NCBI GenBank assembly: GCA_012729535.1
Contig: JAAYCY010000064.1
Coordinates: 1-64,000, forward strand
From: Methanomicrobiales archaeon
GTDB lineage: Archaea; Halobacteriota; Methanomicrobia; Methanomicrobiales; Methanospirillaceae
Direction: 5' to 3'
DNA: 64,000 nucleotides
Shown: positions 1-64,000 of the stretch, piece after piece
How positions within the stretch are numbered: position 1 is the stretch's first letter
How the letters are laid out: every line of letters begins with the position of its first letter
Made by a program: the position numbers and the translations under genes
The notes under the pieces: model-generated
Told to the model about the DNA's origin: nothing
Databases searched by the model: none
Seen by the model: only the letters and a program-made list of their open reading frames with translations

Positions 1-106
1 AGCAGGTGTGTCACACCCGTTCCCTTTCCGAACACGGAAGTTAAGACACCTCACGTGGATGACGGTACTGAGGTACGCGAGTCCTCGGGAAATCATCCTC
101 GCTGCT
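1..106 (+). rRNA. 5S ribosomal RNA, 5' end cut by window
   Basis: The stretch contains the strongly conserved 5S core: CCGTTCCC, then CCGAACACGGAAGTTAAG, and further on the GGTACTG and CGCGAG elements. The 3' strand of the terminal helix (ATCCTCGCTGC) lies at 95-105, and its 5' partner falls before base 1, so roughly the first 20 nucleotides are outside the window. A T-rich stretch follows within 80 bases and may end the transcript. A 5S gene here suggests that an rRNA operon or an isolated 5S gene lies just upstream. Confidence 0.92.
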
Positions 107-240
107 ATTGTTTAAGGAAAGACTATTCTTCTTACAACAATAATCAAGGACTACGGTTTTTCATTTAGAACGTAAGATTTTGTTTTTATTACTTCTGGAA
201 AACCTCTTATGGTATCTTGATCCAGAGGTTACTGAATAAT

Positions 241-969
241 ATGAAACATGATCTGACTATTATCCGGTCATTTTTGCTAATTGTCGTAATAACCGGAATA
301 TCCTGTTTTCCTTCGCTGGCAGCTGAAGATGAAACTGCTTATATTGACCTTACTGTTTCAGGTTCTCACATTGAAATTGGTGATGTGGTTTATTTAGAAG
401 GATATATTGTTCCATCATTGCTTATCCATCCCGGTGATCGCCTGTTATTACAGGTAACTTCACCAAAAAGCAGTCGGGCTGATGTATATTATCGCCTGAA
501 AGCGGACAAGGATGGTATTTTCAGTATGGAACTTCCTGCTGATGCTATTGGGGACTGGAGTTTTATTGTAAGATATGAAGGATACTCCAGTGAGGCAGTT
601 CCACTAACTGTTACCTCCAGGGCAAAAGTAAAAGAGGCAGAACTTGTAATTTCCGGACCCTTCTCCATTCTGCATGCAGGGGACACAGCCCGGATGAGTG
701 GATGGCTCAGGGATTTTGAAGGAAACGGTATTAATTACAGGCAGGTATGGTATTCTTTTGGTCTTCCTTCATATAGTTGCGTTTTATGTGGTGAGGATGC
801 ACGAAGAATCTGGCAGACACTGGGCCCGGTAATCACAGATGAGGCAGGGTATTTAGAATTTTCCTTTGATTGTAGTGACCCGGGTACATATGCGGTCAAA
901 GCATCTTTCCCTGGTGACGAAATCTATGCTGCCGCAGAATCAGATACACTCTATCCACGAGTTCTCTAA
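241..969 (+). CDS. secreted or surface protein with Ig-like domains
   Basis: This reads as an exported protein of 242 residues. The N-terminus has a charged start (MKHDLTIIRS), a hydrophobic core and a plausible signal-peptidase site after FPSLAA. The ATG at 241 is preferred over the in-frame TTG at 217 because it gives a normal signal peptide. The rest is beta-rich and resembles two Ig-like modules, about residues 30-125 and 130-240, each opening with a pattern of the type ISG-x-hydrophobic-x-x-GD. Four cysteines lie in the second module. Proteins of this style are common in the envelope of Methanomicrobiales, and the 289-residue protein at 13619 is similar in style. No function is recognised. 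It converges on the ABC permease gene ending at 983. Confidence 0.6.
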   Translation: MKHDLTIIRSFLLIVVITGISCFPSLAAEDETAYIDLTVSGSHIEIGDVVYLEGYIVPSLLIHPGDRLLLQVTSPKSSRADVYYRLKADKDGIFSMELPADAIGDWSFIVRYEGYSSEAVPLTVTSRAKVKEAELVISGPFSILHAGDTARMSGWLRDFEGNGINYRQVWYSFGLPSYSCVLCGEDARRIWQTLGPVITDEAGYLEFSFDCSDPGTYAVKASFPGDEIYAAAESDTLYPRVL

Positions 970-982
970 AAAAGGTATCAGG

Positions 983-1639
983 TTATCCTGGTATTGCATA
1001 TTTTTTCTCAAGTGCATTCGCACCGAAGGTTGTGATGGTGACTAAAGCAAGATAAACAATTGCCACGGCAAAAAATGTCTCATTATATGCAAAATATTTT
1101 GTTGCAATCAGTTTGCTTGCACCGGTAAGTTCTATTACGGTTATCATGTATGCCAGGGATGAATACTTAATTAGGTAAATAAACTCATTAGAAACACCTG
1201 GAATTGAACGCCGTAACGCCTGGGGTAATACAATATTCAGTATTGCCTGGTTGCGTGTCATCCCGAGAGCTTTTGCTGCAATTAATTGTCCTTCTTTGAC
1301 AGAGATCATAGAGCCTCTGATATATTCTGAATTGTATGCACTGTTACAAAAGATGAAACCCAAAACCGATGCAACAAATGGGGATAGTACTATTCCGAAT
1401 GATGGGAGACCAAAATACAGGATAAAAAGGAGCAGGAGTAATGGACAACCTCTGAAGAAAACGGCATACATTTTCATCAGCCATGAAACACCTTTTCCAC
1501 CATATACTCTGCCACAGGCAACTCCGATTCCTATGAGTAGACCAAAAGGTGCAGTAATTGCAACAAGAGCAAGTGTCATGAGCAGGCCGTTTTGGAAAGC
1601 CGGAATCATGACATCAAGGACAAATGTAACCTGATCCAT
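983..1639 (-). CDS. polar amino-acid ABC transporter permease (HisM/GlnP type)
   Basis: This is an inner-membrane permease of 218 residues, the normal length for the polar amino-acid uptake family. It shows the usual hydrophobic helices. The EAA loop, which docks the ATPase, is seen as KEGQLIAAKALGMTRNQA followed by VLPQALRRSIPG. It lies 8 bases after the ATPase gene at 1648, with the second permease at 2406 and a binding protein at 3204, all on the minus strand. Together these form a complete importer. The two permeases probably act as a heterodimer. The substrate cannot be read from the sequence; the family takes up amino acids such as glutamine, histidine, arginine or cystine. Confidence 0.88.
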   Translation of the reverse strand: MDQVTFVLDVMIPAFQNGLLMTLALVAITAPFGLLIGIGVACGRVYGGKGVSWLMKMYAVFFRGCPLLLLLFILYFGLPSFGIVLSPFVASVLGFIFCNSAYNSEYIRGSMISVKEGQLIAAKALGMTRNQAILNIVLPQALRRSIPGVSNEFIYLIKYSSLAYMITVIELTGASKLIATKYFAYNETFFAVAIVYLALVTITTFGANALEKKYAIPG

Positions 1640-1647
1640 TGTTTTGT

Positions 1648-2400
1648 TTATTGACTATATTCCCTGAATTCTCCGATAAATGCTTTACAACGCTCAAATT
1701 CCGGATTATTCAGTAATTCTGATGGTGTCCCTTCTTCTTTGATAAGGCCGTGTTCCATGAAACAAATTTTATTTGCAACAGAACATGCAAATCCCATTTC
1801 ATGAGTAACAACAAGCATAGTCATGCCCTGTTGTACCAATTTTTTCATAACTTCAAGCACTTCCCTGGTCAGTTCAGGATCAAGGGCACTGGTTGGCTCA
1901 TCGAAAAGCATTATGTCAGGATCCATGGCCAGGGCACGTGCAATGGATACCCGTTGTGCCTGTCCCCCTGATAACTCGGCAGGATAATGTTCTGCCCATT
2001 CTGCCATACCTACCTGTTTGAGTTCGAAGATAGCTTTTTCACGTGCCATGGCTGGTTTCATTTTTTTCACTTTAATCAGAGCTATCTCAACATTTCTGAC
2101 TGCAGTCAGATGATCAAAGAGAAAAAAATTCTGAAAAACCATACCGATTTTTTGTCTGAAATAATTTATTCTTGGCCCGGCATGGGTCACTTCTTCATCG
2201 TTGAGAAATATTTTTCCGCTGTCTGGTATTGTCAGCTGGTTAATGCATCGGAGCAGAGTACTCTTTCCCGTACCTGAAGGTCCAATGAAACAGACAGTTT
2301 CACCTTTTTTTACGTTTACTGAGACATTTTTCAGTACTTCATTAGTTCCGAACGATTTCTTGATATTTTCGACTCGTAAAATGTATTTTTCTTCAGTCAT
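1648..2400 (-). CDS. polar amino-acid ABC transporter ATP-binding protein (GlnQ type)
   Basis: This cytoplasmic ATPase of 250 residues energises the importer. Walker A is GPSGTGKST (about residues 39-47), the signature motif is [16 protein letters not shown] (about 143-158), and Walker B is [14 protein letters not shown] (about 163-176), with a switch histidine in VVTHEMGFA. The N-terminus [11 protein letters not shown] and the length are typical of the GlnQ/HisP group. It sits between the two permease genes with very short gaps (8 and 5 bases), so co-transcription and stoichiometric production are likely. Confidence 0.93.
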
Positions 2401-2405
2401 GGGTA

Positions 2406-3077
2406 TTATGACCCTCCTGGTCCAAAACCCGGAATGGCGATTTTCTTCTCAAGCATATGAATACCGGTAGTCCCGGCATAACTGAGCAGGATGAAAATCA
2501 CTGCACAGGCAAGGTAAATTGGCATAGTGACATATGTCTGGGATACTATCTGTGATGACCTTGTCAAAAGCTCTGCAACTCCAATTGCATAGCAGACAGA
2601 TGATTCGGTAAGAATTTCAGGGTATTGATTAGACCAACCTGGAAGGGCGATTCGCATGGACTGAGGCAGTATGACAGACCTGATTGCCTGAAACCTGGAC
2701 ATACCCAGAGATCGTGCTGCAGTCATCTGACCTTCGGATATTGACTGAATTGCTCCCCGGAAAACCTGGGACTGATACGCAGCACCCCAGAGACCCAGAA
2801 CCACCGCTCCGACATAAAATGCAGGAAGGTCCAGGCCCATAGCTGGGAATATGCCAAAATAAAACAAGAAAAGAAGTACCAAAACAGGAAGACCCCTGAA
2901 AAACCAGACATATATTGATATTACTGTTTTGACCGGCAGAGAACCGTATACCTGTCCAAGAGCCAGGGGAAGACCAAGACCAACTCCGATAATAAGGGCT
3001 GCAGCAACAAGTCCCAGAGTTAGGCTAATGCCACTTAACAGATATGGAAACCAGTCGATTAGAATCTCTAACGCCAT
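2406..3077 (-). CDS. polar amino-acid ABC transporter permease
   Basis: This second permease of the cassette has 223 residues with multiple transmembrane segments. It carries the ATPase-docking EAA loop ([18 protein letters not shown] then [16 protein letters not shown]). It shares the design of the permease at 983, consistent with a heterodimeric channel. It is the first of the three channel genes and starts 127 bases after the end of the binding-protein gene at 3204. That gap could carry an attenuating or processing signal, so that binding protein is made in excess, but no clear hairpin was identified there. Confidence 0.88.
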
Positions 3078-3203
3078 AATGAGTAAAACTCCGGCTCTGT
3101 CATCATGCTTTTCTGGAATGTATCAATAGAGATTCAGAATTCATGATGCATGGCATGGGTTGTGTTGTATTCAATAATAGGTGGTAAGAAAAGATGAATT
3201 GAT

Positions 3204-4028
3204 TTATTCCATCTCATATTTCTGCTTAAGTTCATCCCATTCCGGAGATGCCATAAGCAGAGCAATTCCCTCATTTATAGTTTCAAGCAGTTCAGGATCT
3301 GTTTTCCTGATTGCAACACCGTACTCTTCACCGGTATCAATTTCACCAATGATACTTAGTGGTTTTCCTTCAATTGCATCAAGCATTGGTGGTCTGTCAT
3401 AGATGGCAAAATCTATTCTCTTGTTCTGAAGATCTGTGGCAACGAGTGGGAAATTATCATAGGTAATGAGCATATCAGGACTGATAATACTGCCATTTAC
3501 GAGGTTTTCTTCAACCCAGAATGCACCGGTTGTACCGCGCTGTGCACCTACTTTTCCTTTTCCTGCATTGAAGTCATCCATGGTAAGGCCGGTATCATCA
3601 TGGGTGGCAACAGACTGGTTTACTATCCAGTACGGGTTGCTGAAATCAACAACTTCCTTACGTTCATCTGTTATGGTCATACCAGAATAGACCATGTCAA
3701 TTTTTCCTGCCTGGAGTGCCGGAATAATTCCGTCCCAAGCCATGGCCTGGATTTTCACGTTAAAGCCCATTTTGTCTGCGACCCACTTGACTGATTCAAC
3801 GTCAAATCCTTCAGCTTCCCCGTTTTTATTGATGAAACTGTAAGGTGGATACTCTCCATCAATACCTACAATATATGTTGGTTTATCATCAGATGCAGAT
3901 ATTTCGGATGTTTCTGGTGTAGCTACCGCACCTGAAGTATCTGCAGGTTTTTCAGTACATCCGCACAGGCATATTCCAAAAGTTAAGAAAATTGCCAGAA
4001 ATAATAATCCTATTTTCCGTTCCATCAT
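3204..4028 (-). CDS. amino-acid ABC transporter substrate-binding lipoprotein
   Basis: This is the extracytoplasmic solute-binding protein of the importer (SBP family 3). The N-terminus has a lipoprotein signal ending in a lipobox-like ICLCGC, so the protein is probably anchored at the membrane outer face by its cysteine. A Thr/Ser/Pro-rich linker follows, then the bilobed domain with the family motif GFDVESVKWVAD and the stretch AWDGIIPALQAGKIDMVYSG. The ATG at 4028 is preferred over the in-frame TTG at 4031. It leads the minus-strand operon and shares a 134-base divergent control region with a close paralogue at 4163. Confidence 0.9.
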   Translation of the reverse strand: MMERKIGLLFLAIFLTFGICLCGCTEKPADTSGAVATPETSEISASDDKPTYIVGIDGEYPPYSFINKNGEAEGFDVESVKWVADKMGFNVKIQAMAWDGIIPALQAGKIDMVYSGMTITDERKEVVDFSNPYWIVNQSVATHDDTGLTMDDFNAGKGKVGAQRGTTGAFWVEENLVNGSIISPDMLITYDNFPLVATDLQNKRIDFAIYDRPPMLDAIEGKPLSIIGEIDTGEEYGVAIRKTDPELLETINEGIALLMASPEWDELKQKYEME

Positions 4029-4082
4029 CAATCGTATTCATCAGAACCAATTTATCGGTTTTGATTTTCACTGCCAGATAAT

Positions 4083-4092
4083 TTTATAAATA
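4083..4092 (+). promoter_or_regulatory. putative TATA box for the divergent binding-protein gene
   Basis: TTTATAAATA is a good match to an archaeal TATA box and lies 71 bases before the ATG at 4163, allowing a leader of roughly 45 bases. It sits in the 134-base space between the two divergent binding-protein genes, so a regulator binding here could control both. Confidence 0.45.
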
Positions 4093-4162
4093 ACTTTGGA
4101 TATTCCATTGTACTCACCGTAACAATTCCTAATGCATATGAACATTCCTGACTAACCCATGA

Positions 4163-4993
4163 ATGATGAACAAAAATGGATTAGCAATGGCAATGGTGTT
4201 AGGTCTGGCAATCCTGATTTTATTCTGTGGTTGCACGACTACAGAAAGCCCTGCTCCTGCGCAGGAAACTGTGGGTTCTGAAGTACAATCAACAGCAGCA
4301 CCTGAAGTTGCGGGTGAGAAATTAAAAGTCGGTATCGATGCAGCATATCAGCCTTTTTCCCTTATTGGACCTGATGGTAAAGCAGATGGATTTGATGTTG
4401 AATCTATGAAATGGATAGCAAAAGATCAGGGTTTTGAAGTAGAATTTCTGCCCATAGCCTGGGATGGAATTATTCCGGCACTTCAGGCTGGAAAGATTGA
4501 TCTTGTCTATGCTGGTATGACAATTACTGAAGAAAGAAAACAAAAGGTTAACTTTTCAAAGCCATACTGGACAGTAAATCAGATGGTGGTTGTAAAGGAA
4601 GACTCTCCCATAACACTTGATGATGTAAAGAATGGTAGTGTAGTCATGGGAACTCAGCGTGGATGTACTGCAGCAATCTGGATTGATGAAAATCTGGTTA
4701 ACACGAGTCTGATGTCTTCAGACAGGCTGAAATTGTACGATAACACGCCGTTGGCAGTTGATGACCTTATTGCCGGAAGGATTGAAGCAGTAATGTATGA
4801 CAGCACGGTGATGAATGACATTATTGCAGGAAAACCTGTTGAGAAAATCGGGTTTATTGAGACAAATGAACTGTTTGGCATTGCAGTCAGGAAAGATGAT
4901 ACTGCTCTCCTTGAAAAGCTTAATACCGGACTTGAGAACTTAATGAATTCTCCTGAATGGGCTGCCCTTATCTCCAAGTATAACCTGGAGTAA
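4163..4993 (+). CDS. second amino-acid ABC substrate-binding lipoprotein (paralogue)
   Basis: This 276-residue lipoprotein has a lipobox-like ILFCGC and the same SBP family 3 fold as its neighbour at 3204. Shared blocks include GFDVES, AWDGIIPALQAGKID, GMTIT-x-ERK, PYW-x-VNQ, TQRG/AQRG, ENLVN and SPEW. It has no channel genes of its own nearby, so it most likely feeds the same permease-ATPase complex and widens its substrate range or affinity. The two copies have diverged substantially outside the motifs, so the duplication is not recent. The gene starts with tandem ATG codons, and a TATA-like box lies at 4083. Confidence 0.9.
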   Translation: MMNKNGLAMAMVLGLAILILFCGCTTTESPAPAQETVGSEVQSTAAPEVAGEKLKVGIDAAYQPFSLIGPDGKADGFDVESMKWIAKDQGFEVEFLPIAWDGIIPALQAGKIDLVYAGMTITEERKQKVNFSKPYWTVNQMVVVKEDSPITLDDVKNGSVVMGTQRGCTAAIWIDENLVNTSLMSSDRLKLYDNTPLAVDDLIAGRIEAVMYDSTVMNDIIAGKPVEKIGFIETNELFGIAVRKDDTALLEKLNTGLENLMNSPEWAALISKYNLE

Positions 4994-5066
4994 CCCCTTT
5001 TTTCGAATGAGATAAAACGATTTGTGATGAATCTTTCAGGGATATCCTATTTGAATCAGACATACC

Positions 5067-6152
5067 ATGAAGATTGATCGCCGTTTTATAATGCCTCTCA
5101 TCTTTGCAACGTTATCTGCCCTTTTTTTTGGAAGTTGTGCACCTGTTACCAAATATTTCATCACCGGAACTGATCCCCTGACTCTGGCTTCATTATTTTA
5201 CCTGGGGAGCGGTCTTGGAATGTTGTGTATCATACTTTTCCGTCCGGTTGTACGAAGAAACAGAGGATCACTAGATTCGTCAGTATCTTTCCATGATATA
5301 CCGTATCTGGTTGGAATGGCTCTCTTTGGTGGTATTCTCGCTCCTGTTACTCTCATGTATGCAATGAAAGAAACTCCGGCAGCAACAGGTTCCCTGCTTT
5401 TGAATTTTGAACCGGTAGCAACTGGAATTCTTGCAGCCTTTCTTTTCAGGGAAGCAGTTGGAAAACGGATATGGACTTCGATGGTACTGGTGACAATCTC
5501 CTGTCTTATCCTGTCTTATGATCCAGAAGGGATTTTTGGTTTTTCTTTCCATGCCCTGGGTGTTCTTCTGGCCTGTATATTCTGGGGATTTGATAATAAC
5601 ATCAGTCGTGGGGTTTCTGGGAAAGATCCCTTCATGTGTATTATGATAAAAGGAATCCTTGCCGGTATTTGTACGGGAATAATTGCCCTGATGATGGGAG
5701 AGACAATACCTTCAATATCAGAAATTCCCATTTATCTGTTGATAGGATTTTTCACTTTTGGTGGACTCGCGAGTGTCTTCTTTTTAATGGCACTACGTTC
5801 ACTCGGAGCTGCAAGAACTGCTCTTTTCCTTGCCCTTTCTCCATTTTTTGGAGTATTTTTTTCAGTTCTTCTCTTTCATGAACCATTCCAGCAGACATTC
5901 CCCATAGCTTTTTGCCTTATGTCAGCTGGGGTGTACCTGCTTGTAACTGAAAAACATTCACATGAACATACCCATCAGCCTCTTGTGCATGAACATCGTC
6001 ATTCTCATGATGATCTTCATCATTCACATAAACATCACTCATTTCTTCCTTCGTTACTACCTGGAGAAGAGCACAGCCATCTTCATGCACATGAAATAAT
6101 TATTCATGATCATCCTCACAAGCCTGACCTTCATCATCAGCATGAGCATTGA
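5067..6152 (+). CDS. EamA/DMT-family transporter with His-rich C-terminal tail
   Basis: This membrane protein of 361 residues belongs to the drug/metabolite transporter superfamily. About ten hydrophobic helices form two EamA repeats (roughly residues 8-140 and 160-290). Motifs include a short FFGSCAPVTKYF near the start and MKETPAATGSLLLNFEPVATGILAAFLF-like text in the first repeat, which is typical of the family. After the last helix (about residue 295) comes a 60-70 residue tail extremely rich in histidine, with repeats such as HEHTH, HEHRHSH and HSHKHH. Such tails usually bind Ni, Zn or Co. Family members export amino acids and other metabolites; here a metal-sensing or metal-storage role for the tail is an inference. 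The next gene starts 43 bases on. Confidence 0.85.
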   Translation: MKIDRRFIMPLIFATLSALFFGSCAPVTKYFITGTDPLTLASLFYLGSGLGMLCIILFRPVVRRNRGSLDSSVSFHDIPYLVGMALFGGILAPVTLMYAMKETPAATGSLLLNFEPVATGILAAFLFREAVGKRIWTSMVLVTISCLILSYDPEGIFGFSFHALGVLLACIFWGFDNNISRGVSGKDPFMCIMIKGILAGICTGIIALMMGETIPSISEIPIYLLIGFFTFGGLASVFFLMALRSLGAARTALFLALSPFFGVFFSVLLFHEPFQQTFPIAFCLMSAGVYLLVTEKHSHEHTHQPLVHEHRHSHDDLHHSHKHHSFLPSLLPGEEHSHLHAHEIIIHDHPHKPDLHHQHEH

Positions 6153-6195
6153 TGAACACCTCATATGGTGAGAAGACTAACCTAGATACAAATTG

Positions 6196-8109
6196 ATGGT
6201 TCAGATGGACAGCACCCATTGTCGTATTGCACTTATCCAGACAAGTGCAGAATCAGATATCAGCAGGAATATTTCACGAGCTGAACGGATGATATGTCAG
6301 GCAGCCGGTAAAGGAGCCCGGATAATTTGTCTTCCGGAATTATTTTCAACCCGTTATTTTCCACAACATATAGGTCTTGACATGACCTTGAACTCTGAAC
6401 CTGCTGACGGGCCATTTATCAGCCGGTTCAGCACAATTGCACAGAATGAAGGTATTGTTCTTATTATTCCCTTTTGTGAAAAAGGAACTGATTCACATAT
6501 TTATAACGCTGCAATGGTCATCGATGCAGATGGCACCTCCTTTTCTCCCTATCATAAAGTCCATCTGCCCCAGGATCCCTGCTTTTATGAAAAAAGCTAT
6601 TTCACTCCTGGCAATGAGTATCAGGTATATAAAACAAAGTATGGGACAATTTCTGTCCTGATTTGTTATGACCAGTGGTTTCCTGAAGCAGCAAGAACAG
6701 TTGCCCTGATGGGAGCAGAACTGATCTTTTATCCGACAGCGATTGGACATATCCGGGGTGAAATACCCGGAGAAGGGAACTGGAAAGAAGCATGGCAGCT
6801 TATCCAGAGATCACATGCTATCGCCAACAGTGTTCCGGTGGCAGCGGTTAACCGGTGTGGCATCGAGGATGAAATTGATTTTTTTGGGGGGTCATTCGTC
6901 TGTGATGCCTTTGGAACCATGATTTCTCATGCTGATGACACCAGGCAGATTGTTTATGCAGATCTTGATCTCAGTGCTGGTCTCTCTATTCGTGAGGGCT
7001 GGGGGTTTTTTAGGAATAGAAGAACCGATACATATCAATCATTAGTATCTGTTCCTGAAAAATCCCGCTGCCTACTTACCCCTATTAATCAAGGATATCA
7101 TATGCCTGCAGAATGGGAAATGCATGAGGCGGTATGGCTGGCATGGCCACACAATAATCTTACTTTTCCACATCTTCAGCAGGTTAGAGATACGTTTCTG
7201 GATATTATCGCTGCACTTTTAGTGTCAGAACATGTTCATCTTCTGGTCACAGATTCAAAAACTGAATCCTGTATCATACAGGATCTTGTTTCCCGTGGTA
7301 TTGATACATCCAGTATCACTTTTCATATTGCTCCATACTCCGATGTCTGGATCCGTGACTATGGTCCAGTTTTTGTGGTAAACAGAGCAATCAGACAGAT
7401 TTCAGCAGTCTGCTGGAATTTTAATGCCTGGGGAAATAAATATGATGATCTGTTGTCTGATGGAAATATATCCGGTTATATATCATCAAAGAGCGGGATA
7501 TTTTCGTTTGTTCCTGGAATTGTCCTGGAAGGAGGATCCATTGATGTGAATGGAAGGGGCTCTGTTTTGACAACAAAACAGTGTCTGCTAAATTCAAATA
7601 GAAATCCCCAGTTAACACAGGATGAGATTGAAGGGTATCTCCTTTCATATCTTAGTGCCAGTAATATAATCTGGCTCGAAGAAGGTATCACTGGTGATGA
7701 TACTGACGGGCATATCGATGATATTGCACGGTTTGTCGGGCCATCCACTATCGTATGTGCTCTGGAGGATGACCCCACTGATGATAACTACAAATCCCTG
7801 CAGGAAAATTTCAAAATTTTATCCTCAGCAAAAGACCAGGATAATAAACCATTTACTGTTATCCCCGTCCCGATGCCAGGGAAAATATCTGATGATGAAT
7901 ACCGGTATCCTGCTTCATACCTGAATTTTTATATCAGCAATACTGTTGTATTAGTCCCAATTTTTAATGATCCTCATGACGATGAGGCTCTTGAAGTATT
8001 AAAGGGACTTTTCCCTGATCGGTCCGTTATTGGAATAGATTCACGATTTCTGATAGAAGGATTTGGCGCAATACATTGTGCCACACAACAACAACCACGT
8101 TTTTTTTAG
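6196..8109 (+). CDS. fused N-carbamoylputrescine amidohydrolase / agmatine deiminase
   Basis: A single 637-residue chain carries two consecutive enzymes of the agmatine-to-putrescine route. Residues 8-285 are a nitrilase-fold amidohydrolase (AguB type) with the Glu-Lys-Cys triad at E48 (CLPELF), K121 (YHKVHLP) and C157 (LICYDQWFPE). Residues 302-637 are agmatine deiminase (AguA, peptidyl-arginine deiminase fold), with MPAEWEMHEAVWLAWP at its start, the WIRDYGP motif, H506 in DTDGHIDD and the catalytic C628 in GAIHCATQQQP. AguA makes N-carbamoylputrescine from agmatine, and AguB cleaves it to putrescine, CO2 and ammonia. The two are normally separate proteins. The ATG at 6196 is chosen over the TTG just before it. 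There is no stop or frameshift at the junction, so this is a real fusion. Confidence 0.93.
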   Translation: MVQMDSTHCRIALIQTSAESDISRNISRAERMICQAAGKGARIICLPELFSTRYFPQHIGLDMTLNSEPADGPFISRFSTIAQNEGIVLIIPFCEKGTDSHIYNAAMVIDADGTSFSPYHKVHLPQDPCFYEKSYFTPGNEYQVYKTKYGTISVLICYDQWFPEAARTVALMGAELIFYPTAIGHIRGEIPGEGNWKEAWQLIQRSHAIANSVPVAAVNRCGIEDEIDFFGGSFVCDAFGTMISHADDTRQIVYADLDLSAGLSIREGWGFFRNRRTDTYQSLVSVPEKSRCLLTPINQGYHMPAEWEMHEAVWLAWPHNNLTFPHLQQVRDTFLDIIAALLVSEHVHLLVTDSKTESCIIQDLVSRGIDTSSITFHIAPYSDVWIRDYGPVFVVNRAIRQISAVCWNFNAWGNKYDDLLSDGNISGYISSKSGIFSFVPGIVLEGGSIDVNGRGSVLTTKQCLLNSNRNPQLTQDEIEGYLLSYLSASNIIWLEEGITGDDTDGHIDDIARFVGPSTIVCALEDDPTDDNYKSLQENFKILSSAKDQDNKPFTVIPVPMPGKISDDEYRYPASYLNFYISNTVVLVPIFNDPHDDEALEVLKGLFPDRSVIGIDSRFLIEGFGAIHCATQQQPRFF

Positions 8110-8165
8110 CTCATATTGATACAAAGATTCATAGAGTAGTTTTCCTTAAGATATATTTGATCATA

Positions 8166-8471
8166 ATGTCGTTTATTGGTGAATTTCTGGATTTTTTGAA
8201 AGAGTATAAGGTTGTGGCTCTGGCAGTAGCGTTCATTATCGGTGTTGCTGCAACAGCTCTGGTAAAATCATTTGTTGATAATATCATCATGCCATGGGTG
8301 AATGTAATTACTCCTACAGGAGACTGGAAGGAAGCGATCATTGCATTAGGGCCCGTGGAACTTGGAATTGGTCCTTTTGCAGCTGAATGTATTAATTTTG
8401 TTATCATAGCCCTGGTTGTATTCCTCATTGCTAAAAAAGTTATGAAAGAAGAAAAGGTAGAAAAGAAGTAA
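8166..8471 (+). CDS. mscL: MscL-family large-conductance mechanosensitive channel
   Basis: This 101-residue protein has the MscL N-terminus: a short amphipathic helix, then the pore helix AVAFIIGVAATALVKSFVDN followed by IIMPWV. A second hydrophobic helix is near the C-terminus (FVIIALVVFLIAKKVM), with a charged tail after it. The channel opens under membrane tension and releases solutes on osmotic downshock. It is shorter than the common bacterial form (about 136 residues), mainly in the periplasmic loop and C-terminal bundle. Longer in-frame reading back to 8076 would overlap the upstream enzyme and is not needed. The next gene starts 2 bases after the stop. Confidence 0.88.
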   Translation: MSFIGEFLDFLKEYKVVALAVAFIIGVAATALVKSFVDNIIMPWVNVITPTGDWKEAIIALGPVELGIGPFAAECINFVIIALVVFLIAKKVMKEEKVEKK

Positions 8472-8473
8472 GG

Positions 8474-8995
8474 ATGGGAAGTTCTGATTACGTCCCTGAT
8501 ATCTGGTATATGATAGCCGGGAGGATAGCACCACCCTTTTGTTGTACTAATCCTCCCATTCCATATCGCGTATTCCAGATGGCTTTACATGAAGTGTCCA
8601 GGCAGGAGGGTGACATTGATCGTGCTGTTTCACTGCTTCAGGATATACTCAAAAATGTGCCGCCAGACTGGATGGTTTTTGAACAGGCAGGCCAGCTCTT
8701 AAATGTCATCGGATGGCGACTACAATTTCATAATGAGTGGTTTTCACCGAAAAAAAAGGTACATTCATTTAAACCTGGAATCTGTGGGACGCATGTTGCA
8801 CATGCATATGCACTCATGCAGGCTGCCCATGATGCTGAAGCACTTACGCTGGCGCATCGAATTATCAGGGAAGGTGAAGCAAATTCAGATGATCTGCGAA
8901 TGGCACGTCTCATCCGTGCAGCTATCCTCATCTGTCAGGGGAATATTGAAGAAGGTGAAAGCGAACTTAACCTGATATGCCCACCAGGCATATGA
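8474..8995 (+). CDS. uncharacterised helical (TPR-like) protein
   Basis: This 173-residue soluble protein was not recognised. Its pattern suggests paired amphipathic helices, as in tetratricopeptide repeats: one pair around residues 35-70 (HEVSRQEGDIDRAVSLLQDI) and more around 110-165 (ALMQAAHDAEALTLAHRI, then MARLIRAAILICQGNIEEGE). Both segments show the small-residue spacing typical of TPR helices. It begins 2 bases after the mscL stop, preceded by AAGGA as a ribosome binding site, so the two are probably co-expressed. No catalytic motif is visible. Confidence 0.65.
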   Translation: MGSSDYVPDIWYMIAGRIAPPFCCTNPPIPYRVFQMALHEVSRQEGDIDRAVSLLQDILKNVPPDWMVFEQAGQLLNVIGWRLQFHNEWFSPKKKVHSFKPGICGTHVAHAYALMQAAHDAEALTLAHRIIREGEANSDDLRMARLIRAAILICQGNIEEGESELNLICPPGI

Positions 8996-9034
8996 TCAGG
9001 ACATATTTTTTATTATACCCCTCAAGTTGAATAG

Positions 9035-9772
9035 ATGAATCCAGGTAATATAACCCCAGAAGTCCGTTCAAGAGATGAAATTATCAGGATGCTTGAAGAA
9101 CTGGCACCTCCTGATCTTGCTGAATCCTTTGATGCAGGCAGAATTGGTTTGATAATAGAGGGTCGATCTGATATAGCCAGGATCAGCACTTGTCTAGACG
9201 TAACACCAGCAGTAGTGGATGCCGCTATACGGGACAGAACCGATCTACTGGTTGCTCATCATACTCCGATATGGACCCCTCTTACCAGTATTTCGGGGGA
9301 TGATGCCAGATTATTCGTAAAAATTCTTGGCAGCGGTATGAATGTCTATGTTATGCATACCAACTGGGATCATGCATCTGGTGGAGTAAATGACATCCTG
9401 GCAGATATTCTGGGTTTGACAGACCGAATCACCATGAGCCTGGGCCTTGTTGGTTCATGTTCAAAAAGTATTGAGGAGTTAGCAACCCTGCTTCATGCTC
9501 CTTTAAGAGTCTGGGGTCAGGTAATCCGTCTTAACCGTCTGGCAATTGCTGCAGGGTCCGGGTTTGATAGTGAGATAATTGCACAAGCCCGGAGTCTTGG
9601 TGCAGACGCATATTTATCTGCCGAGTTGCGGCACTCGGTATACCGGCAGTCTCCGATACCTCTCCTTGAGTCTACCCATTATGCTCTTGAATCTCCTGCA
9701 ATGCGCGTATTAGCAGAAAAATTTGGGTGGGACTATTATGACGATATTCCTCTGTTGTCATCTGTGTCATGA
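9035..9772 (+). CDS. Nif3-like dinuclear metal-centre protein
   Basis: This 245-residue member of the NIF3/DUF34 (YbgI) family was long annotated as a type 2 GTP cyclohydrolase I, but its function is unresolved. The metal-binding motifs are seen as DLLVAHHTPIW (about residues 69-79), MHTNWDHASGGVND (about 108-121) and a C-terminal LLESTHYALESPAM block that supplies further His/Glu ligands. The gene overlaps the SWIM-domain gene by 4 bases (ATGA), indicating translational coupling. The same strand also carries alaS downstream. Confidence 0.85.
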   Translation: MNPGNITPEVRSRDEIIRMLEELAPPDLAESFDAGRIGLIIEGRSDIARISTCLDVTPAVVDAAIRDRTDLLVAHHTPIWTPLTSISGDDARLFVKILGSGMNVYVMHTNWDHASGGVNDILADILGLTDRITMSLGLVGSCSKSIEELATLLHAPLRVWGQVIRLNRLAIAAGSGFDSEIIAQARSLGADAYLSAELRHSVYRQSPIPLLESTHYALESPAMRVLAEKFGWDYYDDIPLLSSVS

Positions 9773-10104
9773 AGACTCCGCTTGATGATCTCTATGAATC
9801 TAATATCCTCGATGAGCGGATGCGGAGAAGAATCACTCGTTTTTATAAATCCAGGGGAGAAAAAGCCCTTGAAATTGTTGCACATGATCGGGTGAAACGG
9901 TACCGCGATTTCTTTGTTGTCGTCGGAGATTCGGGTGAATATGTAGTTGAAGGAGACTATTGTTCATGCGAGGATTTTCTTCGCCGTGGTACTCATTGTG
10001 CTCATATTCTCGCTGTATTTATAGCCCGGGCAATTGGGCGTTATGAACTAATTGATCTTTGGTATTACGAGGATCTCAAGGAACAGGGAATTAGACCCAT
10101 ATAA
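9769..10104 (+). CDS. SWIM zinc-finger protein
   Basis: This 111-residue protein contains a SWIM-type zinc site, YCSCEDFLRRGTHCAH at about residues 60-75 (C-x-C-x(n)-C-x-H). SWIM domains bind nucleic acid or proteins, and small archaeal stand-alone members are known. The N-terminal half is basic (ERMRRRITRFYKSRGEKA), which fits DNA or RNA contact. The start codon overlaps the stop of the Nif3-like gene, and alaS follows after 38 bases, so a housekeeping role tied to translation or genome maintenance is possible. That link is inference from position only. Confidence 0.78.
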   Translation: MKTPLDDLYESNILDERMRRRITRFYKSRGEKALEIVAHDRVKRYRDFFVVVGDSGEYVVEGDYCSCEDFLRRGTHCAHILAVFIARAIGRYELIDLWYYEDLKEQGIRPI

Positions 10105-10142
10105 TATACAAGCGGATATCTAAGCCATCACAGGCAATCGTC

Positions 10143-12893
10143 ATGATGGAAGATGAATACCAGCTTGAATATTTCAGGTCCGAAGGACTGACCCGCAATA
10201 TCTGTACTTCATGCGGGAAGGCATTCTGGACCCGTGATCCAGACAAGACAGTATGTGGGGATGCTCCCTGCGAACCATACCAGTTTATTGGAAATCCGAT
10301 TTTCAGACCGCATACTGTCGATGAGATGCGAGAGGCATACCTCTCATTTTTTGAAAAACAAGGGCATACCCGGATAGACAGATACCCGGTAGCAGCACGG
10401 TGGCGTGATGATATTTATCTGACCATTGCGTCGATTGCAGATTTTCAGCCATTTGTTACCAGTGGTGTTGTACCTCCGCCGGCAAACCCGCTGACAATAT
10501 CCCAGCCATGCATCAGGCTTAATGACCTGGATTCTGTGGGCCGTTCCGGGCGTCATCTGACATGTTTTGAAATGATGGCACATCATGCTTTCAATTCTGA
10601 TGAGAAGGAAGTGTACTGGAAAGACCGCACGGTTGAACTGTGTGATCAACTCCTTACCTCCCTCGGAGCAGATAAAGAGATGGTGACATACAAGGAACAT
10701 CCGTGGATAGGTGGAGGAAATGCAGGTCCCAGCGTTGAAGTGCTCATTGGCGGGCTGGAGGTCGCAACTCTTGTATTCATGAGTTTAGGGAAACAGAAGA
10801 CTGATAAACCCCCAATAGACCTTGAAGGTACTCCATATTATCCGATGACTCTTCGGATTGTTGACACAGGGTATGGCCTTGAGCGGTTTGTATGGGCATC
10901 CCAGGGTTCACCGACTATATATGATGCAGTTTTTCCAGAAATGGTCAGTCATGTTATGCAGGAAGCAGGTTTTGGTCACCGTCTGCATGATCCGGACTTT
11001 ATTAAGATCCTTGGAGAAAATGCAAAGTTTGCCGGTCTCATGGATATTTCCGGCCAGCGGATCTTTGAGCTCAGACAGAAAGTTGCTGACCTGATTGGCA
11101 TTCCGGTAGAAAAACTTGAAAAGATGATTGCACCGGTTGAGAATGTGTATGCCATTGTCGATCACACCCGGTGTCTGTCATACATGCTTGGTGATTGTAT
11201 TGTTCCGTCCAATGCAAAGGACGGATATCTTGCACGACTGGTAATCCGCCGGACTCTTCGGATGATGCGGGAACTAAACCTAGATGATGATAAGCTTCCC
11301 GACCTTATCGAACGGCAGATGAAGATTATTGGTGTCTCACGGTTTGAGCAGGATATCGATGTGGTCATGGAAATCATTGGCCGTGAAATCGAAAAGTACA
11401 AGAGTACCATGGATAGAGGAGCCCGGACAGTAGAACGTCTTGCTCAGACATACAAGAAGAAATGCGAGAAGATTCCACTTGAAGAACTTGTAACATTGTA
11501 TGACTCACACGGAATTCCTCCTGACATGGTCAGAGATCTTGCAACTACCCAGGGTGCCGTGGTCGATCTACCTGATGATTTCTACTCCCGCATAGCCGAT
11601 ATGCATTCGGAATCTGAGCAGGTCCAGGAGAAAAATCCCCTGTTTGATTATCTGGATCGCCTTGCCCGTCTCCCGGAGACAAAAAAACTGTATTATGATA
11701 GGCCGTGCTCCATGGAGTTTGAGGCCCGGGTTCTTGAGATTCTTGATAATGAATACGTTGTTCTTGATCAGACACTCTTTTACCCGGAGGGGGGAGGACA
11801 GCCAGGTGATACGGGTCTTTTCCTTACACCCGACGGACTTACAGTCCGTGTTTCAGATACGATAAAACTCGGGGAGTCAATTCTGCACAGGATTGCCGGA
11901 GGCATTGTAAGGAAAGGAGACATGCTCAGGGGGATACTCGACGAAGACCGCCGGCTTTCTCTTATGAGACATCATACAGCAACGCATATCCTGCTTCATG
12001 CATCTAAAGAAGTCCTTGGAGCACATATTCATCAGGCTGGTGCCCAGAAGGGTGAATTCAGTTCCCGTATTGATATCCGGCATTACAAGCACATAACTCC
12101 TGAAGAACTGAAAAAGATAGAAGTTGTTGCAAACCGGCTTGTTATGGCTAATAGTTCAACTGCAATTGGCTGGGAAGACCGTACAGATGCAGAGCAGAAG
12201 TATGGATTCTGCCTGTACCAAGGTGGAGTGCCACCAGGATCACGAATCAGGGTTGTCAAAGTTGCTGGTGATATCGAGGCATGTGCCGGAACCCATTGTG
12301 CCCAGACTGGTGATGTTGGTACAATCAGTATTATCCGTGTAGAACATGTTCAGGACGGCGTTGAAAGACTGGAATTTGCAGCTGGTCTTGCAGCTATCCA
12401 GCATAAGCATCATCAGGAAGACCTCCTGAACCATGCAGCAGATGCCTTTTCAGTTCAGGTTGAAGCCCTTCCCGCAACAGCAGGCCGTTTTTTTGAAGAA
12501 TGGAAAGAACAAAGGAAAGAAATTGAAAAATTATCTTCACGTATCAGTGAGCTTGAAAGTAAAAACCTTGAAACGATCGAGTTAGGGGGCGTTCAGGTCC
12601 TCATGAAAAGACTTGACCTTCCAAACCCTGAGCTTGTAAAAGTAGCTACCGGTCTTTCTGATAAAGGAGGCGTTGCAATTCTTATCGCCGGGGGAGAGAC
12701 AGCACGTGTCGTTGTTTCATCGGGATCACCAAAAATTAAAGCTGGAGAAATTATTGCAGCAGTATGTTCTGTGCTTGGTGGCAAGGGAGGAGGAAAACCG
12801 ACCCTTGCACAAGGTGGAGGACCGGATGTCTCTAAAATTGAAGATGCCCTTGCTGCGGGTGAAAGTTACATAAAAACCGCACTTCATGTCTGA
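10143..12893 (+). CDS. alaS: alanyl-tRNA synthetase (archaeal type)
   Basis: AlaS charges tRNA-Ala with alanine and removes mischarged Ser or Gly. The 916-residue length and the N-terminal extension with C-x2-C (ICTSCGKAFW) are archaeal. The class II catalytic core covers roughly residues 60-420. The editing domain carries the zinc-binding HHTATHILLHA (H-x3-H) and the later CAGTHC (C-x3-H). A C-terminal oligomerisation or tRNA-binding region with Gly-rich GGKGGGKPTLAQGGG ends the protein. Two ATGs lie in tandem at 10143 and 10146. The last 8 bases overlap the start of a transcription-regulator gene. Confidence 0.97.
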   Translation: MMEDEYQLEYFRSEGLTRNICTSCGKAFWTRDPDKTVCGDAPCEPYQFIGNPIFRPHTVDEMREAYLSFFEKQGHTRIDRYPVAARWRDDIYLTIASIADFQPFVTSGVVPPPANPLTISQPCIRLNDLDSVGRSGRHLTCFEMMAHHAFNSDEKEVYWKDRTVELCDQLLTSLGADKEMVTYKEHPWIGGGNAGPSVEVLIGGLEVATLVFMSLGKQKTDKPPIDLEGTPYYPMTLRIVDTGYGLERFVWASQGSPTIYDAVFPEMVSHVMQEAGFGHRLHDPDFIKILGENAKFAGLMDISGQRIFELRQKVADLIGIPVEKLEKMIAPVENVYAIVDHTRCLSYMLGDCIVPSNAKDGYLARLVIRRTLRMMRELNLDDDKLPDLIERQMKIIGVSRFEQDIDVVMEIIGREIEKYKSTMDRGARTVERLAQTYKKKCEKIPLEELVTLYDSHGIPPDMVRDLATTQGAVVDLPDDFYSRIADMHSESEQVQEKNPLFDYLDRLARLPETKKLYYDRPCSMEFEARVLEILDNEYVVLDQTLFYPEGGGQPGDTGLFLTPDGLTVRVSDTIKLGESILHRIAGGIVRKGDMLRGILDEDRRLSLMRHHTATHILLHASKEVLGAHIHQAGAQKGEFSSRIDIRHYKHITPEELKKIEVVANRLVMANSSTAIGWEDRTDAEQKYGFCLYQGGVPPGSRIRVVKVAGDIEACAGTHCAQTGDVGTISIIRVEHVQDGVERLEFAAGLAAIQHKHHQEDLLNHAADAFSVQVEALPATAGRFFEEWKEQRKEIEKLSSRISELESKNLETIELGGVQVLMKRLDLPNPELVKVATGLSDKGGVAILIAGGETARVVVSSGSPKIKAGEIIAAVCSVLGGKGGGKPTLAQGGGPDVSKIEDALAAGESYIKTALHV

Positions 12894-13569
12894 AGAACCA
12901 GAAAAACCTACCTCACAAAAATTTCGTCTGCTCAGTCCTGATGATGAGGAGACCCGACTTATTGGAAAGGCTATTGCCAGTGAAACTGCCGGGAAAATTC
13001 TGGGACTTTTGGCCGGCAGGGAAGTTACTGCCATGGAACTTTCAGAGGAGCTGGAACTTCCTGTTTCGACGGTGATGTATCACCTTGAAAACCTTATTTT
13101 CGCAGGACTTATTGAAATTAGCAGAACCCGGTATAGTGTGAAAGGGCGTGAGATGAAGGTCTACCGGCTTGTGGATCAGGTTCTGATAATGTCACCCGGG
13201 AAGGTTGATATGAAGTCTGTCCTGGCACGTTGTGGAGTGCTTTTTTCCATTCCTTTAGCTGTTGCTGCTATACTTGCTTATATTGGATTCAGCCCGGCAT
13301 CCTATCATACATTGTCTCCTGCTTCTAATCTGGCGAAGGGAGCAAAAGAACAGATCGTGGATTTGGAGATGGATTCAATCAGTTATTCAGCCCCCCGTGC
13401 AATGGAAAGCCTCCCTATCCCGGAACCATCTTCTCCTGCTTCAACATTGGTACATGATATTATTCCTGGAACCGCTTCATTTCTGGATGTTGCCGCAGGT
13501 ATCATAATCGGCGCTTTGCTTGTGATAATTGCCTGGTTACTTATCGAATATTACCATCAAAAACGGTAA
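12886..13569 (+). CDS. membrane-anchored winged-helix transcription regulator
   Basis: This 227-residue protein has an ArsR-like winged helix-turn-helix at about residues 25-95 (ILGLLAGREVTAMELSEELE, then PVSTVMYHLENLIFAGLIE). Two hydrophobic segments follow, about 112-130 (FSIPLAVAAILAYIGF) and 203-222 (AAGIIIGALLVIIAWLLI), separated by a Ser/Pro-rich loop of about 70 residues that would lie outside the cell. It overlaps alaS by 8 bases and is probably co-translated with it. A DNA-binding domain held at the membrane suggests direct sensing of an envelope or external signal. Its target genes are unknown. Confidence 0.75.
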   Translation: MSEEPEKPTSQKFRLLSPDDEETRLIGKAIASETAGKILGLLAGREVTAMELSEELELPVSTVMYHLENLIFAGLIEISRTRYSVKGREMKVYRLVDQVLIMSPGKVDMKSVLARCGVLFSIPLAVAAILAYIGFSPASYHTLSPASNLAKGAKEQIVDLEMDSISYSAPRAMESLPIPEPSSPASTLVHDIIPGTASFLDVAAGIIIGALLVIIAWLLIEYYHQKR

Positions 13570-13582
13570 CCGTCTTTTTTCA
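13563..13582 (+). terminator. possible terminator in the convergent gap
   Basis: A short hairpin (ACGG, loop TAA, CCGT) overlaps the stop codon of the regulator gene and is followed by CTTTTTTC. The same 49-base gap has a second T-run (AATTTTTTTAC) that ends near the stop codon of the convergent gene at 13619. Archaeal termination mainly needs the T-run, so this is plausible but not strong. Confidence 0.35.
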
Positions 13583-13618
13583 ACGATAAAAGCGAAAAGG
13601 GAATTTTTTTACGGCAGG

Positions 13619-14488
13619 TTATCTTCTGATATTTCCTGAAAATATCATGATTGTTCCTAAAATGCTCACAATAAGGCTTGTGATTCCGATTGGTGACTGC
13701 GTCGGAGTTGGCGTTGCAGGAACCGGGGTTTTGAGAGGAGTTGTAAGATTTACCTGATCAGGTGTAGGTTCGGTGGTTATCACTCTGATTGGGGCTATTG
13801 TCTCTTTTGGTGTTACAACTGTTACTACGAACTCGTATTCCCCAATAAAACCCTTCTTGTCAGACATGCTTGCCTGATAAGTTCCCGGCATGGGTACTGG
13901 AAGGCTTGTTGAAAATTCTCCGGAATTGTCCGTATATCCTTTCTTTGTGATCATCTGTTCAGGCCCGTAGGTAAAGTGGTCCGGACCGAACACCCGCAAA
14001 GTTATAACACCATCCCCCATGTCTCTCATTCTTCCTGATATGGTCAGCGCCTGGTCCTGTGGCTGTGTATCGGGTGAGGTAATCTGGATTTCGTCTGATC
14101 TATCAGTAATCTGGATGATCCTTCGAGTGGTTGATGCTGAACCTAGCTGCTGCTCAACGAACAATTCATTGTCTGATATGATGTTGTGGACTTCTACTTT
14201 GTATTGCCCCTTTTCCAGGTGGCGGGTGTCAAAATCAGCCCTGAATAATTGCGTTGCATCGACAATAACACGAATCCGTCCAACTTCCTGAGATGTATAC
14301 TTGGCATAATAGAGCAGAATATCAAAATAGGTATCTTCAGGAAAAGTCGTGCTTCCGGTAACAGTCAGTGGTGTCCCTTTGACAATGGTTTTTGGAGCAT
14401 CAATTTCGATTATGTATCCAAGGACAATTCCTGGTATTAATATAAGAAGCAGAAAGCTGAAAATCAGACCTGCCCTGAATTGTTTCAT
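13619..14488 (-). CDS. surface-anchored Ig-like protein
   Basis: This 289-residue protein has an N-terminal signal peptide (LIFSFLLLILIPGIVLG), beta-rich repeats and a C-terminal membrane anchor (ITSLIVSILGTIMIFSG) followed by the short basic end NIRR. A Pro/Thr-rich spacer precedes the anchor (TPVPATPTPTQSP), as in many archaeal cell-surface proteins. Two or more Ig-like modules can be inferred: about residues 27-120 (IDAPKTIVKGTPLTVTGST) and 130-225 (TSPDTQPQDQALTISGRM). No function is recognised. It is similar in design to the secreted protein at 241. Confidence 0.6.
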   Translation of the reverse strand: MKQFRAGLIFSFLLLILIPGIVLGYIIEIDAPKTIVKGTPLTVTGSTTFPEDTYFDILLYYAKYTSQEVGRIRVIVDATQLFRADFDTRHLEKGQYKVEVHNIISDNELFVEQQLGSASTTRRIIQITDRSDEIQITSPDTQPQDQALTISGRMRDMGDGVITLRVFGPDHFTYGPEQMITKKGYTDNSGEFSTSLPVPMPGTYQASMSDKKGFIGEYEFVVTVVTPKETIAPIRVITTEPTPDQVNLTTPLKTPVPATPTPTQSPIGITSLIVSILGTIMIFSGNIRR

Positions 14489-14534
14489 ATATAGTGTTCT
14501 GATGAGCTGCTATATTGTGATGATGGATAGTGTC

Positions 14535-14873
14535 TCATTCACATTCCATTGCATATTGTCCGACAAGCCTTCTTGTAGTATTTTCCCCCAGGACTGCCTT
14601 AATTCTGTCCTCAAGCACGTGAAAATAATCCGGAGGTATGCAATGAAGGCTTTCTTCTCCTGTGAAAATCAGATCAACGAGATATATCAGGTCTTCTTCT
14701 TCGAGCTTTTCTATGCGATGCCTGAAATCATCAGCATTTTGCGCATAATGGTTCGCAACCGGGGGGAGCAGAGAGCGGTATGGCATCCCTGACCCGGAAC
14801 AGAATTCACCGGTAAATTCTGGTGCAAGAGTTTTTAGCAGTTGTATGTCACGTTCAGATAATATTCTTGGCAT
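14535..14873 (-). CDS. uncharacterised small acidic protein
   Basis: This 112-residue soluble protein was not recognised. It is rich in Glu, Asp and Leu, with an apparently helical middle (DFRHRIEKLEEEDLIYLVDL) and no membrane segment. Its start ATG at 14873 follows no strong upstream overlap, and it is transcribed divergently from the membrane protein at 14954. Codon use matches the neighbours, and the reading frame is clean over its whole length, so it is probably real. Confidence 0.6.
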   Translation of the reverse strand: MPRILSERDIQLLKTLAPEFTGEFCSGSGMPYRSLLPPVANHYAQNADDFRHRIEKLEEEDLIYLVDLIFTGEESLHCIPPDYFHVLEDRIKAVLGENTTRRLVGQYAMECE

Positions 14874-14953
14874 GATAATATCAGATTAGGTTATTTCTGA
14901 TATCTTATTGCATCTGTGAAAGAGGTTTTTTGTTTTGGATTCAAGTGGTATGT

Positions 14954-15691
14954 ATGGACAAAATGCCATGGCATGTAAGACTCGGGATTACTCTGATTGG
15001 ATGTTCTGTCATCGTATATCTCATTAAACTTTCTCTTATTGATAATCTGCCCGGAACAATTGAATATATCTTTAATTCCTTTGGTTTCTTGTTTATTAAT
15101 GTGCTGCTGGTAACTCTGGTTATCAACGGACTTCTTACCAAGCGGGCAAAAAATGAACGGTTGGAAAAATTAAACATGGTTATTGGTATTTTCTTTTCCG
15201 AGGTGGGAAATGAGTTAATCCGGCGGATTATTCCTGCAGATAATAGTGGAGGGAGTTTTGGAGATCCTTTTTTGCTTTCCGGAAAAGAAAAACCAGATGA
15301 AAAAGCAATGAAGCAGATGGTAATAAATCATCGGTTTGAACTGGATCCGTCCATCCTTGATATGAAAGAGATGCAGGTTTTTTTACAGGAAAAACGAAAT
15401 TTTCTGCTTCGTCTTATGGAAAATCCTGTAATGCTTGAGCACCAGAGTTTCACATTTCTGTTACAGTCAACATTCCATCTAGCAGCAGAACTGGGCCATC
15501 GCGATGACCCGGGTAATCTCTCTCATACTGACCGAACTCATCTTACTGGTGATGTTAGCAGAGTGTACGAGGCAATTACAAAGGAATGGATTAGTTACAT
15601 GGGATACCTGTATAATAATTATCCCTATCTTTACTCGCTGGCTGTCAGAACTAACCCGTATAATCCTAAGGCCAGTGTTGAAGTGACATAA
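14954..15691 (+). CDS. uncharacterised membrane protein with cytoplasmic helical domain
   Basis: This 245-residue protein has two N-terminal transmembrane helices, about residues 8-28 (LGITLIGCSVIVYLIKLSLI) and 38-60 (FNSFGFLFINVLLVTLVING). A basic hairpin (LLTKRAKNERLEKL) and a predominantly helical cytoplasmic domain follow. The ATG at 14954 is taken as the start; upstream GTG and TTG codons in frame are less likely. No catalytic motif was found, and the family was not recognised. It converges on the ferritin gene with only 14 bases between stops. Confidence 0.6.
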   Translation: MDKMPWHVRLGITLIGCSVIVYLIKLSLIDNLPGTIEYIFNSFGFLFINVLLVTLVINGLLTKRAKNERLEKLNMVIGIFFSEVGNELIRRIIPADNSGGSFGDPFLLSGKEKPDEKAMKQMVINHRFELDPSILDMKEMQVFLQEKRNFLLRLMENPVMLEHQSFTFLLQSTFHLAAELGHRDDPGNLSHTDRTHLTGDVSRVYEAITKEWISYMGYLYNNYPYLYSLAVRTNPYNPKASVEVT

Positions 15692-15705
15692 TCCGGGAAA
15701 AAATA

Positions 15706-16266
15706 TTATGTTTTTAATAAATCTGGAGGAGTATACGTTCTGGCTGCCATTTCTTTATCAAGCATGAATAACAACCCCACACCTTTTTCCTGGCTAATGA
15801 GTTTTACCTGGTCAAGAATTGTTCTTGCATTGTCTTCCTCTTCGACCTGCTCATTTACAAACCATTGGAGAAAATTAACCGTTGCATGATCCTTTTGAGA
15901 GGTTGAAAGATTGACAAGATCATTAATAAGACTGGTTACTATCCGCTCATGAGCGTATTGTGTTTCAAATACATCCAGTACATCCTTCCACGAGGACTGA
16001 GGGGTATTTATCTGTGTCATAAGTGCACGGCCACCACGGGTCAGAACATAATCGAAGATTTTCATGGCATGATCACGCTCCTCCATGGCTTGTATTCGTT
16101 CCCAGTTAGCAAATCCTCGTAATCCTATTGAGTCAAACCAGGAAGACATAGAAAGGTACAGATATGCAGAGTAGAATTCTGCATTAATCTGATTATTTAA
16201 TGCAGTTTCCACTTTCGGGTTCATACCACTTACCTGTGCTCCTGGTATCATCTTTTTAGGGGGCAT
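15706..16266 (-). CDS. ferritin
   Basis: This iron-storage protein has 186 residues. The ferroxidase-site residues of bacterial-type ferritin are visible: the glutamate in NAEFYSAYLYLSMSSWF, the E-x-x-H of MEERDHAMKIFDYV, and glutamates in FVNEQVEEEDNARTI. It would assemble as a 24-subunit cage that oxidises Fe(II) and stores ferric mineral, while limiting peroxide damage in this anaerobe. About 14 residues precede the usual ferritin start (MNPKVETALNNQINAE), so the second methionine at about residue 15 is an alternative start. The gene is divergent from gdhA across a 609-base AT-rich region. Confidence 0.93.
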   Translation of the reverse strand: MPPKKMIPGAQVSGMNPKVETALNNQINAEFYSAYLYLSMSSWFDSIGLRGFANWERIQAMEERDHAMKIFDYVLTRGGRALMTQINTPQSSWKDVLDVFETQYAHERIVTSLINDLVNLSTSQKDHATVNFLQWFVNEQVEEEDNARTILDQVKLISQEKGVGLLFMLDKEMAARTYTPPDLLKT

Positions 16267-16373
16267 GAGAGGTGATTGTCTGTACGAGATTTTTAATCTA
16301 TGTATATGTTCAGCAATAGCTGATAACCAAATTCCTTCTTACTTGTTAACATAAAATTATTGGTGTATCATAC

Positions 16374-16424
16374 GGTGAAAAGGAAGGGGATGGTTTGTTC
16401 ACAAAAAAATATCACCTTTTCACC
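16374..16424. repeat. inverted repeat upstream of the ferritin gene
   Basis: GGTGAAAAGG at 16374-16383 is perfectly mirrored by CCTTTTCACC at 16415-16424, with 31 bases between. It lies 108 bases upstream of the ferritin start in the large divergent spacer. It could be a paired operator or the stem of an untranslated transcript. There is no direct evidence for either. Confidence 0.45.
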
Positions 16425-16816
16425 TTATTGATGTTTAATGGCGTAACTTTGCATGTATTGTTAAGAATCTGGTTTTTCTTCTCATTAATGTCATTCAGAA
16501 TAAAAATTAATTAATTTAAGCATCTTTATGGGACAATTATAATTTTTCGTCTCATTTTACTCTCAAATCACTTTCATATAAACAATGTAACTCAATTGTG
16601 TAAAAAATCATACATTTTTAATTTAGGTTCTACTGATCCAGATATATATGCCCGAAACTTCTTTCCTATATATTTGATATATATGAATGCTGATATTCTT
16701 TAGTCAAAAGTGTTCTATCACATGTAGAATATGATGGAACATCACACAAAACGAAACTTGTCTTAATGGTCTGGAAATATTAAACCGATTTTCCTCTAAT
16801 TAATCATATTTTTCGG

Positions 16817-16834
16817 ACAAATTATTCGATTTGT
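16817..16834. promoter_or_regulatory. putative operator upstream of gdhA
   Basis: ACAAAT and ATTTGT form a perfect inverted repeat with a 6-base spacer, immediately downstream of a TATA-like CATATTTTT and about 41 bases before the gdhA start codon. This is where a repressor would block initiation. The assignment is by position and symmetry only. Confidence 0.35.
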
Positions 16835-16875
16835 GTATGTTCTGTATGACTGATACCATTTACAGGGAGTAAAAC

Positions 16876-18126
16876 ATGTCGAAGGTAAATCCGTTTGAGA
16901 TGGCTCAACAGCAGCTTCAGGACTGTGCCAAGATCCTCAATCTTGAACAGGGCGTTGTTGACATTCTTATGCAACCGCAGAAACAAATCCAGGTTTCCAT
17001 CCCGGTCAAGATGGACAATGGTACCACCAGGGTATTCCAGGGGTTCCGTGTGCAATATAACAATGCGCTTGGTCCGTATAAAGGTGGAATCCGGTATCAC
17101 CCCAACGAAACAATTGACACTGTCCGTGCACTTGCAGCATGGATGACCTGGAAAGGAGCTGTTCTTGGTCTTCCTCTTGGAGGTGGAAAGGGGGGCATCA
17201 TCTGTAGCCCGAAAGAAATGTCAGATGGTGAACTGGAACGATTAAGCCGTGGATATATCCGTGCCGTCTGGCAGCACATCGGTCCTGATATGGATGTTCC
17301 TGCTCCTGATGTATACACAAACGGTCAGATAATGGCCTGGATGATGGATGAATACTCTGTCATCAGTGGAAAGAACCAGTATGGAGTTGTAACCGGAAAG
17401 CCCATTGTCGTTGGTGGATCCCTGGGTCGTGGTGATGCAACAGCGAAGGGCGGTATGTTCACCCTTCGTGAAGCAGCAAAGGAGCTTAACCTAGACCTTT
17501 CCAAGGCAACAGTAGCAGTTCTTGGTTTTGGAAACGCTGGTACATTTGCTGCAACTCTTGCACAGGATATGTTTGGATCAAAGGTTGTTGCAGTTACCGA
17601 CTCAAAAGGCGGTGTATATGATGAAAATGGTCTTGATATCAGTGCATTATCCGGACACAAAAGTAAAACACGTTCTGTCATCGGGTATAAGGGATTAAAA
17701 ACCCTTACCAATGAAGATGTTCTTGCTCTTCCTGTTGATATTATAGTCGCAGCGGCACCAGATGAAGGAGCAATCAATGGTAAAGTTGCTGCAACCATCA
17801 AGGCAAAGGTAATCTGTGAGCTTGCAAACGGTCCCACAACTCCGGAAGGGGATGAAATTCTTTATAAAAACGGAGTTCACGTGATTCCAGACTTCCTCTG
17901 TAATGCCGGTGGGGTTACGGTTTCGTATTATGAAATGGTACAGAACATGTACATGCATTACTGGACTATTGATGAAGTTTATGCAAAACTTGACAAAGCA
18001 ATGACCAAATCATACCATGAAGTTCTCTCAGCAACCAAAGAATACAAGATAAACATGCGTCAGGCAGCATATGTTGTTGCGGTAAAGCGTGTTGTTGAAG
18101 CAATGAAAGTTCGTGGCTGGGTATAA
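16876..18126 (+). CDS. gdhA: glutamate dehydrogenase (Glu/Leu/Phe/Val family)
   Basis: This enzyme of 416 residues, the normal length for hexameric GDH, interconverts glutamate and 2-oxoglutarate plus ammonium with NAD(P)H. The N-terminal substrate domain shows PYKGGIRYHP and the catalytic-lysine region GLPLGGGKGGI. The C-terminal Rossmann domain shows AVLGFGNAGTFAA at about residues 213-225. A strong ribosome binding site (GGGAG) sits 6 bases before the ATG. It ties directly to the 2-oxoglutarate made by the KorDABC operon at the right end of the window. A T-rich stretch after the stop probably ends the transcript. Confidence 0.96.
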   Translation: MSKVNPFEMAQQQLQDCAKILNLEQGVVDILMQPQKQIQVSIPVKMDNGTTRVFQGFRVQYNNALGPYKGGIRYHPNETIDTVRALAAWMTWKGAVLGLPLGGGKGGIICSPKEMSDGELERLSRGYIRAVWQHIGPDMDVPAPDVYTNGQIMAWMMDEYSVISGKNQYGVVTGKPIVVGGSLGRGDATAKGGMFTLREAAKELNLDLSKATVAVLGFGNAGTFAATLAQDMFGSKVVAVTDSKGGVYDENGLDISALSGHKSKTRSVIGYKGLKTLTNEDVLALPVDIIVAAAPDEGAINGKVAATIKAKVICELANGPTTPEGDEILYKNGVHVIPDFLCNAGGVTVSYYEMVQNMYMHYWTIDEVYAKLDKAMTKSYHEVLSATKEYKINMRQAAYVVAVKRVVEAMKVRGWV

Positions 18127-18238
18127 ACTGCCAATATTTCTATTATTTCCTTTTTTTAATCATTTTTTAATCGTTCTATCTCTTATACTTGTTTTCTGCC
18201 CGGATATTTCTCTCAAAACAATGCATTTAGAAAAATCC

Positions 18239-19417
18239 CTATGATCCCGGTGGTTGTTTTATCGGCGCTGAAAAACAGTACCTGGACAATGATTCAACAA
18301 GTTTTATGGTAACCTGGGAACCCAGTTCAGGTTCCAATGATTCAAGCCAGACATAAAAACCTACTTTTGGCGGAGTTTTTCGTTCATATTTGAAAGTCCC
18401 GTGTCCGTCATAGACCATTTTATAATATTCCTTCTTTTGTCTTGGTTTAAGATAAATGAGCGGACTGTAATCAGGAATATCAGCGGCAAGAATAATCCTG
18501 GAAAAGTTCGCATTCAATTCCTGAGCATTAAATGTTTGATCCCGGTATACAAATTTATAATGCTCACAAAGCCGTTTTGTTGTTGAAGGAAAAAGCCGGC
18601 CAAAGAGGATCTTTTTTACCAGCGTGTGTGTCCGATATGGAGAAGGAAGATCAATGGGTTCATCATTGTTTCCAAGATGGGAAAATACCCATTCTTTTTC
18701 CATATCATGGAATTGCTTATAGGGAAATGGAGCTGCCGTGATAAGTTCAGTTGAAAGACAGGTTTTTCCTGGGGGGAGAACCGGTTTTAATGACTGTTTA
18801 CTCCATGTTCCTGCGATATGTTTTCTGAAATTATCACATGAGCGGGTACAGATGGAAATATGTTCTTCAGATCCGAGGACTTTTCTCCCTCCTTTATAAT
18901 TTGTGAGAGGGAAGGATGTGACCAGAATGAATGTCACTGCTTTCTGGTTAAAGAGGTACCTGATAACCTGTTTTTTATAATAGATCTCCTGTAGAAAATC
19001 CTTCAGATCAGATGGAGATGTCACCACTTCAACGAAAATCAGTGTCCCATCCGGTTTTGTCATTAGGAGATCAAATTCAGCAAGGTCCTGTCCATTCCCC
19101 CGAATGGTAATATCCCCGTTTCTTGAGTAAAAAAAACCGTTCTGACCAAGTGCCGGAAAGGGTTTTTTGCCCCGTGCATCCGCTCCCTTCAGGATGACTG
19201 TTTTGATGGTGTCCGTCTTACTGGCGAGATCCAGAAAGAGTTCGTATGTGATCATTTCAAACCATCGTCCTTCTGCGGATCTCATGAAAGAAATATCTTC
19301 AGAAAAGAGATTCTTTTTTTCTAACCTGGACAAGTGCCGCAATGCCCGTTGAGCGTGCTCTTTTTTTGGTTGACAAAGTTTTTGGTTTGACCCGATCCAT
19401 TCGGCGAGATTTTCCAT
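18239..19417 (-). CDS. orphan protein with PD-(D/E)XK-like nuclease core
   Basis: This 392-residue protein was not assigned to a named family. Residues 50-145 resemble a PD-(D/E)XK phosphodiesterase fold: helix with E54 (EGRWFEMITYEL), D116 in AEFDLLMT and E130 in LIFVEVVT, then a helix with QEIYYKKQVIRYLF. The usual lysine of E-x-K is replaced (E130-V-V132), so activity is uncertain; K144 or other lysines could substitute. The C-terminal two-thirds (150-392) show no familiar domain. It stands alone, facing gdhA, with no methylase, helicase or toxin partner nearby. The start at 19417 has no competing upstream start. Confidence 0.5.
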   Translation of the reverse strand: MENLAEWIGSNQKLCQPKKEHAQRALRHLSRLEKKNLFSEDISFMRSAEGRWFEMITYELFLDLASKTDTIKTVILKGADARGKKPFPALGQNGFFYSRNGDITIRGNGQDLAEFDLLMTKPDGTLIFVEVVTSPSDLKDFLQEIYYKKQVIRYLFNQKAVTFILVTSFPLTNYKGGRKVLGSEEHISICTRSCDNFRKHIAGTWSKQSLKPVLPPGKTCLSTELITAAPFPYKQFHDMEKEWVFSHLGNNDEPIDLPSPYRTHTLVKKILFGRLFPSTTKRLCEHYKFVYRDQTFNAQELNANFSRIILAADIPDYSPLIYLKPRQKKEYYKMVYDGHGTFKYERKTPPKVGFYVWLESLEPELGSQVTIKLVESLSRYCFSAPIKQPPGS

Positions 19418-19646
19418 TATTATTTGACACTATCCTCCATATTCCGTCGATTATGGTATTGTAAAAAAAATCATCCTTTTTATTTCTCTCCGGGAACGGA
19501 GAAGGACAATTCCTTTAAAAATAGACAATAATGATTGATATAGGTTATTCCCGCGCAGCAGGTGTTTTTTATTATTGAGCTATCTGGGATGAGATTTGCC
19601 ATGTTCTCTAATCAATCTGGTTTTTATCATAATTTTTTGACAATAA

Positions 19647-19655
19647 TTTTATATG
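19647..19655 (+). promoter_or_regulatory. putative TATA box for the tRNA-Lys/rpo transcription unit
   Basis: TTTTATATG lies about 50 bases before tRNA-Lys, in an AT-rich context. Transcription would begin near 19678-19682 and could run through the tRNA into rpoH and the polymerase genes, since only 65 bases separate the tRNA from rpoH and no terminator is visible. Confidence 0.45.
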
Positions 19656-19697
19656 GGAATACATCATTCTAATACTGCTACAGATCAGTGGCTAACG

Positions 19698-19771
19698 GGG
19701 TTCGTAGCTCAGTTCGGCAGAGCGCCTGGCTTTTAACCAGGTGGTCGGGGGTTCAAATCCCCTCGAGCCCG
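19698..19771 (+). tRNA. tRNA-Lys (anticodon UUU)
   Basis: A complete cloverleaf can be drawn: acceptor GGGTTCG pairing with CGAGCCC (one G-T), D-arm GCTC/GAGC, anticodon stem CCTGG/CCAGG with loop CTTTTAA giving anticodon TTT, and T-arm GGGGG-TTCAAAT-CCCCT. The discriminator base is G, and CCA is not encoded directly after it, as is common in archaea. No intron is present. It lies 65 bases upstream of rpoH on the same strand. Confidence 0.95.
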
Positions 19772-19836
19772 CTCCACGACAGTTGTGGTCTTTTCGTGCA
19801 GACTTTTTACCGAAACGCGTTTCCAGGGGGTATGGC

Positions 19837-20088
19837 GTGACCGCCGAGTTGAATGTACTCAAACATGAGATGGTGCCAGAACACAGTATCATGAGTGAAG
19901 AAGATGTCAAAAATCTTTTTACCAGATACCAGATCGGACCCGAGCAGCTGCCCAAGATCTACCATGATGATCCGGCAGTACAGGCAATAGGGGCCAGAAT
20001 TAGCGACGTAATTAAAATCGTCCGAAAAAGTATGACTGCGGGCCGTGCTGAAGCATACCGGCTTGTGGTGCGAAGACCCAAAAAATAA
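19837..20088 (+). CDS. rpoH: RNA polymerase subunit H (Rpo5)
   Basis: This small archaeal polymerase subunit is homologous to the C-terminal domain of eukaryotic RPB5. Translation from the GTG at 19837 gives 83 residues beginning [21 protein letters not shown] after Met, which matches the family start. The GTG is preceded by GGGGG. The typical end [10 protein letters not shown] is present. Longer in-frame reading back into the tRNA gene is rejected. It starts the canonical H-B''-B'-A'-A'' operon of Euryarchaeota. Confidence 0.93.
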
Positions 20089-20107
20089 TCTTTCCGGGGC
20101 TGATCTG

Positions 20108-21664
20108 TTGATAGACTTAAGTATACTTTCCCAGGCTTACTTTTCCCGTGAACATGTAGCCCGACATCAGTTGGATTCGTATAATCATTTTCTCATTAAC
20201 AATCTTCAAAAAGTCGTTGATGAGCAGCGGGTCATCGAAACTGATATCGAGTCCAGGGGAAAAGGGAACGAACCGGTCTCTGTAGAACTTGGAGACCTGA
20301 AAATTTTAAAACCGCTTGTTCGTGAAGCAGACGGTTCACAATCAGAACTTTATCCCGGTGAGGCACGGCTGCGTAATATTACGTATGCTGCACCAATCCA
20401 GCTTGACCTGACGCTTGTACAGGGAGGAATCAGGCATGAACCGGTGACTGCAACAATCGGACAACTTCCCATCATGGTAGGTTCAGTTGCCTGCAACCTT
20501 CATGGCATGACTGATGATGAGAGGACTTCTCATGGGGAAGATCCCCTTGACCCGGGTGGCTATTTTATTGTTAATGGAACTGAGCGGGTTCTCATGACTC
20601 TTGAAGATCTTGCCTCTAACAAGATCATGACCGAGTATACCGAGCGATATAATGAAAGAATTTATGTTGCTAAGGTTTTCTCCCAGTTTCGTGGTTATCG
20701 TGCACTTGTAGTTGTCGAACGGAACCGTAAGAATTTGCTTGAAGTGACTTTCCCTTCGGTTGCAGGACATCTCCGGTTTGTTGACATGATGCGGGCTCTT
20801 GGAATGACCAGCGATGCAGATATTGTCAGAGCGGTATCAACCGATGAAGAGATTCTCACATTCATGATGCAGAATCTTGAGGAGAGCGAATGTGAAACCG
20901 TTGAATGTGGTGTCATGTATGTCGGGAAAAAACTCGCTCCAAATCAGACTCGTGATTATCAAAGAAAACGTGCAGAATTTGTTCTTGATAACTACTTACT
21001 TCCTCACTTAAACTACCTGATGCCACGGACAGTTGATGAAGAGGATGAGGAGTGTATGAAGATCGTCCATTCCGTCCGTCTTGCAAAAGCCCACTTCCTT
21101 GGAAGGATGGCAGAGGCCTGTTTTGATCTTGTCCTGAACCGGCGTCGGATAGATGATAAGGATCATTACGCAAATAAACGGCTTAAACTGGCCGGAGATC
21201 TCATGGAAGATCTGTTCCGAATATCACTGAACCGTCTCACCCGTGATATTAAGTACCAGCTGGAGCGTGCCAGCATGAGACACCGGGATCTCTCCATTGC
21301 TACTGCAGTACGTGCAGATGTTCTCACAGAACGTCTTTTACATCCTCTAGCAACAGGAAACTGGGTCGGAGGAAGAACAGGTGTATCCCAACTTCTTGAT
21401 CGCATTGATCACATGAGTGTACTATCCCACTTACGAAGAGTGATTTCTCCTCTGTCCCGATCACAGCCACATTTCGAAGCTCGTGATCTTCATCCGACAC
21501 AATGGGGAAGGATATGTCCTAGTGAGACTCCTGAAGGACCAAATTGTGGTCTTGTGAAAAATTTCGCCCAGATGGTTGAGATAAGTAAGGGTGTCCTGTC
21601 AGACGAAGAAATCGTCCGGTTGCTTTATGGTATGGGTGTTGAACAAATTGGAGTTGAAATCTGA
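20108..21664 (+). CDS. rpoB2: RNA polymerase subunit B'' (Rpo2N)
   Basis: This is the N-terminal half of the second-largest polymerase subunit, 518 residues. The TTG at 20108 is taken as the start ([20 protein letters not shown] follows); a CTG just before it is an alternative. The frame extends upstream into rpoH, but that part is not conserved in style. Family blocks include [19 protein letters not shown], the NRFLE-like region, and near the end [23 protein letters not shown]. The stop overlaps the start of rpoB1 by one base, so the two halves are translationally coupled. Confidence 0.94.
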
Positions 21665-23484
21665 TGATAACCACACAGTCGAGGGTTTTTGTTGATGGTG
21701 CCCTTATCGGGCTTGTAGAAGATCCCAAGGAACTGGTCGGAAAAATACGGGCAATGAGACGACAGGGAGTCCTTTCTACAGAAGTAAACTGTTCATACAA
21801 AGAATTCAACGGTGATGTTATCATCCATACCGATCGCGGGCGGGCCAGAAGGCCTCTTATTGTCCTTCAGGATGGCGTTCCTACATTACCTGACGAGGAA
21901 ATTCAAAAACTTAAAAATAAAGAGATCGAATTTCCTGATCTCATTAAAAAGGGATATATCGAACTTATTGATGCTGAAGAGGAAGAAGACCTCAATATTG
22001 CAATCAGACCTGAAGATCTCACTCCTCAACATACTCACCTTGAAGTTGATCCATCTCTGATTCTTGGTATCGGAGCGGCTCACGTTCCCTTTCCCGAGCA
22101 CAATGCATCTCCCCGTGTAACCATGGGAGCAGGAATGGTCAAACAGGCACTCGGGTTTGGCTGTGCAAACATGAAACTCAGGCCGGATACCCGTGGTCAC
22201 CAGCTTCACTATGTTCAAAAACCACTTGTGTATACCCAGACATCAAATGTAATAGGTTCAGATGATCGTGCAGCCGGCCAGAATTTCGTCGTCGCAATCC
22301 TTTCTTACGAGGGATATAATATTGAAGATGCCCTGATTTTTAACAAGGCATCCATTGACCGGGGTGTTGGCCGGTCACACTTTTTCAGGACTTATGAAGG
22401 TGAAGAACGCCGGTATCCTGGGGGTCAGATTGACCGTATAGAAGTGCCGGACGAAGAAGTAACCGGTGCACACGGTTCTGATTATTACTCAAACCTTGAT
22501 GATGACGGTGTCATTAATCCTGAAACGGTTGTAAAAGAGAAAGATGTAATCATTGGAAAGACCTCTCCACCCCGTTTCCTTGAAGAACCGACTTCTGAAT
22601 TGATTACTGTAGAAAAACGCCGTGATACATCGGTAACGATGCGTTCCAACGAACATGGTATTGTTGACACGGTTATCCTGACCGAGGGAGAGAATAATTC
22701 AAAACTTGTCAAAGTCAGAACCAGAGATCTCCGTATTCCGGAAGTCGGGGACAAGTTTGCTTCCCGTCATGGCCAGAAAGGGGTGGTTGGTCTTATCACT
22801 CCTGCTGTTGATATGCCCTTTACTGCAGGAGGTTTGACACCAGATCTCGTAATTAATCCTCATGCAATTCCTTCCCGTATGACCATTGGTCATATGCTTG
22901 AGATGCTTGGAGGAAAGGTAGGATCTCTTGAAGGGCGACGAATTTCTGGTACTGCTTTCTCAGGGGAGAGCGAAGAGGATTTACGGGCATCTCTGAAAAA
23001 GTTTGGTTTTTCACATACCGGACGTGAAGCAATGTGGGATGGCATTACCGGAAGGCGTTTTTTTGCAGACATCTACGTTGGTGTAATTTACTACCAGAAA
23101 CTGTACCACATGGTTTCATCCAAGATGCATGCCCGTTCCAGGGGTCCTGTGCAGGTTCTTACCCGGCAGCCCACAGAAGGTCGTGCCCGTGAAGGAGGTT
23201 TGCGTTTTGGAGAAATGGAGCGTGATGTGATGATTGGTCATGGAGCTGCCATGGCTCTTAAAGAACGTCTGCTCGAAGAATCTGACAAAGTAACCGAGTA
23301 TGTCTGTGCAAAATGCGGAATGGTAGCAATGCTCGACCGCAAGCAGAACATTACCCGGTGCCTGAATTGTGGCAGTGAAACAGACATCTACCCGGTAGAG
23401 ATGTCTTATGCATTCAAATTACTCCTCGATGAGATGAAGAGTATGACCATTGCTCCCCGTCTCAAACTTGAGGATGTTGTATAA
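21664..23484 (+). CDS. rpoB1: RNA polymerase subunit B' (Rpo2C)
   Basis: This is the C-terminal half of the second-largest polymerase subunit, 606 residues. It contains the nucleotide-binding and catalytic-site blocks [18 protein letters not shown] and [15 protein letters not shown], the [18 protein letters not shown] block, and the C-terminal zinc site (CAKCGMV then CLNCGSE). The split of B into B'' and B' is standard in methanogens. It starts one base into the rpoB2 stop, and rpoA1 follows after 14 bases with a strong AAGGAGGAG ribosome binding site. Confidence 0.96.
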
Positions 23485-23498
23485 GGAGGAGAAGAGTT

Positions 23499-26159
23499 AT
23501 GCCAAGTCCTAAACGGATCGGGAAGATCGAGTTTGGTCTCCTCTCCCCGAAAGAAATCCGCCAGATGAGTGTTCGGAAAATTATCTGGGCGGATACCTAT
23601 GATGATGACGGGTTTCCCTATCCCCAGGGTCTGATGGATTTGCACCTTGGTGTTATTGATCCAGGCCTTCGGTGCAAGACCTGTAGTCAGAAAGCAGGGG
23701 AATGTCCCGGACATTTTGGCCATATCGAACTTGCAAAACCAGTCATCCATGTTGGATATACCCGTCTTATCAGGAAACTGCTCCGCGTTACCTGTCGTGA
23801 ATGTGGTCGCCTTCTCCTGTCCGATGAAGAAATTGAAAAGATCATCGGTCCTGAAGAGGAGATGGGAACAGATTCTGTCAGCGAAAAAGACGTTAAAAAG
23901 GAGCGTATCTGTCCGCACTGTGGTGAACAGCAACTCAAAATCAACTTTGAAAAACCCACGACATTTGCTGAGATTACAACCGATGACCGTGGTAAAAAGG
24001 TTGAAAATAAATTAACACCTGCAGACATTCGTGCACGTCTTGAAAAGATCCCTGACGATGATCTGCAAAAGCTTGGAATAGTTGGAGATGTAGCCCGGCC
24101 TGAATGGACAATAATGACAGTACTTCCTGTTCCACCGGTCACCATGCGTCCATCCATTATTCTGGAAAATGGTCAGCGTTCTGAAGATGACTTGACCCAC
24201 AAACTTGTTGATATTATCAGAATTAATCAGCGGTTTAAAGAAAACCAGGATGCAGGAGCTCCACAACTGATCATTGAAGATTTGTGGGAACTGCTCCAGT
24301 ACCATGTCACGACATATATTGATAATGAAGTGGCAGGTTGTCCCCCTGCACGACACCGTTCAGGACGTCCGCTCAAAACTCTGTCACAGCGTCTGAAAGG
24401 AAAAGATGGTCGTTTTAGAGGAAGTTTGTCAGGTAAGCGTGTGAATTTCTCGTCACGTACCGTCATTTCCCCAAATCCGAACCTCTCGGTAAGTGAAGTG
24501 GGTATTCCGCAGAAGATAGCTAATGAGATGACGATTCCCGTTCAGGTTACAACGTTTAATATAGATGAACTTCGCCGGATTGTCCGTGTTGGTCCGGAAC
24601 GACCTGACCTGAAAAGTCCTTGTGGTGCTAACTATGTTATCAGGCCGGATAAGCGTCGTATTCGTCTGGTAAATGGTACTGGTGCAGAGGATGGGAATCT
24701 TGACTTTGTTGCAGATCAGTTAGAAGTAGGTTGGATAGTTGAACGTCACCTCCGCGATGGAGATATCGTTCTATTTAATCGTCAGCCATCACTTCACCGG
24801 ATGTCTATCATGGCCCACTGGGTCAGGGTCATGGATGGGAAAACCTTCCGGCTTAATCCTGCTGTCTGTCCGCCATATAACGCGGATTTTGATGGTGACG
24901 AAATGAACCTGCATATCCCGCAGACTGAGGAGGCACGTGTTGAAGCGGCCATGCTAGCTGCCGTGCAGGAAAACATTCTCTCACCAAGGTTTGGAGGGCC
25001 AATTATCGGTGGTATCCACGATCATATTTCCGGGATATTCCTCCTCACTCACACGCTTCGGTGGTTTACCAAGGAAGAGACGATAGATCTTCTGAAAAAC
25101 AACAATATCGACAGGCTCGGAGAACCGGGAAAAGTCGAGAATGGAATTCAGTACTGGTCTAATAAACAAATATTCTCCAAGATACTGCCCGATGATCTTA
25201 ACATGGTGTTCCGTGCATCATCCTGCATTAATTGCGATGAATGTAAGCGGGTTAACTGTGAACGTGATGCATATGTCCAGATTATCGATGGTGAACTGAT
25301 CTCCGGAGTTATTGATAAGAAGGCTGTTGGGGCATTTGATGGAGCGATTCTTCACCGGATCATCCGTCAGTACCAGTATGCCCGTGCTGCCCAGTTCATC
25401 GATGACATGACCCGGCTTTCTATCCGTGGAATTATGCATGACGGGTTTACATTCGCGATTGATGACGAAGACCTCTCAAAGAGTGATTACGGTCAGATAC
25501 GTGAGGTACTCGAGCGTGCAGCACAGGATGTCGAGCGTCGTATCCAGATCTTCCAGGACGGACAGTTAGAACCTATGCCGGGAAGAACTCCTGAAGAGAC
25601 TCTTGAAATGCAGATCATGCAGGTGCTTGGAAAAGCACGTGACAATACCGGAGAAATTGCAGGCCGACACCTTGGTCTTTCCAACTCTGCTGTGGTTATG
25701 GCTGTTTCCGGGGCAAGAGGTTCAATGCTTAACCTGACACAAATGGCAGGTTGTGTCGGACAGCAGGCCGTTCGTGGTGAGCGTATCATGAGAGGGTACG
25801 AAGATAGGACACTTCCTCACTTTAAGAAAGATGACCGGGGTGCAAGGGCCCATGGGTTTGTAATGAATAGTTACAAATCAGGTCTGGATCCGACTGAATT
25901 CTTCTTCCATGCTATCGGAGGTCGTGAAGGTCTTGTCGATACTGCGGTCAGAACATCCCAGTCTGGTTACCTGCAGCGAAGAATGATCAATGCTCTTCAG
26001 GATCTGAAAGTCGCGTATGACATGACGGTCAGGACAACGGGAGGCAGAATTATCCAGTTCGAATATGGTGAAGACTCAACCGATCCCATGAAAAGTTCCT
26101 TTGGTGAGCCGGTGGATGTTGAAGGGATTGTGAGTAACATCCTCAAGGAGGAGATTTAA
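23499..26159 (+). CDS. rpoA1: RNA polymerase subunit A' (Rpo1N)
   Basis: This is the N-terminal part of the largest polymerase subunit, 886 residues. The zinc-binding clamp ([20 protein letters not shown]) lies near residue 56, and a second cluster (CRECGR, CPHCGEQ) follows. The Mg-binding active-site motif [12 protein letters not shown] is near residue 462. A further Cys-rich element ([13 protein letters not shown]) lies near residue 576, as is usual in archaea. The protein ends in the trigger-loop-proximal region, and the bridge helix continues into A''. The stop TAA overlaps the ATG of rpoA2 by one base. Confidence 0.96.
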
Positions 26160-28129
26160 TGGAAGAGTTGAAGATTCCATCAGATGCAGCATCTAAAGTC
26201 CTCCGTTATTTTGAGGAACACAAGGTAAAACGCAAATTCCCTGACGATGTTCCGGACCATATCCGTGAGATTCTCATCGAGATGGTCGAGACCCAGATGA
26301 AGGCAGAAGATGAAGAGGCTGAAGATACCATTGATGACCAGACATTCATTGCCAGAATGGAGGACCTTATCCATGCGGAAAAGTTCTATGAATGGTTAAA
26401 CGAAAGTTTCATGCCCCTTGTGAGGGCCTCTGAAGATGATGATGAAGAAACAGCGGAGGTTCTTCCTCAGACTATCATCACTCCTACTGCCCGTCCACGC
26501 CTCACTCCCCTGGACAAAAAGTCAATGGAAGTCAGGGAGTTCTTCTCAGATCATCAGATGAATGAAGGCAATCTGGACAAGATTCCTGAACGGGTTGAGC
26601 GTATACTGAAAGAACGGATCAAGGAAATTAAAAGGGAAGAAAATCCGAATTTCCGTCTGACCCAGAAGCAGTACACGGTATTTCTCTCAGACCTGTTAAA
26701 AAGAGGTGAATTTGAGAACTGGGTAATGCAGACATTTCCGCTTCCAGCTGACATGGAACAGGAAGTCTTTACGGTCAGAAAGATCATTCCCGAAGAAGAG
26801 TTACAAATCCCTGACTGGGTGGATAAAGCAAGATTTGAGTCTTTGAACCGGTTTGAACAGGATAAATTCCGTGCACTCCTTCGCGATCATCTTTCATCTG
26901 TTACTGAATTATTGGAACATGATACAGTTATTCAGCGAATATCAAACAGGTTTTTTGAACTGATAGCAATTGGTCTTCCTCACCGGACCAATACCACCCT
27001 TGCACGGATCATCATTTCCCGGGAAAATGGGGGACTAACTGATCCCTCACGTATTGTTTCTGACGAGCATTATGCAAAAATTCTTGCCCAGATGGTTAAG
27101 GAATACCAGCACACCAGGATCGAACCTTGCGAAGCAGTAGGGGTTATTGCAGCACAATCGATTGGAGAACCAGGTACCCAGATGACGATGCGTACCTTCC
27201 ACTATGCGGGTGTTGCTGAAATTAACGTTACATTAGGTCTTCCCCGGCTGATTGAGATCATGGATGCAAGAAAAGAGCCTTCAACTCCAACCATGACCAT
27301 CTTCCTTCGGGAAGGGTACTCAACCGATCGTGATAAGGCAAGGCAGGTCTCATGGCAGATAGAAGCAGCTCCCCTGCAGGAATTCGGAGATATCACAACA
27401 GATATGGCAAACATGCAGATTGTGGTCCATATCAACAAGGCGGTCTGCGACAAGCGAAAGATTTCTGTCCGTGATATACTCGAAATTGCACCAAAAAAGA
27501 TCCGTGAAAGACGACACTATCGTGATTTCGAGTTTGAAACCAATGAATCTGAAGCGTTGCTGGTGTTTATCCCAAAAGACAGAGGAAGTTATCAGAACCT
27601 GTTTCAGCTCAAGGAACATGTCAGAAATGTCATTGTTCAGGGTATTGATGACATTGAACGTGTCGTTGTAAGAAAAGAGTCTGGTGAATACATCCTCTAT
27701 ACTGAGGGATCCAACCTGAAGGATGTCTTTGCAATCCGCGGGGTTGATACAACCCGGACACGCACAAATAACATCAACGAAATTTCCCAGGTCCTCGGGG
27801 TTGAAGCAGCCAGAAATGCTATCATCAATGAAGCTCTGGCAACCCTGTCTGAACAGGGTATCATGGTTGACGTGCGTCACATTATGCTAGTTGCAGACAT
27901 GATGTGCATGGAAGGGGAAGTAAAACAGATCGGTCGTCATGGTATTGCCGGTGAAAAAGAGTCTGTTCTCTCACGGGCAGCATTCGAAGTTACCGTTAAC
28001 CATCTCCTGGATGCCGCAGTGGCACATGAATCTGACATCCTTTGTGGTGTGACAGAAAACGTCATCGTCGGTCAGCCAATCCAGCTTGGAACAGGGGATG
28101 TTAAATTAGTTGTTAAACAAAAAGTATAG
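26159..28129 (+). CDS. rpoA2: RNA polymerase subunit A'' (Rpo1C) with long duplicated N-terminal extension
   Basis: This is the C-terminal part of the largest polymerase subunit. The conserved A'' body begins around residue 265-275, with [18 protein letters not shown] near 326 and [20 protein letters not shown] after it. The total is 656 residues, while A'' is usually near 380-400. The extra 260 or so N-terminal residues are acidic, helical and internally duplicated. Residues 14-88 and 125-196 align (FF/YF-x-x-H, VP or IP, then E-x-IL, and L-x-x-x-x-F-x-x-W). Reading is continuous, without stop or frameshift, and starts at an ATG overlapping the rpoA1 stop, so the extension is probably translated. 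Its role is unknown. Confidence 0.93.
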
Positions 28130-28140
28130 GGGTATTTGAT

Positions 28141-28428
28141 ATGGATTTCAATACATCGCTTAGGCGTGCAATCAAGACCGGGAAGGTTATCCTCGGTCAG
28201 CATGAAACAAAAGAAAGTATAGAGAACGGAACTGCAAAACTTGTGGTCATTGCGGCCAACTGTCCGGCAGAGTTCAGTGGATATGTTGCCGGGAAGGATG
28301 GAATCAAGACCTACATGTTTGAGGGATCAGGAGTCCAGCTTGGTCGTGCCTGTGGTAAACCCTTCATGGTCAGCGCATTGGCAATAGAAGAAACCGGTGA
28401 TTCTGACATCCTGGCTCTCACACGGTAA
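28141..28428 (+). CDS. rpl30e: ribosomal protein L30e (eL30)
   Basis: This 95-residue protein is of the L7Ae/L30e RNA-binding fold. The start MDFNTSLRRAIKTGKVILGQ, the lysine/alanine core KLVVIAANCP and the closing GRACGKPFMVSALAIEETGDSD are typical of archaeal L30e. It sits between rpoA2 and nusA, the classical position in Euryarchaeota, with gaps of 11 and 8 bases. It binds kink-turn RNA in the large subunit. Confidence 0.95.
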   Translation: MDFNTSLRRAIKTGKVILGQHETKESIENGTAKLVVIAANCPAEFSGYVAGKDGIKTYMFEGSGVQLGRACGKPFMVSALAIEETGDSDILALTR

Positions 28429-28436
28429 CGAGACTT

Positions 28437-28865
28437 ATGGGAGTAGTCCTGAATGAAGAGGCCATCGCTCTTATTGCCCAGTTTGAGCGTCTGACAGGGG
28501 CAGGAAGTCGTGATGTCATTGATGACGGGGAAGATGAACGCCTGATCTTTATCATCAATCCCGGTGATATGGGGTTTGCTATTGGAAAAAAAGGTGTCAA
28601 TATAAAAAAGGCATCCGAATCCTTCGGGAAAAAGATTGAAGCAGTTGAATATTCCGAGGATCCTGCTCAATTCATCAGGAACTGCTTTCATCCGGCACAG
28701 GTAAAAGAGATACAGTTCTCAGATTACCATGGGGAACAGATTGCCCATGTTGTTATCCGGGATGAAGATCGGGGACGTGCAATTGGAAAGTCAGGGAAAA
28801 ACCTGAATCGTTCAAAAATGCTCGCTCTCCGCGAACACGATATCCAGAATATCATCATAGAATAA
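28437..28865 (+). CDS. nusA: NusA-like transcription factor with two KH domains
   Basis: This 142-residue archaeal NusA consists only of KH domains. Two GXXG loops are visible: AIGKKGVN at about residues 48-55 and AIGKSGKN at about 113-120. It binds RNA and is presumed to act in transcription termination or pausing, but the S1 and polymerase-binding domains of bacterial NusA are absent. A good hairpin plus T-run follows directly after the stop, so the polymerase operon appears to end here. Confidence 0.94.
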   Translation: MGVVLNEEAIALIAQFERLTGAGSRDVIDDGEDERLIFIINPGDMGFAIGKKGVNIKKASESFGKKIEAVEYSEDPAQFIRNCFHPAQVKEIQFSDYHGEQIAHVVIRDEDRGRAIGKSGKNLNRSKMLALREHDIQNIIIE

Positions 28866-28900
28866 CCGGATAATTCTGGTTATACTCGTTTTTTGTTTTC
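28862..28900 (+). terminator. terminator of the rpo operon
   Basis: A 9-base-pair stem (ATAACCGGA at 28862-28870, TCTGGTTAT at 28875-28883, one G-T pair) with a TAAT loop is followed by CTCGTTTTTTGTTTTC. It begins inside the nusA stop region and is the clearest terminator-like structure in the window. Confidence 0.7.
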
Positions 28901-28936
28901 ATAATCTTGAAATAGGTAGCAGTAGGATTCACTCAT

Positions 28937-29716
28937 ATGGTTATTCATATGAGAACCGGGACGAAGATCTTCTGCGTGCTGATTTTTCTGGTAATTTTTT
29001 TCTTTTCGTCTCCTGTTGCGTGTGAAACAGAGGTTGCTGTGACTTCAGCAGATGCCGCCACACTCCCGAATAACATGACCGTTTCTGTTCAACTGAACCA
29101 GGAAGGTAAATATATCACGGCAATATTCAGGGGTGGAATGGGGCAGTCTCTGCTTAAATCGATACAGGTTGAAGTAATTCATTCTGACGGTTCAAAAGAC
29201 AGTGAAGTTTTACGAAACATTGTCGGTGACTCTGTCGTCATCGAAGGGTCTGGCTGTGGAGATCAGGTTACTGCAACAGCCTTCTTTAAAAATGGACAGA
29301 GTTATCAGATACTCGATGAACAAATGTATTATATTCGTGGGATATGTCCTGCTGACTTTACACCTTATTTAGATCCATGTGCTAAAATTGCTGCTTCACC
29401 TTATTTGAAGCCCAGCCCCGTCGAGGAGATCCCTGCAAACAAATCAGTTTTTATTCAGGCTAATGTGGATTTGAGATTTATTGAAGTCCAGTTCAGGGGA
29501 GGATTTGGTCAAAACCTCATAAAGACGATTGATGTCACCAGGATTGGTCCGGATGGTTCAAATGAAACTCAGATACTTGGAAACAGGGTAGGGGATGAAT
29601 TGATCTTTCCTTCCACGAATGGTTGTCTTGACCGGATAACTGCTAATGTATCATTTATTGATGGAACACGATACCATTTCTTTGATGAAATACTTCACAT
29701 CAGCAGGTATCATTAA
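28937..29716 (+). CDS. secreted protein with two tandem homologous domains
   Basis: This 259-residue exported protein has a signal peptide (IFCVLIFLVIFFFSSPVACE). The mature part holds two copies of a domain of about 85 residues. Copy one is near residues 48-135 (AIFRGGMGQSLLKSIQVEVI) and copy two near 170-258 (VQFRGGFGQNLIKTIDVTRI). Each contains FRGG-x-GQ, a GPDGS or HSDGS turn, a VGD and a single cysteine. The domain is not recognised. The start may be the ATG at 28937 or the ATG at 28949; both keep the signal peptide. It is separated from the rpo operon by a terminator. Confidence 0.7.
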   Translation: MVIHMRTGTKIFCVLIFLVIFFFSSPVACETEVAVTSADAATLPNNMTVSVQLNQEGKYITAIFRGGMGQSLLKSIQVEVIHSDGSKDSEVLRNIVGDSVVIEGSGCGDQVTATAFFKNGQSYQILDEQMYYIRGICPADFTPYLDPCAKIAASPYLKPSPVEEIPANKSVFIQANVDLRFIEVQFRGGFGQNLIKTIDVTRIGPDGSNETQILGNRVGDELIFPSTNGCLDRITANVSFIDGTRYHFFDEILHISRYH

Positions 29717-29738
29717 CCTATTTTTTTGAAAAATGAAA

Positions 29739-29813
29739 CGGACCTGGAGGGATTCGAACCCCCGACATTCGGGTTAGAAGCCCGACGCTATATCCTGGCT
29801 AAGCCACAGGTCC
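29739..29813 (-). tRNA. tRNA-Arg (anticodon UCU)
   Basis: On the minus strand the acceptor GGACCTG (29813-29807) pairs with CAGGTCC (29746-29740). The anticodon stem TCGGG/CCCGA encloses the loop CTTCTAA, giving anticodon TCT, and the T-arm has GGGGG-TTCGAAT-CCCTC. The discriminator is G, with no encoded CCA. No intron is present. It lies between the two-domain secreted protein and the DUF473-like gene. Confidence 0.94.
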
Positions 29814-29880
29814 AGATAATGTGCCCTATGCTGTTATCTTCTATCCCTCATAATAGTAGCGGGAAAAATGGTGGTGATCC

Positions 29881-30285
29881 TTATCCTGCATGGAATGCAA
29901 CCGGTCGCACGACATCTACTATCCTGGGTTCAATAATCGAACACCGGTTTACACTGGCCCTGATGGTAGAATTAGCTAAAAATTTTAATTTGCATCGGGC
30001 AGTTAGTTTTTCTCGTTCCATTATGTAATATCCATGTCCGGATTCGACGGTATGTTTCATGGTCACTACAACGGATAATACTTCCACAACGATACCGATG
30101 TCACCCATTTCAATATCCTCGCAATCAACGGAGGTCAAAAAAATTTTGGATCCTGGATTGACTTGTGCAAGGGATATTACATTATGAGCACTGGTAACTT
30201 CAACCGTCCTTGGTATTCCCTTCCTTAGTTCATCGATAACCATTGGAAAAATCCCGGTAAGAGCTATACATTCCATGGTTATCAC
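29881..30285 (-). CDS. conserved archaeal protein, DUF473-like
   Basis: This 134-residue protein begins MECIALTGIFPMVIDELRKG (after the first few residues), which recalls the methanogen family DUF473 from memory. It contains a compact beta-rich core (GSKIFLTSVDCEDIEMGDIGI) and no membrane segment. Its start overlaps the PAC2 gene upstream by 4 bases (ATGA), so the two are translationally coupled. The function is unknown; the family name is from recollection. Confidence 0.65.
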   Translation of the reverse strand: MITMECIALTGIFPMVIDELRKGIPRTVEVTSAHNVISLAQVNPGSKIFLTSVDCEDIEMGDIGIVVEVLSVVVTMKHTVESGHGYYIMEREKLTARCKLKFLANSTIRASVNRCSIIEPRIVDVVRPVAFHAG

Positions 30286-31016
30286 CCATACATTGGCAGT
30301 TGCTGGTCTTTTCTAACCGGTTGTTCTTCTGCAGTCTGGACATCTTCTGCCAGCCTGTGCATTTGTGCCTCAATTTCTTCAGCCTGTTCGATAAGTCCTG
30401 TAGTATCTATCTGTAAGTTATAGAGTGACTTGAGCACATCAACGGTTCCGGCAGCTGCACGCGGATCAGGTGCATTTATCGTTTCGCCTAACAGACCAAT
30501 GCCTGGTATTCCTCTTATTTTACATTCAGTCAGCAGACTGCTTGCAATACCTGAAATACTTCCTATAGGTAGTCTAATGGTTGATTCACCAAGTCGTTCA
30601 AGGAGTGTTTTGTCTGTTGCAACACAAAAAACCCGTTTTTCAGGTTCGTTTGTTATGATTCCAGCCAGTGTTACAATCTCAGCTATATTGTAGGGTTTTA
30701 GCCAGTCCAGGATAGCATTTGCCACCTCGTAACAGATCTGTGGCTGAATGGGAATATCTGCAAGAATGGCAACAAATCTATCTTTTTCATAAATACGAAC
30801 AGGAACGGAGATAACTCCTTCTGACATCATGGCCATCGGCGGGAAATATTTACTCGTCATCGTTCCTATGGAATCAAATCCTAAAGTATCAACCATATAG
30901 GCGAGTGCAATACTTCCCACAAGACCGCTTCCCGGAAATCCAATCAGGATAGAAGATCCCTCGGATGACAGTGGCTTTGCCTGTACAATAACCTCGGGTA
31001 TCTGGCTGGTGGTCAT
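30282..31016 (-). CDS. PAC2-family protein (proteasome assembly chaperone-like)
   Basis: This 244-residue protein is of the PAC2 family. The hallmark start is GFPGSGLVGSIALAYMVDTLG at about residues 23-43, with the later LAGIITNEP and GIPGIGLLGET (about 168-178). Archaeal members are related to chaperones of 20S proteasome assembly. Some are annotated as ATP-grasp-associated proteins, but the substrate is not established. The C-terminal tail (EEIEAQMHRLAEDVQTAEEQ) is charged and probably helical, as in other archaeal members. It is coupled to the DUF473-like gene downstream. Confidence 0.82.
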   Translation of the reverse strand: MTTSQIPEVIVQAKPLSSEGSSILIGFPGSGLVGSIALAYMVDTLGFDSIGTMTSKYFPPMAMMSEGVISVPVRIYEKDRFVAILADIPIQPQICYEVANAILDWLKPYNIAEIVTLAGIITNEPEKRVFCVATDKTLLERLGESTIRLPIGSISGIASSLLTECKIRGIPGIGLLGETINAPDPRAAAGTVDVLKSLYNLQIDTTGLIEQAEEIEAQMHRLAEDVQTAEEQPVRKDQQLPMYG

Positions 31017-31121
31017 GATAGATGATTGGAAGACTCAGGAAATTAGTCTGTCGCATGATGGTTACCTTTGCGAGTTATCAAACTGTACTTATCTTTTGAA
31101 AGCAAACTCTTTCATGCTGTG

Positions 31122-31604
31122 ATGAATGGACAGGTACCTGACCGGGGAAATTATTGTAATACCTGTTCCATTTTACTGATATTATTTCTGGTAATTGCCA
31201 TTTTTTTAACCGGTTGTGTGCGTTCCAATACCGGTTATACTATTCGTCCGGAGGCTTTTGAGTCTCCACCAGAAGTAATTGCTGATCTGAATACCCAGGA
31301 GATATCTCTCCCATTAAATGAGAGCATGCTGGTTCGCTACCCCTGGACACCGGAAGATGGGAGATACTGGCGTGTATCAGTAACATCAGGATTATTTGTT
31401 GCGGGTGATCGGTATATTCCTCATCCTCCTGATATTCCAGTTGTAGAATCCGGAACTCGTGAATGGATGGTAAAAGTTATCTCTCCTGGAAAACAGTCAT
31501 TTGTTGCAACTTTAAGGCCACGGGCAAATGCCTGGAACCAGGAAATAATACAGAATACAATTACTGTTTTTGTCACGGAACATAATGGGCAGGGTGAGAC
31601 ATGA
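31122..31604 (+). CDS. lipoprotein with I42/chagasin-like domain
   Basis: This 160-residue protein has a lipoprotein signal (ILLILFLVIAIFLTGC), so it is probably tethered outside the membrane. The mature part resembles protease inhibitor family I42: a beta-start LNTQEISLPLNES, then TPEDGRYWRV in place of the NPTTGY-x-W loop, SGTREWMVKV, and PGKQSFVATLRP in place of the RPW loop. The ATG at 31122 is preferred over the TTG at 31068. The last 4 bases overlap the start of the PP2C sensor-phosphatase gene (ATGA), a strong sign of joint function. It may be a ligand-binding or protease-inhibiting accessory of that sensor; this is inference. Confidence 0.65.
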   Translation: MNGQVPDRGNYCNTCSILLILFLVIAIFLTGCVRSNTGYTIRPEAFESPPEVIADLNTQEISLPLNESMLVRYPWTPEDGRYWRVSVTSGLFVAGDRYIPHPPDIPVVESGTREWMVKVISPGKQSFVATLRPRANAWNQEIIQNTITVFVTEHNGQGET

Positions 31605-33715
31605 AATTTAGTGTGGCTGCGAAACTGCTGCTGGTAATGGTCCTGCTGACCAGCATCATTTTCATCATTATAGGTGGGATTTCCTGGATTATGATGGGAA
31701 ATCTTGGTGATTATGCCACAAAATCCAGCATGGCCCTTGGTGAAGAGGCGATTAGTGAAAGTACAACCGCTCTTGAAGACGATGCTGAAATCTATCTGCT
31801 TCGTTTAGCTACAGACCAGGCAGAAATTGCCGACATGGTTTTTGAACGGATAATTTCTGAGATGAATGTAATTAGTTCATACGGAAAAGAGCTTCAACAA
31901 GGCACGAATGTATCTGCAGAGCCACTTTATTTCAGCGATGAAAAACCTGAAAAACCTGGAGAATCAGCAGTAATCCACATACCTTCCTGGGTTCAGAAGG
32001 ATGAAGTTCTTGATGAGATTAACCAGATGAGTCCTTTCCAGTCTGTCTTTAATCCTCTTTTCCATGCCAACAACCGGCTGACTGCTCTCTATGCTGCTTC
32101 ATCATCTGGAGCAGTTCTCTTTTTCCCCTGGAATCCACGGCTAGATGAAAATTTTGATCCTCGGACAAGGCCCTGGTACCTGGATGCTTTGTCAACGGAG
32201 GGTCTTGTCTGGTCTGATCCGTATGTTGATGTCCTGGGTAATGGCCTGACACTGACCTGTTCTAAGCGACTAAGCAATCCAACATCAAATATGACCTGGG
32301 TTATCGGTTCGGATATCACCATTGAAACAATAAATTACCGGATTATCACGACCCAGCTGGGAGAAGACGGATATGCTTTCCTGATTAACCAGCGTGGTGA
32401 TGTAATATCACGACCCGGTCTTACTGCTGGTAGCACCAGATGGGATGAGTCATTTAACACAGAAAATTTTCTTAAAGGACCAAATACTGACCTGCAGAAT
32501 ATTACCCGGGAGATGATCAGTGGTCTTTCAGGTGTCAGCAGGTGCCATTTTCTTGAAGGTGATAAATATATTGCATATGCACCCATCAAAAGCGTTGGAT
32601 GGAGCATCGGACTGGTACTCCCGGTTGAGAGTGTTATCGCTCCTGCAGAACTCACAGGTAATGTAATACGCAATGCAAGCGAGCAGACACACACCCACAT
32701 TAAGGACCAGATGAGTTTTCTCCATTCTGTTCTAATAATTAGTTTTATCCTGCTTTTCGTGAGTATTATCGGGATTGCAATATTTTTTTCCCGCATTATC
32801 ACAGATCCCCTGCATCTGCTAAGTGAAGGTGTTAAGAGAATTGGTTCAGGAGATCTGCAGACTACGGTTGAGATTACATCCGGGGATGAATTTGAAGACC
32901 TTGCTGGAGCTTTTAACCGGATGACATTCGATCTTCGCAATTATATTCTTGAACTGCGGAGAACGACCGCAGAAAAGGAACGGTTCACCCGTGAACTGGA
33001 GATTGCACAGGGTATTCAACAGAGTTTTCTTCCGGATGTAATCCCGGATATCCCCGGAATTGAACTTGCGGTTTTTTCAAGCCCTGCACTAGAAGTAGGG
33101 GGAGATTTTTATGATTTCATACCGGTGGGAGATGATGAATGGGGTCTTGTTATCGCTGATGTGAGCGGAAAAGGTGTTCCAGCAGCTCTTTTCATGGCTC
33201 TTTCACGCACGCTTATCAGGGTGAGTGCGACCTGGAAGAGTGATCCTGCTGTGGCAATTACAAAAGCTAACTCCCTTATCCTTCGTGATTCAAAGACCAG
33301 CATGTTTGTGACCCTGTTTTACCTGGTCATCGATTCGCAGAAAAGGGAGATTACGTATGTAAATGCTGGTCACAATCCTCCTCTCCTCCTGACCCGGGAA
33401 AAGAAGAATGATATCACTCTCCTGAAAGCAGAAGGTGTTGCCCTTGGTATTATCGAAGAGATAGACCTTGCATCTGTTACGGTAAAACTCAGGGAAGGAG
33501 ACCTTGTTGCCCTGTATACTGATGGAATTACCGAAGCGATGAACGAGGCAGGAGAAGAATATGGTATGGACCGGTTTTCAGAAGTTCTTCAAAGATGCCG
33601 GGATAATACCCCTGAAAAGATGATAGATGAGATAAGGTCATCTATCAAGGCCTTTACCGGTACAACTCCTCAGTCAGATGACATTACCCTGATCCTGATC
33701 AGGGCCGGAGTATAA
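31601..33715 (+). CDS. Cache-HAMP-SpoIIE (PP2C) sensor phosphatase, RsbU-like
   Basis: This 704-residue receptor has TM1 (about residues 7-30), an extracellular double-Cache-like sensor (about 35-370, with RTRPWYLDAL and GYAFLINQRGDVISRPG), TM2 (about 373-396) and HAMP (about 393-445). A short coiled coil ends in the typical EIAQGIQQSFLPD. The SpoIIE phosphatase domain (about 480-704) has the metal ligands in GGDFYDFI, IADVSGKGVPAALFMA, LYTDGITEAM and SDDITLILI. Such proteins dephosphorylate STAS antagonists, and one is encoded at 35518. The gene is coupled to the I42 lipoprotein upstream. Its last 42 bases overlap the convergent MBL gene. Confidence 0.92.
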   Translation: MKFSVAAKLLLVMVLLTSIIFIIIGGISWIMMGNLGDYATKSSMALGEEAISESTTALEDDAEIYLLRLATDQAEIADMVFERIISEMNVISSYGKELQQGTNVSAEPLYFSDEKPEKPGESAVIHIPSWVQKDEVLDEINQMSPFQSVFNPLFHANNRLTALYAASSSGAVLFFPWNPRLDENFDPRTRPWYLDALSTEGLVWSDPYVDVLGNGLTLTCSKRLSNPTSNMTWVIGSDITIETINYRIITTQLGEDGYAFLINQRGDVISRPGLTAGSTRWDESFNTENFLKGPNTDLQNITREMISGLSGVSRCHFLEGDKYIAYAPIKSVGWSIGLVLPVESVIAPAELTGNVIRNASEQTHTHIKDQMSFLHSVLIISFILLFVSIIGIAIFFSRIITDPLHLLSEGVKRIGSGDLQTTVEITSGDEFEDLAGAFNRMTFDLRNYILELRRTTAEKERFTRELEIAQGIQQSFLPDVIPDIPGIELAVFSSPALEVGGDFYDFIPVGDDEWGLVIADVSGKGVPAALFMALSRTLIRVSATWKSDPAVAITKANSLILRDSKTSMFVTLFYLVIDSQKREITYVNAGHNPPLLLTREKKNDITLLKAEGVALGIIEEIDLASVTVKLREGDLVALYTDGITEAMNEAGEEYGMDRFSEVLQRCRDNTPEKMIDEIRSSIKAFTGTTPQSDDITLILIRAGV

Positions 33716-35413
33716 ATTTTCCCTTGGAAATGCCAGAATTACTCCTTCTTCATCCCTGGATGGCAGTTTTATAACTCTTCCGCCGGCATACCCGACTGTT
33801 CTGATGAGCGATGGAGATAAGGGAAGCAGCGGATGACAATCCATGTCTGGATTTATTAAAATAAAAACCTCATCCATTTCCGGTTTAATCTCAATTGATA
33901 TATTCCTGGCATCGTATGTCTCAAAGTAATTTATTATTGTATTAAAAAAATCTGATAACCGGTCTTCATCGGCATACATACAAATCGGATTATCAGGATC
34001 AGTTATGTGGAAAATCGCAGTTTTGTGACATTGATAGTCTGACAACCTGCAAAGAAGTGCCTTTTGAAAAAGTTTGTGGTTATCTCCGGATTCAAGGAGT
34101 TCTTCATCGCTTATCAGTAATTTTGTCCGGTTATTGCTTATTGAATGAATGAGATCTGCCGGATTTATGGAAAAAATCGTTGCAGATGGCATAACTCCCC
34201 TGATTGTACTGAGAAAATCAGAAAACAGGTGTTCACAACGCCTGATGAGAGTTACGTCAATGTATCTGTTCATATCCTCTAAAGGCAGGTATGATGAAAT
34301 TTTCTGAAGGACTTGAAGTGTTTTTAATACAACCTCAATCTCTTTTTTTGAACCGGATGTAAAGGCGGCGTAAAAATCGTTGAAGCTGGATAACAATTTA
34401 TCAATTTCCTCATCCTGTATGATTCCTGCAATTTTTTCTGCCAGTTCATACTCTTCCAGTTCTTCCATGTAGAAACTGAGAGCCATAATCCTTCCGGCAA
34501 GAACCGGTATGATACGGTGAGCTTCATCGATAAGGTCCATCGCATGATGCATGGAGATATTTACGCGGTTGCGGTCAAAGACACCAATATCTGGGGTGGT
34601 TTTTAGGTCTCTTTCGATACCTGGTAAAATTTTCTCTATCATTTCCCTGGTCAGGGGATTTCCATGTCCGGTGCAAAGTAATGAAAGCTGGTTGTTGTTA
34701 AGGATCCATCGGATTTTTCTAACTGTTCGGGCAAGCTCTACCGGGTCATATCCGATTATGCCGGCAACCCCCGGATTTGTTGCAAAAGGGATATCTCCGA
34801 GATGAATGAACTCACCAGCTGTAATAGCCATGCTATCTGGTGAATGTCCGGGAACATCCCAGAATACAAGTGATTGTCCCCTCGGAAAAATGAGTTCTTC
34901 ACTCTTCAGACAAATATCATCTGATATGGATAGTTCATTATGGAAAAGCTGAAAACCTGGTAGAATATGTGAAAAATTACAATCAGTTTTTCTCTTAGAA
35001 AAAATTCCGATATCTGCCCTGAAGGAAGGGACGGGAAGGTCTACCAGTTTTGCCTGCAGATATTCGGCATCTGCATTTATTAGAGGTTCCATTGCTGCAG
35101 TATGGCAAATATAAACAGGTTTTCCAACAGACTCAATCCGTCGGTCAACAAGTCCCTGGTAAATATGATCAAAATGCGCATGTCCAAAAATTACAATAAT
35201 GGGACTATTCCTGGTAATTTTTTCAGAGTACAGGACATTCAGAACAGTATCCATCATTTCCTGCTGTGCACCGGTATCAATGAGGACAAGATATCCCCCG
35301 ATATTGAGAATAAATATATTTGAGCCTGTAACTGAAGGTTTTCTGATAACCGGAAAGATTCTGCAATCCTTTATTCCTCTGACCTCCTGCCAGCTTTCAT
35401 TAATAAGTCCGAT
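33674..35413 (-). CDS. MBL-fold protein with degenerate histidine-kinase-type ATPase tail
   Basis: Residues 1-240 or so form a metallo-beta-lactamase fold with H78-x-H80-x-D82-H83 (GHAHFDH), VPGHSPDSM, LGDIPFA and CTGHGNP. A helical middle (about 265-395) leads to a C-terminal region resembling a worn HATPase domain (ADEDRLSDFFNTIINYF, then IEIKPEMDEVFILINPD, and GYAGGRVIKL); the ATP-lid glycines are poorly kept. The first ATG in frame (35257) would remove the first MBL strands (NIFILNIGGYLVLIDTGAQQ). Coding similarity continues upstream to an ATC at 35413, which follows AGGAGG by 8 bases, and an in-frame stop lies just before it. No AUG, GUG or UUG is available in that stretch. The start is therefore uncertain. 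Confidence 0.75.
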   Translation of the reverse strand: MGLINESWQEVRGIKDCRIFPVIRKPSVTGSNIFILNIGGYLVLIDTGAQQEMMDTVLNVLYSEKITRNSPIIVIFGHAHFDHIYQGLVDRRIESVGKPVYICHTAAMEPLINADAEYLQAKLVDLPVPSFRADIGIFSKRKTDCNFSHILPGFQLFHNELSISDDICLKSEELIFPRGQSLVFWDVPGHSPDSMAITAGEFIHLGDIPFATNPGVAGIIGYDPVELARTVRKIRWILNNNQLSLLCTGHGNPLTREMIEKILPGIERDLKTTPDIGVFDRNRVNISMHHAMDLIDEAHRIIPVLAGRIMALSFYMEELEEYELAEKIAGIIQDEEIDKLLSSFNDFYAAFTSGSKKEIEVVLKTLQVLQKISSYLPLEDMNRYIDVTLIRRCEHLFSDFLSTIRGVMPSATIFSINPADLIHSISNNRTKLLISDEELLESGDNHKLFQKALLCRLSDYQCHKTAIFHITDPDNPICMYADEDRLSDFFNTIINYFETYDARNISIEIKPEMDEVFILINPDMDCHPLLPLSPSLIRTVGYAGGRVIKLPSRDEEGVILAFPRENLYSGPDQDQGNVI

Positions 35414-35421
35414 ATTCCTTC

Positions 35422-35427
35422 CCTCCT
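35422..35427 (-). promoter_or_regulatory. strong ribosome binding site before a non-standard start
   Basis: AGGAGG on the minus strand ends 8 bases before an in-frame ATC (35413-35411) of the MBL-fold gene. Spacing and strength are ideal, whereas the first in-frame ATG is over 150 bases away. A later in-frame ATT (35404-35402) is also possible but too distant. An ATG at 35432 just upstream is in another frame and hits a stop after ten codons. Confidence 0.5.
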
Positions 35428-35517
35428 GGCATTGTCAACTTTTCGTAAATCATTAATCCTATGGAAATTGAGTTGTAACCATACATCATAGTAATGATAA
35501 CAGGTGAACATATTTTC

Positions 35518-35868
35518 ATGGATAGTAATCTAGAGATAACTGACCGAATACAAGCCGGAATTATTATTCTTGATATATCCGGAAGGGTGGATGCTGCAAC
35601 CTCATCAAAAATGGAAGAAGAGTTAGGAAAAAAGGTTGATTCTGGTGCTATCAATATTATCCTGAATCTTAAAGATTTAAGTTATATCAGTAGTTCCGGT
35701 CTTCGTGTTATTCTGGCATCGCTAAAAAAAGTAAAGTCTTCAGGAGGGAAGATAGCTCTTGTAAGTCTGCAGCCAGGTCCTGCCGAAGTATTCAAAATGA
35801 CTGGTTTTGACAGATTATTCCCGATATGTGATACGATTGATGGGGCACTTGAACTATTCCAGGTGTGA
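35518..35868 (+). CDS. STAS-domain anti-sigma-factor-antagonist-like protein
   Basis: This 116-residue protein is a stand-alone STAS domain like RsbV/SpoIIAA. The start ILDISGRVDAATSSKMEEEL and the phosphorylation loop YISSSGLRVIL are intact; the middle serine of the SSSG run is the expected phosphoacceptor. The ATG at 35518 is preferred because AGGTGA lies 10 bases before it; an in-frame ATG at 35494 is an alternative. The next gene, an RsbW-like ATPase, starts 28 bases on. Together with the SpoIIE phosphatase this completes the kinase, antagonist and phosphatase of a partner switch. Confidence 0.9.
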   Translation: MDSNLEITDRIQAGIIILDISGRVDAATSSKMEEELGKKVDSGAINIILNLKDLSYISSSGLRVILASLKKVKSSGGKIALVSLQPGPAEVFKMTGFDRLFPICDTIDGALELFQV

Positions 35869-35896
35869 CTTTAAGAATATTTTACCAACGCATATA

Positions 35897-36310
35897 ATGA
35901 CGACACATCAGATCGAACTATCAGATCCTAAAAATTCGGTGAAAATTCTTTCTGGTTTTTTATCTGAGGTACTTGAAGGTGAATTGGTACCTTTTGAAGT
36001 TGACAATGCTATGCAGCTTGCCGGCGAAGAAGCGATTGTGAATATCTTCAAACATGGGTACAAAGGATCAGAGGGACCTGTGATCGTGAAATGCACGATT
36101 GAGCATGGTCGCGTGACTCTTATCATCCAGGATGAAGCACCATTTTTTAATCCTCTTTCCCTACCTCCACCTGATGTCGATGCTGCGCTTGAAGACCGAA
36201 AGATCGGAGGTCTGGGGGTATACCTCATACGCTCACTAATGGACGATGTGAGATATGAACAGACAGAAAAAGGGAACTGTCTCATCATGGAAAAAGCATA
36301 TTCGTCCTGA
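35897..36310 (+). CDS. RsbW-like ATP-binding serine kinase (HATPase)
   Basis: This 137-residue single HATPase domain is of the anti-sigma-kinase type. The N-box is QLAGEEAIVNIFKHGY, the G1 region is IIQDEAPFFNP, and the G2 region is GGLGVYLIRSLMDDVRYE. Such proteins phosphorylate the STAS partner and, when unphosphorylated STAS is present, release their target. The ATG at 35897 is the natural start; the frame is open further upstream only by overlap with the STAS gene. No sigma factor exists in archaea, so the downstream target must differ from bacterial systems. Confidence 0.9.
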   Translation: MTTHQIELSDPKNSVKILSGFLSEVLEGELVPFEVDNAMQLAGEEAIVNIFKHGYKGSEGPVIVKCTIEHGRVTLIIQDEAPFFNPLSLPPPDVDAALEDRKIGGLGVYLIRSLMDDVRYEQTEKGNCLIMEKAYSS

Positions 36311-36365
36311 ATTTTTTTTTACAGTCCTATGAAAGAAGAAACCATTCTAATCATAACATTGTATT

Positions 36366-37184
36366 ATGATGGAAGATATGTCAGAGCAATATGTTCATGG
36401 TTATTCGGAAAAGGAGAGTCAACGTCTCTCAGATCAGGCTGGTACTCTCACCCAGATTATTCATCATGATTCTATCTTTCCTCCGGGTAGCAAAATTCTC
36501 GAAGCCGGTTGTGGAACCGGGGCACAAACCAGTATCCTTGCACAATTAAATCCTGGCTGCGAATTCACATCGGTAGATATATCTGATTCGTCTCTTGAAA
36601 TTGCACGAAAAAGAATCTCTGCTGCAGGTATAACCAATGTAACTTTTGTACATCTGGATATTATGGATGAAGTGTTTTTTACCGATCGTTTTGATCATGC
36701 TGTTTTTTGTTTTGTTTTAGAACACCTGAAAAAACCGGCAGAAGCAGTGATGAAGGTTATGCAGATGGTAAAATCCGGAGGTACAATTACTGCGATTGAA
36801 GGTGATCATGGTTCGGTCTGTTTTCATCCTGAATCTGAAAAAGCCCTTCGCACTATAGAGTGCCAGGTCATCCTCCAGAAAATGGCCGGGGGTGATGCCT
36901 GTATCGGAAGGAAGATCTACCCTCTGCTGGTTTCTGCTGGTCTTTCAAACGTGATGGTCACTGCGAGAATAGTCTATGCTGATTCAGGAAAATCCAATCT
37001 TGTGGATGGGTTCACAAGAAAAACCTTCATTGCCATGATTGAAGGTGTGAGAAAACCATCAGTTGCGGCAGGTCTGATTACAGAGAAAGAATGGGAAGAA
37101 GGAATATCGGACCTGTACCGTTCTGCAGCAAAGGATGGGACTTTTAGCTATACTTTTTACAAAGGAACTGGAATTGTCCCTTAA
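36366..37184 (+). CDS. SAM-dependent methyltransferase
   Basis: This 272-residue class I methyltransferase has motif I as ILEAGCGTGAQTSIL (about residues 44-58), the acidic end of strand 2 in TSVDISDSSLEIARK, and motif III/IV in FDHAVFCFVLEHL. The second half carries a cap region with no obvious metal or substrate motif. The substrate cannot be read from the sequence. It follows the RsbW-like gene by 55 bases on the same strand and may belong to the same signalling unit, though it could also be independent. Confidence 0.88.
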   Translation: MMEDMSEQYVHGYSEKESQRLSDQAGTLTQIIHHDSIFPPGSKILEAGCGTGAQTSILAQLNPGCEFTSVDISDSSLEIARKRISAAGITNVTFVHLDIMDEVFFTDRFDHAVFCFVLEHLKKPAEAVMKVMQMVKSGGTITAIEGDHGSVCFHPESEKALRTIECQVILQKMAGGDACIGRKIYPLLVSAGLSNVMVTARIVYADSGKSNLVDGFTRKTFIAMIEGVRKPSVAAGLITEKEWEEGISDLYRSAAKDGTFSYTFYKGTGIVP

Positions 37185-37339
37185 ATAATAGCGTTTTTTT
37201 CACTCTTTCATACGCGCAACCAGGATTAGGGGAAATGCTTTAAGCAAAATTGTTATTTTATCTGAGTATACTGTCAGACTCCATATTCACCTGATAATGA
37301 TCAGTAAGTTCATAAGCTAGTGCGGTAACCTAAAAAGAC

Positions 37340-37789
37340 ATGGATCGGATTGTTACGTTCCTTCTCTTACTGGTTTCAGCATTACTGCTGGTACCTGGAT
37401 GTATCGCAGACGAACAGGCAGCTGTCGAAACAACTGAAATTGTTGCAGATGTTGAAGTTACTGAAGAAGCAGTAGAAGAAGCAATTGCATTTGATTATAC
37501 TGCAGATATGAACACCACTGCACTTAACATGACATCAGGTCAGGTCGTTCTTGTTCAGCTTCCGGAAGATGAGACTACCGGATTTGAATGGAATGCAACC
37601 CTTTCTGAAGGTCTTAACCTTGTCAGTGAGGATCATATGGTTGCTGAAGGTATCGAGAATGTAACCGCTTTCCACCAGTGGTACATCACCGCAGTAAACG
37701 CTGGAGAACAGATTTTCAACAGTGTTGAGATGAAAGAAGATTCAGAAGAGATTGGAACTGAATACACTCTTAACATCCTTGTCGAGTAA
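37340..37789 (+). CDS. second lipoprotein with I42/chagasin-like domain
   Basis: This 149-residue lipoprotein has the signal FLLLLVSALLLVPGC, followed by an acidic Val/Glu-rich linker of about 35 residues and an I42-like domain. The inhibitor loop region is clear: VQLPEDETTGFEWNATLSEG, then HQWYITAVNAGEQ. The third loop (RPW) is not conserved. I42 proteins inhibit cysteine proteases in protozoa and bacteria. In archaea they may act on surface or secreted proteases, or serve as a binding module. A terminator hairpin with a 7-base stem follows. Confidence 0.78.
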   Translation: MDRIVTFLLLLVSALLLVPGCIADEQAAVETTEIVADVEVTEEAVEEAIAFDYTADMNTTALNMTSGQVVLVQLPEDETTGFEWNATLSEGLNLVSEDHMVAEGIENVTAFHQWYITAVNAGEQIFNSVEMKEDSEEIGTEYTLNILVE

Positions 37790-37800
37790 ACTTCACAACT

Positions 37801-37836
37801 GATGCCGGAAGACCGGCATTCCTTATTTTATTTATA
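37801..37836 (+). terminator. terminator hairpin after the I42 lipoprotein gene
   Basis: ATGCCGG at 37802-37808 and CCGGCAT at 37813-37819 form a perfect 7-base-pair stem with a 4-base loop, followed by TCCTTATTTTATTTAT. The same stem sequence, with a different loop, occurs at 56196-56213. Confidence 0.65.
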
Positions 37837-37881
37837 AATTATCGCTGATTATTAGCGGTTAAAGATTTTTTAAAAAATGTG

Positions 37882-38349
37882 TCACTTTTCGATGGGAATA
37901 CCTTTTTCTATCGCCTGGATATGTTGCCGAACCTTTTCCTGCATGTCAGGAACCTCTAGTTGATCTGCGACATCCTGTATTGCCTCAAGAAGATGGACTG
38001 CATCTTCCAGGTAACTTAAGATATCTGCAGCATAAATCTCAATACCAAATTCATCCCGGAGATAGTGGCTAATCTGGACATGGTCAAGCCCAGACTCACG
38101 CAGTTCGATTATCTCTTTTACGAATTTTCTCTCTGGGCATCCACAAAACGGATTGTCCTGGCATTTGCAGGAGAGAAATGCCTTGACAAAAGAGAGTATC
38201 TGCTCCCGGGTTGACCGGTCAAATGAATCATATGAAACAGATATGAGGGCTTCCAATGTAGCACCATGAAATGCCCCTTCAGGTAGCCGGTAACCAATTA
38301 ATTTTCCTATCTGGCGGTGGTACCGGAGCCGTGCACGCTGGGCTATCAA
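37882..38349 (-). CDS. conserved archaeal protein with Cys cluster
   Basis: This 155-residue protein has a basic N-terminus (RARLRYHRQIGKL), a Cys-rich element CKCQDNPFCGCPERKF at about residues 80-95 that could bind a metal or Fe-S cluster, and a helical C-terminus (SYLEDAVHLLEAIQDVADQL). A similar module is, from memory, attached to some methanogen DEAD-box helicases (possibly DUF5814), but this copy stands alone. The gene is transcribed towards the terminator of the I42 gene. The function is unknown. Confidence 0.65.
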   Translation of the reverse strand: MIAQRARLRYHRQIGKLIGYRLPEGAFHGATLEALISVSYDSFDRSTREQILSFVKAFLSCKCQDNPFCGCPERKFVKEIIELRESGLDHVQISHYLRDEFGIEIYAADILSYLEDAVHLLEAIQDVADQLEVPDMQEKVRQHIQAIEKGIPIEK

Positions 38350-38460
38350 TGGGCACCTATCTTTTTAGGTTGAATGTTTATTGTCATGCCTGGATAATTG
38401 TTCTTGAATATTCACGTATGATTATTCTTACACCTTTTGAATATTTTTCCTAATAGAGTT

Positions 38461-38837
38461 ATGGTACTTTCTCAATCAAGGGATATGTTGGATCTTATGT
38501 TTCCAAAAGGTTTTGAAATAACTTTTAAGGAATTGCTAAAAAGCAGGAAATGAGCTGGCTTGGAATGGAGGTATACCAGTATAAACAAGCAGGTTGCTAG
38601 ATAAGCCTCTTCTTCCTGATCCAAATTATGTTGACATTTTTATTAAAAAAGCAAATGATTACATTGACAATATCCATTTAAAAACCTAAATTCATAATAT
38701 TTGACGTTTCAAGTGTATTATCTTTAAAAAAGCACAAAGATTATTTTCATATCCGATTAAGCATTGAACCTGAATTTATGGATTCAATGGATATTTGCTT
38801 AAGAATGAAAGATACTCTTAATTCACAATTAAGTTAA
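38461..38837 (+). pseudogene. AT-rich gene remnant, frameshifted
   Basis: Three short coding-like pieces follow one another in different frames. 38461-38553 (30 codons ending in TGA) contains MFPKGFEITFKELLKSRK. 38591-38689 reads RLLDKPLLPDPNYVDIFIKK and onward to a stop. 38685-38837 reads PKFIIFDVSSVLSLKKHK, then DYFHIRLSIEPEFMDSMD, and onward. Joining the last two needs one frameshift at AAACCTAAA. The base composition is clearly more AT-rich than the neighbours. The C-terminal piece slightly resembles the cytoplasmic domain of cation-diffusion facilitators, but this is not firm. It lies in a 558-base gap (38350-38907) that otherwise shows nothing. Confidence 0.35.
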
Positions 38838-38907
38838 GAAATTTTTAATTTTATTCTGAATATTTCTATTCACCAGTTTCTCTCATTAATATCAGCAAGC
38901 AGACTTT

Positions 38908-39546
38908 TTATGAAACTTCACCCGCTTCTTCATCAAAGTTTTTGAGGGTACCCATGGCTTCGTTGATGCTTTCAATCTGGATGAGCCATTCATCAAAGAC
39001 ACCCATATCTTCCGAATCTTTGATATAACGTCCGCAGCATGATTTACCGTTAATCACATTAGCACCGATTTCTGATGCAACAGTCAGCAGTTCTTCGGTT
39101 TGTTCTTCATCGATTCCGCGACCTTTCTTTACCAGAGCCTTGATATCATCACTATACTCTCCGTCAAGGAATTTCTTTGCTGAAGCAAACAGGGCCAGGA
39201 GCTGGAAGTGCATTGGAGTGATAAGTTCAATCATATCTTCATCGACTTCCTGTTCCATGATGATCTCCTCGACCTCGATGAGTTTATTCATCGACTCATC
39301 TTTTGAGAACCGGTTGTTCTGGTAAAGTTTGATGATCTTCAGAACCTCAATGCAGATGTCCTGGTTAAACCCGTTCAGTAACTGATATCCTTCAGGCATC
39401 TCATCCTCATCGCCACCTTCAAAGTCCGCTTCACGCAGGGAATTAATCCAGTTATCCCACCGCTCCTGACTGTAAAAGATATAGAAGAGCTTCATGGGGG
39501 CTTCTTGTTGCGCTGATGATGAGTCCTTCTTTTTCCGTGGAGCCAT
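38908..39546 (-). CDS. conserved archaeal protein, DUF2150-like
   Basis: This 212-residue acidic protein starts at 39546 (MAPRKKKDSSSAQQ), where AGGTG precedes the ATG; the longer frame to 39594 is less likely. A basic N-terminal tail is followed by MKLFYIFYSQERWDNWINSL, a block I associate from memory with DUF2150. Helices and a central C-C pair (GKSCCGRYIKDS) follow. It is rich in Glu and Asp. The function is unknown. It is divergent from thiI. Confidence 0.65.
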   Translation of the reverse strand: MAPRKKKDSSSAQQEAPMKLFYIFYSQERWDNWINSLREADFEGGDEDEMPEGYQLLNGFNQDICIEVLKIIKLYQNNRFSKDESMNKLIEVEEIIMEQEVDEDMIELITPMHFQLLALFASAKKFLDGEYSDDIKALVKKGRGIDEEQTEELLTVASEIGANVINGKSCCGRYIKDSEDMGVFDEWLIQIESINEAMGTLKNFDEEAGEVS

Positions 39547-39660
39547 TACATACACCTGTGATTTACCGGGCATAAGAGGTTGTCGGCTGTTCATTCTCAG
39601 GTGACAACAGACTCTCTTTTACAACAGTCATTTTTGGACAAAAAATAAAGTACTGACAAG

Positions 39661-40851
39661 ATGGAGCAGGATGCCCGCAAGGTGGTTATGGTCCGGTTCG
39701 GAGAAATCTTTTTAAAGAGTGAGGCGGTGCGCAGGGAATTTTTAAACCGGCTCCGTGACAATATCCGGGCAGCTTTAAAGGCCAGTGGCATAGATGGAAC
39801 GATTACAATCACCAGGAGCAGGGTTCTCGTAAGTACCGAATCACCCGTTGATCTGGTTCCTGTTTTATCCCATATTTTCGGGATTATTGATATTGCACCT
39901 GTCACTATGACCACCAGTGATATGGATGGGTTATGTGATGCCGCAGTCAGCCTTGCAAAAAAGCATCTCTCTCCCTTTACACGGTTCGCAGTCCGGGCCA
40001 GAAGGGAAGGAGTTGAAGGATTTTCAAGTCAGGAATTGGGGGCCGAGGCCGGATCACGAATCATCGATGTAATTCCTTCTCTAAAAGTAGACCTGACAAA
40101 TCCTGAGTACGAGGTCTTTATTGAAGCGAGAAGAGAGGGAAGCATGGTCTATGATACCCGGACTCCTGGTCCCGGAGGGCTTCCGTATGGAACCCAGGGA
40201 AGAGCAGTCTCTCTGATATCCGCCGGGATTGATTCTCCGGTTGCTGCATGGCTGATGATGAAGCGTGGTGTCCGGATGGTCTTTCTCCATATTGCTCCTG
40301 GAAGGTTTGGTGGAACCGATATCCCAAAAAACCTGACAGGCAATCTGGAGGCCCTTTCCCGGTGGACTCCCGGAATCGAATTACGGCTTGTTACAGTCAA
40401 GGCCGAGCCATTATTTCAGGCACTTATGGAGCTTTCCGATCAAAAACTCCGGTGTGTGGTCTGTAAGCGGGCGATGCTGATGCTTGCTGCAGAGTATGCA
40501 AAAGAGGCCGGATGCGACGGAATTGTTACCGGAGATAACCTTGGACAGGTCGCAACCCAGACACTTCAGAATCTTGCTCCTATTTCTTCCGGGATAGATA
40601 TTCCGGTGTACCGACCGCTAATCGGGTATGACAAAGAAGAGATTATCACTCTGGCAAGAAAAATCGGGTCATTTTCATCAGAACCCGGAGATACATCCTG
40701 TCATGTTCTGCCTTCCCGTCCGGTTACAAAGTCTGATGCCGGACAGATTGATGCATGTTTGGATGAGATATCTATGAATTCAATTATCCGGGATATCCTG
40801 AGTCAGGCAACGATAATTACAATAAAAAATGGGAAGATCCAATCAGGATGA
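39661..40851 (+). CDS. thiI: tRNA 4-thiouridine sulfurtransferase ThiI
   Basis: This 396-residue enzyme makes 4-thiouridine at position 8 of tRNA. It has an N-terminal ferredoxin-like and THUMP region (KVVMVRFGEIFLKSE at the start, THUMP about residues 65-165), then the PP-loop AMP-forming domain with SLISAGIDSPVAAWL and GIVTGDNLGQVATQTLQNL. The C-terminal rhodanese domain of E. coli ThiI is absent, as usual in methanogens, so sulfide or another donor must be used. Its 3' end overlaps the convergent SepCysS gene by 9 bases. Confidence 0.95.
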   Translation: MEQDARKVVMVRFGEIFLKSEAVRREFLNRLRDNIRAALKASGIDGTITITRSRVLVSTESPVDLVPVLSHIFGIIDIAPVTMTTSDMDGLCDAAVSLAKKHLSPFTRFAVRARREGVEGFSSQELGAEAGSRIIDVIPSLKVDLTNPEYEVFIEARREGSMVYDTRTPGPGGLPYGTQGRAVSLISAGIDSPVAAWLMMKRGVRMVFLHIAPGRFGGTDIPKNLTGNLEALSRWTPGIELRLVTVKAEPLFQALMELSDQKLRCVVCKRAMLMLAAEYAKEAGCDGIVTGDNLGQVATQTLQNLAPISSGIDIPVYRPLIGYDKEEIITLARKIGSFSSEPGDTSCHVLPSRPVTKSDAGQIDACLDEISMNSIIRDILSQATIITIKNGKIQSG

Positions 40852-42024
40852 ACAAGATAGTCCTTCTGCTTTTGCAATATCCACAAAAGCATCGGCAACA
40901 TATTTTGCCTGTTCTTCAGTTACACCATAACTATTGAATTTCCAGACCCGGGTAGAACCTGCAAGGATTCCGGCAATTCCCCGTTCCCTGAGTGCACTGG
41001 TCAGGAAAAATCCCCGTTTTTTATGGGTTTTTGATATCTTGTCAAATGATTCGGTTGTGTTCATCCTGGTGAGCGGGTGTTTCCTCGGGTATTCGCTCTG
41101 GACTGTAGTCCCTTCGATGGAAAGGAGGGCATCCACTATCAGGTTCACATACTTCACCTGCGAATCAAACTCTTTCACCCGCTTTTTCACATGGGGAAAC
41201 GAGGCCATCATGCCAACAGAGGTGACGCCCATGAGGGTGCATCCCATCATCTCAACCTCCTTTATCCCAAATGTTCTGCCGGTGAGGTCTCCCTTTACCC
41301 TGGTTGTCCGGAATACGGTTTCTGCCCATTCGTTTGTGGTTGCAAGGACTCCGGAAGGTGCCGGAGCTGCCATGCTTTTATGTCCGGAACCGACAAGTAA
41401 GTCTGCCCCTAGTGCTTTTCCATCAACTTCCATGATTCCGACGGTATAAGCTCCGTTACAAAGGACCGGGATGTCATACTGGTGAGCAACTTTGATGATG
41501 TCAGCCACCGGGTGCAGATTTCCATACTGGTAGTCAACCTGTTCGACAAACATGAGTGCCGGTTTTTTCCCGGTTGTCCGGATGACTTCTTCTATCCGGT
41601 CTGCTGCTGCATCTTTTGTAATGATGTGTGATTCATCTGCCGGAATTTCAAATGGTGTTCCCTTTGCCTGTTCAACCGAGATGAATTCTGTATAATGAGA
41701 GTATGCAGTCAGGAGCACCGGGTCGTCAGGTTTAACGAGAGCATCAGCTACAGCCTGAAAGCCTCTTCTCGCTCCGGGGACGAGCCGTGCAGTGTCCATG
41801 TTCACAAATGATGCAAGGTCTTTATGAAATTCTGCAAGAGGCGGTTTTGATATATGGTCAAGCCGGAAAGGTTTGTTACAGTGGTCACAGACCGAGTATC
41901 CATCTCCGTAGGCAAGAACTGCTTTCATTGCATCGGTGGTGAGCCTGCCTCCAGCCTGAATTGGATCAAGGTTGATGTAGAGTTCATCAACCTGCCGGGT
42001 ATCTATTCCTTCACCGCAGTTCAT
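40843..42024 (-). CDS. pscS: O-phospho-L-seryl-tRNA:Cys-tRNA synthase (SepCysS)
   Basis: This PLP enzyme of 393 residues converts Sep-tRNA(Cys) to Cys-tRNA(Cys), the main cysteine route in many methanogens. The PLP lysine is in LLVGSGHKSMAAPAPSG. The typical archaeal start LYINLDPIQAGGRLT is present, along with a Cys pair in VCDHCNKPF. Catalytic cysteines in the N-terminal region are expected and three are visible there (C3, C46, C49 approximately). A 60-residue gene overlaps its start by 4 bases. The gene faces thiI, another sulfur-transfer enzyme for tRNA, with overlapping 3' ends. Confidence 0.94.
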   Translation of the reverse strand: MNCGEGIDTRQVDELYINLDPIQAGGRLTTDAMKAVLAYGDGYSVCDHCNKPFRLDHISKPPLAEFHKDLASFVNMDTARLVPGARRGFQAVADALVKPDDPVLLTAYSHYTEFISVEQAKGTPFEIPADESHIITKDAAADRIEEVIRTTGKKPALMFVEQVDYQYGNLHPVADIIKVAHQYDIPVLCNGAYTVGIMEVDGKALGADLLVGSGHKSMAAPAPSGVLATTNEWAETVFRTTRVKGDLTGRTFGIKEVEMMGCTLMGVTSVGMMASFPHVKKRVKEFDSQVKYVNLIVDALLSIEGTTVQSEYPRKHPLTRMNTTESFDKISKTHKKRGFFLTSALRERGIAGILAGSTRVWKFNSYGVTEEQAKYVADAFVDIAKAEGLSCSS

Positions 42025-42203
42025 GCAAGTAGTTCCTCCTTTAATATAGAGATCTGTTTTTCGAGTTTGCCGATGATCTTTTCTGCCTCTTGTTTTTGTT
42101 TATCCGAAAGGGTATGGCTTGGGACGGTGTCCCGAAGTATGCCCCGTATATCTGTTAAGAGGTATAGTCCCTGAAATACGGCATCTACTGCCCGCTTTGA
42201 CAT
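42021..42203 (-). CDS. 60-residue coupled partner of SepCysS
   Basis: This small protein has a clean ribosome binding site (AGGTGA, about 5 bases before the ATG) and overlaps the SepCysS start by ATGA, so it is translated and coupled. It is helical and charged (RAVDAVFQGLYLLTDIRGIL, then KQEAEKIIGKLEKQISILK), with a likely coiled coil at the C-terminus. SepCysE, a scaffold for SepRS and SepCysS, is known in some methanogens. Whether this is a shortened equivalent cannot be decided by eye. Confidence 0.65.
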   Translation of the reverse strand: MSKRAVDAVFQGLYLLTDIRGILRDTVPSHTLSDKQKQEAEKIIGKLEKQISILKEELLA

Positions 42204-42253
42204 ATATTCACCTTGGTATTATGTTGGTGTCCGGATGCAATAAGGGGAACGAT

Positions 42254-42343
42254 ATGAATAAGAAGAAATTGATAGTGGATGAGGAGATTTTCAGGGTTTC
42301 CATCAATTTTTTTCGGATTGTCTATTCTATTTCATTGGATTAA
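42254..42343 (+). CDS. possible 29-residue peptide
   Basis: An ATG preceded by AAGGGGAAC opens a 29-codon frame (MNKKKLIVDEEIFRVSINFF and onward) ending at 42343. A run of Ts and As follows (42351-42370), which could terminate transcripts in both directions. The peptide is not recognised and may be chance. It lies in the 250-base gap between the SepCysS partner and the galaxin-like gene, which otherwise shows nothing. Confidence 0.2.
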   Translation: MNKKKLIVDEEIFRVSINFFRIVYSISLD

Positions 42344-42350
42344 ACCGAAT

Positions 42351-42370
42351 ACTTTTTTTTTTAAAAAAAA
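42351..42370. terminator. T/A tract between opposite transcripts
   Basis: A run of about ten T followed by about nine A forms a self-complementary tract. It would provide a U-run for transcripts from either side. No GC-rich stem accompanies it. Confidence 0.3.
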
Positions 42371-42453
42371 ACCATCCTGTTCATTTTAACAATTTATGAA
42401 TTCCTGTTCATCCGGGAAAAAAGTGTGCAATTTTCTTTAAAATACCTTATTAT

Positions 42454-43341
42454 TCAATACTTACACTCGCCTTTCCCATCCATGATTTCACCACGACAAC
42501 AGGTCTGCGTTTTTGGAATATAACATGAATCTCCACACCGCTGGGCACCAAGTCCCTCAAATACCTGCTGCTGGCAACATGACTGGGTCTTTGGGTTATA
42601 ACAGGTATCACCACATGGCTGGAATCCTACCCCTTCAAATACCTGTTTCTGACAACATGACTGAGTCTTTGGATTATAACAGGAGTCACCGCACGGTTGG
42701 TATCCGAATCCGTCGTACACCTGTCCATTACAACAGCTCTGTACATCCGGGTCATAGGTCGTACTCCCACAGAACATACGCCCCTTTCCTTCGTACACCA
42801 TGCCATTCGAACAAAACTGTGTGTCACCATTATAGCAGGAATTACCACACTGTTTCCAGTTAACTCCATCATGAATCTGGTTATTGCAACATGACTGGGT
42901 TGAGCGGTCATAGCAAAGATCCCCACAGGAACTCCAGTACGGCCCATCAAGAACTTTTCCGTTGCAACATGACTGCGAATCAATATTATATTGTTCTCCA
43001 TGACAGGAAGAAAGACATCGTGTTCCATTTACCGGAAATCCATCGCAACAAACCTGTTTTTCCTTGTTGTAACAGACCCCTTTACAATCGCCCCAGTAAA
43101 GTCCGTCAAATACCTGCCCATTGCAACATGACTGGTAACTGGAATCATAACAGCTGTCACCACATGGAACAATCTGCATGGGATTATCGTACACCTTGCC
43201 CTGACAACATGCCTGAGTTTCAGGATTATATGTACTGCTTCCACAGGGAATAGTAGCAGAATATGCACCGATTACCGTAATAGAAAGACATATAATTACA
43301 AGAAGACAGAGTCCAATTTTCCTGAGATGAACTTTTTGCAT
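42454..43341 (-). CDS. secreted Cys-rich repeat protein, galaxin-like
   Basis: This 295-residue protein has a signal peptide (LCLLVIICLSITVIGAYS) and then about ten repeats of 25-28 residues with the core CG-x2-CY-x4-TQ-x-CC followed by a short VYDG or VFEG turn, for example CGDSCYNPKTQSCC. Nearly all cysteines recur at fixed positions, suggesting paired disulfides outside the cell. The pattern is like galaxin of coral skeleton matrix and related repeat proteins. Repeats near the C-terminus are almost identical, including at DNA level (unit about 75 bases around 42552-42700), indicating recent expansion. The role in this archaeon is unknown; sheath or surface-layer structure is a guess. Confidence 0.8.
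   Translation of the reverse strand: MQKVHLRKIGLCLLVIICLSITVIGAYSATIPCGSSTYNPETQACCQGKVYDNPMQIVPCGDSCYDSSYQSCCNGQVFDGLYWGDCKGVCYNKEKQVCCDGFPVNGTRCLSSCHGEQYNIDSQSCCNGKVLDGPYWSSCGDLCYDRSTQSCCNNQIHDGVNWKQCGNSCYNGDTQFCSNGMVYEGKGRMFCGSTTYDPDVQSCCNGQVYDGFGYQPCGDSCYNPKTQSCCQKQVFEGVGFQPCGDTCYNPKTQSCCQQQVFEGLGAQRCGDSCYIPKTQTCCRGEIMDGKGECKY
42540..42720. repeat. near-identical coding tandem repeats of the galaxin-like gene
   Basis: Units of about 75 bases share blocks such as TCAAATACCTG, CAACATGACTG and GGATTATAACAGG with few changes. They encode the last units of the Cys-rich repeat protein. More distant copies continue upstream with lower identity. Confidence 0.6.
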
Positions 43342-43465
43342 GTATTTTTATACTGTGTATAAGCTCAAGTATTCTTCGCTCCCCTATTATCGTGGTTTAT
43401 GATAATTCCCTCATCACGACTTTCAATATGATTCCAAATTAGGCATTAATTATAACCTTTCGGAC

Positions 43466-44956
43466 ATGGTTATAGTTATATCCAACATGGACCGGTTCAA
43501 TCATCTGGTAGGCACAGATGTTCTCACATACTCATGGCTCATCGAGTCAAATGCCATGGTAGCTGTTGGTGAACTGGTCGTCGTAACAGATGAAATATCA
43601 GGCCTTCGGTACTTTGCCAGAGTTACTACGATAATTCATGATACAAAAACGGGTGGTTTTCAGGTAATTGCCCTCCCCATCGGTTCAGTTGGACCAGATG
43701 GAAGTTTTCGCAAACCCCGGACAATTCCTCCTCTTCTTTCCCCGGTAAGACAACTCAAACCTGACGAATATCGTCTGCTCAAAACATTCATGGGTGAGCT
43801 TGAAATCGGGTACATGATGAGCGGCAACCAGACCATCACCGATCTACCGGTAGGAATCCCTTCAGCAGCCCTTCCCCAGCACCTTGGCATCTTTGCCACA
43901 ACCGGAATGGGTAAAAGCAATCTCATGAAAGTTTTTTGTGCATCAGCAATCAGTGCCAGAAAAGCCGGCATTCTCATTACCGATCCACACGGGGAATATG
44001 CCCTTGGAGAGCCAGGTAATGCCAGTTCACGTGGACTATTGCACCATCCAAAAGCACAGGAAGGTCTGGCTGTCTTTACCATTCGTGATAGGAAGGACTC
44101 TGATGTTTACCAGATGAAATCCCTGTGGATCTCCCATAACGACCTTTCCATCGCTGACCTTGGCCTGGTTTTTGACCAGACCAGTGGACAACAGGAGATT
44201 ATAAACCTCCTTCTGCCATTTCAGACAAACCAGATTATTGAATTTTTTGTAAACGAGGAGGTGGATAAGCTTCCTTCTCACCTTAAAACCACCGCATATA
44301 TCGGAAATCACCAGGAGATTGCCCAGCGGGTAAGGAGTGGATCTGCTGATGCTCTTCGATTAGTCCAACGTCAAATTAGCACCCTTCTTGACCTGACGTC
44401 CCGGTTTGTAAATCCTGACAGGTCTTCCCTTCCGGATATCATATCGTCCCTGGATGCAGGAAAGGTTGTTCTTATTGACATTCCAGGTATCAGCGATGCC
44501 GCAGAACTTTTTATACTCTCTGCAATAACACGTGCAATATTCAAAAGAAAGCAACACCTGTTTATTGAGCAGGGTTCAGCGGGAAAATCCGGCACAGTTC
44601 TCATATGTATTGAAGAAGCACAGCGTGTACTATCACAACGGTCAGAAAAAACCGGGATCTTTCGTGAAATTGCAATGGAGGGGAGAAAATTTGGTCTTGG
44701 TCTGGGAGTTATTACCCAGCAGCCGAAAAATATTGATAAACGTGTCCTGGCCCAGATGAATACCCTTTTTATTATGGGGCTTGCTGACCGGCAGGACCGT
44801 GAGATTGTTGCCACATCAGCAAAACATGATCTTCGGGTGCTGGATACAGAGATCCAGACTCTTGACCGGGGAGATGTGATAATTTCAACCGTCGGGATTC
44901 CTTTCCCGGTCAGTTGTCATATCCACTATTTTGAAGATTACCTGAAAAATTTTTGA
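43466..44956 (+). CDS. HerA-like ATPase (DUF87 family)
   Basis: This 496-residue protein has an N-terminal beta-barrel-like HAS region (about residues 1-110), then a FtsK/HerA-type ATPase. Walker A is ATTGMGKSN (about 146-154), Walker B is in VLICIEEAQRVL with an acidic pair, and a downstream arginine sits in REIAMEGRKFGLGLGVITQQP. HerA translocates on double-stranded DNA and works with nuclease NurA in end resection. No NurA, Mre11 or Rad50 gene is adjacent here. It is therefore either a second HerA paralogue or HerA with dispersed partners. Confidence 0.88.
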   Translation: MVIVISNMDRFNHLVGTDVLTYSWLIESNAMVAVGELVVVTDEISGLRYFARVTTIIHDTKTGGFQVIALPIGSVGPDGSFRKPRTIPPLLSPVRQLKPDEYRLLKTFMGELEIGYMMSGNQTITDLPVGIPSAALPQHLGIFATTGMGKSNLMKVFCASAISARKAGILITDPHGEYALGEPGNASSRGLLHHPKAQEGLAVFTIRDRKDSDVYQMKSLWISHNDLSIADLGLVFDQTSGQQEIINLLLPFQTNQIIEFFVNEEVDKLPSHLKTTAYIGNHQEIAQRVRSGSADALRLVQRQISTLLDLTSRFVNPDRSSLPDIISSLDAGKVVLIDIPGISDAAELFILSAITRAIFKRKQHLFIEQGSAGKSGTVLICIEEAQRVLSQRSEKTGIFREIAMEGRKFGLGLGVITQQPKNIDKRVLAQMNTLFIMGLADRQDREIVATSAKHDLRVLDTEIQTLDRGDVIISTVGIPFPVSCHIHYFEDYLKNF

Positions 44957-44978
44957 TAATTCTCATCCTGAACTAATG

Positions 44979-45836
44979 TTATCTCATCTCTTTTTGAAAT
45001 GCAACCCAAAGTAACAGTCCGGTAAACACCAGTCCACCAAGAAGGTTTCCTATCGTTGCCGGAATGAGGTTATTACATATGAAAGTGCTCCAGCCAAGGT
45101 TTCCTGCAAGTGGTCCTGCCTGTGCAACCTGCATGAGAGTAAGGGAGGGCCCGGCAAGTAGGCCTGCTGGCACAAGACAGGCATTTGTTATTGCATGTTC
45201 AAGACCGGTTGACGCAAGTGCCATCGCCGGAAACCAAATCCCGGCAATTTTTCCCATAGCATCATCAGCACAAATACCCAGGAGAACTGCAAGATTTAAG
45301 AGCCACCCTGCAGCAACCGCTTTGAGAAAACAGGAAAAGAGTCCAAAAATCCCTGGATAACTACACCGTTCTGATGCAAACATCACCATTGATACCGCAA
45401 ACTCTGTTGCAATGATTCCGTCCGGACCTGGATGGAGCAGAACACTCGCCGTCACAAGGTATGCAAACCCCAGGGCACCGATAATATTGCCGATATAAGA
45501 CAGTGTCCAGAGTCTGATTACCGGCAGCCACCCGGTTTTATCGGTGAATGCTGCAAAGGGTGCAAGCATGGCATCTCCGGTAAAAAGTTCAGCACCAGTC
45601 AGAACAATAAGGATAAGGCCCAGGGGGAACACAAGTCCCATTACCAGTCTTGCCATCCCATCTCCAAGGGTTCCTGCAACTCCGGTTGAGACAATTATCA
45701 TGAGAACTGCCCCCATTCCGATATATGCACCGGCCATTACTCCCCGGAGAAGAATGTTCCATCCTGGAAGCGACATCCGGTATCTCCCGGATCTGGTCCC
45801 TTCTGCAATGATTTCATATGGTGTGTGATAACTCAT
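44979..45836 (-). CDS. formate/nitrite transporter (FNT) family channel
   Basis: This 285-residue membrane protein has the FNT signatures LTGAELFTGDAMLAP (about residues 80-94) and GLEHAITNACLVPAGLLA (about 210-228). Six transmembrane helices can be drawn. FNT pentamers conduct formate, nitrite or hydrosulfide. In a methanogen, formate uptake (FdhC) is the obvious candidate, but no formate dehydrogenase gene is adjacent, so the substrate is open. It is last in a minus-strand series, 59 bases after the DUF2070 gene. Confidence 0.9.
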   Translation of the reverse strand: MSYHTPYEIIAEGTRSGRYRMSLPGWNILLRGVMAGAYIGMGAVLMIIVSTGVAGTLGDGMARLVMGLVFPLGLILIVLTGAELFTGDAMLAPFAAFTDKTGWLPVIRLWTLSYIGNIIGALGFAYLVTASVLLHPGPDGIIATEFAVSMVMFASERCSYPGIFGLFSCFLKAVAAGWLLNLAVLLGICADDAMGKIAGIWFPAMALASTGLEHAITNACLVPAGLLAGPSLTLMQVAQAGPLAGNLGWSTFICNNLIPATIGNLLGGLVFTGLLLWVAFQKEMR

Positions 45837-45895
45837 TCCTTTCTCCCTGAACCTTTCACATTTTCTTTTTCAACAATCAATTCTTTCTCATGCGG

Positions 45896-47641
45896 TCAGG
45901 TAATCACCATGTACCCGATTACAGATAATACAACCGCTAAAAGAAGCATACCGGCACTGAAAGGCACTACATATACCAGGATGGTATTGACAATACTTGC
46001 AAGCTGCGCAATCGAGTCAGATCCAAAAATTACAACTCCGCTGCAGGTTGCTGAGCTGCCTGCAGCCTGTGCATCAGAGCAGTCCTCAAGGGCCTTCTCA
46101 ACTCCCTCAAGAACATGGGAAATCAGATCTTCTGGTGATATCCGCATTCCCACAGGGTTTTTCCCACTGATCGTGTTAACAACATGAGTATCTGTCGTCA
46201 TCACTTCAGCCTCATCAACCATTACGAGGACTTCATCCCGGATTCTTTCCCTGACTCCGGGTGCCATATTATTTCCGTCAATAAGGATATAGGCGGTGGT
46301 CACTCCGGCGGTCTTCGTAACCAGGACCTGCAGACCGATGTCTCCAATCCCTTCTTCTCTGGTATAGGGAAGGGGAAGGTGTGCATATCCTGCCTGTAAT
46401 GGCCAGACCGGTTCCTCATTCCACCGGTCCATTGCCAGCGATGCTGCAGTAAAATATTCATGTGCCGTCCTGGTACCAGGAAGAATGACATCTATCTCAT
46501 CACCAAGGCAGTTATGTGCATCAACAAACCCGATATGAGGAGTAATTTTATGACCTTCACAGATTATTGCATGGCCGATTCCAAAATCAATATCTTCAGT
46601 CTTGTCTGGTGACCGTGTGCTTATCATGAGAAGTGCATTACCAATCCGTTGGTAAAGGAGGGAAACAGTCCCCGACTGCATTCGCCCCGGTTTTGTTGCG
46701 GTTGAATGCCATTGCAGATTATCACGTGTATTGTTTACTGCATCAACAATCTTATCTATCTCTGACTCTGATACCAGGTTGTAATCATGAGTTGCGCATC
46801 CATGAGCAACCATCATCTCTTCTTCAAATCTTCCCCGCAGAATCGACGGGAGGTTTCCTCCGCCGATATCTCCCATGGGCCCCGGGTGCACGTTGGGAAT
46901 GGTGAAGATGATGTCTTTCTTCCCCTCTCTTTTAAAGAAAATGCTGACTTGTGGAATCCAGGCTTCCTGTCCGATATCCCTGAAAAAGTCTTCCATTCCC
47001 TTGTCCCCATCGGTCAGGTGAGCAATGAATGCGTTAAGAAATTTCAGACCCCTGATATGAAATGCCCGATACAGTGGCCGATCAATAAGCCAGATGAGGA
47101 TTGAAAATCCTGTACCGAATAGTATCATCAGCATCGGGGCCAGTACCGGGAAAGTAGCCGGAAGAATGAGAGATACCAAAAGCCATCCTGTAATACTCTG
47201 CACCGATGCAGGAATGACCATCCGCGTAGTCCGGTAATCTGCAATAGAGACCAGGACTAACAGTCTGACTCCGAAGATAAACCCTAGTGAGATTGCATAA
47301 CAGAGATCAAGAAGAAGGGGGAGCAGTATAAGGCCGATAAGGGTAATCAGGCAGGAGAACAGTGTGCACGATACTGCAAGGAGTGCTCCCCGGTTCCATG
47401 TCATCTGACGGTTTTGAATGATAATCAGCGGTCGGGTCAATAAAAACGCCAGGATTCCGGGGATAACAAATCCCAGGATTCCAAACCATTCATATGAAAG
47501 ATCAAGTCTTCTTGCAAGCAGCTCGATGAGCAGCCCAAGTATGACAAGGATTACGAGTGAAGCAGGCCAGCCTGGTGCAGTAAAGATGTACCTGGACATC
47601 TTTTCCATCCGGACTGTACTACTTCCTGGTCCTGATTCCAT
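45896..47641 (-). CDS. DUF2070 family membrane protein
   Basis: This 581-residue archaeal protein has about six transmembrane segments in the first 200 residues (for example FGILGFVIPGILAFLLT and LLLPLLLDLCYAISLGFIFG). A long soluble part with conserved His/Asp/Gly blocks follows (NVHPGPMGDIGGGNLPS, HGCATHDYNLVS, GFVDAHNCLGDE), and a final pair of helices at about 545-580. These blocks look like a metal or nucleotide site. The domain is conserved in Euryarchaeota, but its function is unknown. It follows the PfkB kinase gene by 16 bases. Confidence 0.8.
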   Translation of the reverse strand: MESGPGSSTVRMEKMSRYIFTAPGWPASLVILVILGLLIELLARRLDLSYEWFGILGFVIPGILAFLLTRPLIIIQNRQMTWNRGALLAVSCTLFSCLITLIGLILLPLLLDLCYAISLGFIFGVRLLVLVSIADYRTTRMVIPASVQSITGWLLVSLILPATFPVLAPMLMILFGTGFSILIWLIDRPLYRAFHIRGLKFLNAFIAHLTDGDKGMEDFFRDIGQEAWIPQVSIFFKREGKKDIIFTIPNVHPGPMGDIGGGNLPSILRGRFEEEMMVAHGCATHDYNLVSESEIDKIVDAVNNTRDNLQWHSTATKPGRMQSGTVSLLYQRIGNALLMISTRSPDKTEDIDFGIGHAIICEGHKITPHIGFVDAHNCLGDEIDVILPGTRTAHEYFTAASLAMDRWNEEPVWPLQAGYAHLPLPYTREEGIGDIGLQVLVTKTAGVTTAYILIDGNNMAPGVRERIRDEVLVMVDEAEVMTTDTHVVNTISGKNPVGMRISPEDLISHVLEGVEKALEDCSDAQAAGSSATCSGVVIFGSDSIAQLASIVNTILVYVVPFSAGMLLLAVVLSVIGYMVIT

Positions 47642-47657
47642 AACTTATAAATTGATT

Positions 47658-48560
47658 TTAGGTCCGGGCAGGACCATGCGATGGGAATTGCCCGGTAGTA
47701 TCTTCATATCTTCGAACCAATGATCCCCAATCTGGAAGACCTGTCTGACAGCCCTGGGTCTCTACCACAAATGATGCCGTGACTGATCCAATCCTGCATG
47801 AGTCTTCCAGGGAATATCCTGCTGCATAGGAAGTTAGAAAACCTGCACGAAATGCATCTCCTGCACCGGTAGGATCGAGACAGTTTACCTTAATTGCGGG
47901 AATGAAAATCTCTTTTCCGTTATTGCAGAGTATACACCCTTCTCCTCCCCGCGTTTCAATTGCCATAGGGACACGGGAGATTAGTTTTTCCCTGTCTATT
48001 CCAAGAGTCGTGCACATTCCTGCATACTCGTGGTGATTTGCAATGAGGAGATCAATATATTGAAACATCTCTTCAAGATGGGCGGCAGTATACCGGTGAA
48101 GATCCTGGCCTGGATCAAAGGATGCAAACCCTGTTTTTTGTCTGGCAACCTTAAGGTTAAAAACCGGGTCTGCTGTTGCCATATGGACGAAAGGAAGTGA
48201 AGGTGCATTTTCTGTCGCGAACAGAGTTGAGGCCCCCCATTCAAAGTAGGTCATCTGGTTTTTTTCAGGGTCGGTAAACATGAATGCTGTGGCGGTATGT
48301 TTTGCAGGTTCGATGAAAAACTGTTGATTAATACCGAGTTCTTTCATCCTCTTGTCATACTCACTATCGGCAAAATCACCGCCTACTGCACTGACAAGTG
48401 ACACTTTTCCTTTGAGGAGTGCAATGCCCACGGCGATATTTGCAGCACCACCCCCAAAAGCAATGGTCCGGTCAAATACTGATGCAGATGCATTCGGACC
48501 TGGAAGGTGAGATACGCTGCATATATGATCAACAGCAGTATGACCAACAACAAAAATCAA
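47658..48560 (-). CDS. PfkB-family sugar or nucleoside kinase
   Basis: This 300-residue ribokinase-fold enzyme has the N-terminal signature [20 protein letters not shown] (about residues 36-55) and the C-terminal anion-hole motif [20 protein letters not shown] with the catalytic Asp in GAGD (about 232-240). Archaeal relatives phosphorylate nucleosides, adenosine or sugars; the substrate cannot be fixed from sequence alone. Its start overlaps the UPF0212 gene by 4 bases (ATGA), and DUF2070 follows after 16 bases, so all three are co-expressed. Confidence 0.88.
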
Positions 48561-48895
48561 AACTCTTCAACCTCGATGATCTCAAGAGGAACATCACGCA
48601 GTGCTTTTCCTATGGTTGACAAGGCTATTCTTCGTGCATGTTCTTCAGAATCTGCCTTGTACACTTTCATTTCCATCTTCATTCCGACAAGGGCGGTCCT
48701 TGCCACGATGAGTGTGCAGGGAAGTTCTTCTTCGCAATACGGGCAGGAAAGAACTCCTGCTTCAACATCAACAAATTTCGCCGAGGGGTTTAGCCGTTTT
48801 CCGGCTTCACTGATTGCAATGCTGATGGCATCGTCCACCGAATTTGTGTCCCGGATAATCCAGGCTGATTCAAGAACTACCAGATAATCAGGCAT
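48557..48895 (-). CDS. UPF0212 / DUF555 family protein
   Basis: This 112-residue archaeal protein begins [16 protein letters not shown] and contains [40 protein letters not shown] and [13 protein letters not shown]. All are familiar blocks of UPF0212 as I remember it. The C-x2-C-x5-C could bind zinc. The function is unknown, though the family is widespread in methanogens. It overlaps the PfkB gene by 4 bases and lies 23 bases after the nitroreductase gene. Confidence 0.88.
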
Positions 48896-48918
48896 ATTTT
48901 AGTATTTCCTTTTTCGGG

Positions 48919-49446
48919 TTACCAGTACCCGTAATGTACATGTTCATTAGTTTCCATCCGGGCAGGAGATGGAACCATTTCTTTTGTATATCCGGCGGTC
49001 AGAAGTGCAACCGGCCTTATGTGCCCGGGAATATCCAGAATTTCCCTTACCATTTCATCATCAAATGCCCCGGTCCAGCATGATCCAAGTCCTGATGCAT
49101 GAATTGCCATCATCAGGTAAGTCCCGGCAATGGAAGCATCCTGCATGGCATAGAGGATTCCCCGCTCGCTGTACCGTGACATAGCCCGGACATAATTTGC
49201 ACAGATGACAAAAATCACCGGTGCTGCTGATACATGCTCCTGTTGCATTGCTGCATCTGCAAGAAGTTCCCGTGTCCCTTCGTCTGTTACGACGATAACA
49301 TCCCATGATTCAAGGTTTCCGGCTGATGGAGCACTACGGGTAATACGCAGGATATCTTCTATTGTCTCTTCAGGAACCGGATCAGGAAGATAATGTCGTA
49401 TTGATGTTCTCCCGGCTAAAAAATGTGAGAGTTCAGATAAATTCAT
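48919..49446 (-). CDS. nitroreductase-family flavoprotein
   Basis: This 175-residue protein is of the FMN-dependent nitroreductase fold. The FMN phosphate-binding start is GRTSIRHYLPDPVPEETIEDIL, then RSAPSAGNLESWD, and later MQDASIAGTYLMMAIHASGLGSCWTGAF. It reduces an unknown substrate with NAD(P)H or F420-linked electrons. The ATG at 49446 (MNLSELSHFLAG) is chosen over the longer frame to 49479, which would overlap the upstream gene more. Even so, it overlaps that gene by 14 bases. Confidence 0.9.
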   Translation of the reverse strand: MNLSELSHFLAGRTSIRHYLPDPVPEETIEDILRITRSAPSAGNLESWDVIVVTDEGTRELLADAAMQQEHVSAAPVIFVICANYVRAMSRYSERGILYAMQDASIAGTYLMMAIHASGLGSCWTGAFDDEMVREILDIPGHIRPVALLTAGYTKEMVPSPARMETNEHVHYGYW

Positions 49447-49789
49447 GTTTTTCAAGTTCCTGCCAGGCCAGCATTGCAACCGTTGTACTATTGCTGACCG
49501 CTGCTCCGATACTTTTCATCGCCTGATCAAAATCATTGCTTTCGACAAGACTTATGGCGGTGTTTAAATTATCAATGGATTTCTGGAACTCATGATTATT
49601 TGTGGCCCGCAATGCAAACTGAAGTTCAATACGAATAGATTCAAGGCACTGCAGGACGATTTTTCTACCGCCCGTGCGTTCGTCATCCTTAAGGCCTGAA
49701 AGCACTGTAATCAGTTGTGAGGCGATAATGAGTTCTGACTTAGCCCTTTCACCATACTGATATGCAGAAACAGCACTCTTTTTGTCCAT
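49433..49789 (-). CDS. uncharacterised helical protein
   Basis: This 118-residue protein appears entirely alpha-helical (SAYQYGERAKSELIIASQL, then IVLQCLESIRIELQFALRA). It resembles a four-helix bundle without metal ligands. It was not recognised. It opens the minus-strand series nitroreductase-UPF0212-PfkB-DUF2070 and overlaps the nitroreductase gene by 14 bases, so it is co-expressed with it. A possible regulatory or partner role for the flavoprotein is inference. Confidence 0.6.
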   Translation of the reverse strand: MDKKSAVSAYQYGERAKSELIIASQLITVLSGLKDDERTGGRKIVLQCLESIRIELQFALRATNNHEFQKSIDNLNTAISLVESNDFDQAMKSIGAAVSNSTTVAMLAWQELEKHEFI

Positions 49790-49973
49790 AATACATACTG
49801 ACCATAGGAGTAATAGTTACTGGCTATCGTTTCCTGTGGTTCATCTTTCGTGGATGAATCCTTTTAATACGGCAGTATCATTGCCGAAATTCTCTGATTT
49901 TCCCCGACCATTACCCAGTATACCATTATTACATTGAATTATTGTCCAGGGAAAAAGAAAAATGGGTATTTGA

Positions 49974-50315
49974 TTATTTCGAGCGTTGTTTCGCGCCGAG
50001 GACTGCTGCTTTGGGCCGACCCATTCTTCTTCGGGCTGCTATTGTGCGAAGGGCCTGGGTCTGTCCTGATCCCCTGCCTCCTCTACCACCTCTACCGCCT
50101 CTGCCGCCACGGCTCCCGCCGCCACTACGCATATCTCCTCTGCCGCCTCTGCCGCCACGGCTTGCTGCCCGTTCAATTCTCTTAATCGTTGTCTGTGCTT
50201 TGAATCGCTGGTTTGGACCCGGCTTCTTTGCTCCGGATTCTTTCTTGGGAACAAGGCGAATCTGTCCCTTGCTTCCCTTTACCTGTATCCATTCCGTGGT
50301 TCCTGTCTTGCCCAT
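49974..50315 (-). CDS. RGG-box protein, DUF5350-like
   Basis: This small basic protein of 113 residues has a conserved-looking start MGKTGTTEWIQVKGSKGQIR followed by LVPKKES and KKPGPNQRFKAQTTIK. Residues 53-81 are an RGG/GGR repeat tract, a motif that binds RNA in eukaryotic proteins. A basic tail (AARRRMGRPKAAVLGAKQRSK) follows. I associate the N-terminal part with a methanogen family (DUF5350) from memory. It lies 73 bases downstream of gatE on the same strand, so it may share the argH-gatDE transcript. The opposite-strand frame here is a shadow of this repeat. Confidence 0.75.
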   Translation of the reverse strand: MGKTGTTEWIQVKGSKGQIRLVPKKESGAKKPGPNQRFKAQTTIKRIERAASRGGRGGRGDMRSGGGSRGGRGGRGGRGGRGSGQTQALRTIAARRRMGRPKAAVLGAKQRSK

Positions 50316-50388
50316 AATTGTACCTCGCGAATGCCTGTACTATTGCCTGTTATCATCAATTAAAGATTGTCTTAAATCAGTCCTGCCA

Positions 50389-52233
50389 TCAGGGTGATTT
50401 GAGCACTCGTGAGATAGCTTCGCGGAGGATCTGGTTTACAACCTTTCCATCAACCGATCCTCTCACTTCTTTCATCACAACACCCATTATTGCCCCGGTA
50501 GCTGCATTCCCGCGCTCTTTAATGAACTGAGACCGTTCTGTCACGATCCGGTCAACAATCCCTGCAACTTCCTCCTCTGATACTTTTGGCGCTGCAATTT
50601 CACAAGCCTCCTGAGGATTTTTCCCTTCTGAGAGAGATTTGAGTATTGGAGAAAGAGCCTCTTTTGCTACCTCACCCGTATGTATCATAAAGAGAATTTT
50701 CTTTATCGCCTCGTCATCAATCCGGTTTACCGGTATACCTTCCCGGCTGAGTTCCCGGAGTGTTGAGTTGAAGGCACGTTCTGCAAGGGCCGGTCTGATT
50801 CCTTCGGCAATCGCTTCTTCAAATGCAGTTCTCCGTTCTGAGTACGCCATTTGCCGGGCAACTTCCCTGGTAAGTCCCAGGTCCTGCATGTAACGGGAAA
50901 TGGTATCATCAATCATCTCCGGGATCTCGAGAGAATCTAGCCGCTCCATTGTCACCCTGACAGGGAAAACATCAGTCTCCGGATACATTCTCGCTGCTCC
51001 GGGAAGCGGTCTCATATATGCAGTCGAACCTCCTTCAAGCATCTTTCTGGTCTCTTTTGGCACTCCTGAAAATGCCATTTCAGCCCGCCGGATGATCTGC
51101 TGGATTGCGCAATGACACTGTTGTGGTTTATCAGCAACAATGATGACACAATCCTCGTCAGTTGCAGAGAGTGCCTGTTTGAGTTTTACAACTTCTTCAT
51201 CGGTAACTCCGTATGCTGGAAGTTCATCGGTGTGGAAAAGTCCACCGACGCCGCATTTTTTTGCATAATCGGACATTTCACTCCCAAGCCTGCGACCCGG
51301 CTGGATCTCATAACCCACAAGACCTGCAAAACCGTTCAGCCTGATTCCCAGAATCATCGGGGCTTTTTTCAGAACCCTGCTGTTGCATCCGGTAAAAAGA
51401 GAAGTTACATCAACAGGTGTTTTTTCGATTGATGCTCCCCTTTTTATCAGTTCCTCCCTGATTTTTAGAAGTGCGACCTGGCGGCCGACCTCTCTTCTTA
51501 CTACTTCTGCAATGAGATCAAGTTCCTGAACACCTTTTATTTCAACCCTGGTACCCTCCCGGATGGAGATATTGATATCCTGCCTGATAGTGCCAAGTCC
51601 GCGTTTAACCCTCCCGGTAGACCTGAGGATCATACCTATCTGTGCTGCTGTCTCCTGGACCGCTTCAGGGGTGTGCATACAGGGGCTTGTAGTAATCTCG
51701 ATGAGTGGAATTCCAAGCCGGTCAAGAGAGAAGAATGTATCTTCAATGCGCTGTGCTGCCTCTTCTTCCAGACATATCGTTTCAATCTCTGCACCTCCAG
51801 GGAGTTCCCCGTTCAGGGCAACGAGGGCGGTTCGCTGAAATCCGCTGGTATTTGATCCGTCAATTACAAGTTTTCTCATTGTCTGGATTTCCGGAACTGG
51901 GATCATGCCGCATACTTTTGCAATAGTCAGGACAATATCGAGTGCTTCTTCGTTGAGTGGTGCAGGGGGTTCTTCATCATTTTCAACCAGACAGGTGGTA
52001 TCATAGGTCAGATACCGAAACTGCCTGACCTGCATCATCTCTTCTTCTGCTGCCCGGTCGAGTTCTCCCATCTCGCTTTTTGTAGCCCTGAGATAACGGA
52101 AAAATTCCCCGTTTGATTCTTCTGATTCCCTGATGGTAGTCGGACACCTGCAGAAGAGTTTCTCTTTTGTATTGAGCTGTTGGTGAATCTCAATTCCTGC
52201 AATGAGTCCAAGAGCATTGTAGTCATCACTCAT
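50389..52233 (-). CDS. gatE: Glu-tRNA(Gln) amidotransferase subunit E
   Basis: GatE is the archaea-specific subunit of GatDE. It binds tRNA(Gln), phosphorylates the glutamate of Glu-tRNA(Gln) and transfers ammonia. The 614-residue protein starts with GLIAGIEIHQQLNTKEKLFC and CRCPT, the typical kinase-domain start. It contains the GAD insertion (about residues 270-410) and ends in the YqeY-like helical tail (about 490-610, with GNAATGAIMGVVMKEVRGSVD). The start overlaps gatD by 4 bases, so D and E are translationally coupled and made in equal amounts. Confidence 0.97.
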   Translation of the reverse strand: MSDDYNALGLIAGIEIHQQLNTKEKLFCRCPTTIRESEESNGEFFRYLRATKSEMGELDRAAEEEMMQVRQFRYLTYDTTCLVENDEEPPAPLNEEALDIVLTIAKVCGMIPVPEIQTMRKLVIDGSNTSGFQRTALVALNGELPGGAEIETICLEEEAAQRIEDTFFSLDRLGIPLIEITTSPCMHTPEAVQETAAQIGMILRSTGRVKRGLGTIRQDINISIREGTRVEIKGVQELDLIAEVVRREVGRQVALLKIREELIKRGASIEKTPVDVTSLFTGCNSRVLKKAPMILGIRLNGFAGLVGYEIQPGRRLGSEMSDYAKKCGVGGLFHTDELPAYGVTDEEVVKLKQALSATDEDCVIIVADKPQQCHCAIQQIIRRAEMAFSGVPKETRKMLEGGSTAYMRPLPGAARMYPETDVFPVRVTMERLDSLEIPEMIDDTISRYMQDLGLTREVARQMAYSERRTAFEEAIAEGIRPALAERAFNSTLRELSREGIPVNRIDDEAIKKILFMIHTGEVAKEALSPILKSLSEGKNPQEACEIAAPKVSEEEVAGIVDRIVTERSQFIKERGNAATGAIMGVVMKEVRGSVDGKVVNQILREAISRVLKSP

Positions 52234-53462
52234 ACTGATGACCTCCGTGTCATCTCGCCGGCCAGATTTTCTTTCATCAGTTCCCTGGCCTCTTGTGGAC
52301 TCTTACTGTTTCCAAGCACCCACATCAGTTTTACAAGGGTAACCTCGGGAAGCATGTCTTCTCCTTCGATAACTCCAGCATTGAGAAGATCTCTCCCGGT
52401 ATCATATACCCTGTCACATACCCTGCCCTTCAGGCACTGGGAAGTCATGACAAAGAGCGTTCCCGAATCATTCATCTCTTTTATCCTGCTGATAATATCG
52501 GTTCCTGCATGGCCAAGGCCTGTTCCGGCAAGGACGATTCCCTTGTATCCTTTCCATGCGGATAGGATCTCAACGCTCATGCCTGGATAATACCAGACTA
52601 TACCGCACTTTTCTTCAAGGTGATCTTTCAGGATAAGTTCTGATGTATCTCTCTTTACAACAGAGGGACTAAGTTTTACCGTAAGAGATGGATATGAAAC
52701 AGTACCAAGAAAATCTGAACCAATCGTCTGAAAGGCATCTCTGCGTGAGGTATGCATCTTGCGGACTCGTGTTCCCCGGTGGATGGCACATGCATCATCA
52801 CTGGTTGATCCATGCATGACAACAACGACCTCTCCCAATTCAGAAAGGGCAGTCTTTGCGGCACACATTCCATTCATCACGTTGTCACTGCTTGGCCGGT
52901 CTGCAGATCGTTGAGATCCCACAAAAACTACCGGAACCGGGGTTTTTAACATAAAACTGACTGCAGCAGCACTATATGCCATGGTATCAGTGCCATGGGT
53001 GACTACAATACCCCTGGCACCGGCTTTAATTTCGTCGTGGATTGCTCGTGCCAGCTGCTGCCAGATGGATGGGGTCATATTTTCAGAAAGGATGTTACAG
53101 AGCTGAACTGCCCTGAACCTGGCAAGGGTTACAAGTCCCGGGATTGCATTCAGAATATCTGATGTCTTAAACTGACTGGTAACTGCTCCGGTCCGGTAAT
53201 CTATCTTGCTGGCTATGGTTCCCCCTGTTGAAACTATTGATATCAGCGGAAGGTTGACATCCTGAGTTATTTCAACGACCTGTGGCTCAGCTAATTCAGA
53301 AGTTGCTATCGTTTCCAGCGTATCCTCGGGCACCCCGATATTATATCCTGATGTCAGTTTTATGGTCGCCATTCCGTCCCTTGAGGCAATATACGCACCC
53401 TCAAGGCTGCACCCTTCAAGCGTGCATCTGATAATATCTCCTGTTTCCGGTTTTTTACTCAT
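52230..53462 (-). CDS. gatD: Glu-tRNA(Gln) amidotransferase subunit D
   Basis: GatD is the glutaminase or asparaginase subunit that supplies ammonia to GatE. The 410-residue protein has an N-terminal SH3-like beta-barrel (about residues 1-75) and the asparaginase fold with both catalytic threonines visible: VSTGGTIASKIDYRTGAV and VVTHGTDTMAYSAAA, plus the conserved lysine region further on. It overlaps argH upstream and gatE downstream by 4 bases each, which is unusual company for argH. Confidence 0.97.
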   Translation of the reverse strand: MSKKPETGDIIRCTLEGCSLEGAYIASRDGMATIKLTSGYNIGVPEDTLETIATSELAEPQVVEITQDVNLPLISIVSTGGTIASKIDYRTGAVTSQFKTSDILNAIPGLVTLARFRAVQLCNILSENMTPSIWQQLARAIHDEIKAGARGIVVTHGTDTMAYSAAAVSFMLKTPVPVVFVGSQRSADRPSSDNVMNGMCAAKTALSELGEVVVVMHGSTSDDACAIHRGTRVRKMHTSRRDAFQTIGSDFLGTVSYPSLTVKLSPSVVKRDTSELILKDHLEEKCGIVWYYPGMSVEILSAWKGYKGIVLAGTGLGHAGTDIISRIKEMNDSGTLFVMTSQCLKGRVCDRVYDTGRDLLNAGVIEGEDMLPEVTLVKLMWVLGNSKSPQEARELMKENLAGEMTRRSSV

Positions 53463-54940
53463 AATTTTGCAATTCTCCGTGCCTGTTGGAATAGTTCCTG
53501 TAATGATGCAGAAATTTTTGCTCTTTTATCCTGGACAAGTTCCCTGTCCTTTGCCAGTTTTTCTATTCTGGTACCAAGAGATGCCCTGACAGTATCCGGA
53601 GCAGGACCTCCGGGAAGACTTCGAGCCAGGAGAGATGACTGGACAGAAAGGGCTGAATCTATCTTTTCCTGGGTGAGCCCAAGTGAGGAGAGGGTTTTTC
53701 CATGGAATTCTTTTGATGCCTTGTCAAGGGTCATAAGATCTAGTGCTCCCTCCCTCACTGCCCTTCCTACAATATGATGGGCAGTTCTGAACGGGATGTT
53801 AAATTCCCTGACCAGGGTGTCTGCAAGTTCAGTTGTAGTTGTGCCTGCTTTTCCTGCCTCTTCTTCCATCCGTTCAAGATTATATTCAGCTGTTGCAATC
53901 ATACCAGCGATTACGTCAATATCCCGCCTGACTTCCATGATCCCACGCCAGAGGTGAGGGTTTAGATCCTGCAGGTCCCGGTTGTAGGACATCGGAAGTC
54001 CTTTTATGATAGTGATTGCAGAAACAAAACTTCCAAGCAGGGTTCCGGAGCGTGACCTGATGATCTCGGCAACATCGGGATTTTTCTTCTGTGGCATGAT
54101 AGAACTCGTGGAGCAGTACCGGTCATCAAGAGTTACAAACCTGACAAATGACGAACTCCAGATGATGAATTCCTCGCACATTCGTGATACATGTGTCATG
54201 AGCATCGTATCACATGCCAGTACTTCTTCGGCAAAGTCCCGTGAAGAGACACCATCCATGGAATTTTCCATGTACCCGTCAAATCCCAGGAGTTCTGCTG
54301 TAAATTCCCGGTCAAGAGGATAGCCGGTTGAAGCAAGGGCGGCTGATCCAAGAGGGGACCAGTTGATCCGGTGGAGACAGTCAAAAAGCCGGTAAAAATC
54401 CCTGGAAAAGATCTGTTCATACGCAAGGAGATAATGGCCGAGGGTTACCGGCTGGGCATGCTGCAGGTGTGTAAAACCAGGCATCACTGATGTCACATGA
54501 TTTGATGCAACATCAAGCAGAACTTCCCGAAGCCTTGAAATTGCGTCAAGCTGGTCAAGGACTATATCCCTGGACCGAATCCGAAGGCAGGTGGCAACTT
54601 CATCATTGCGTGACCGACCGATGTGAAGCCGCCCCGCTACATCTCCTCCGGTCTTTCGTGTCAGGATGGTTTCAATTCCCGCATGAATATCTTCAAAGGA
54701 AGGATCAAATGCATCAGCAGGAATTCCGGATTCATACATAGCAAGAAGTTCACGCATCAGGGTTTTTGCATGTGTCTCACCTACGATTTTCTGTCTGGTC
54801 AGCATCAAAAGATGTGCTATATCGACCAGAACATCTGAAGAAGCAATGTTTCTATCCGCCTCCATTGAAGAGAGGAGTGATTCGATATCTTCAGTTCTCT
54901 CTCCGGAGAGCCGTGCCTTTCTGACGACATCTCTGGTCAT
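53459..54940 (-). CDS. argH: argininosuccinate lyase
   Basis: ArgH splits argininosuccinate into arginine and fumarate. The 493-residue protein shows the fumarase/aspartase superfamily signature SSIMPQKKNPD (about residues 276-286), HIGRSRNDEVAT (about 107-118) and TGYPLDREFTAELLGF. The catalytic serine is in SSIMPQ. It is first in argH-gatD-gatE, and its fumarate product could enter the fumarase operon at 58425. The gene is divergent from the ABC binding protein at 55138. Confidence 0.97.
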   Translation of the reverse strand: MTRDVVRKARLSGERTEDIESLLSSMEADRNIASSDVLVDIAHLLMLTRQKIVGETHAKTLMRELLAMYESGIPADAFDPSFEDIHAGIETILTRKTGGDVAGRLHIGRSRNDEVATCLRIRSRDIVLDQLDAISRLREVLLDVASNHVTSVMPGFTHLQHAQPVTLGHYLLAYEQIFSRDFYRLFDCLHRINWSPLGSAALASTGYPLDREFTAELLGFDGYMENSMDGVSSRDFAEEVLACDTMLMTHVSRMCEEFIIWSSSFVRFVTLDDRYCSTSSIMPQKKNPDVAEIIRSRSGTLLGSFVSAITIIKGLPMSYNRDLQDLNPHLWRGIMEVRRDIDVIAGMIATAEYNLERMEEEAGKAGTTTTELADTLVREFNIPFRTAHHIVGRAVREGALDLMTLDKASKEFHGKTLSSLGLTQEKIDSALSVQSSLLARSLPGGPAPDTVRASLGTRIEKLAKDRELVQDKRAKISASLQELFQQARRIAKL

Positions 54941-55040
54941 AATCCCGTATATCTTGTCTCCTGAGTATCATTAATGGATACCTGAATACCTCTGTGGATT
55001 AACCAGAATAGGTATTTCGGTCATCTTTGTACAAAAAGGA

Positions 55041-55049
55041 AAATATAAT
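55041..55049 (+). promoter_or_regulatory. putative TATA box for the ABC import operon
   Basis: AAATATAAT, preceded by purine-rich AAAAAGGA resembling a BRE, lies about 90 bases before the ATG at 55138. Initiation near 55073 would give a leader of about 65 bases. Confidence 0.45.
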
Positions 55050-55137
55050 TAAAATAATCCTCCCATTAAGGTAGGGAATTGGAAAAAAAGAGAGTCCTTT
55101 ATGAACCAGAACTTACAACCTTTATCAGGTGATTGGT

Positions 55138-56145
55138 ATGAAGAACGTTTGGCTCTTTGGTTCTCTCTTTCTCATCGCTGGACTGGTCTTCCTGTGTGGA
55201 TGTACCGGGACCCAGGAACCGTCCACGGCAGAACAAAAAGTTGTGTCTGGAAAAGCTGTATTGAATATCGGGTATCAGCCCAGTACGCACCAGATGGCAT
55301 TTATGACCGCTTATAGCAAGGGCATGTTCAATGAGACCCTGACACCCCTTGGAGTTAAGGAAATAAAGACGTACAATTTCCCAACTGGGGCGCCTGAAAT
55401 GCAGGCAATGCTTGCTGGAGATCTTGACTTTGCATATGTAGGTGCGGCACCCTTTGTCACTGCTGTTGCAACCGGCCTTGATGGAAAGATTATCGGCGCA
55501 GTGCAGACACAGGGTTCATCACTGGTCTTAAAGACAGGTCTTGAATATACTACCCCGGCTGATCTTAAAGGGCTGACAATTGCCACCTTCCCGGCTGGCA
55601 CAATTCAGGATACTATTCTACGCACCTGGCTTAAGGAACAGGGAGTTGACCCTGAGAAAGATCTCAAGATTGTGGCCATGGGTCCGGGAGATGCAACCAC
55701 TGCGATTATGGCAGGAAAAGTTGATGCTGTCTTCCTTCCCGCGCCATCACCAACAACCGTTGAAGAAGCAGGAGCAGGAAAGATTATAGTCCAATCTGGC
55801 GAGATGAGTCCAAATCATGCATGTTGTGTTCTTGTCGCTGGTGGAAAGATGATCCGCGAGCATCCGGATATCGTTTCTGAAGTATTACGGACCAGTCAGC
55901 TTGCAACCGAGTTTAATAATAATAACTGGGAAGAAGCAGCAGGATATATGAATCAGATGACTTCGATGGACAAGTCTGTAATTCTCAAGTCTCTTGAGGA
56001 ATGGGACGGTTCATGGGTATCTGATCCAAATATCATCAAGGAATCAGTAGTGTCGTATGCACATGACCAGGCAGCTCTTGGTTATATTGAGCGTGAACTT
56101 TCTGCTGATGAACTGATAGATACCTCATTCTGGGATAAGCTGTAA
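55138..56145 (+). CDS. nitrate/sulfonate/taurine-type ABC substrate-binding lipoprotein
   Basis: This 335-residue solute-binding protein is of the NrtA/SsuA/TauA (NMT1-like) type. The lipoprotein signal ends at LVFLCGC. The mature domain starts VLNIGYQPSTHQMAFMTAYS and contains FPTGAPEMQAMLAGDLDFAYVG and GLTIATFPAGTIQDTILRTWL. The ATG at 55138 is chosen over the GTG at 55129 because AGGTGA ends 5 bases before it. It is followed, after a hairpin at 56196, by a permease and an ATPase. The ligand is not predictable: sulfonate, taurine, nitrate, or a pyrimidine precursor are all possible for the family. Confidence 0.9.
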   Translation: MKNVWLFGSLFLIAGLVFLCGCTGTQEPSTAEQKVVSGKAVLNIGYQPSTHQMAFMTAYSKGMFNETLTPLGVKEIKTYNFPTGAPEMQAMLAGDLDFAYVGAAPFVTAVATGLDGKIIGAVQTQGSSLVLKTGLEYTTPADLKGLTIATFPAGTIQDTILRTWLKEQGVDPEKDLKIVAMGPGDATTAIMAGKVDAVFLPAPSPTTVEEAGAGKIIVQSGEMSPNHACCVLVAGGKMIREHPDIVSEVLRTSQLATEFNNNNWEEAAGYMNQMTSMDKSVILKSLEEWDGSWVSDPNIIKESVVSYAHDQAALGYIERELSADELIDTSFWDKL

Positions 56146-56195
56146 AGCTGACCCCTATACTTTTTCCTTATCTTATCCCAGTACATGGGAGATAT

Positions 56196-56213
56196 ATGCC
56201 GGTCTGCCGGCAT
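56196..56213 (+). promoter_or_regulatory. intercistronic hairpin between binding protein and permease
   Basis: ATGCCGG, loop TCTG, CCGGCAT form a perfect 7-base-pair stem located 18 bases before the permease start and 50 bases after the binding-protein stop. No T-run follows. Such structures commonly protect or limit upstream and downstream transcripts, so that more binding protein is made than channel. The stem is identical to the one in the terminator at 37801. Confidence 0.55.
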
Positions 56214-56230
56214 TCAAAGTGAGAATAATA

Positions 56231-57016
56231 ATGACTGGAAATCCTCCGGGATCACGATCCCCTGGCTATGTTATCTTTTCGATATCTGCCCTTGTGATAT
56301 TCTGGCAAATACTGGCTGATCTAATCGTTCAGAATCGCTTTATTCTGCCTTCATTTACCGACGTAGTCTTTGCTTTTTACAATCTCCTTATTACAGGAAC
56401 CCTGGCGATGGATTTTGCAATAAGTATGGTCCATTTTTTTATCGGTCTTGGATTGTCTCTACTTGTGGGTGTTCCGGCAGGAATCCTTATCGGATGGTTT
56501 CCCGTTGCGAACCGCTTGCTGGATCCGGTAATTGAGATCATTCGTCCAATACCGCCACTAGCCTGGATTCCTTTTGCTATCGTCTGGTTTGGACTGACAG
56601 ATATTGCTGCGGGATTTGTAATTTTTATCGGCTCTGTTTTTCCTGTTCTTGTAAATACTTACGAAGGTTTCCGCAATATCCCCCGGATATTTGTTGAGGC
56701 GGGGAAAATGCTTGGATGCACGAGTAATATCTCTCTTATCAGTCACATAGCTCTTCCCGCAGCTCTTCCACATCTGGCAGCAGGATTTCGTATTGCAAGT
56801 GGAGTGGCCTGGATGTGTCTTGTTGCAGCCGAAATGTTTGGAGTATCCCGATTCGGACTGGGGCAAAAAATCTGGTGGTATTATAACCTGCACCAGATGG
56901 CGAATGTTATGGTGTACATGCTCATCCTTGGATTTGTAGGATTGCTGATAGATTACATCTTCAGGTCAGGAATGAACAGGACATTACTCAAATGGCGTGA
57001 GGGGGAGGTGAACTGA
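56231..57016 (+). CDS. nitrate/sulfonate/taurine-type ABC permease
   Basis: This 261-residue membrane permease has six helices and the EAA loop (FVEAGKMLGCTSNISLISHI then ALPAALPHLAAGFRIA). The second segment is typical of SsuC/TauC/NrtB. Translation from the ATG at 56231 (MTGNPPGSRSPGYV) is chosen over the GTG at 56219. The stop overlaps the ATPase start by one base. Substrate as for the binding protein upstream. Confidence 0.9.
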   Translation: MTGNPPGSRSPGYVIFSISALVIFWQILADLIVQNRFILPSFTDVVFAFYNLLITGTLAMDFAISMVHFFIGLGLSLLVGVPAGILIGWFPVANRLLDPVIEIIRPIPPLAWIPFAIVWFGLTDIAAGFVIFIGSVFPVLVNTYEGFRNIPRIFVEAGKMLGCTSNISLISHIALPAALPHLAAGFRIASGVAWMCLVAAEMFGVSRFGLGQKIWWYYNLHQMANVMVYMLILGFVGLLIDYIFRSGMNRTLLKWREGEVN

Positions 57017-57807
57017 TGGGAACCGTAGAAATAAGTCATCTCCAGAAGGAATTTACCAAGGAAGACAGCGTCCGGGTTATTGCGTTATCTGACATTAATC
57101 TCACGATTGCAGATGACGAATTTGTCTCTTTTGTCGGCCCTTCGGGGTGCGGAAAGACTACGCTCCTTAGGATAATAGCAGGTCTTGATACGGCAAACTC
57201 TGGCGAGGTCCGGGTCGATGGTTCACTCATCACTGGCCCTGGCCAGAAGGTGGGGATGGTATTTCAGGAATATTCACTTTTTCCCTGGAGAAATGTCTTA
57301 AAAAATGTAGCCTTCGGTCTGCAGATGCGTGGAGTTTCCAAAGACGAGCGGTACGATATTGCACGTAAATATATTTCCCTGGTTGGTCTTTCACAGTTTG
57401 AAAAGAGTTATCCCTACGAATTATCCGGAGGTATGCGCCAGAGGGTTGCCATCGCAAGAGCACTGGCAACAGATCCAGATCTTTTACTCATGGATGAACC
57501 CTTTGGGGCGCTTGATGCGCAGACCCGCAATCATATGCAGTGCGAGTTACTTGACATCTGGGAATCCAAAAAGAAAACTATTCTTTTTGTTACGCATAGT
57601 TGTGATGAAGCGGTCTTTCTGTCAGATCGGGTAATAGTTCTTTCACCACGACCCGGAAGGATCCGGGAAATCCTCAATATCTCTATTCCACGGCCAAGAG
57701 ATCGGACAAACAACGAATTTATCGATCTCAGGCGGCAGATCCTGGAGATGATAGAAGATGAGGATGGTGGGGAAGAAAGGATTAAGTGTAAATCCGGCAA
57801 GTTATAA
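57016..57807 (+). CDS. nitrate/sulfonate/taurine-type ABC ATP-binding protein
   Basis: This 263-residue ATPase of the importer has Walker A GPSGCGKTT (about residues 39-47), the Q-loop VFQEYSLFPWRN typical of the SsuB/TauB group, signature LSGGMRQRVAIARAL (about 136-150) and Walker B LLMDEPFGALDAQT (about 155-168). It overlaps the permease by one base. A short charged tail follows the core. rpl10e starts 30 bases later and is probably separately promoted. Confidence 0.93.
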   Translation: MGTVEISHLQKEFTKEDSVRVIALSDINLTIADDEFVSFVGPSGCGKTTLLRIIAGLDTANSGEVRVDGSLITGPGQKVGMVFQEYSLFPWRNVLKNVAFGLQMRGVSKDERYDIARKYISLVGLSQFEKSYPYELSGGMRQRVAIARALATDPDLLLMDEPFGALDAQTRNHMQCELLDIWESKKKTILFVTHSCDEAVFLSDRVIVLSPRPGRIREILNISIPRPRDRTNNEFIDLRRQILEMIEDEDGGEERIKCKSGKL

Positions 57808-57837
57808 AAGCACTAATCAATACAGGAGTTCGGGTTC

Positions 57838-58350
57838 ATGGTCAGAAAACCAAACAGCATGTACAGAAACCTTGCAAAGAAGGCATATACTCGCAAGGAA
57901 TATATGGGAGGTATCCCCGCAGTTAAAGTTGTTCACTTTGACATGGGAAACCTGACAAGCGAATTTCCAATGGAAGTATCCCTGGTTGTGGATGAGAGCT
58001 GCCAGATTCGTCATTCTGCTCTTGAAGCAGCCCGTATGAGCATCAACAGGAAATTAAACAAGGAACTTGGGCGTATGAATTATCACCTCAAACTGCGGAC
58101 GTATCCTCACCATGTCCTGCGTGAAAACAAGCAGGCAACAGGTGCAGGAGCAGACCGTGTGTCTCAGGGTATGCGCCTTGCATTCGGAAAGGCAGTAGGA
58201 ACTGCTGCTCGTGTCCAACAGAACCAGAAGATTTACTCTGTCTTCTCAAATCCAGCAGGTATTGAGAAGATTAAGGATGCACTCCGTCACGGTGGCCACA
58301 AACTCCCTTCTCCGACTCACCTGGAAATCCAGATGAAACAGGAATCATAA
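57838..58350 (+). CDS. rpl10e: ribosomal protein L10e (uL16)
   Basis: This 170-residue large-subunit protein is the archaeal form of L16. The start [20 protein letters not shown] and the block [20 protein letters not shown], then MRLAFGK, are typical. AGGAG lies 12 bases before the ATG. It stands upstream of the fumarase/2-oxoglutarate oxidoreductase operon, separated by 74 bases including a T-rich stretch (58357-58371) that may end its transcript. Confidence 0.96.
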
Positions 58351-58424
58351 CTTCTTTTCCTGTTATCTTTTTTGATTCAATCCCATCAGGTCTATACCGC
58401 AGGTATTACAGATATGTATCTATC

Positions 58425-59261
58425 ATGTCTGTTTTGAGTGATCCGGATGTACTGCAGCGTATATCTGATGCTACCTGCACAGCAGTCCGGGACGCTGAAA
58501 TTTTTCTCCCTGGTGATGTGAAGGACCGGCTCAAACATGCACTGGAGGTCGAATCAAGTCCTGTAGCTAAACAGGAACTGGCAAATATCCTGGAAAATAT
58601 TTGTCTGGCAGAAGAGAGATCTGCCCCTCTCTGTCAGGATACGGGAATTCCGGTTATTTATGTGACGATTCCATCTTCTGTGGCCTGGTCAGGAGAAATG
58701 GAAGAAGCAGTGTATGAGGGAATCCGGACTGCCACACGGGAAATCCCTCTCAGACCTAACCTTGTGGATCCATTAAATCGTGAAAATACTCAGACAAATA
58801 CCGGCCTTTCAATGCCTCCCGTTCACGTAAAAGCAGGTGACCGGTTTACCATAACTGTCCTTCCAAAGGGTGCCGGGTCTGAAAATGTATCTGATATCAG
58901 GATGATGAACCCCTCAGAAAAAGGTCTCATTCCAAAATTTATCGTCGAAACTATGCTGACTGCAGGTGGAAGACCCTGTCCCCCGGTTATTCTGGGTGTT
59001 GGGATAGGGGGCACATTTGATATCGCAGCTTCTCTAGCCAAGGAAGCATTATTAGAGCCGGTTGATGCCATGTCGCCCTGTGAACAGGAGATCTGTGATC
59101 AGGTAAACCGGCTGGGTATCGGGCCGATGGGCCTTGGTGGAGACACGACATGCCTTGCTGTGAAAGTTAAGACTGCCGGGTGCCATACAGCATCTCTTCC
59201 GGTTGCAGTAAATATCCAGTGCTGGGCCGCGAGAAGAGCAACCGTGGAGGTAGCTCTGTGA
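58425..59261 (+). CDS. fumA: fumarate hydratase class I, alpha subunit
   Basis: This 278-residue N-terminal half of an Fe-S fumarase interconverts fumarate and malate with the beta subunit. A cysteine cluster ligand is in SAPLCQDTGIPVIYV, and GVGIGGTFDIAASLAKEALL is characteristic. Further cysteines in the C-terminal third (PCEQEICDQ and TTCLAVKV) complete the [4Fe-4S] site. The two-subunit form is normal in methanogens. The last 4 bases overlap the GTG start of the beta subunit (GTGA), which couples their translation. Confidence 0.95.
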   Translation: MSVLSDPDVLQRISDATCTAVRDAEIFLPGDVKDRLKHALEVESSPVAKQELANILENICLAEERSAPLCQDTGIPVIYVTIPSSVAWSGEMEEAVYEGIRTATREIPLRPNLVDPLNRENTQTNTGLSMPPVHVKAGDRFTITVLPKGAGSENVSDIRMMNPSEKGLIPKFIVETMLTAGGRPCPPVILGVGIGGTFDIAASLAKEALLEPVDAMSPCEQEICDQVNRLGIGPMGLGGDTTCLAVKVKTAGCHTASLPVAVNIQCWAARRATVEVAL

Positions 59262-59815
59262 AACACCTGAAAACTCCACTTGGAGATGAGATTCTTGATC
59301 TGAAAGCTGGTGAGGTGGTAACACTATCCGGGGTTGTCTATACTGCCAGGGATGAGGCTCATATCAAAATCCTGGAGAGCGGATTTCCATTTGATCCCAA
59401 AGGTGCTGTTTTGTATCATTGCGGACCGGTAATTCAGGATAACCAGATAGTTGTGGCAGGACCGACCACCTCTGCCAGGATGAATAATCTGACCGGGTTT
59501 ATGCTTGACTCCGGAGTCAGGGGCCTGGTTGGTAAAGGTGGTATGTCGTCAAAGGTCCGGGATGAACTGAAAGGAAAGGCAGTATATTTTGCTTTTACCG
59601 GCGGATGTGCAAACCTTGCAGCAGCCCGGATGACTCTGACTGGTGTTCATTATGCTGATCTTGGGATGGCTGAAGCGGTGTGGGAGATTAAGCTGGATAA
59701 ACTTCCGCTTACGGTTGCCATGGATGCCCATGGGGGAGATCTCTTTGCCGTGGTTGAGGAACATGCACATGAAGTATTTCAGGGTATGTATCCAACCAGT
59801 ACGACCGAAATATGA
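59258..59815 (+). CDS. fumB: fumarate hydratase class I, beta subunit
   Basis: This 185-residue C-terminal half of the fumarase starts at the GTG overlapping the alpha stop (MKHLKTPLGDEILDLKAGEV after Met). The frame is open further upstream but overlaps alpha. Motifs: LSGVVYTARDEAH, GPTTSARMNNL, LVGKGGMSSKV and the closing DAHGGDLF. The stop overlaps korD by 4 bases, so fumarase and the oxidoreductase are tightly linked in expression. Confidence 0.95.
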   Translation: MKHLKTPLGDEILDLKAGEVVTLSGVVYTARDEAHIKILESGFPFDPKGAVLYHCGPVIQDNQIVVAGPTTSARMNNLTGFMLDSGVRGLVGKGGMSSKVRDELKGKAVYFAFTGGCANLAAARMTLTGVHYADLGMAEAVWEIKLDKLPLTVAMDAHGGDLFAVVEEHAHEVFQGMYPTSTTEI

Positions 59816-60084
59816 AACTTGAGATAGACGAGTCCCGGTGTAAAGGGTGCAACCTATGCACCCTGGTCTGTCCATATAAAATTTACAGGCCTGGGAGTCG
59901 TCCCAACCGCAAGGGTATTTATGTTCCTGAGATGGACCGGCCTGAACGGTGTCCGAACTGCCGGCTCCAGGAATTATACGGACGAAGATTGTGCGGTATG
60001 TGTGCATTAATCTGTCCGGATCAGGCTATTAAATGGGTTCCTGAAAAACCCTATGAACCGATGAAAGTGGTGATTGAGTATTAG
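59812..60084 (+). CDS. korD: 2-oxoglutarate:ferredoxin oxidoreductase, delta (ferredoxin) subunit
   Basis: This 90-residue ferredoxin-type subunit has a [4Fe-4S] site CKGCNLCTLVCPYKIY and a second set CPNCRLQELYGRRLCGMC with CP following. It passes electrons between the TPP subunits and ferredoxin. It is the first kor gene, overlapping fumB by 4 bases and korA by 11 bases. The delta-first order is common for Kor in methanogens. Confidence 0.92.
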   Translation: MKLEIDESRCKGCNLCTLVCPYKIYRPGSRPNRKGIYVPEMDRPERCPNCRLQELYGRRLCGMCALICPDQAIKWVPEKPYEPMKVVIEY

Positions 60085-61192
60085 CCGGATTGCATTTATG
60101 CAGGGAAATATTGCTTGTGCAGAAGGAGCACTTGCAGCCGGATGTAACTTTTTTGGCGGATATCCTATCACTCCGTCTACTGAAGTCGCGGAACATATGG
60201 CATCACGAATGCCAAAAATAACAGGTTCCTGTTTCATTCAGATGGAGGATGAAATTGCCTCAATGGCTGCGATCATCGGGGCGGCATGGACCGGAGCACG
60301 TTCAATGACCGCTACTTCAGGGCCTGGTTTTTCCCTGATGATGGAGAACATCGGGTATGCGGTTATGACTGAAACGCCCTGCGTCCTTGTAAATATCCAG
60401 CGTGGTGGTCCTTCAACTGGTCAACCAACCATGGGCGCCCAGGGAGATATGATGCAGGTCAGGTTTGGATCACACGGGGATTACAGTATCATTGCCCTGT
60501 GTCCGTCTTCTGTCCAGGAATGTTTTGACCTGACTGCAAAAGCGTTCAACCTGGCTGATCGGTTCAGGACTCCGGTCTTTCTCATGGCAGATGAGGTGAT
60601 CGGACATATGCGGGAGAAGTTAGAAATCCCTGACTCGGTTGAGATAATACGTCCGAAAACTCTTCCAGAAGGAACACTCCCCTTTACAGCCGGTCCGGAC
60701 GGGGTTCCGGGATTTGCTCCCTTTGGGATTGGCAGATTTACCCATGTCACCGGTCTTACTCATGACGAACGAGGATACCCGGATACTACAAATCCGGCCT
60801 GCCATGAATCCCTGGTAAAAAGACTGGTCAATAAAATTGAGAATGCACGACATGAGATAGCTGATTATACCATTGTCAATGAGAATGCCCGGTATGTTTT
60901 TGTCTGCTATGGTGCACCAGTCAGGACGGTTAAGGAAGTTGTTGATCGCATGAAAATTCCTGATACCGGATATCTGCAGCTAAAAACTGTATGGCCATTT
61001 CCTGAAGAACTGCTCTTACGGTTCCCGAATGTCCAGGCCTTCATTGTTCCTGAAATGAACCTTGGAATGATATCCCGTGAAGTTGAGCGTCATGTATCAG
61101 TTCGTGTCATACCAGTTGGACGGATTGGCGGAGAACTGCACCCGCCTGAGGAACTAATTCAGGCTGTCAAGATTGCCGGAGGGGATGTATGA
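60074..61192 (+). CDS. korA: 2-oxoglutarate:ferredoxin oxidoreductase, alpha subunit
   Basis: This 372-residue subunit contains the pyrimidine-binding part of the TPP site and domains I and II. Its start is SRIAFMQGNIACAEGALAAGC, then FFGGYPITPSTEVAEHMA, with ATSGPGFSLMMENIGYAVM after it. The GGYPITPST form is typical of the 2-oxoglutarate- or branched-chain-type alpha. The start is taken as the TTG at 60074; the ATG at 60098 is an alternative. In methanogens the enzyme makes 2-oxoglutarate from succinyl-CoA, CO2 and reduced ferredoxin. Confidence 0.94.
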   Translation: MSISRIAFMQGNIACAEGALAAGCNFFGGYPITPSTEVAEHMASRMPKITGSCFIQMEDEIASMAAIIGAAWTGARSMTATSGPGFSLMMENIGYAVMTETPCVLVNIQRGGPSTGQPTMGAQGDMMQVRFGSHGDYSIIALCPSSVQECFDLTAKAFNLADRFRTPVFLMADEVIGHMREKLEIPDSVEIIRPKTLPEGTLPFTAGPDGVPGFAPFGIGRFTHVTGLTHDERGYPDTTNPACHESLVKRLVNKIENARHEIADYTIVNENARYVFVCYGAPVRTVKEVVDRMKIPDTGYLQLKTVWPFPEELLLRFPNVQAFIVPEMNLGMISREVERHVSVRVIPVGRIGGELHPPEELIQAVKIAGGDV

Positions 61193-61980
61193 GGAATGAG
61201 TGGCTTCGTTCAGACCGGCTCCCTCATATCTATTGTGCCGGGTGTGGCAATGGCACCATCATGAACTGTGTCCTTGAGGCAATAACACAGACCGGATGGG
61301 ACCGGACCAGAACGGTATTCCTTTCCGGGATTGGATGTTCTTCCCGGGCACCGGGATATATCATGACAGATTCCCTTCATACGACCCATGGTCGTGCAAT
61401 TGCCTTTGCGACCGGGGTAAAAATGGCAGATCCTTCCCTTCATGTAGTGGTCTTTACCGGGGATGGGGACCTGGCTGCAATAGGCGGGAACCATTTCATA
61501 CATGGCTGCCGGAGGAATATCGATATTACCGTAGTCTGCATGAATAATCACATCTACGGGATGACCGGGGGTCAGGGAAGTCCGACAACTCCTCTTGGAA
61601 AAACATCTACTACCACCCCCTATGGAGCAGAGGAAGCCCCCTTTGACCTGGTTGAACTTGCTATCGCCGCGGGTGCGAATTACGTGGCCCGGTGGACATC
61701 CTATCATGTGAAACAGCTCACAGACGCGGTTTATGACGGGCTCTTAACTCCCGGTTTTTCCCTGATAGAAGTCAGGTGTCAATGCCCGACCTCATATGGC
61801 AGGAGAAACAAGTATCGTGAACCGACAGACTACATGACCTATCTGAAAACCAATGCCATTCTGAAACGAAAATGGGAAGAAATGGAAAGATCTGGTGAAA
61901 ATATCTCTCCTGATTCTTTCCCGGTTGGTGAGTTTGTCAGAAGGTCCCGCCCGGTAATGGGGGTGCCTGATGAGGCATGA
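61189..61980 (+). CDS. korB: 2-oxoglutarate:ferredoxin oxidoreductase, beta subunit
   Basis: This 263-residue subunit binds TPP pyrophosphate and Mg. It has HIYCAGCGNGTIMNCVLEAI at the start, GDGDLAAIGGNHFIHGCRRN (the GDG-x(n)-N motif) and VVCMNNHIYGMTGGQGSPTT. It also contains RCQCPTSYGRRN near the end, as is usual. It overlaps korA by 4 bases and korC by 11 bases. Confidence 0.95.
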   Translation: MRNEWLRSDRLPHIYCAGCGNGTIMNCVLEAITQTGWDRTRTVFLSGIGCSSRAPGYIMTDSLHTTHGRAIAFATGVKMADPSLHVVVFTGDGDLAAIGGNHFIHGCRRNIDITVVCMNNHIYGMTGGQGSPTTPLGKTSTTTPYGAEEAPFDLVELAIAAGANYVARWTSYHVKQLTDAVYDGLLTPGFSLIEVRCQCPTSYGRRNKYREPTDYMTYLKTNAILKRKWEEMERSGENISPDSFPVGEFVRRSRPVMGVPDEA

Positions 61981-62509
61981 AATCAGATTTTCCGGGTTTG
62001 GAGGTCAGGGGATCATCCTTTCTGCAGTTATCCTGGGCCGGGCTGCTGCATTATATGACAATAAAAATGCTGTTCAGACACAGGTGTATGGTCCTGAAGC
62101 ACGAGGCGGTGCATCCATGAGTGCGGTCATTATTGATGATGAACCGATTCTGTATCCAAAGGTTAGGGACCCGGATACCTATGTTATCATGAGTCAGCAG
62201 GGATTTGAGAAATACGGGTGCAATACAAGAGATGATGCCGTGATGTTGCTTGATTCTGACCTGGTGCATGATCGTCCCTCCTGCAGGTATGTTGGAATTC
62301 CGGCGACCAGTGTTGCAAAGAAAGAACTTGGAAGGGATATTGTTGCCAACATCATCATGCTGGGGGCCCTCACCACCGCCACATCTGTTGTTTCAGGAGG
62401 AGCCCTTGAAAAAGCAATACTTGACAGTGTACCAAAAGGGACTGAGGATCTCAACTTAAAGGCAATGAAAAAGGGCCAGGAATTAGGAATTCAGGGTGAA
62501 TCATCATGA
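61970..62509 (+). CDS. korC: 2-oxoglutarate:ferredoxin oxidoreductase, gamma subunit
   Basis: This 179-residue subunit has the CoA-binding-type fold of the gamma domain. The start RFSGFGGQGIILSAVILGRA and the following VYGPEARGGASMSAVII are hallmarks. The ATG at 61970 overlaps korB by 11 bases. The 3' end overlaps sucC by 4 bases, so the whole run from fumA to sucD is one translationally coupled chain. Confidence 0.95.
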   Translation: MRHEIRFSGFGGQGIILSAVILGRAAALYDNKNAVQTQVYGPEARGGASMSAVIIDDEPILYPKVRDPDTYVIMSQQGFEKYGCNTRDDAVMLLDSDLVHDRPSCRYVGIPATSVAKKELGRDIVANIIMLGALTTATSVVSGGALEKAILDSVPKGTEDLNLKAMKKGQELGIQGESS

Positions 62510-63585
62510 AACTGAAAGAGTACGAGGCAAAAGAGATACTTAGTAATGCCGGAATCAGGATTCCCCGTGGGATCCATGTGAAAAAAGGGAATGAATTCGT
62601 TGTCGCTCCTGATATTAAAAAGGCAGTTGTAAAGGCCCAGGTAGAAGTCGCCGGCAGGGGAAAAGCCGGGGGCATCCTGATGGCTGATAATTCACAGGTG
62701 CAGGAAACCGCGGAAAAACTCTTTCAGGCATCGATAAAGGGAGTTTTTGTTGAAGAAATTCTCATCGAAGAACAACTTGACATCCAGCATGAATATTATC
62801 TTTCAATAACCATTGACCGATCAAAAAAGGCTCCTGTAATTCTTTTTACTTCTGAAGGCGGTGTAGACATAGAGGAAGTTGCACAAAAAAACCCGGATGC
62901 AATCAGAAAGGCAACCGTCTATCCGCTTCTCACTAAAGTTCCCGGATATACTATCCGATATCTTCTAAATGGTGCACCAAAAGAGATCGGTCCTGTTATC
63001 CAGAAATTATATTCAGTATTCATGAACCGGGACGCATTGTTAGCAGAAATAAATCCGCTTGTTATGACTCCTGATGGTCTCTATGCAGCAGATGCAAAGT
63101 TAATCCTTGATGACAATGCCCTGGCACGTCTGGGGATTTCTGAAAACCGTGATCTTTCTGAACGTGAACGTCAGGCTGACGCGTATGGTTTTTCCTTTGT
63201 GGAACTAAGTGGAAATATCGGAGTTATCGGTAACGGAGCAGGTCTTACGATGGCAACCGTTGACCTGATCAATAATATGGGTGGGAAACCTGCCAATTTC
63301 CTGGATGTCGGGGGTGGTGCAGACCGGGTCAGGGTTGCCCATGCTGTCAGGCTCCTTGGCTCAATGCCTGATGTATCGGTGATAATCGTTAACCTTCTCG
63401 GAGGGATAACCCGGTGTGATGAAGTTGCATCAGGGATCATCGAAGCAGGAGTGTCCCAGAAAATTATCGTCAGGCTTGCCGGGACTAATGAAAAGGAAGG
63501 AAAGGCCATTTTATTATCTAAAGGTTACCTGATGCTTGAAACAATGGAAGAAGCGGTCAAAGCAGCGGTGGAGGCTGCATCATGA
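62506..63585 (+). CDS. sucC: succinate-CoA ligase, beta subunit
   Basis: This 359-residue ATP-grasp protein activates succinate to succinyl-CoA with the alpha subunit. It starts KLKEYEAKEILSNAGIRIPRG and contains KAQVEVAGRGKAGGI, AEINPLVMTPDG (metal site) and FLDVGGGADRVRVAHAVRLL. The ATP used provides the drive for reductive flow. It overlaps korC and sucD by 4 bases each. Confidence 0.96.
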   Translation: MKLKEYEAKEILSNAGIRIPRGIHVKKGNEFVVAPDIKKAVVKAQVEVAGRGKAGGILMADNSQVQETAEKLFQASIKGVFVEEILIEEQLDIQHEYYLSITIDRSKKAPVILFTSEGGVDIEEVAQKNPDAIRKATVYPLLTKVPGYTIRYLLNGAPKEIGPVIQKLYSVFMNRDALLAEINPLVMTPDGLYAADAKLILDDNALARLGISENRDLSERERQADAYGFSFVELSGNIGVIGNGAGLTMATVDLINNMGGKPANFLDVGGGADRVRVAHAVRLLGSMPDVSVIIVNLLGGITRCDEVASGIIEAGVSQKIIVRLAGTNEKEGKAILLSKGYLMLETMEEAVKAAVEAAS

Positions 63586-64000
63586 TTTATGCTGATAAGA
63601 ATACTGGTGTTATTGTCTGTGGAGCCACTGGCAACCAGGGTTCATTTCATATTGACCGGATGAACCAGTATGCACAGTCAATTGGTGGAAGAGGCGTCGT
63701 TGCCGGGGTTACTCCTGGAAAGGGCGGACAGGAAGTTCACGGAGTGCCGGTATATAATTCCATTCAGGAAGCGGCAGATGCAAGGGACGCATCAGCTGCG
63801 GTTCTTTTTGTTCCTGGTTCTGCGGCTGGAGATTCTATCATGGAGGCAGCAGATGCAGGTCTTGATCTTGTCGTTACTATCACTGAGCATATCCCGGTCC
63901 ATGATGTCATGAATGCTGTGACATATGCCAATATCCGGGGCTGCAGGGTAATCGGGCCGAACTGTCCAGGACTTTTTTCTCCTGGTGAGATAAGCATGGG
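63582..64000 (+). CDS. sucD: succinate-CoA ligase, alpha subunit (cut by window end)
   Basis: The ATG at 63582 overlaps the sucC stop (ATGA). The frame continues to the window end without a stop. It reads YADKNTGVIVCGATGNQGSF at the start, then VVAGVTPGKGGQEVHGVPVY, PGSAAGDSIMEAADAGLDL, ITEHIPVHDVM and IGPNCPG. These are the CoA-binding Rossmann domain and its motifs. The active-site histidine lies in the missing part. About 140 of roughly 290 residues are present. Confidence 0.95.
   Translation, partial: MIYADKNTGVIVCGATGNQGSFHIDRMNQYAQSIGGRGVVAGVTPGKGGQEVHGVPVYNSIQEAADARDASAAVLFVPGSAAGDSIMEAADAGLDLVVTITEHIPVHDVMNAVTYANIRGCRVIGPNCPGLFSPGEISM

Follow-up and report, generated by a model that had tools for sequence, protein, structure and literature searches.

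A probable Methanospirillum form of the methanogen partner switch with a putative fourth component, an MBL-pseudokinase protein

Described partner switches and the locus in the window

Proteins resembling SpoIIAA, SpoIIAB and SpoIIE have been described as a signature of the Methanomicrobiales whose target is not known, and genes for the anti-sigma, anti-anti-sigma and serine phosphatase proteins were recorded in M. labreanum, M. marisnigri and also M. hungatei (among them Memar_2467-2469 and Mlab_1450-1452; Anderson et al. 2009, PMC2686161). The same set, likewise without a target, appears in the genome paper of M. marisnigri (PMC3035220), and the text of the M. hungatei JF1 genome paper (PMC4704411) contains no match to 'sigma' or 'STAS'. 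Here we analysed a locus in a window of 64,000 nucleotides, the whole stretch of contig JAAYCY010000064.1 considered, which agrees with the set of Anderson et al. in its three protein kinds, its archaeal order and its sigma-less setting. The suggestion of a sequence-only reading that this is an undescribed system therefore fails for the core, which is already in both earlier papers. The passages of Anderson et al. on these genes make no mention of an MBL-pseudokinase, a STAS-fusion family or a sensor exchange, and the statement there that the proteins do not occur outside the order is superseded in the present sample, where the kinase is also found in families f10 and f22 of the phylum. The locus and its flank comprise:

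31122..31604, + strand: I42 (chagasin-type) lipoprotein, lipobox LTGC; alternative TTG start upstream at 31068
31601..33715, + strand: U, a dCache_1-HAMP-SpoIIE (PPM) membrane phosphatase with intact Asp motifs
33674..35434, - strand: MBL-pseudokinase protein, an N-terminal metallo-beta-lactamase (MBL) domain and a C-terminal half of ~300 aa modelled as DHp+CA-like
35518..35868, + strand: V, a single-domain STAS protein of anti-anti-sigma type, loop YISSSG; alternative start at 35494
35897..36310, + strand: W, a serine kinase of RsbW/SpoIIAB type (GHKL ATPase, PF13581)
36366..37184, + strand: class I methyltransferase, adjoining W in the genus only; outside the core
37340..37789, + strand: second I42-type lipoprotein (PF09394, 1.1e-9), syntenic in the genus; outside the core

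In domain types and catalytic motifs the locus is like the Bacillus systems RsbU/RsbV/RsbW and SpoIIE/SpoIIAA/SpoIIAB, and RsbW and SpoIIAB (6m36, 1th8) are the closest solved relatives of W. Unlike Bacillus, it has no sigma factor, carries other sensors on U, includes an MBL component and has one W for several U. Pseudomonas SiaABCD offers a second likeness, with a membrane HAMP-PP2C phosphatase, a kinase, an anti-anti-sigma-like protein and, as its output, an enzyme: the GGDEF cyclase SiaD is activated when dephosphorylated SiaC attaches to its stalk (PMC8457831, PMC7647112). The window U scores 91 bits against the SiaA model NF038263, far under the cut-off of 700, and the locus proteins scanned contain no GGDEF domain; in place of SiaD stands the MBL-pseudokinase, in a putative output role.

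All five elements proposed from sequence were recovered at or near the positions first given, and their domains and the catalytic motifs of U, V and W were confirmed, and the claim that this archaeon has the complete partner-switching set holds. The five-gene neighbourhood expected in relatives is likewise present, both in a Methanospirillum hungatei MAG (L092), together with the methyltransferase and I42 genes, and in one congener (L047); this conservation makes the locus more than a chance assembly. Most relatives share a different layout, in which U, a 5TM-5TMR_LYT-SpoIIE protein of ~455 aa, lies between V and W. In the window and in L047 the V-W interval lacks U, and a Cache-HAMP-SpoIIE phosphatase with its I42 lipoprotein is found beyond the MBL gene, the 3' end of which overlaps that of U by 42 nt on the opposite strand. 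This shows a sensor exchange in the genus, the Cache-HAMP-SpoIIE protein and lipoprotein replacing the usual 5TMR_LYT-SpoIIE. Downstream genes of 155, 228 and 396 aa recur in the vicinity of V-U-W in a different family (L084, L085), suggesting that the site is old. We consider the locus to be, probably, the genus-specific Methanospirillum form of the known methanogen switch with an extra fourth component. Upstream, window positions 28937-29716 encode a secreted 259 aa protein of two similar halves without a Pfam match, and an ORF of the same size occupies the corresponding place in L047.

The I42 domain of the first lipoprotein is well above threshold (PF09394, E 8e-11, 42.5 bits versus a cut-off of 27.2), with inhibitor activity as a prediction, and orthologues occur at the equivalent position in L047 and L092. 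Among the loci examined, no other genus has an I42 lipoprotein beside U. The proposed ATGA coupling of lipoprotein and phosphatase is real in the window, where the TGA stop overlaps the phosphatase ATG (ACATGA, 31601-31604), but is not conserved, the genes lying ~15 nt apart in the M. hungatei MAG. A part for the lipoprotein in input is possible, yet would be confined to the genus in the loci examined; judging by adjacency in three species, it may present a ligand to the Cache domain or shield that ligand. Further I42-type lipoproteins, in one or more copies, lie downstream of the methyltransferase in the genus (window 37340-37789; L092 1434-2564), and the window genome has four I42 genes, two of them at the locus.

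Phosphatase, STAS protein and kinase

U matches SpoIIE (PF07228, 2.6e-54), dCache_1 (3.5e-17) and HAMP (2.3e-13) and retains the motifs VGGDFYD, DVSGKG, YTDGITEA and QSDDIT, and so carries the metal-binding Asp motifs of a SpoIIE-type PPM phosphatase. V matches PF01740 (6.4e-23) and, above cut-off, TIGR00377 (1.4e-26); its residues Y56, I57, S58 and S59 are invariant in 16 relatives, which marks it as a single-domain STAS protein with a predicted phosphorylatable Ser loop. W is matched by HATPase_c_2 (PF13581, 9.5e-29) and contains N, G1 and G2 boxes, with E48, N52, D82, G107, G108 and G110 invariant in 23 relatives, and thus has the N-box Glu/Asn, G1 Asp and G2 Gly of a GHKL serine kinase. 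Its best PDB relative is RsbW (6m36, E 1e-16), followed by SpoIIAB. From these family assignments it very probably follows that the switch operates by the chemistry of kinase, phosphatase and partner exchange.

Across the order, W occurs in 85 of 150 genomes and U, as SpoIIE, in 87; both are present in 84 (p 3e-37; Fisher tests here are uncorrected for relatedness and, the genomes not being independent samples, their p-values overstate significance), and in the three genomes with SpoIIE alone all its matches are weak. U is present in 1 to 5 copies per genome, W in a single copy in nearly all of these genomes. The window genome fits this, with four SpoIIE phosphatases (E < 1e-10) versus one strong RsbW, the only strong stand-alone gene of that type found in it; its remaining SpoIIE phosphatases are unlinked and bear other sensors (5TMR_LYT on contig C74, three PAS domains on C60). 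These counts show a layout of many phosphatases to one kinase.

Several side features of W and its partners were seen. W-type ATPases in relatives are fused to a Cthe_2159-like repeat protein, CHASE4-HAMP-PAS-SpoIIE, HAMP-SpoIIE, DUF2254 or a GNAT acetyltransferase (fusion loci L118 6321-8771, L119 5158-8583, L121 8206-10188, L127 7868-9748, L128 7200-8741 and L083 2149-3648). Contig C52 of the window genome (L090) encodes a second stand-alone STAS protein (14360-14782), ~3 kb from a CheC-like protein (17811-18473); this STAS protein might serve the single W as another partner.

The MBL-pseudokinase protein and its inheritance with the switch

The MBL protein had been called correctly, but its gene extends beyond the ATG at 35257. 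This first ATG falls within the domain; the frame runs 59 codons further upstream and is open from 35434, with the first MBL strands inside it and the region of homology beginning at about 35428. The extension (35257-35434, minus strand) contains no ATG, GTG or TTG codon, so either a rare start codon is used or a single base of the assembly is wrong. Within it, an ATC codon follows an SD-like GGAGGG; there is also an out-of-frame ATGCCAGGAGGGAAG, similar to the (M/L)PAGN with which relatives start. Over the full frame the MBL domain matches PF00753 at 8.7e-8, and all seven metal ligands (HxHxDH, H, D, H) are invariant in 16 sequences.

In AlphaFold2 models (pLDDT 81), the MBL domain is followed by a C-terminal half that resembles the DHp+CA region of a histidine kinase. 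Matches to the MBL domain dominated a fold search with the whole length. Modelled by itself, the C-terminal half had 131 matches in the PDB (E < 0.001); the best 50 of these are histidine kinases or related mitochondrial kinases, headed by CpxA, HK853 and YycG and including the mitochondrial BCK kinase, with modest TM-scores of 0.3-0.5. No phospho-acceptor His is conserved among relatives in the first helix, the N-box Asn is replaced by Glu or Asp in most sequences, and G1 and G2 boxes are absent. A DHp+CA fold without acceptor His or ATP boxes makes this, as modelled, a pseudokinase, that is, a degenerate histidine-kinase half. The kinase-like ATPase remnant proposed earlier is thus supported in fold and lacks support in sequence: neither Pfam nor profile comparison with W detects such a remnant, and descent of this half from W found no support (profile comparison probability 1.5%).

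The MBL protein is found in 64 of the 150 genomes of the order, and 63 of these 64 carriers have W (Fisher p 5e-22, overstated in the same way); the remaining one, G142, is an incomplete genome in which the match is partial. The phylum sample has 38 carriers, every one with W; four of them lie outside the order, and in three of these four the MBL gene is beside V-U-W. A scan of genome contigs with the MBL alignment gave at least six loci. Conversely, W-less genomes within the genera g2, g3, g4, g5 and g16 also have no MBL protein. The two genes are less than 5 kb apart in 22 genomes and at most 16 kb apart in 37 of the 45 genomes that have both on one contig. Wherever V and MBL lie on the same strand, the MBL frame, from its candidate start, overlaps the end of V (11 of 11 loci; 14 nt in ten and 17 nt in the other), an overlap that implies translational coupling. 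The window itself has the two genes in divergent orientation, not co-translated.

On this comparative evidence the MBL protein appears to be a real, well-supported fourth component, inherited with the switch and with a putative role in it; that it belongs to the switch is very likely, and it is a stronger lead than was at first supposed. It had been suggested that it may shape input; its dependence on W and its overlap with V speak just as much for an output or a co-regulator. Of the 85 W genomes, 22 have no MBL protein; in these, either W acts through some other output or the role of MBL is optional. Elsewhere in the window genome, on contig C60, a PAS-PAS-PAS-SpoIIE protein adjoins a stand-alone 227 aa MBL protein (L087 7512-10372), its second SpoIIE-MBL pair.

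A second W-dependent family exists in which STAS is fused to a conserved domain of ~300 aa (alignment A5: L053 8824-10131 and 12 relatives). It adjoins W in several genera and occurs in 60 genomes, 59 of them with W; neither the window genome nor its congener yielded a copy. Beyond the STAS part, the protein matches nothing in Pfam or the PDB. Some copies contain in-frame stops, TAG in G040 and TGA in G031.

Output of the switch and alternative targets

In the mechanism that we propose, W would phosphorylate the Ser of the YISSSG loop in V. A ligand bound by the Cache domain outside the cytoplasm, and one that the I42 lipoprotein may present or shield, would activate U, which would then dephosphorylate V, and unphosphorylated V would change partner. 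Phosphatases with various sensors (Cache, 5TMR-LYT and PAS) would feed the one W, making it a hub. The likeliest local partner of V would be the MBL-pseudokinase: by analogy, V or W would control it as SiaC controls SiaD, binding the DHp-like helical stalk and so turning the metallo-hydrolase on or off. Given the dependence of MBL on W, its translational overlap with V and its long helical stalk, an enzyme partner is preferred to a transcription factor encoded at an unlinked site. We regard MBL as an effector, and not a second input, only tentatively; more tentative still is the full proposal that the enzyme is the dedicated output, gated directly by V or W through its dead histidine-kinase half.

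Rather unlikely, in our estimate, is an arrangement in which W sequesters an unlinked transcription factor or enzyme, with MBL as an accessory input, for example one that senses a metabolite or redox state and modulates V or W. Bacterial W targets are often unlinked, and relatives in which W is joined to GNAT, DUF2254, beta-helix or SpoIIE domains show how diverse its use is. In addition, 14 of the 150 genomes have W but lack both MBL and the STAS fusion, and some lineages must therefore have a different output. Against such a target, the only genes kept beside W across genera are U, V, MBL and the STAS-fusion family, and the copy numbers of TFB and TBP, by function the nearest analogues of sigma factors, do not vary with W. 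Candidates for a conserved linked target gene (an ABC transporter, PAS proteins and others) were rejected, each being confined to single genera.

The argument made from the outset that a sigma factor is excluded as the output is upheld, since archaea have none (PMC2686161). TFB, named then among possible targets of W, now looks less likely, and we consider it very unlikely that W acts on this general transcription factor or on a TBP. Formally the idea parallels anti-sigma factors, a single-copy TFB would give a global brake, and W is present in 7 of the 8 genomes with extra TFB repeats; but nearly every genome has one TFB regardless of W, and most W-less genomes, too, have two TBPs. M. hungatei itself has one Tfb and two TBPs (PMC4704411), and archaeal sigma-like proteins are described, in the passages of Anderson et al. 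2009 that treat them (PMC2686161), as being without the regions bound by SpoIIAB. An expansion of TFB or TBP as the trace of a sigma-like target was rejected, copy numbers not tracking W.

Least probable is that MBL is a hitch-hiking neighbour with no functional link: it lies on the opposite strand in the window and MBL-fold genes are common in the genome, but its co-occurrence with W within and outside the order, its overlap with V and its persistent linkage led us to reject a chance neighbour.

Its inheritance with the switch makes the MBL-pseudokinase the first concrete candidate for the target of this switch in sigma-less organisms. If the reading in which V or W gates the MBL enzyme is true, both the output class and the use of a pseudokinase would be ones not described before for switches of the RsbU/V/W type. 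The role of the methanogen 'anti-sigma' proteins has been open since 2009, and the two W-dependent families, the MBL-pseudokinase and the STAS fusion, provide concrete, testable partners for them.
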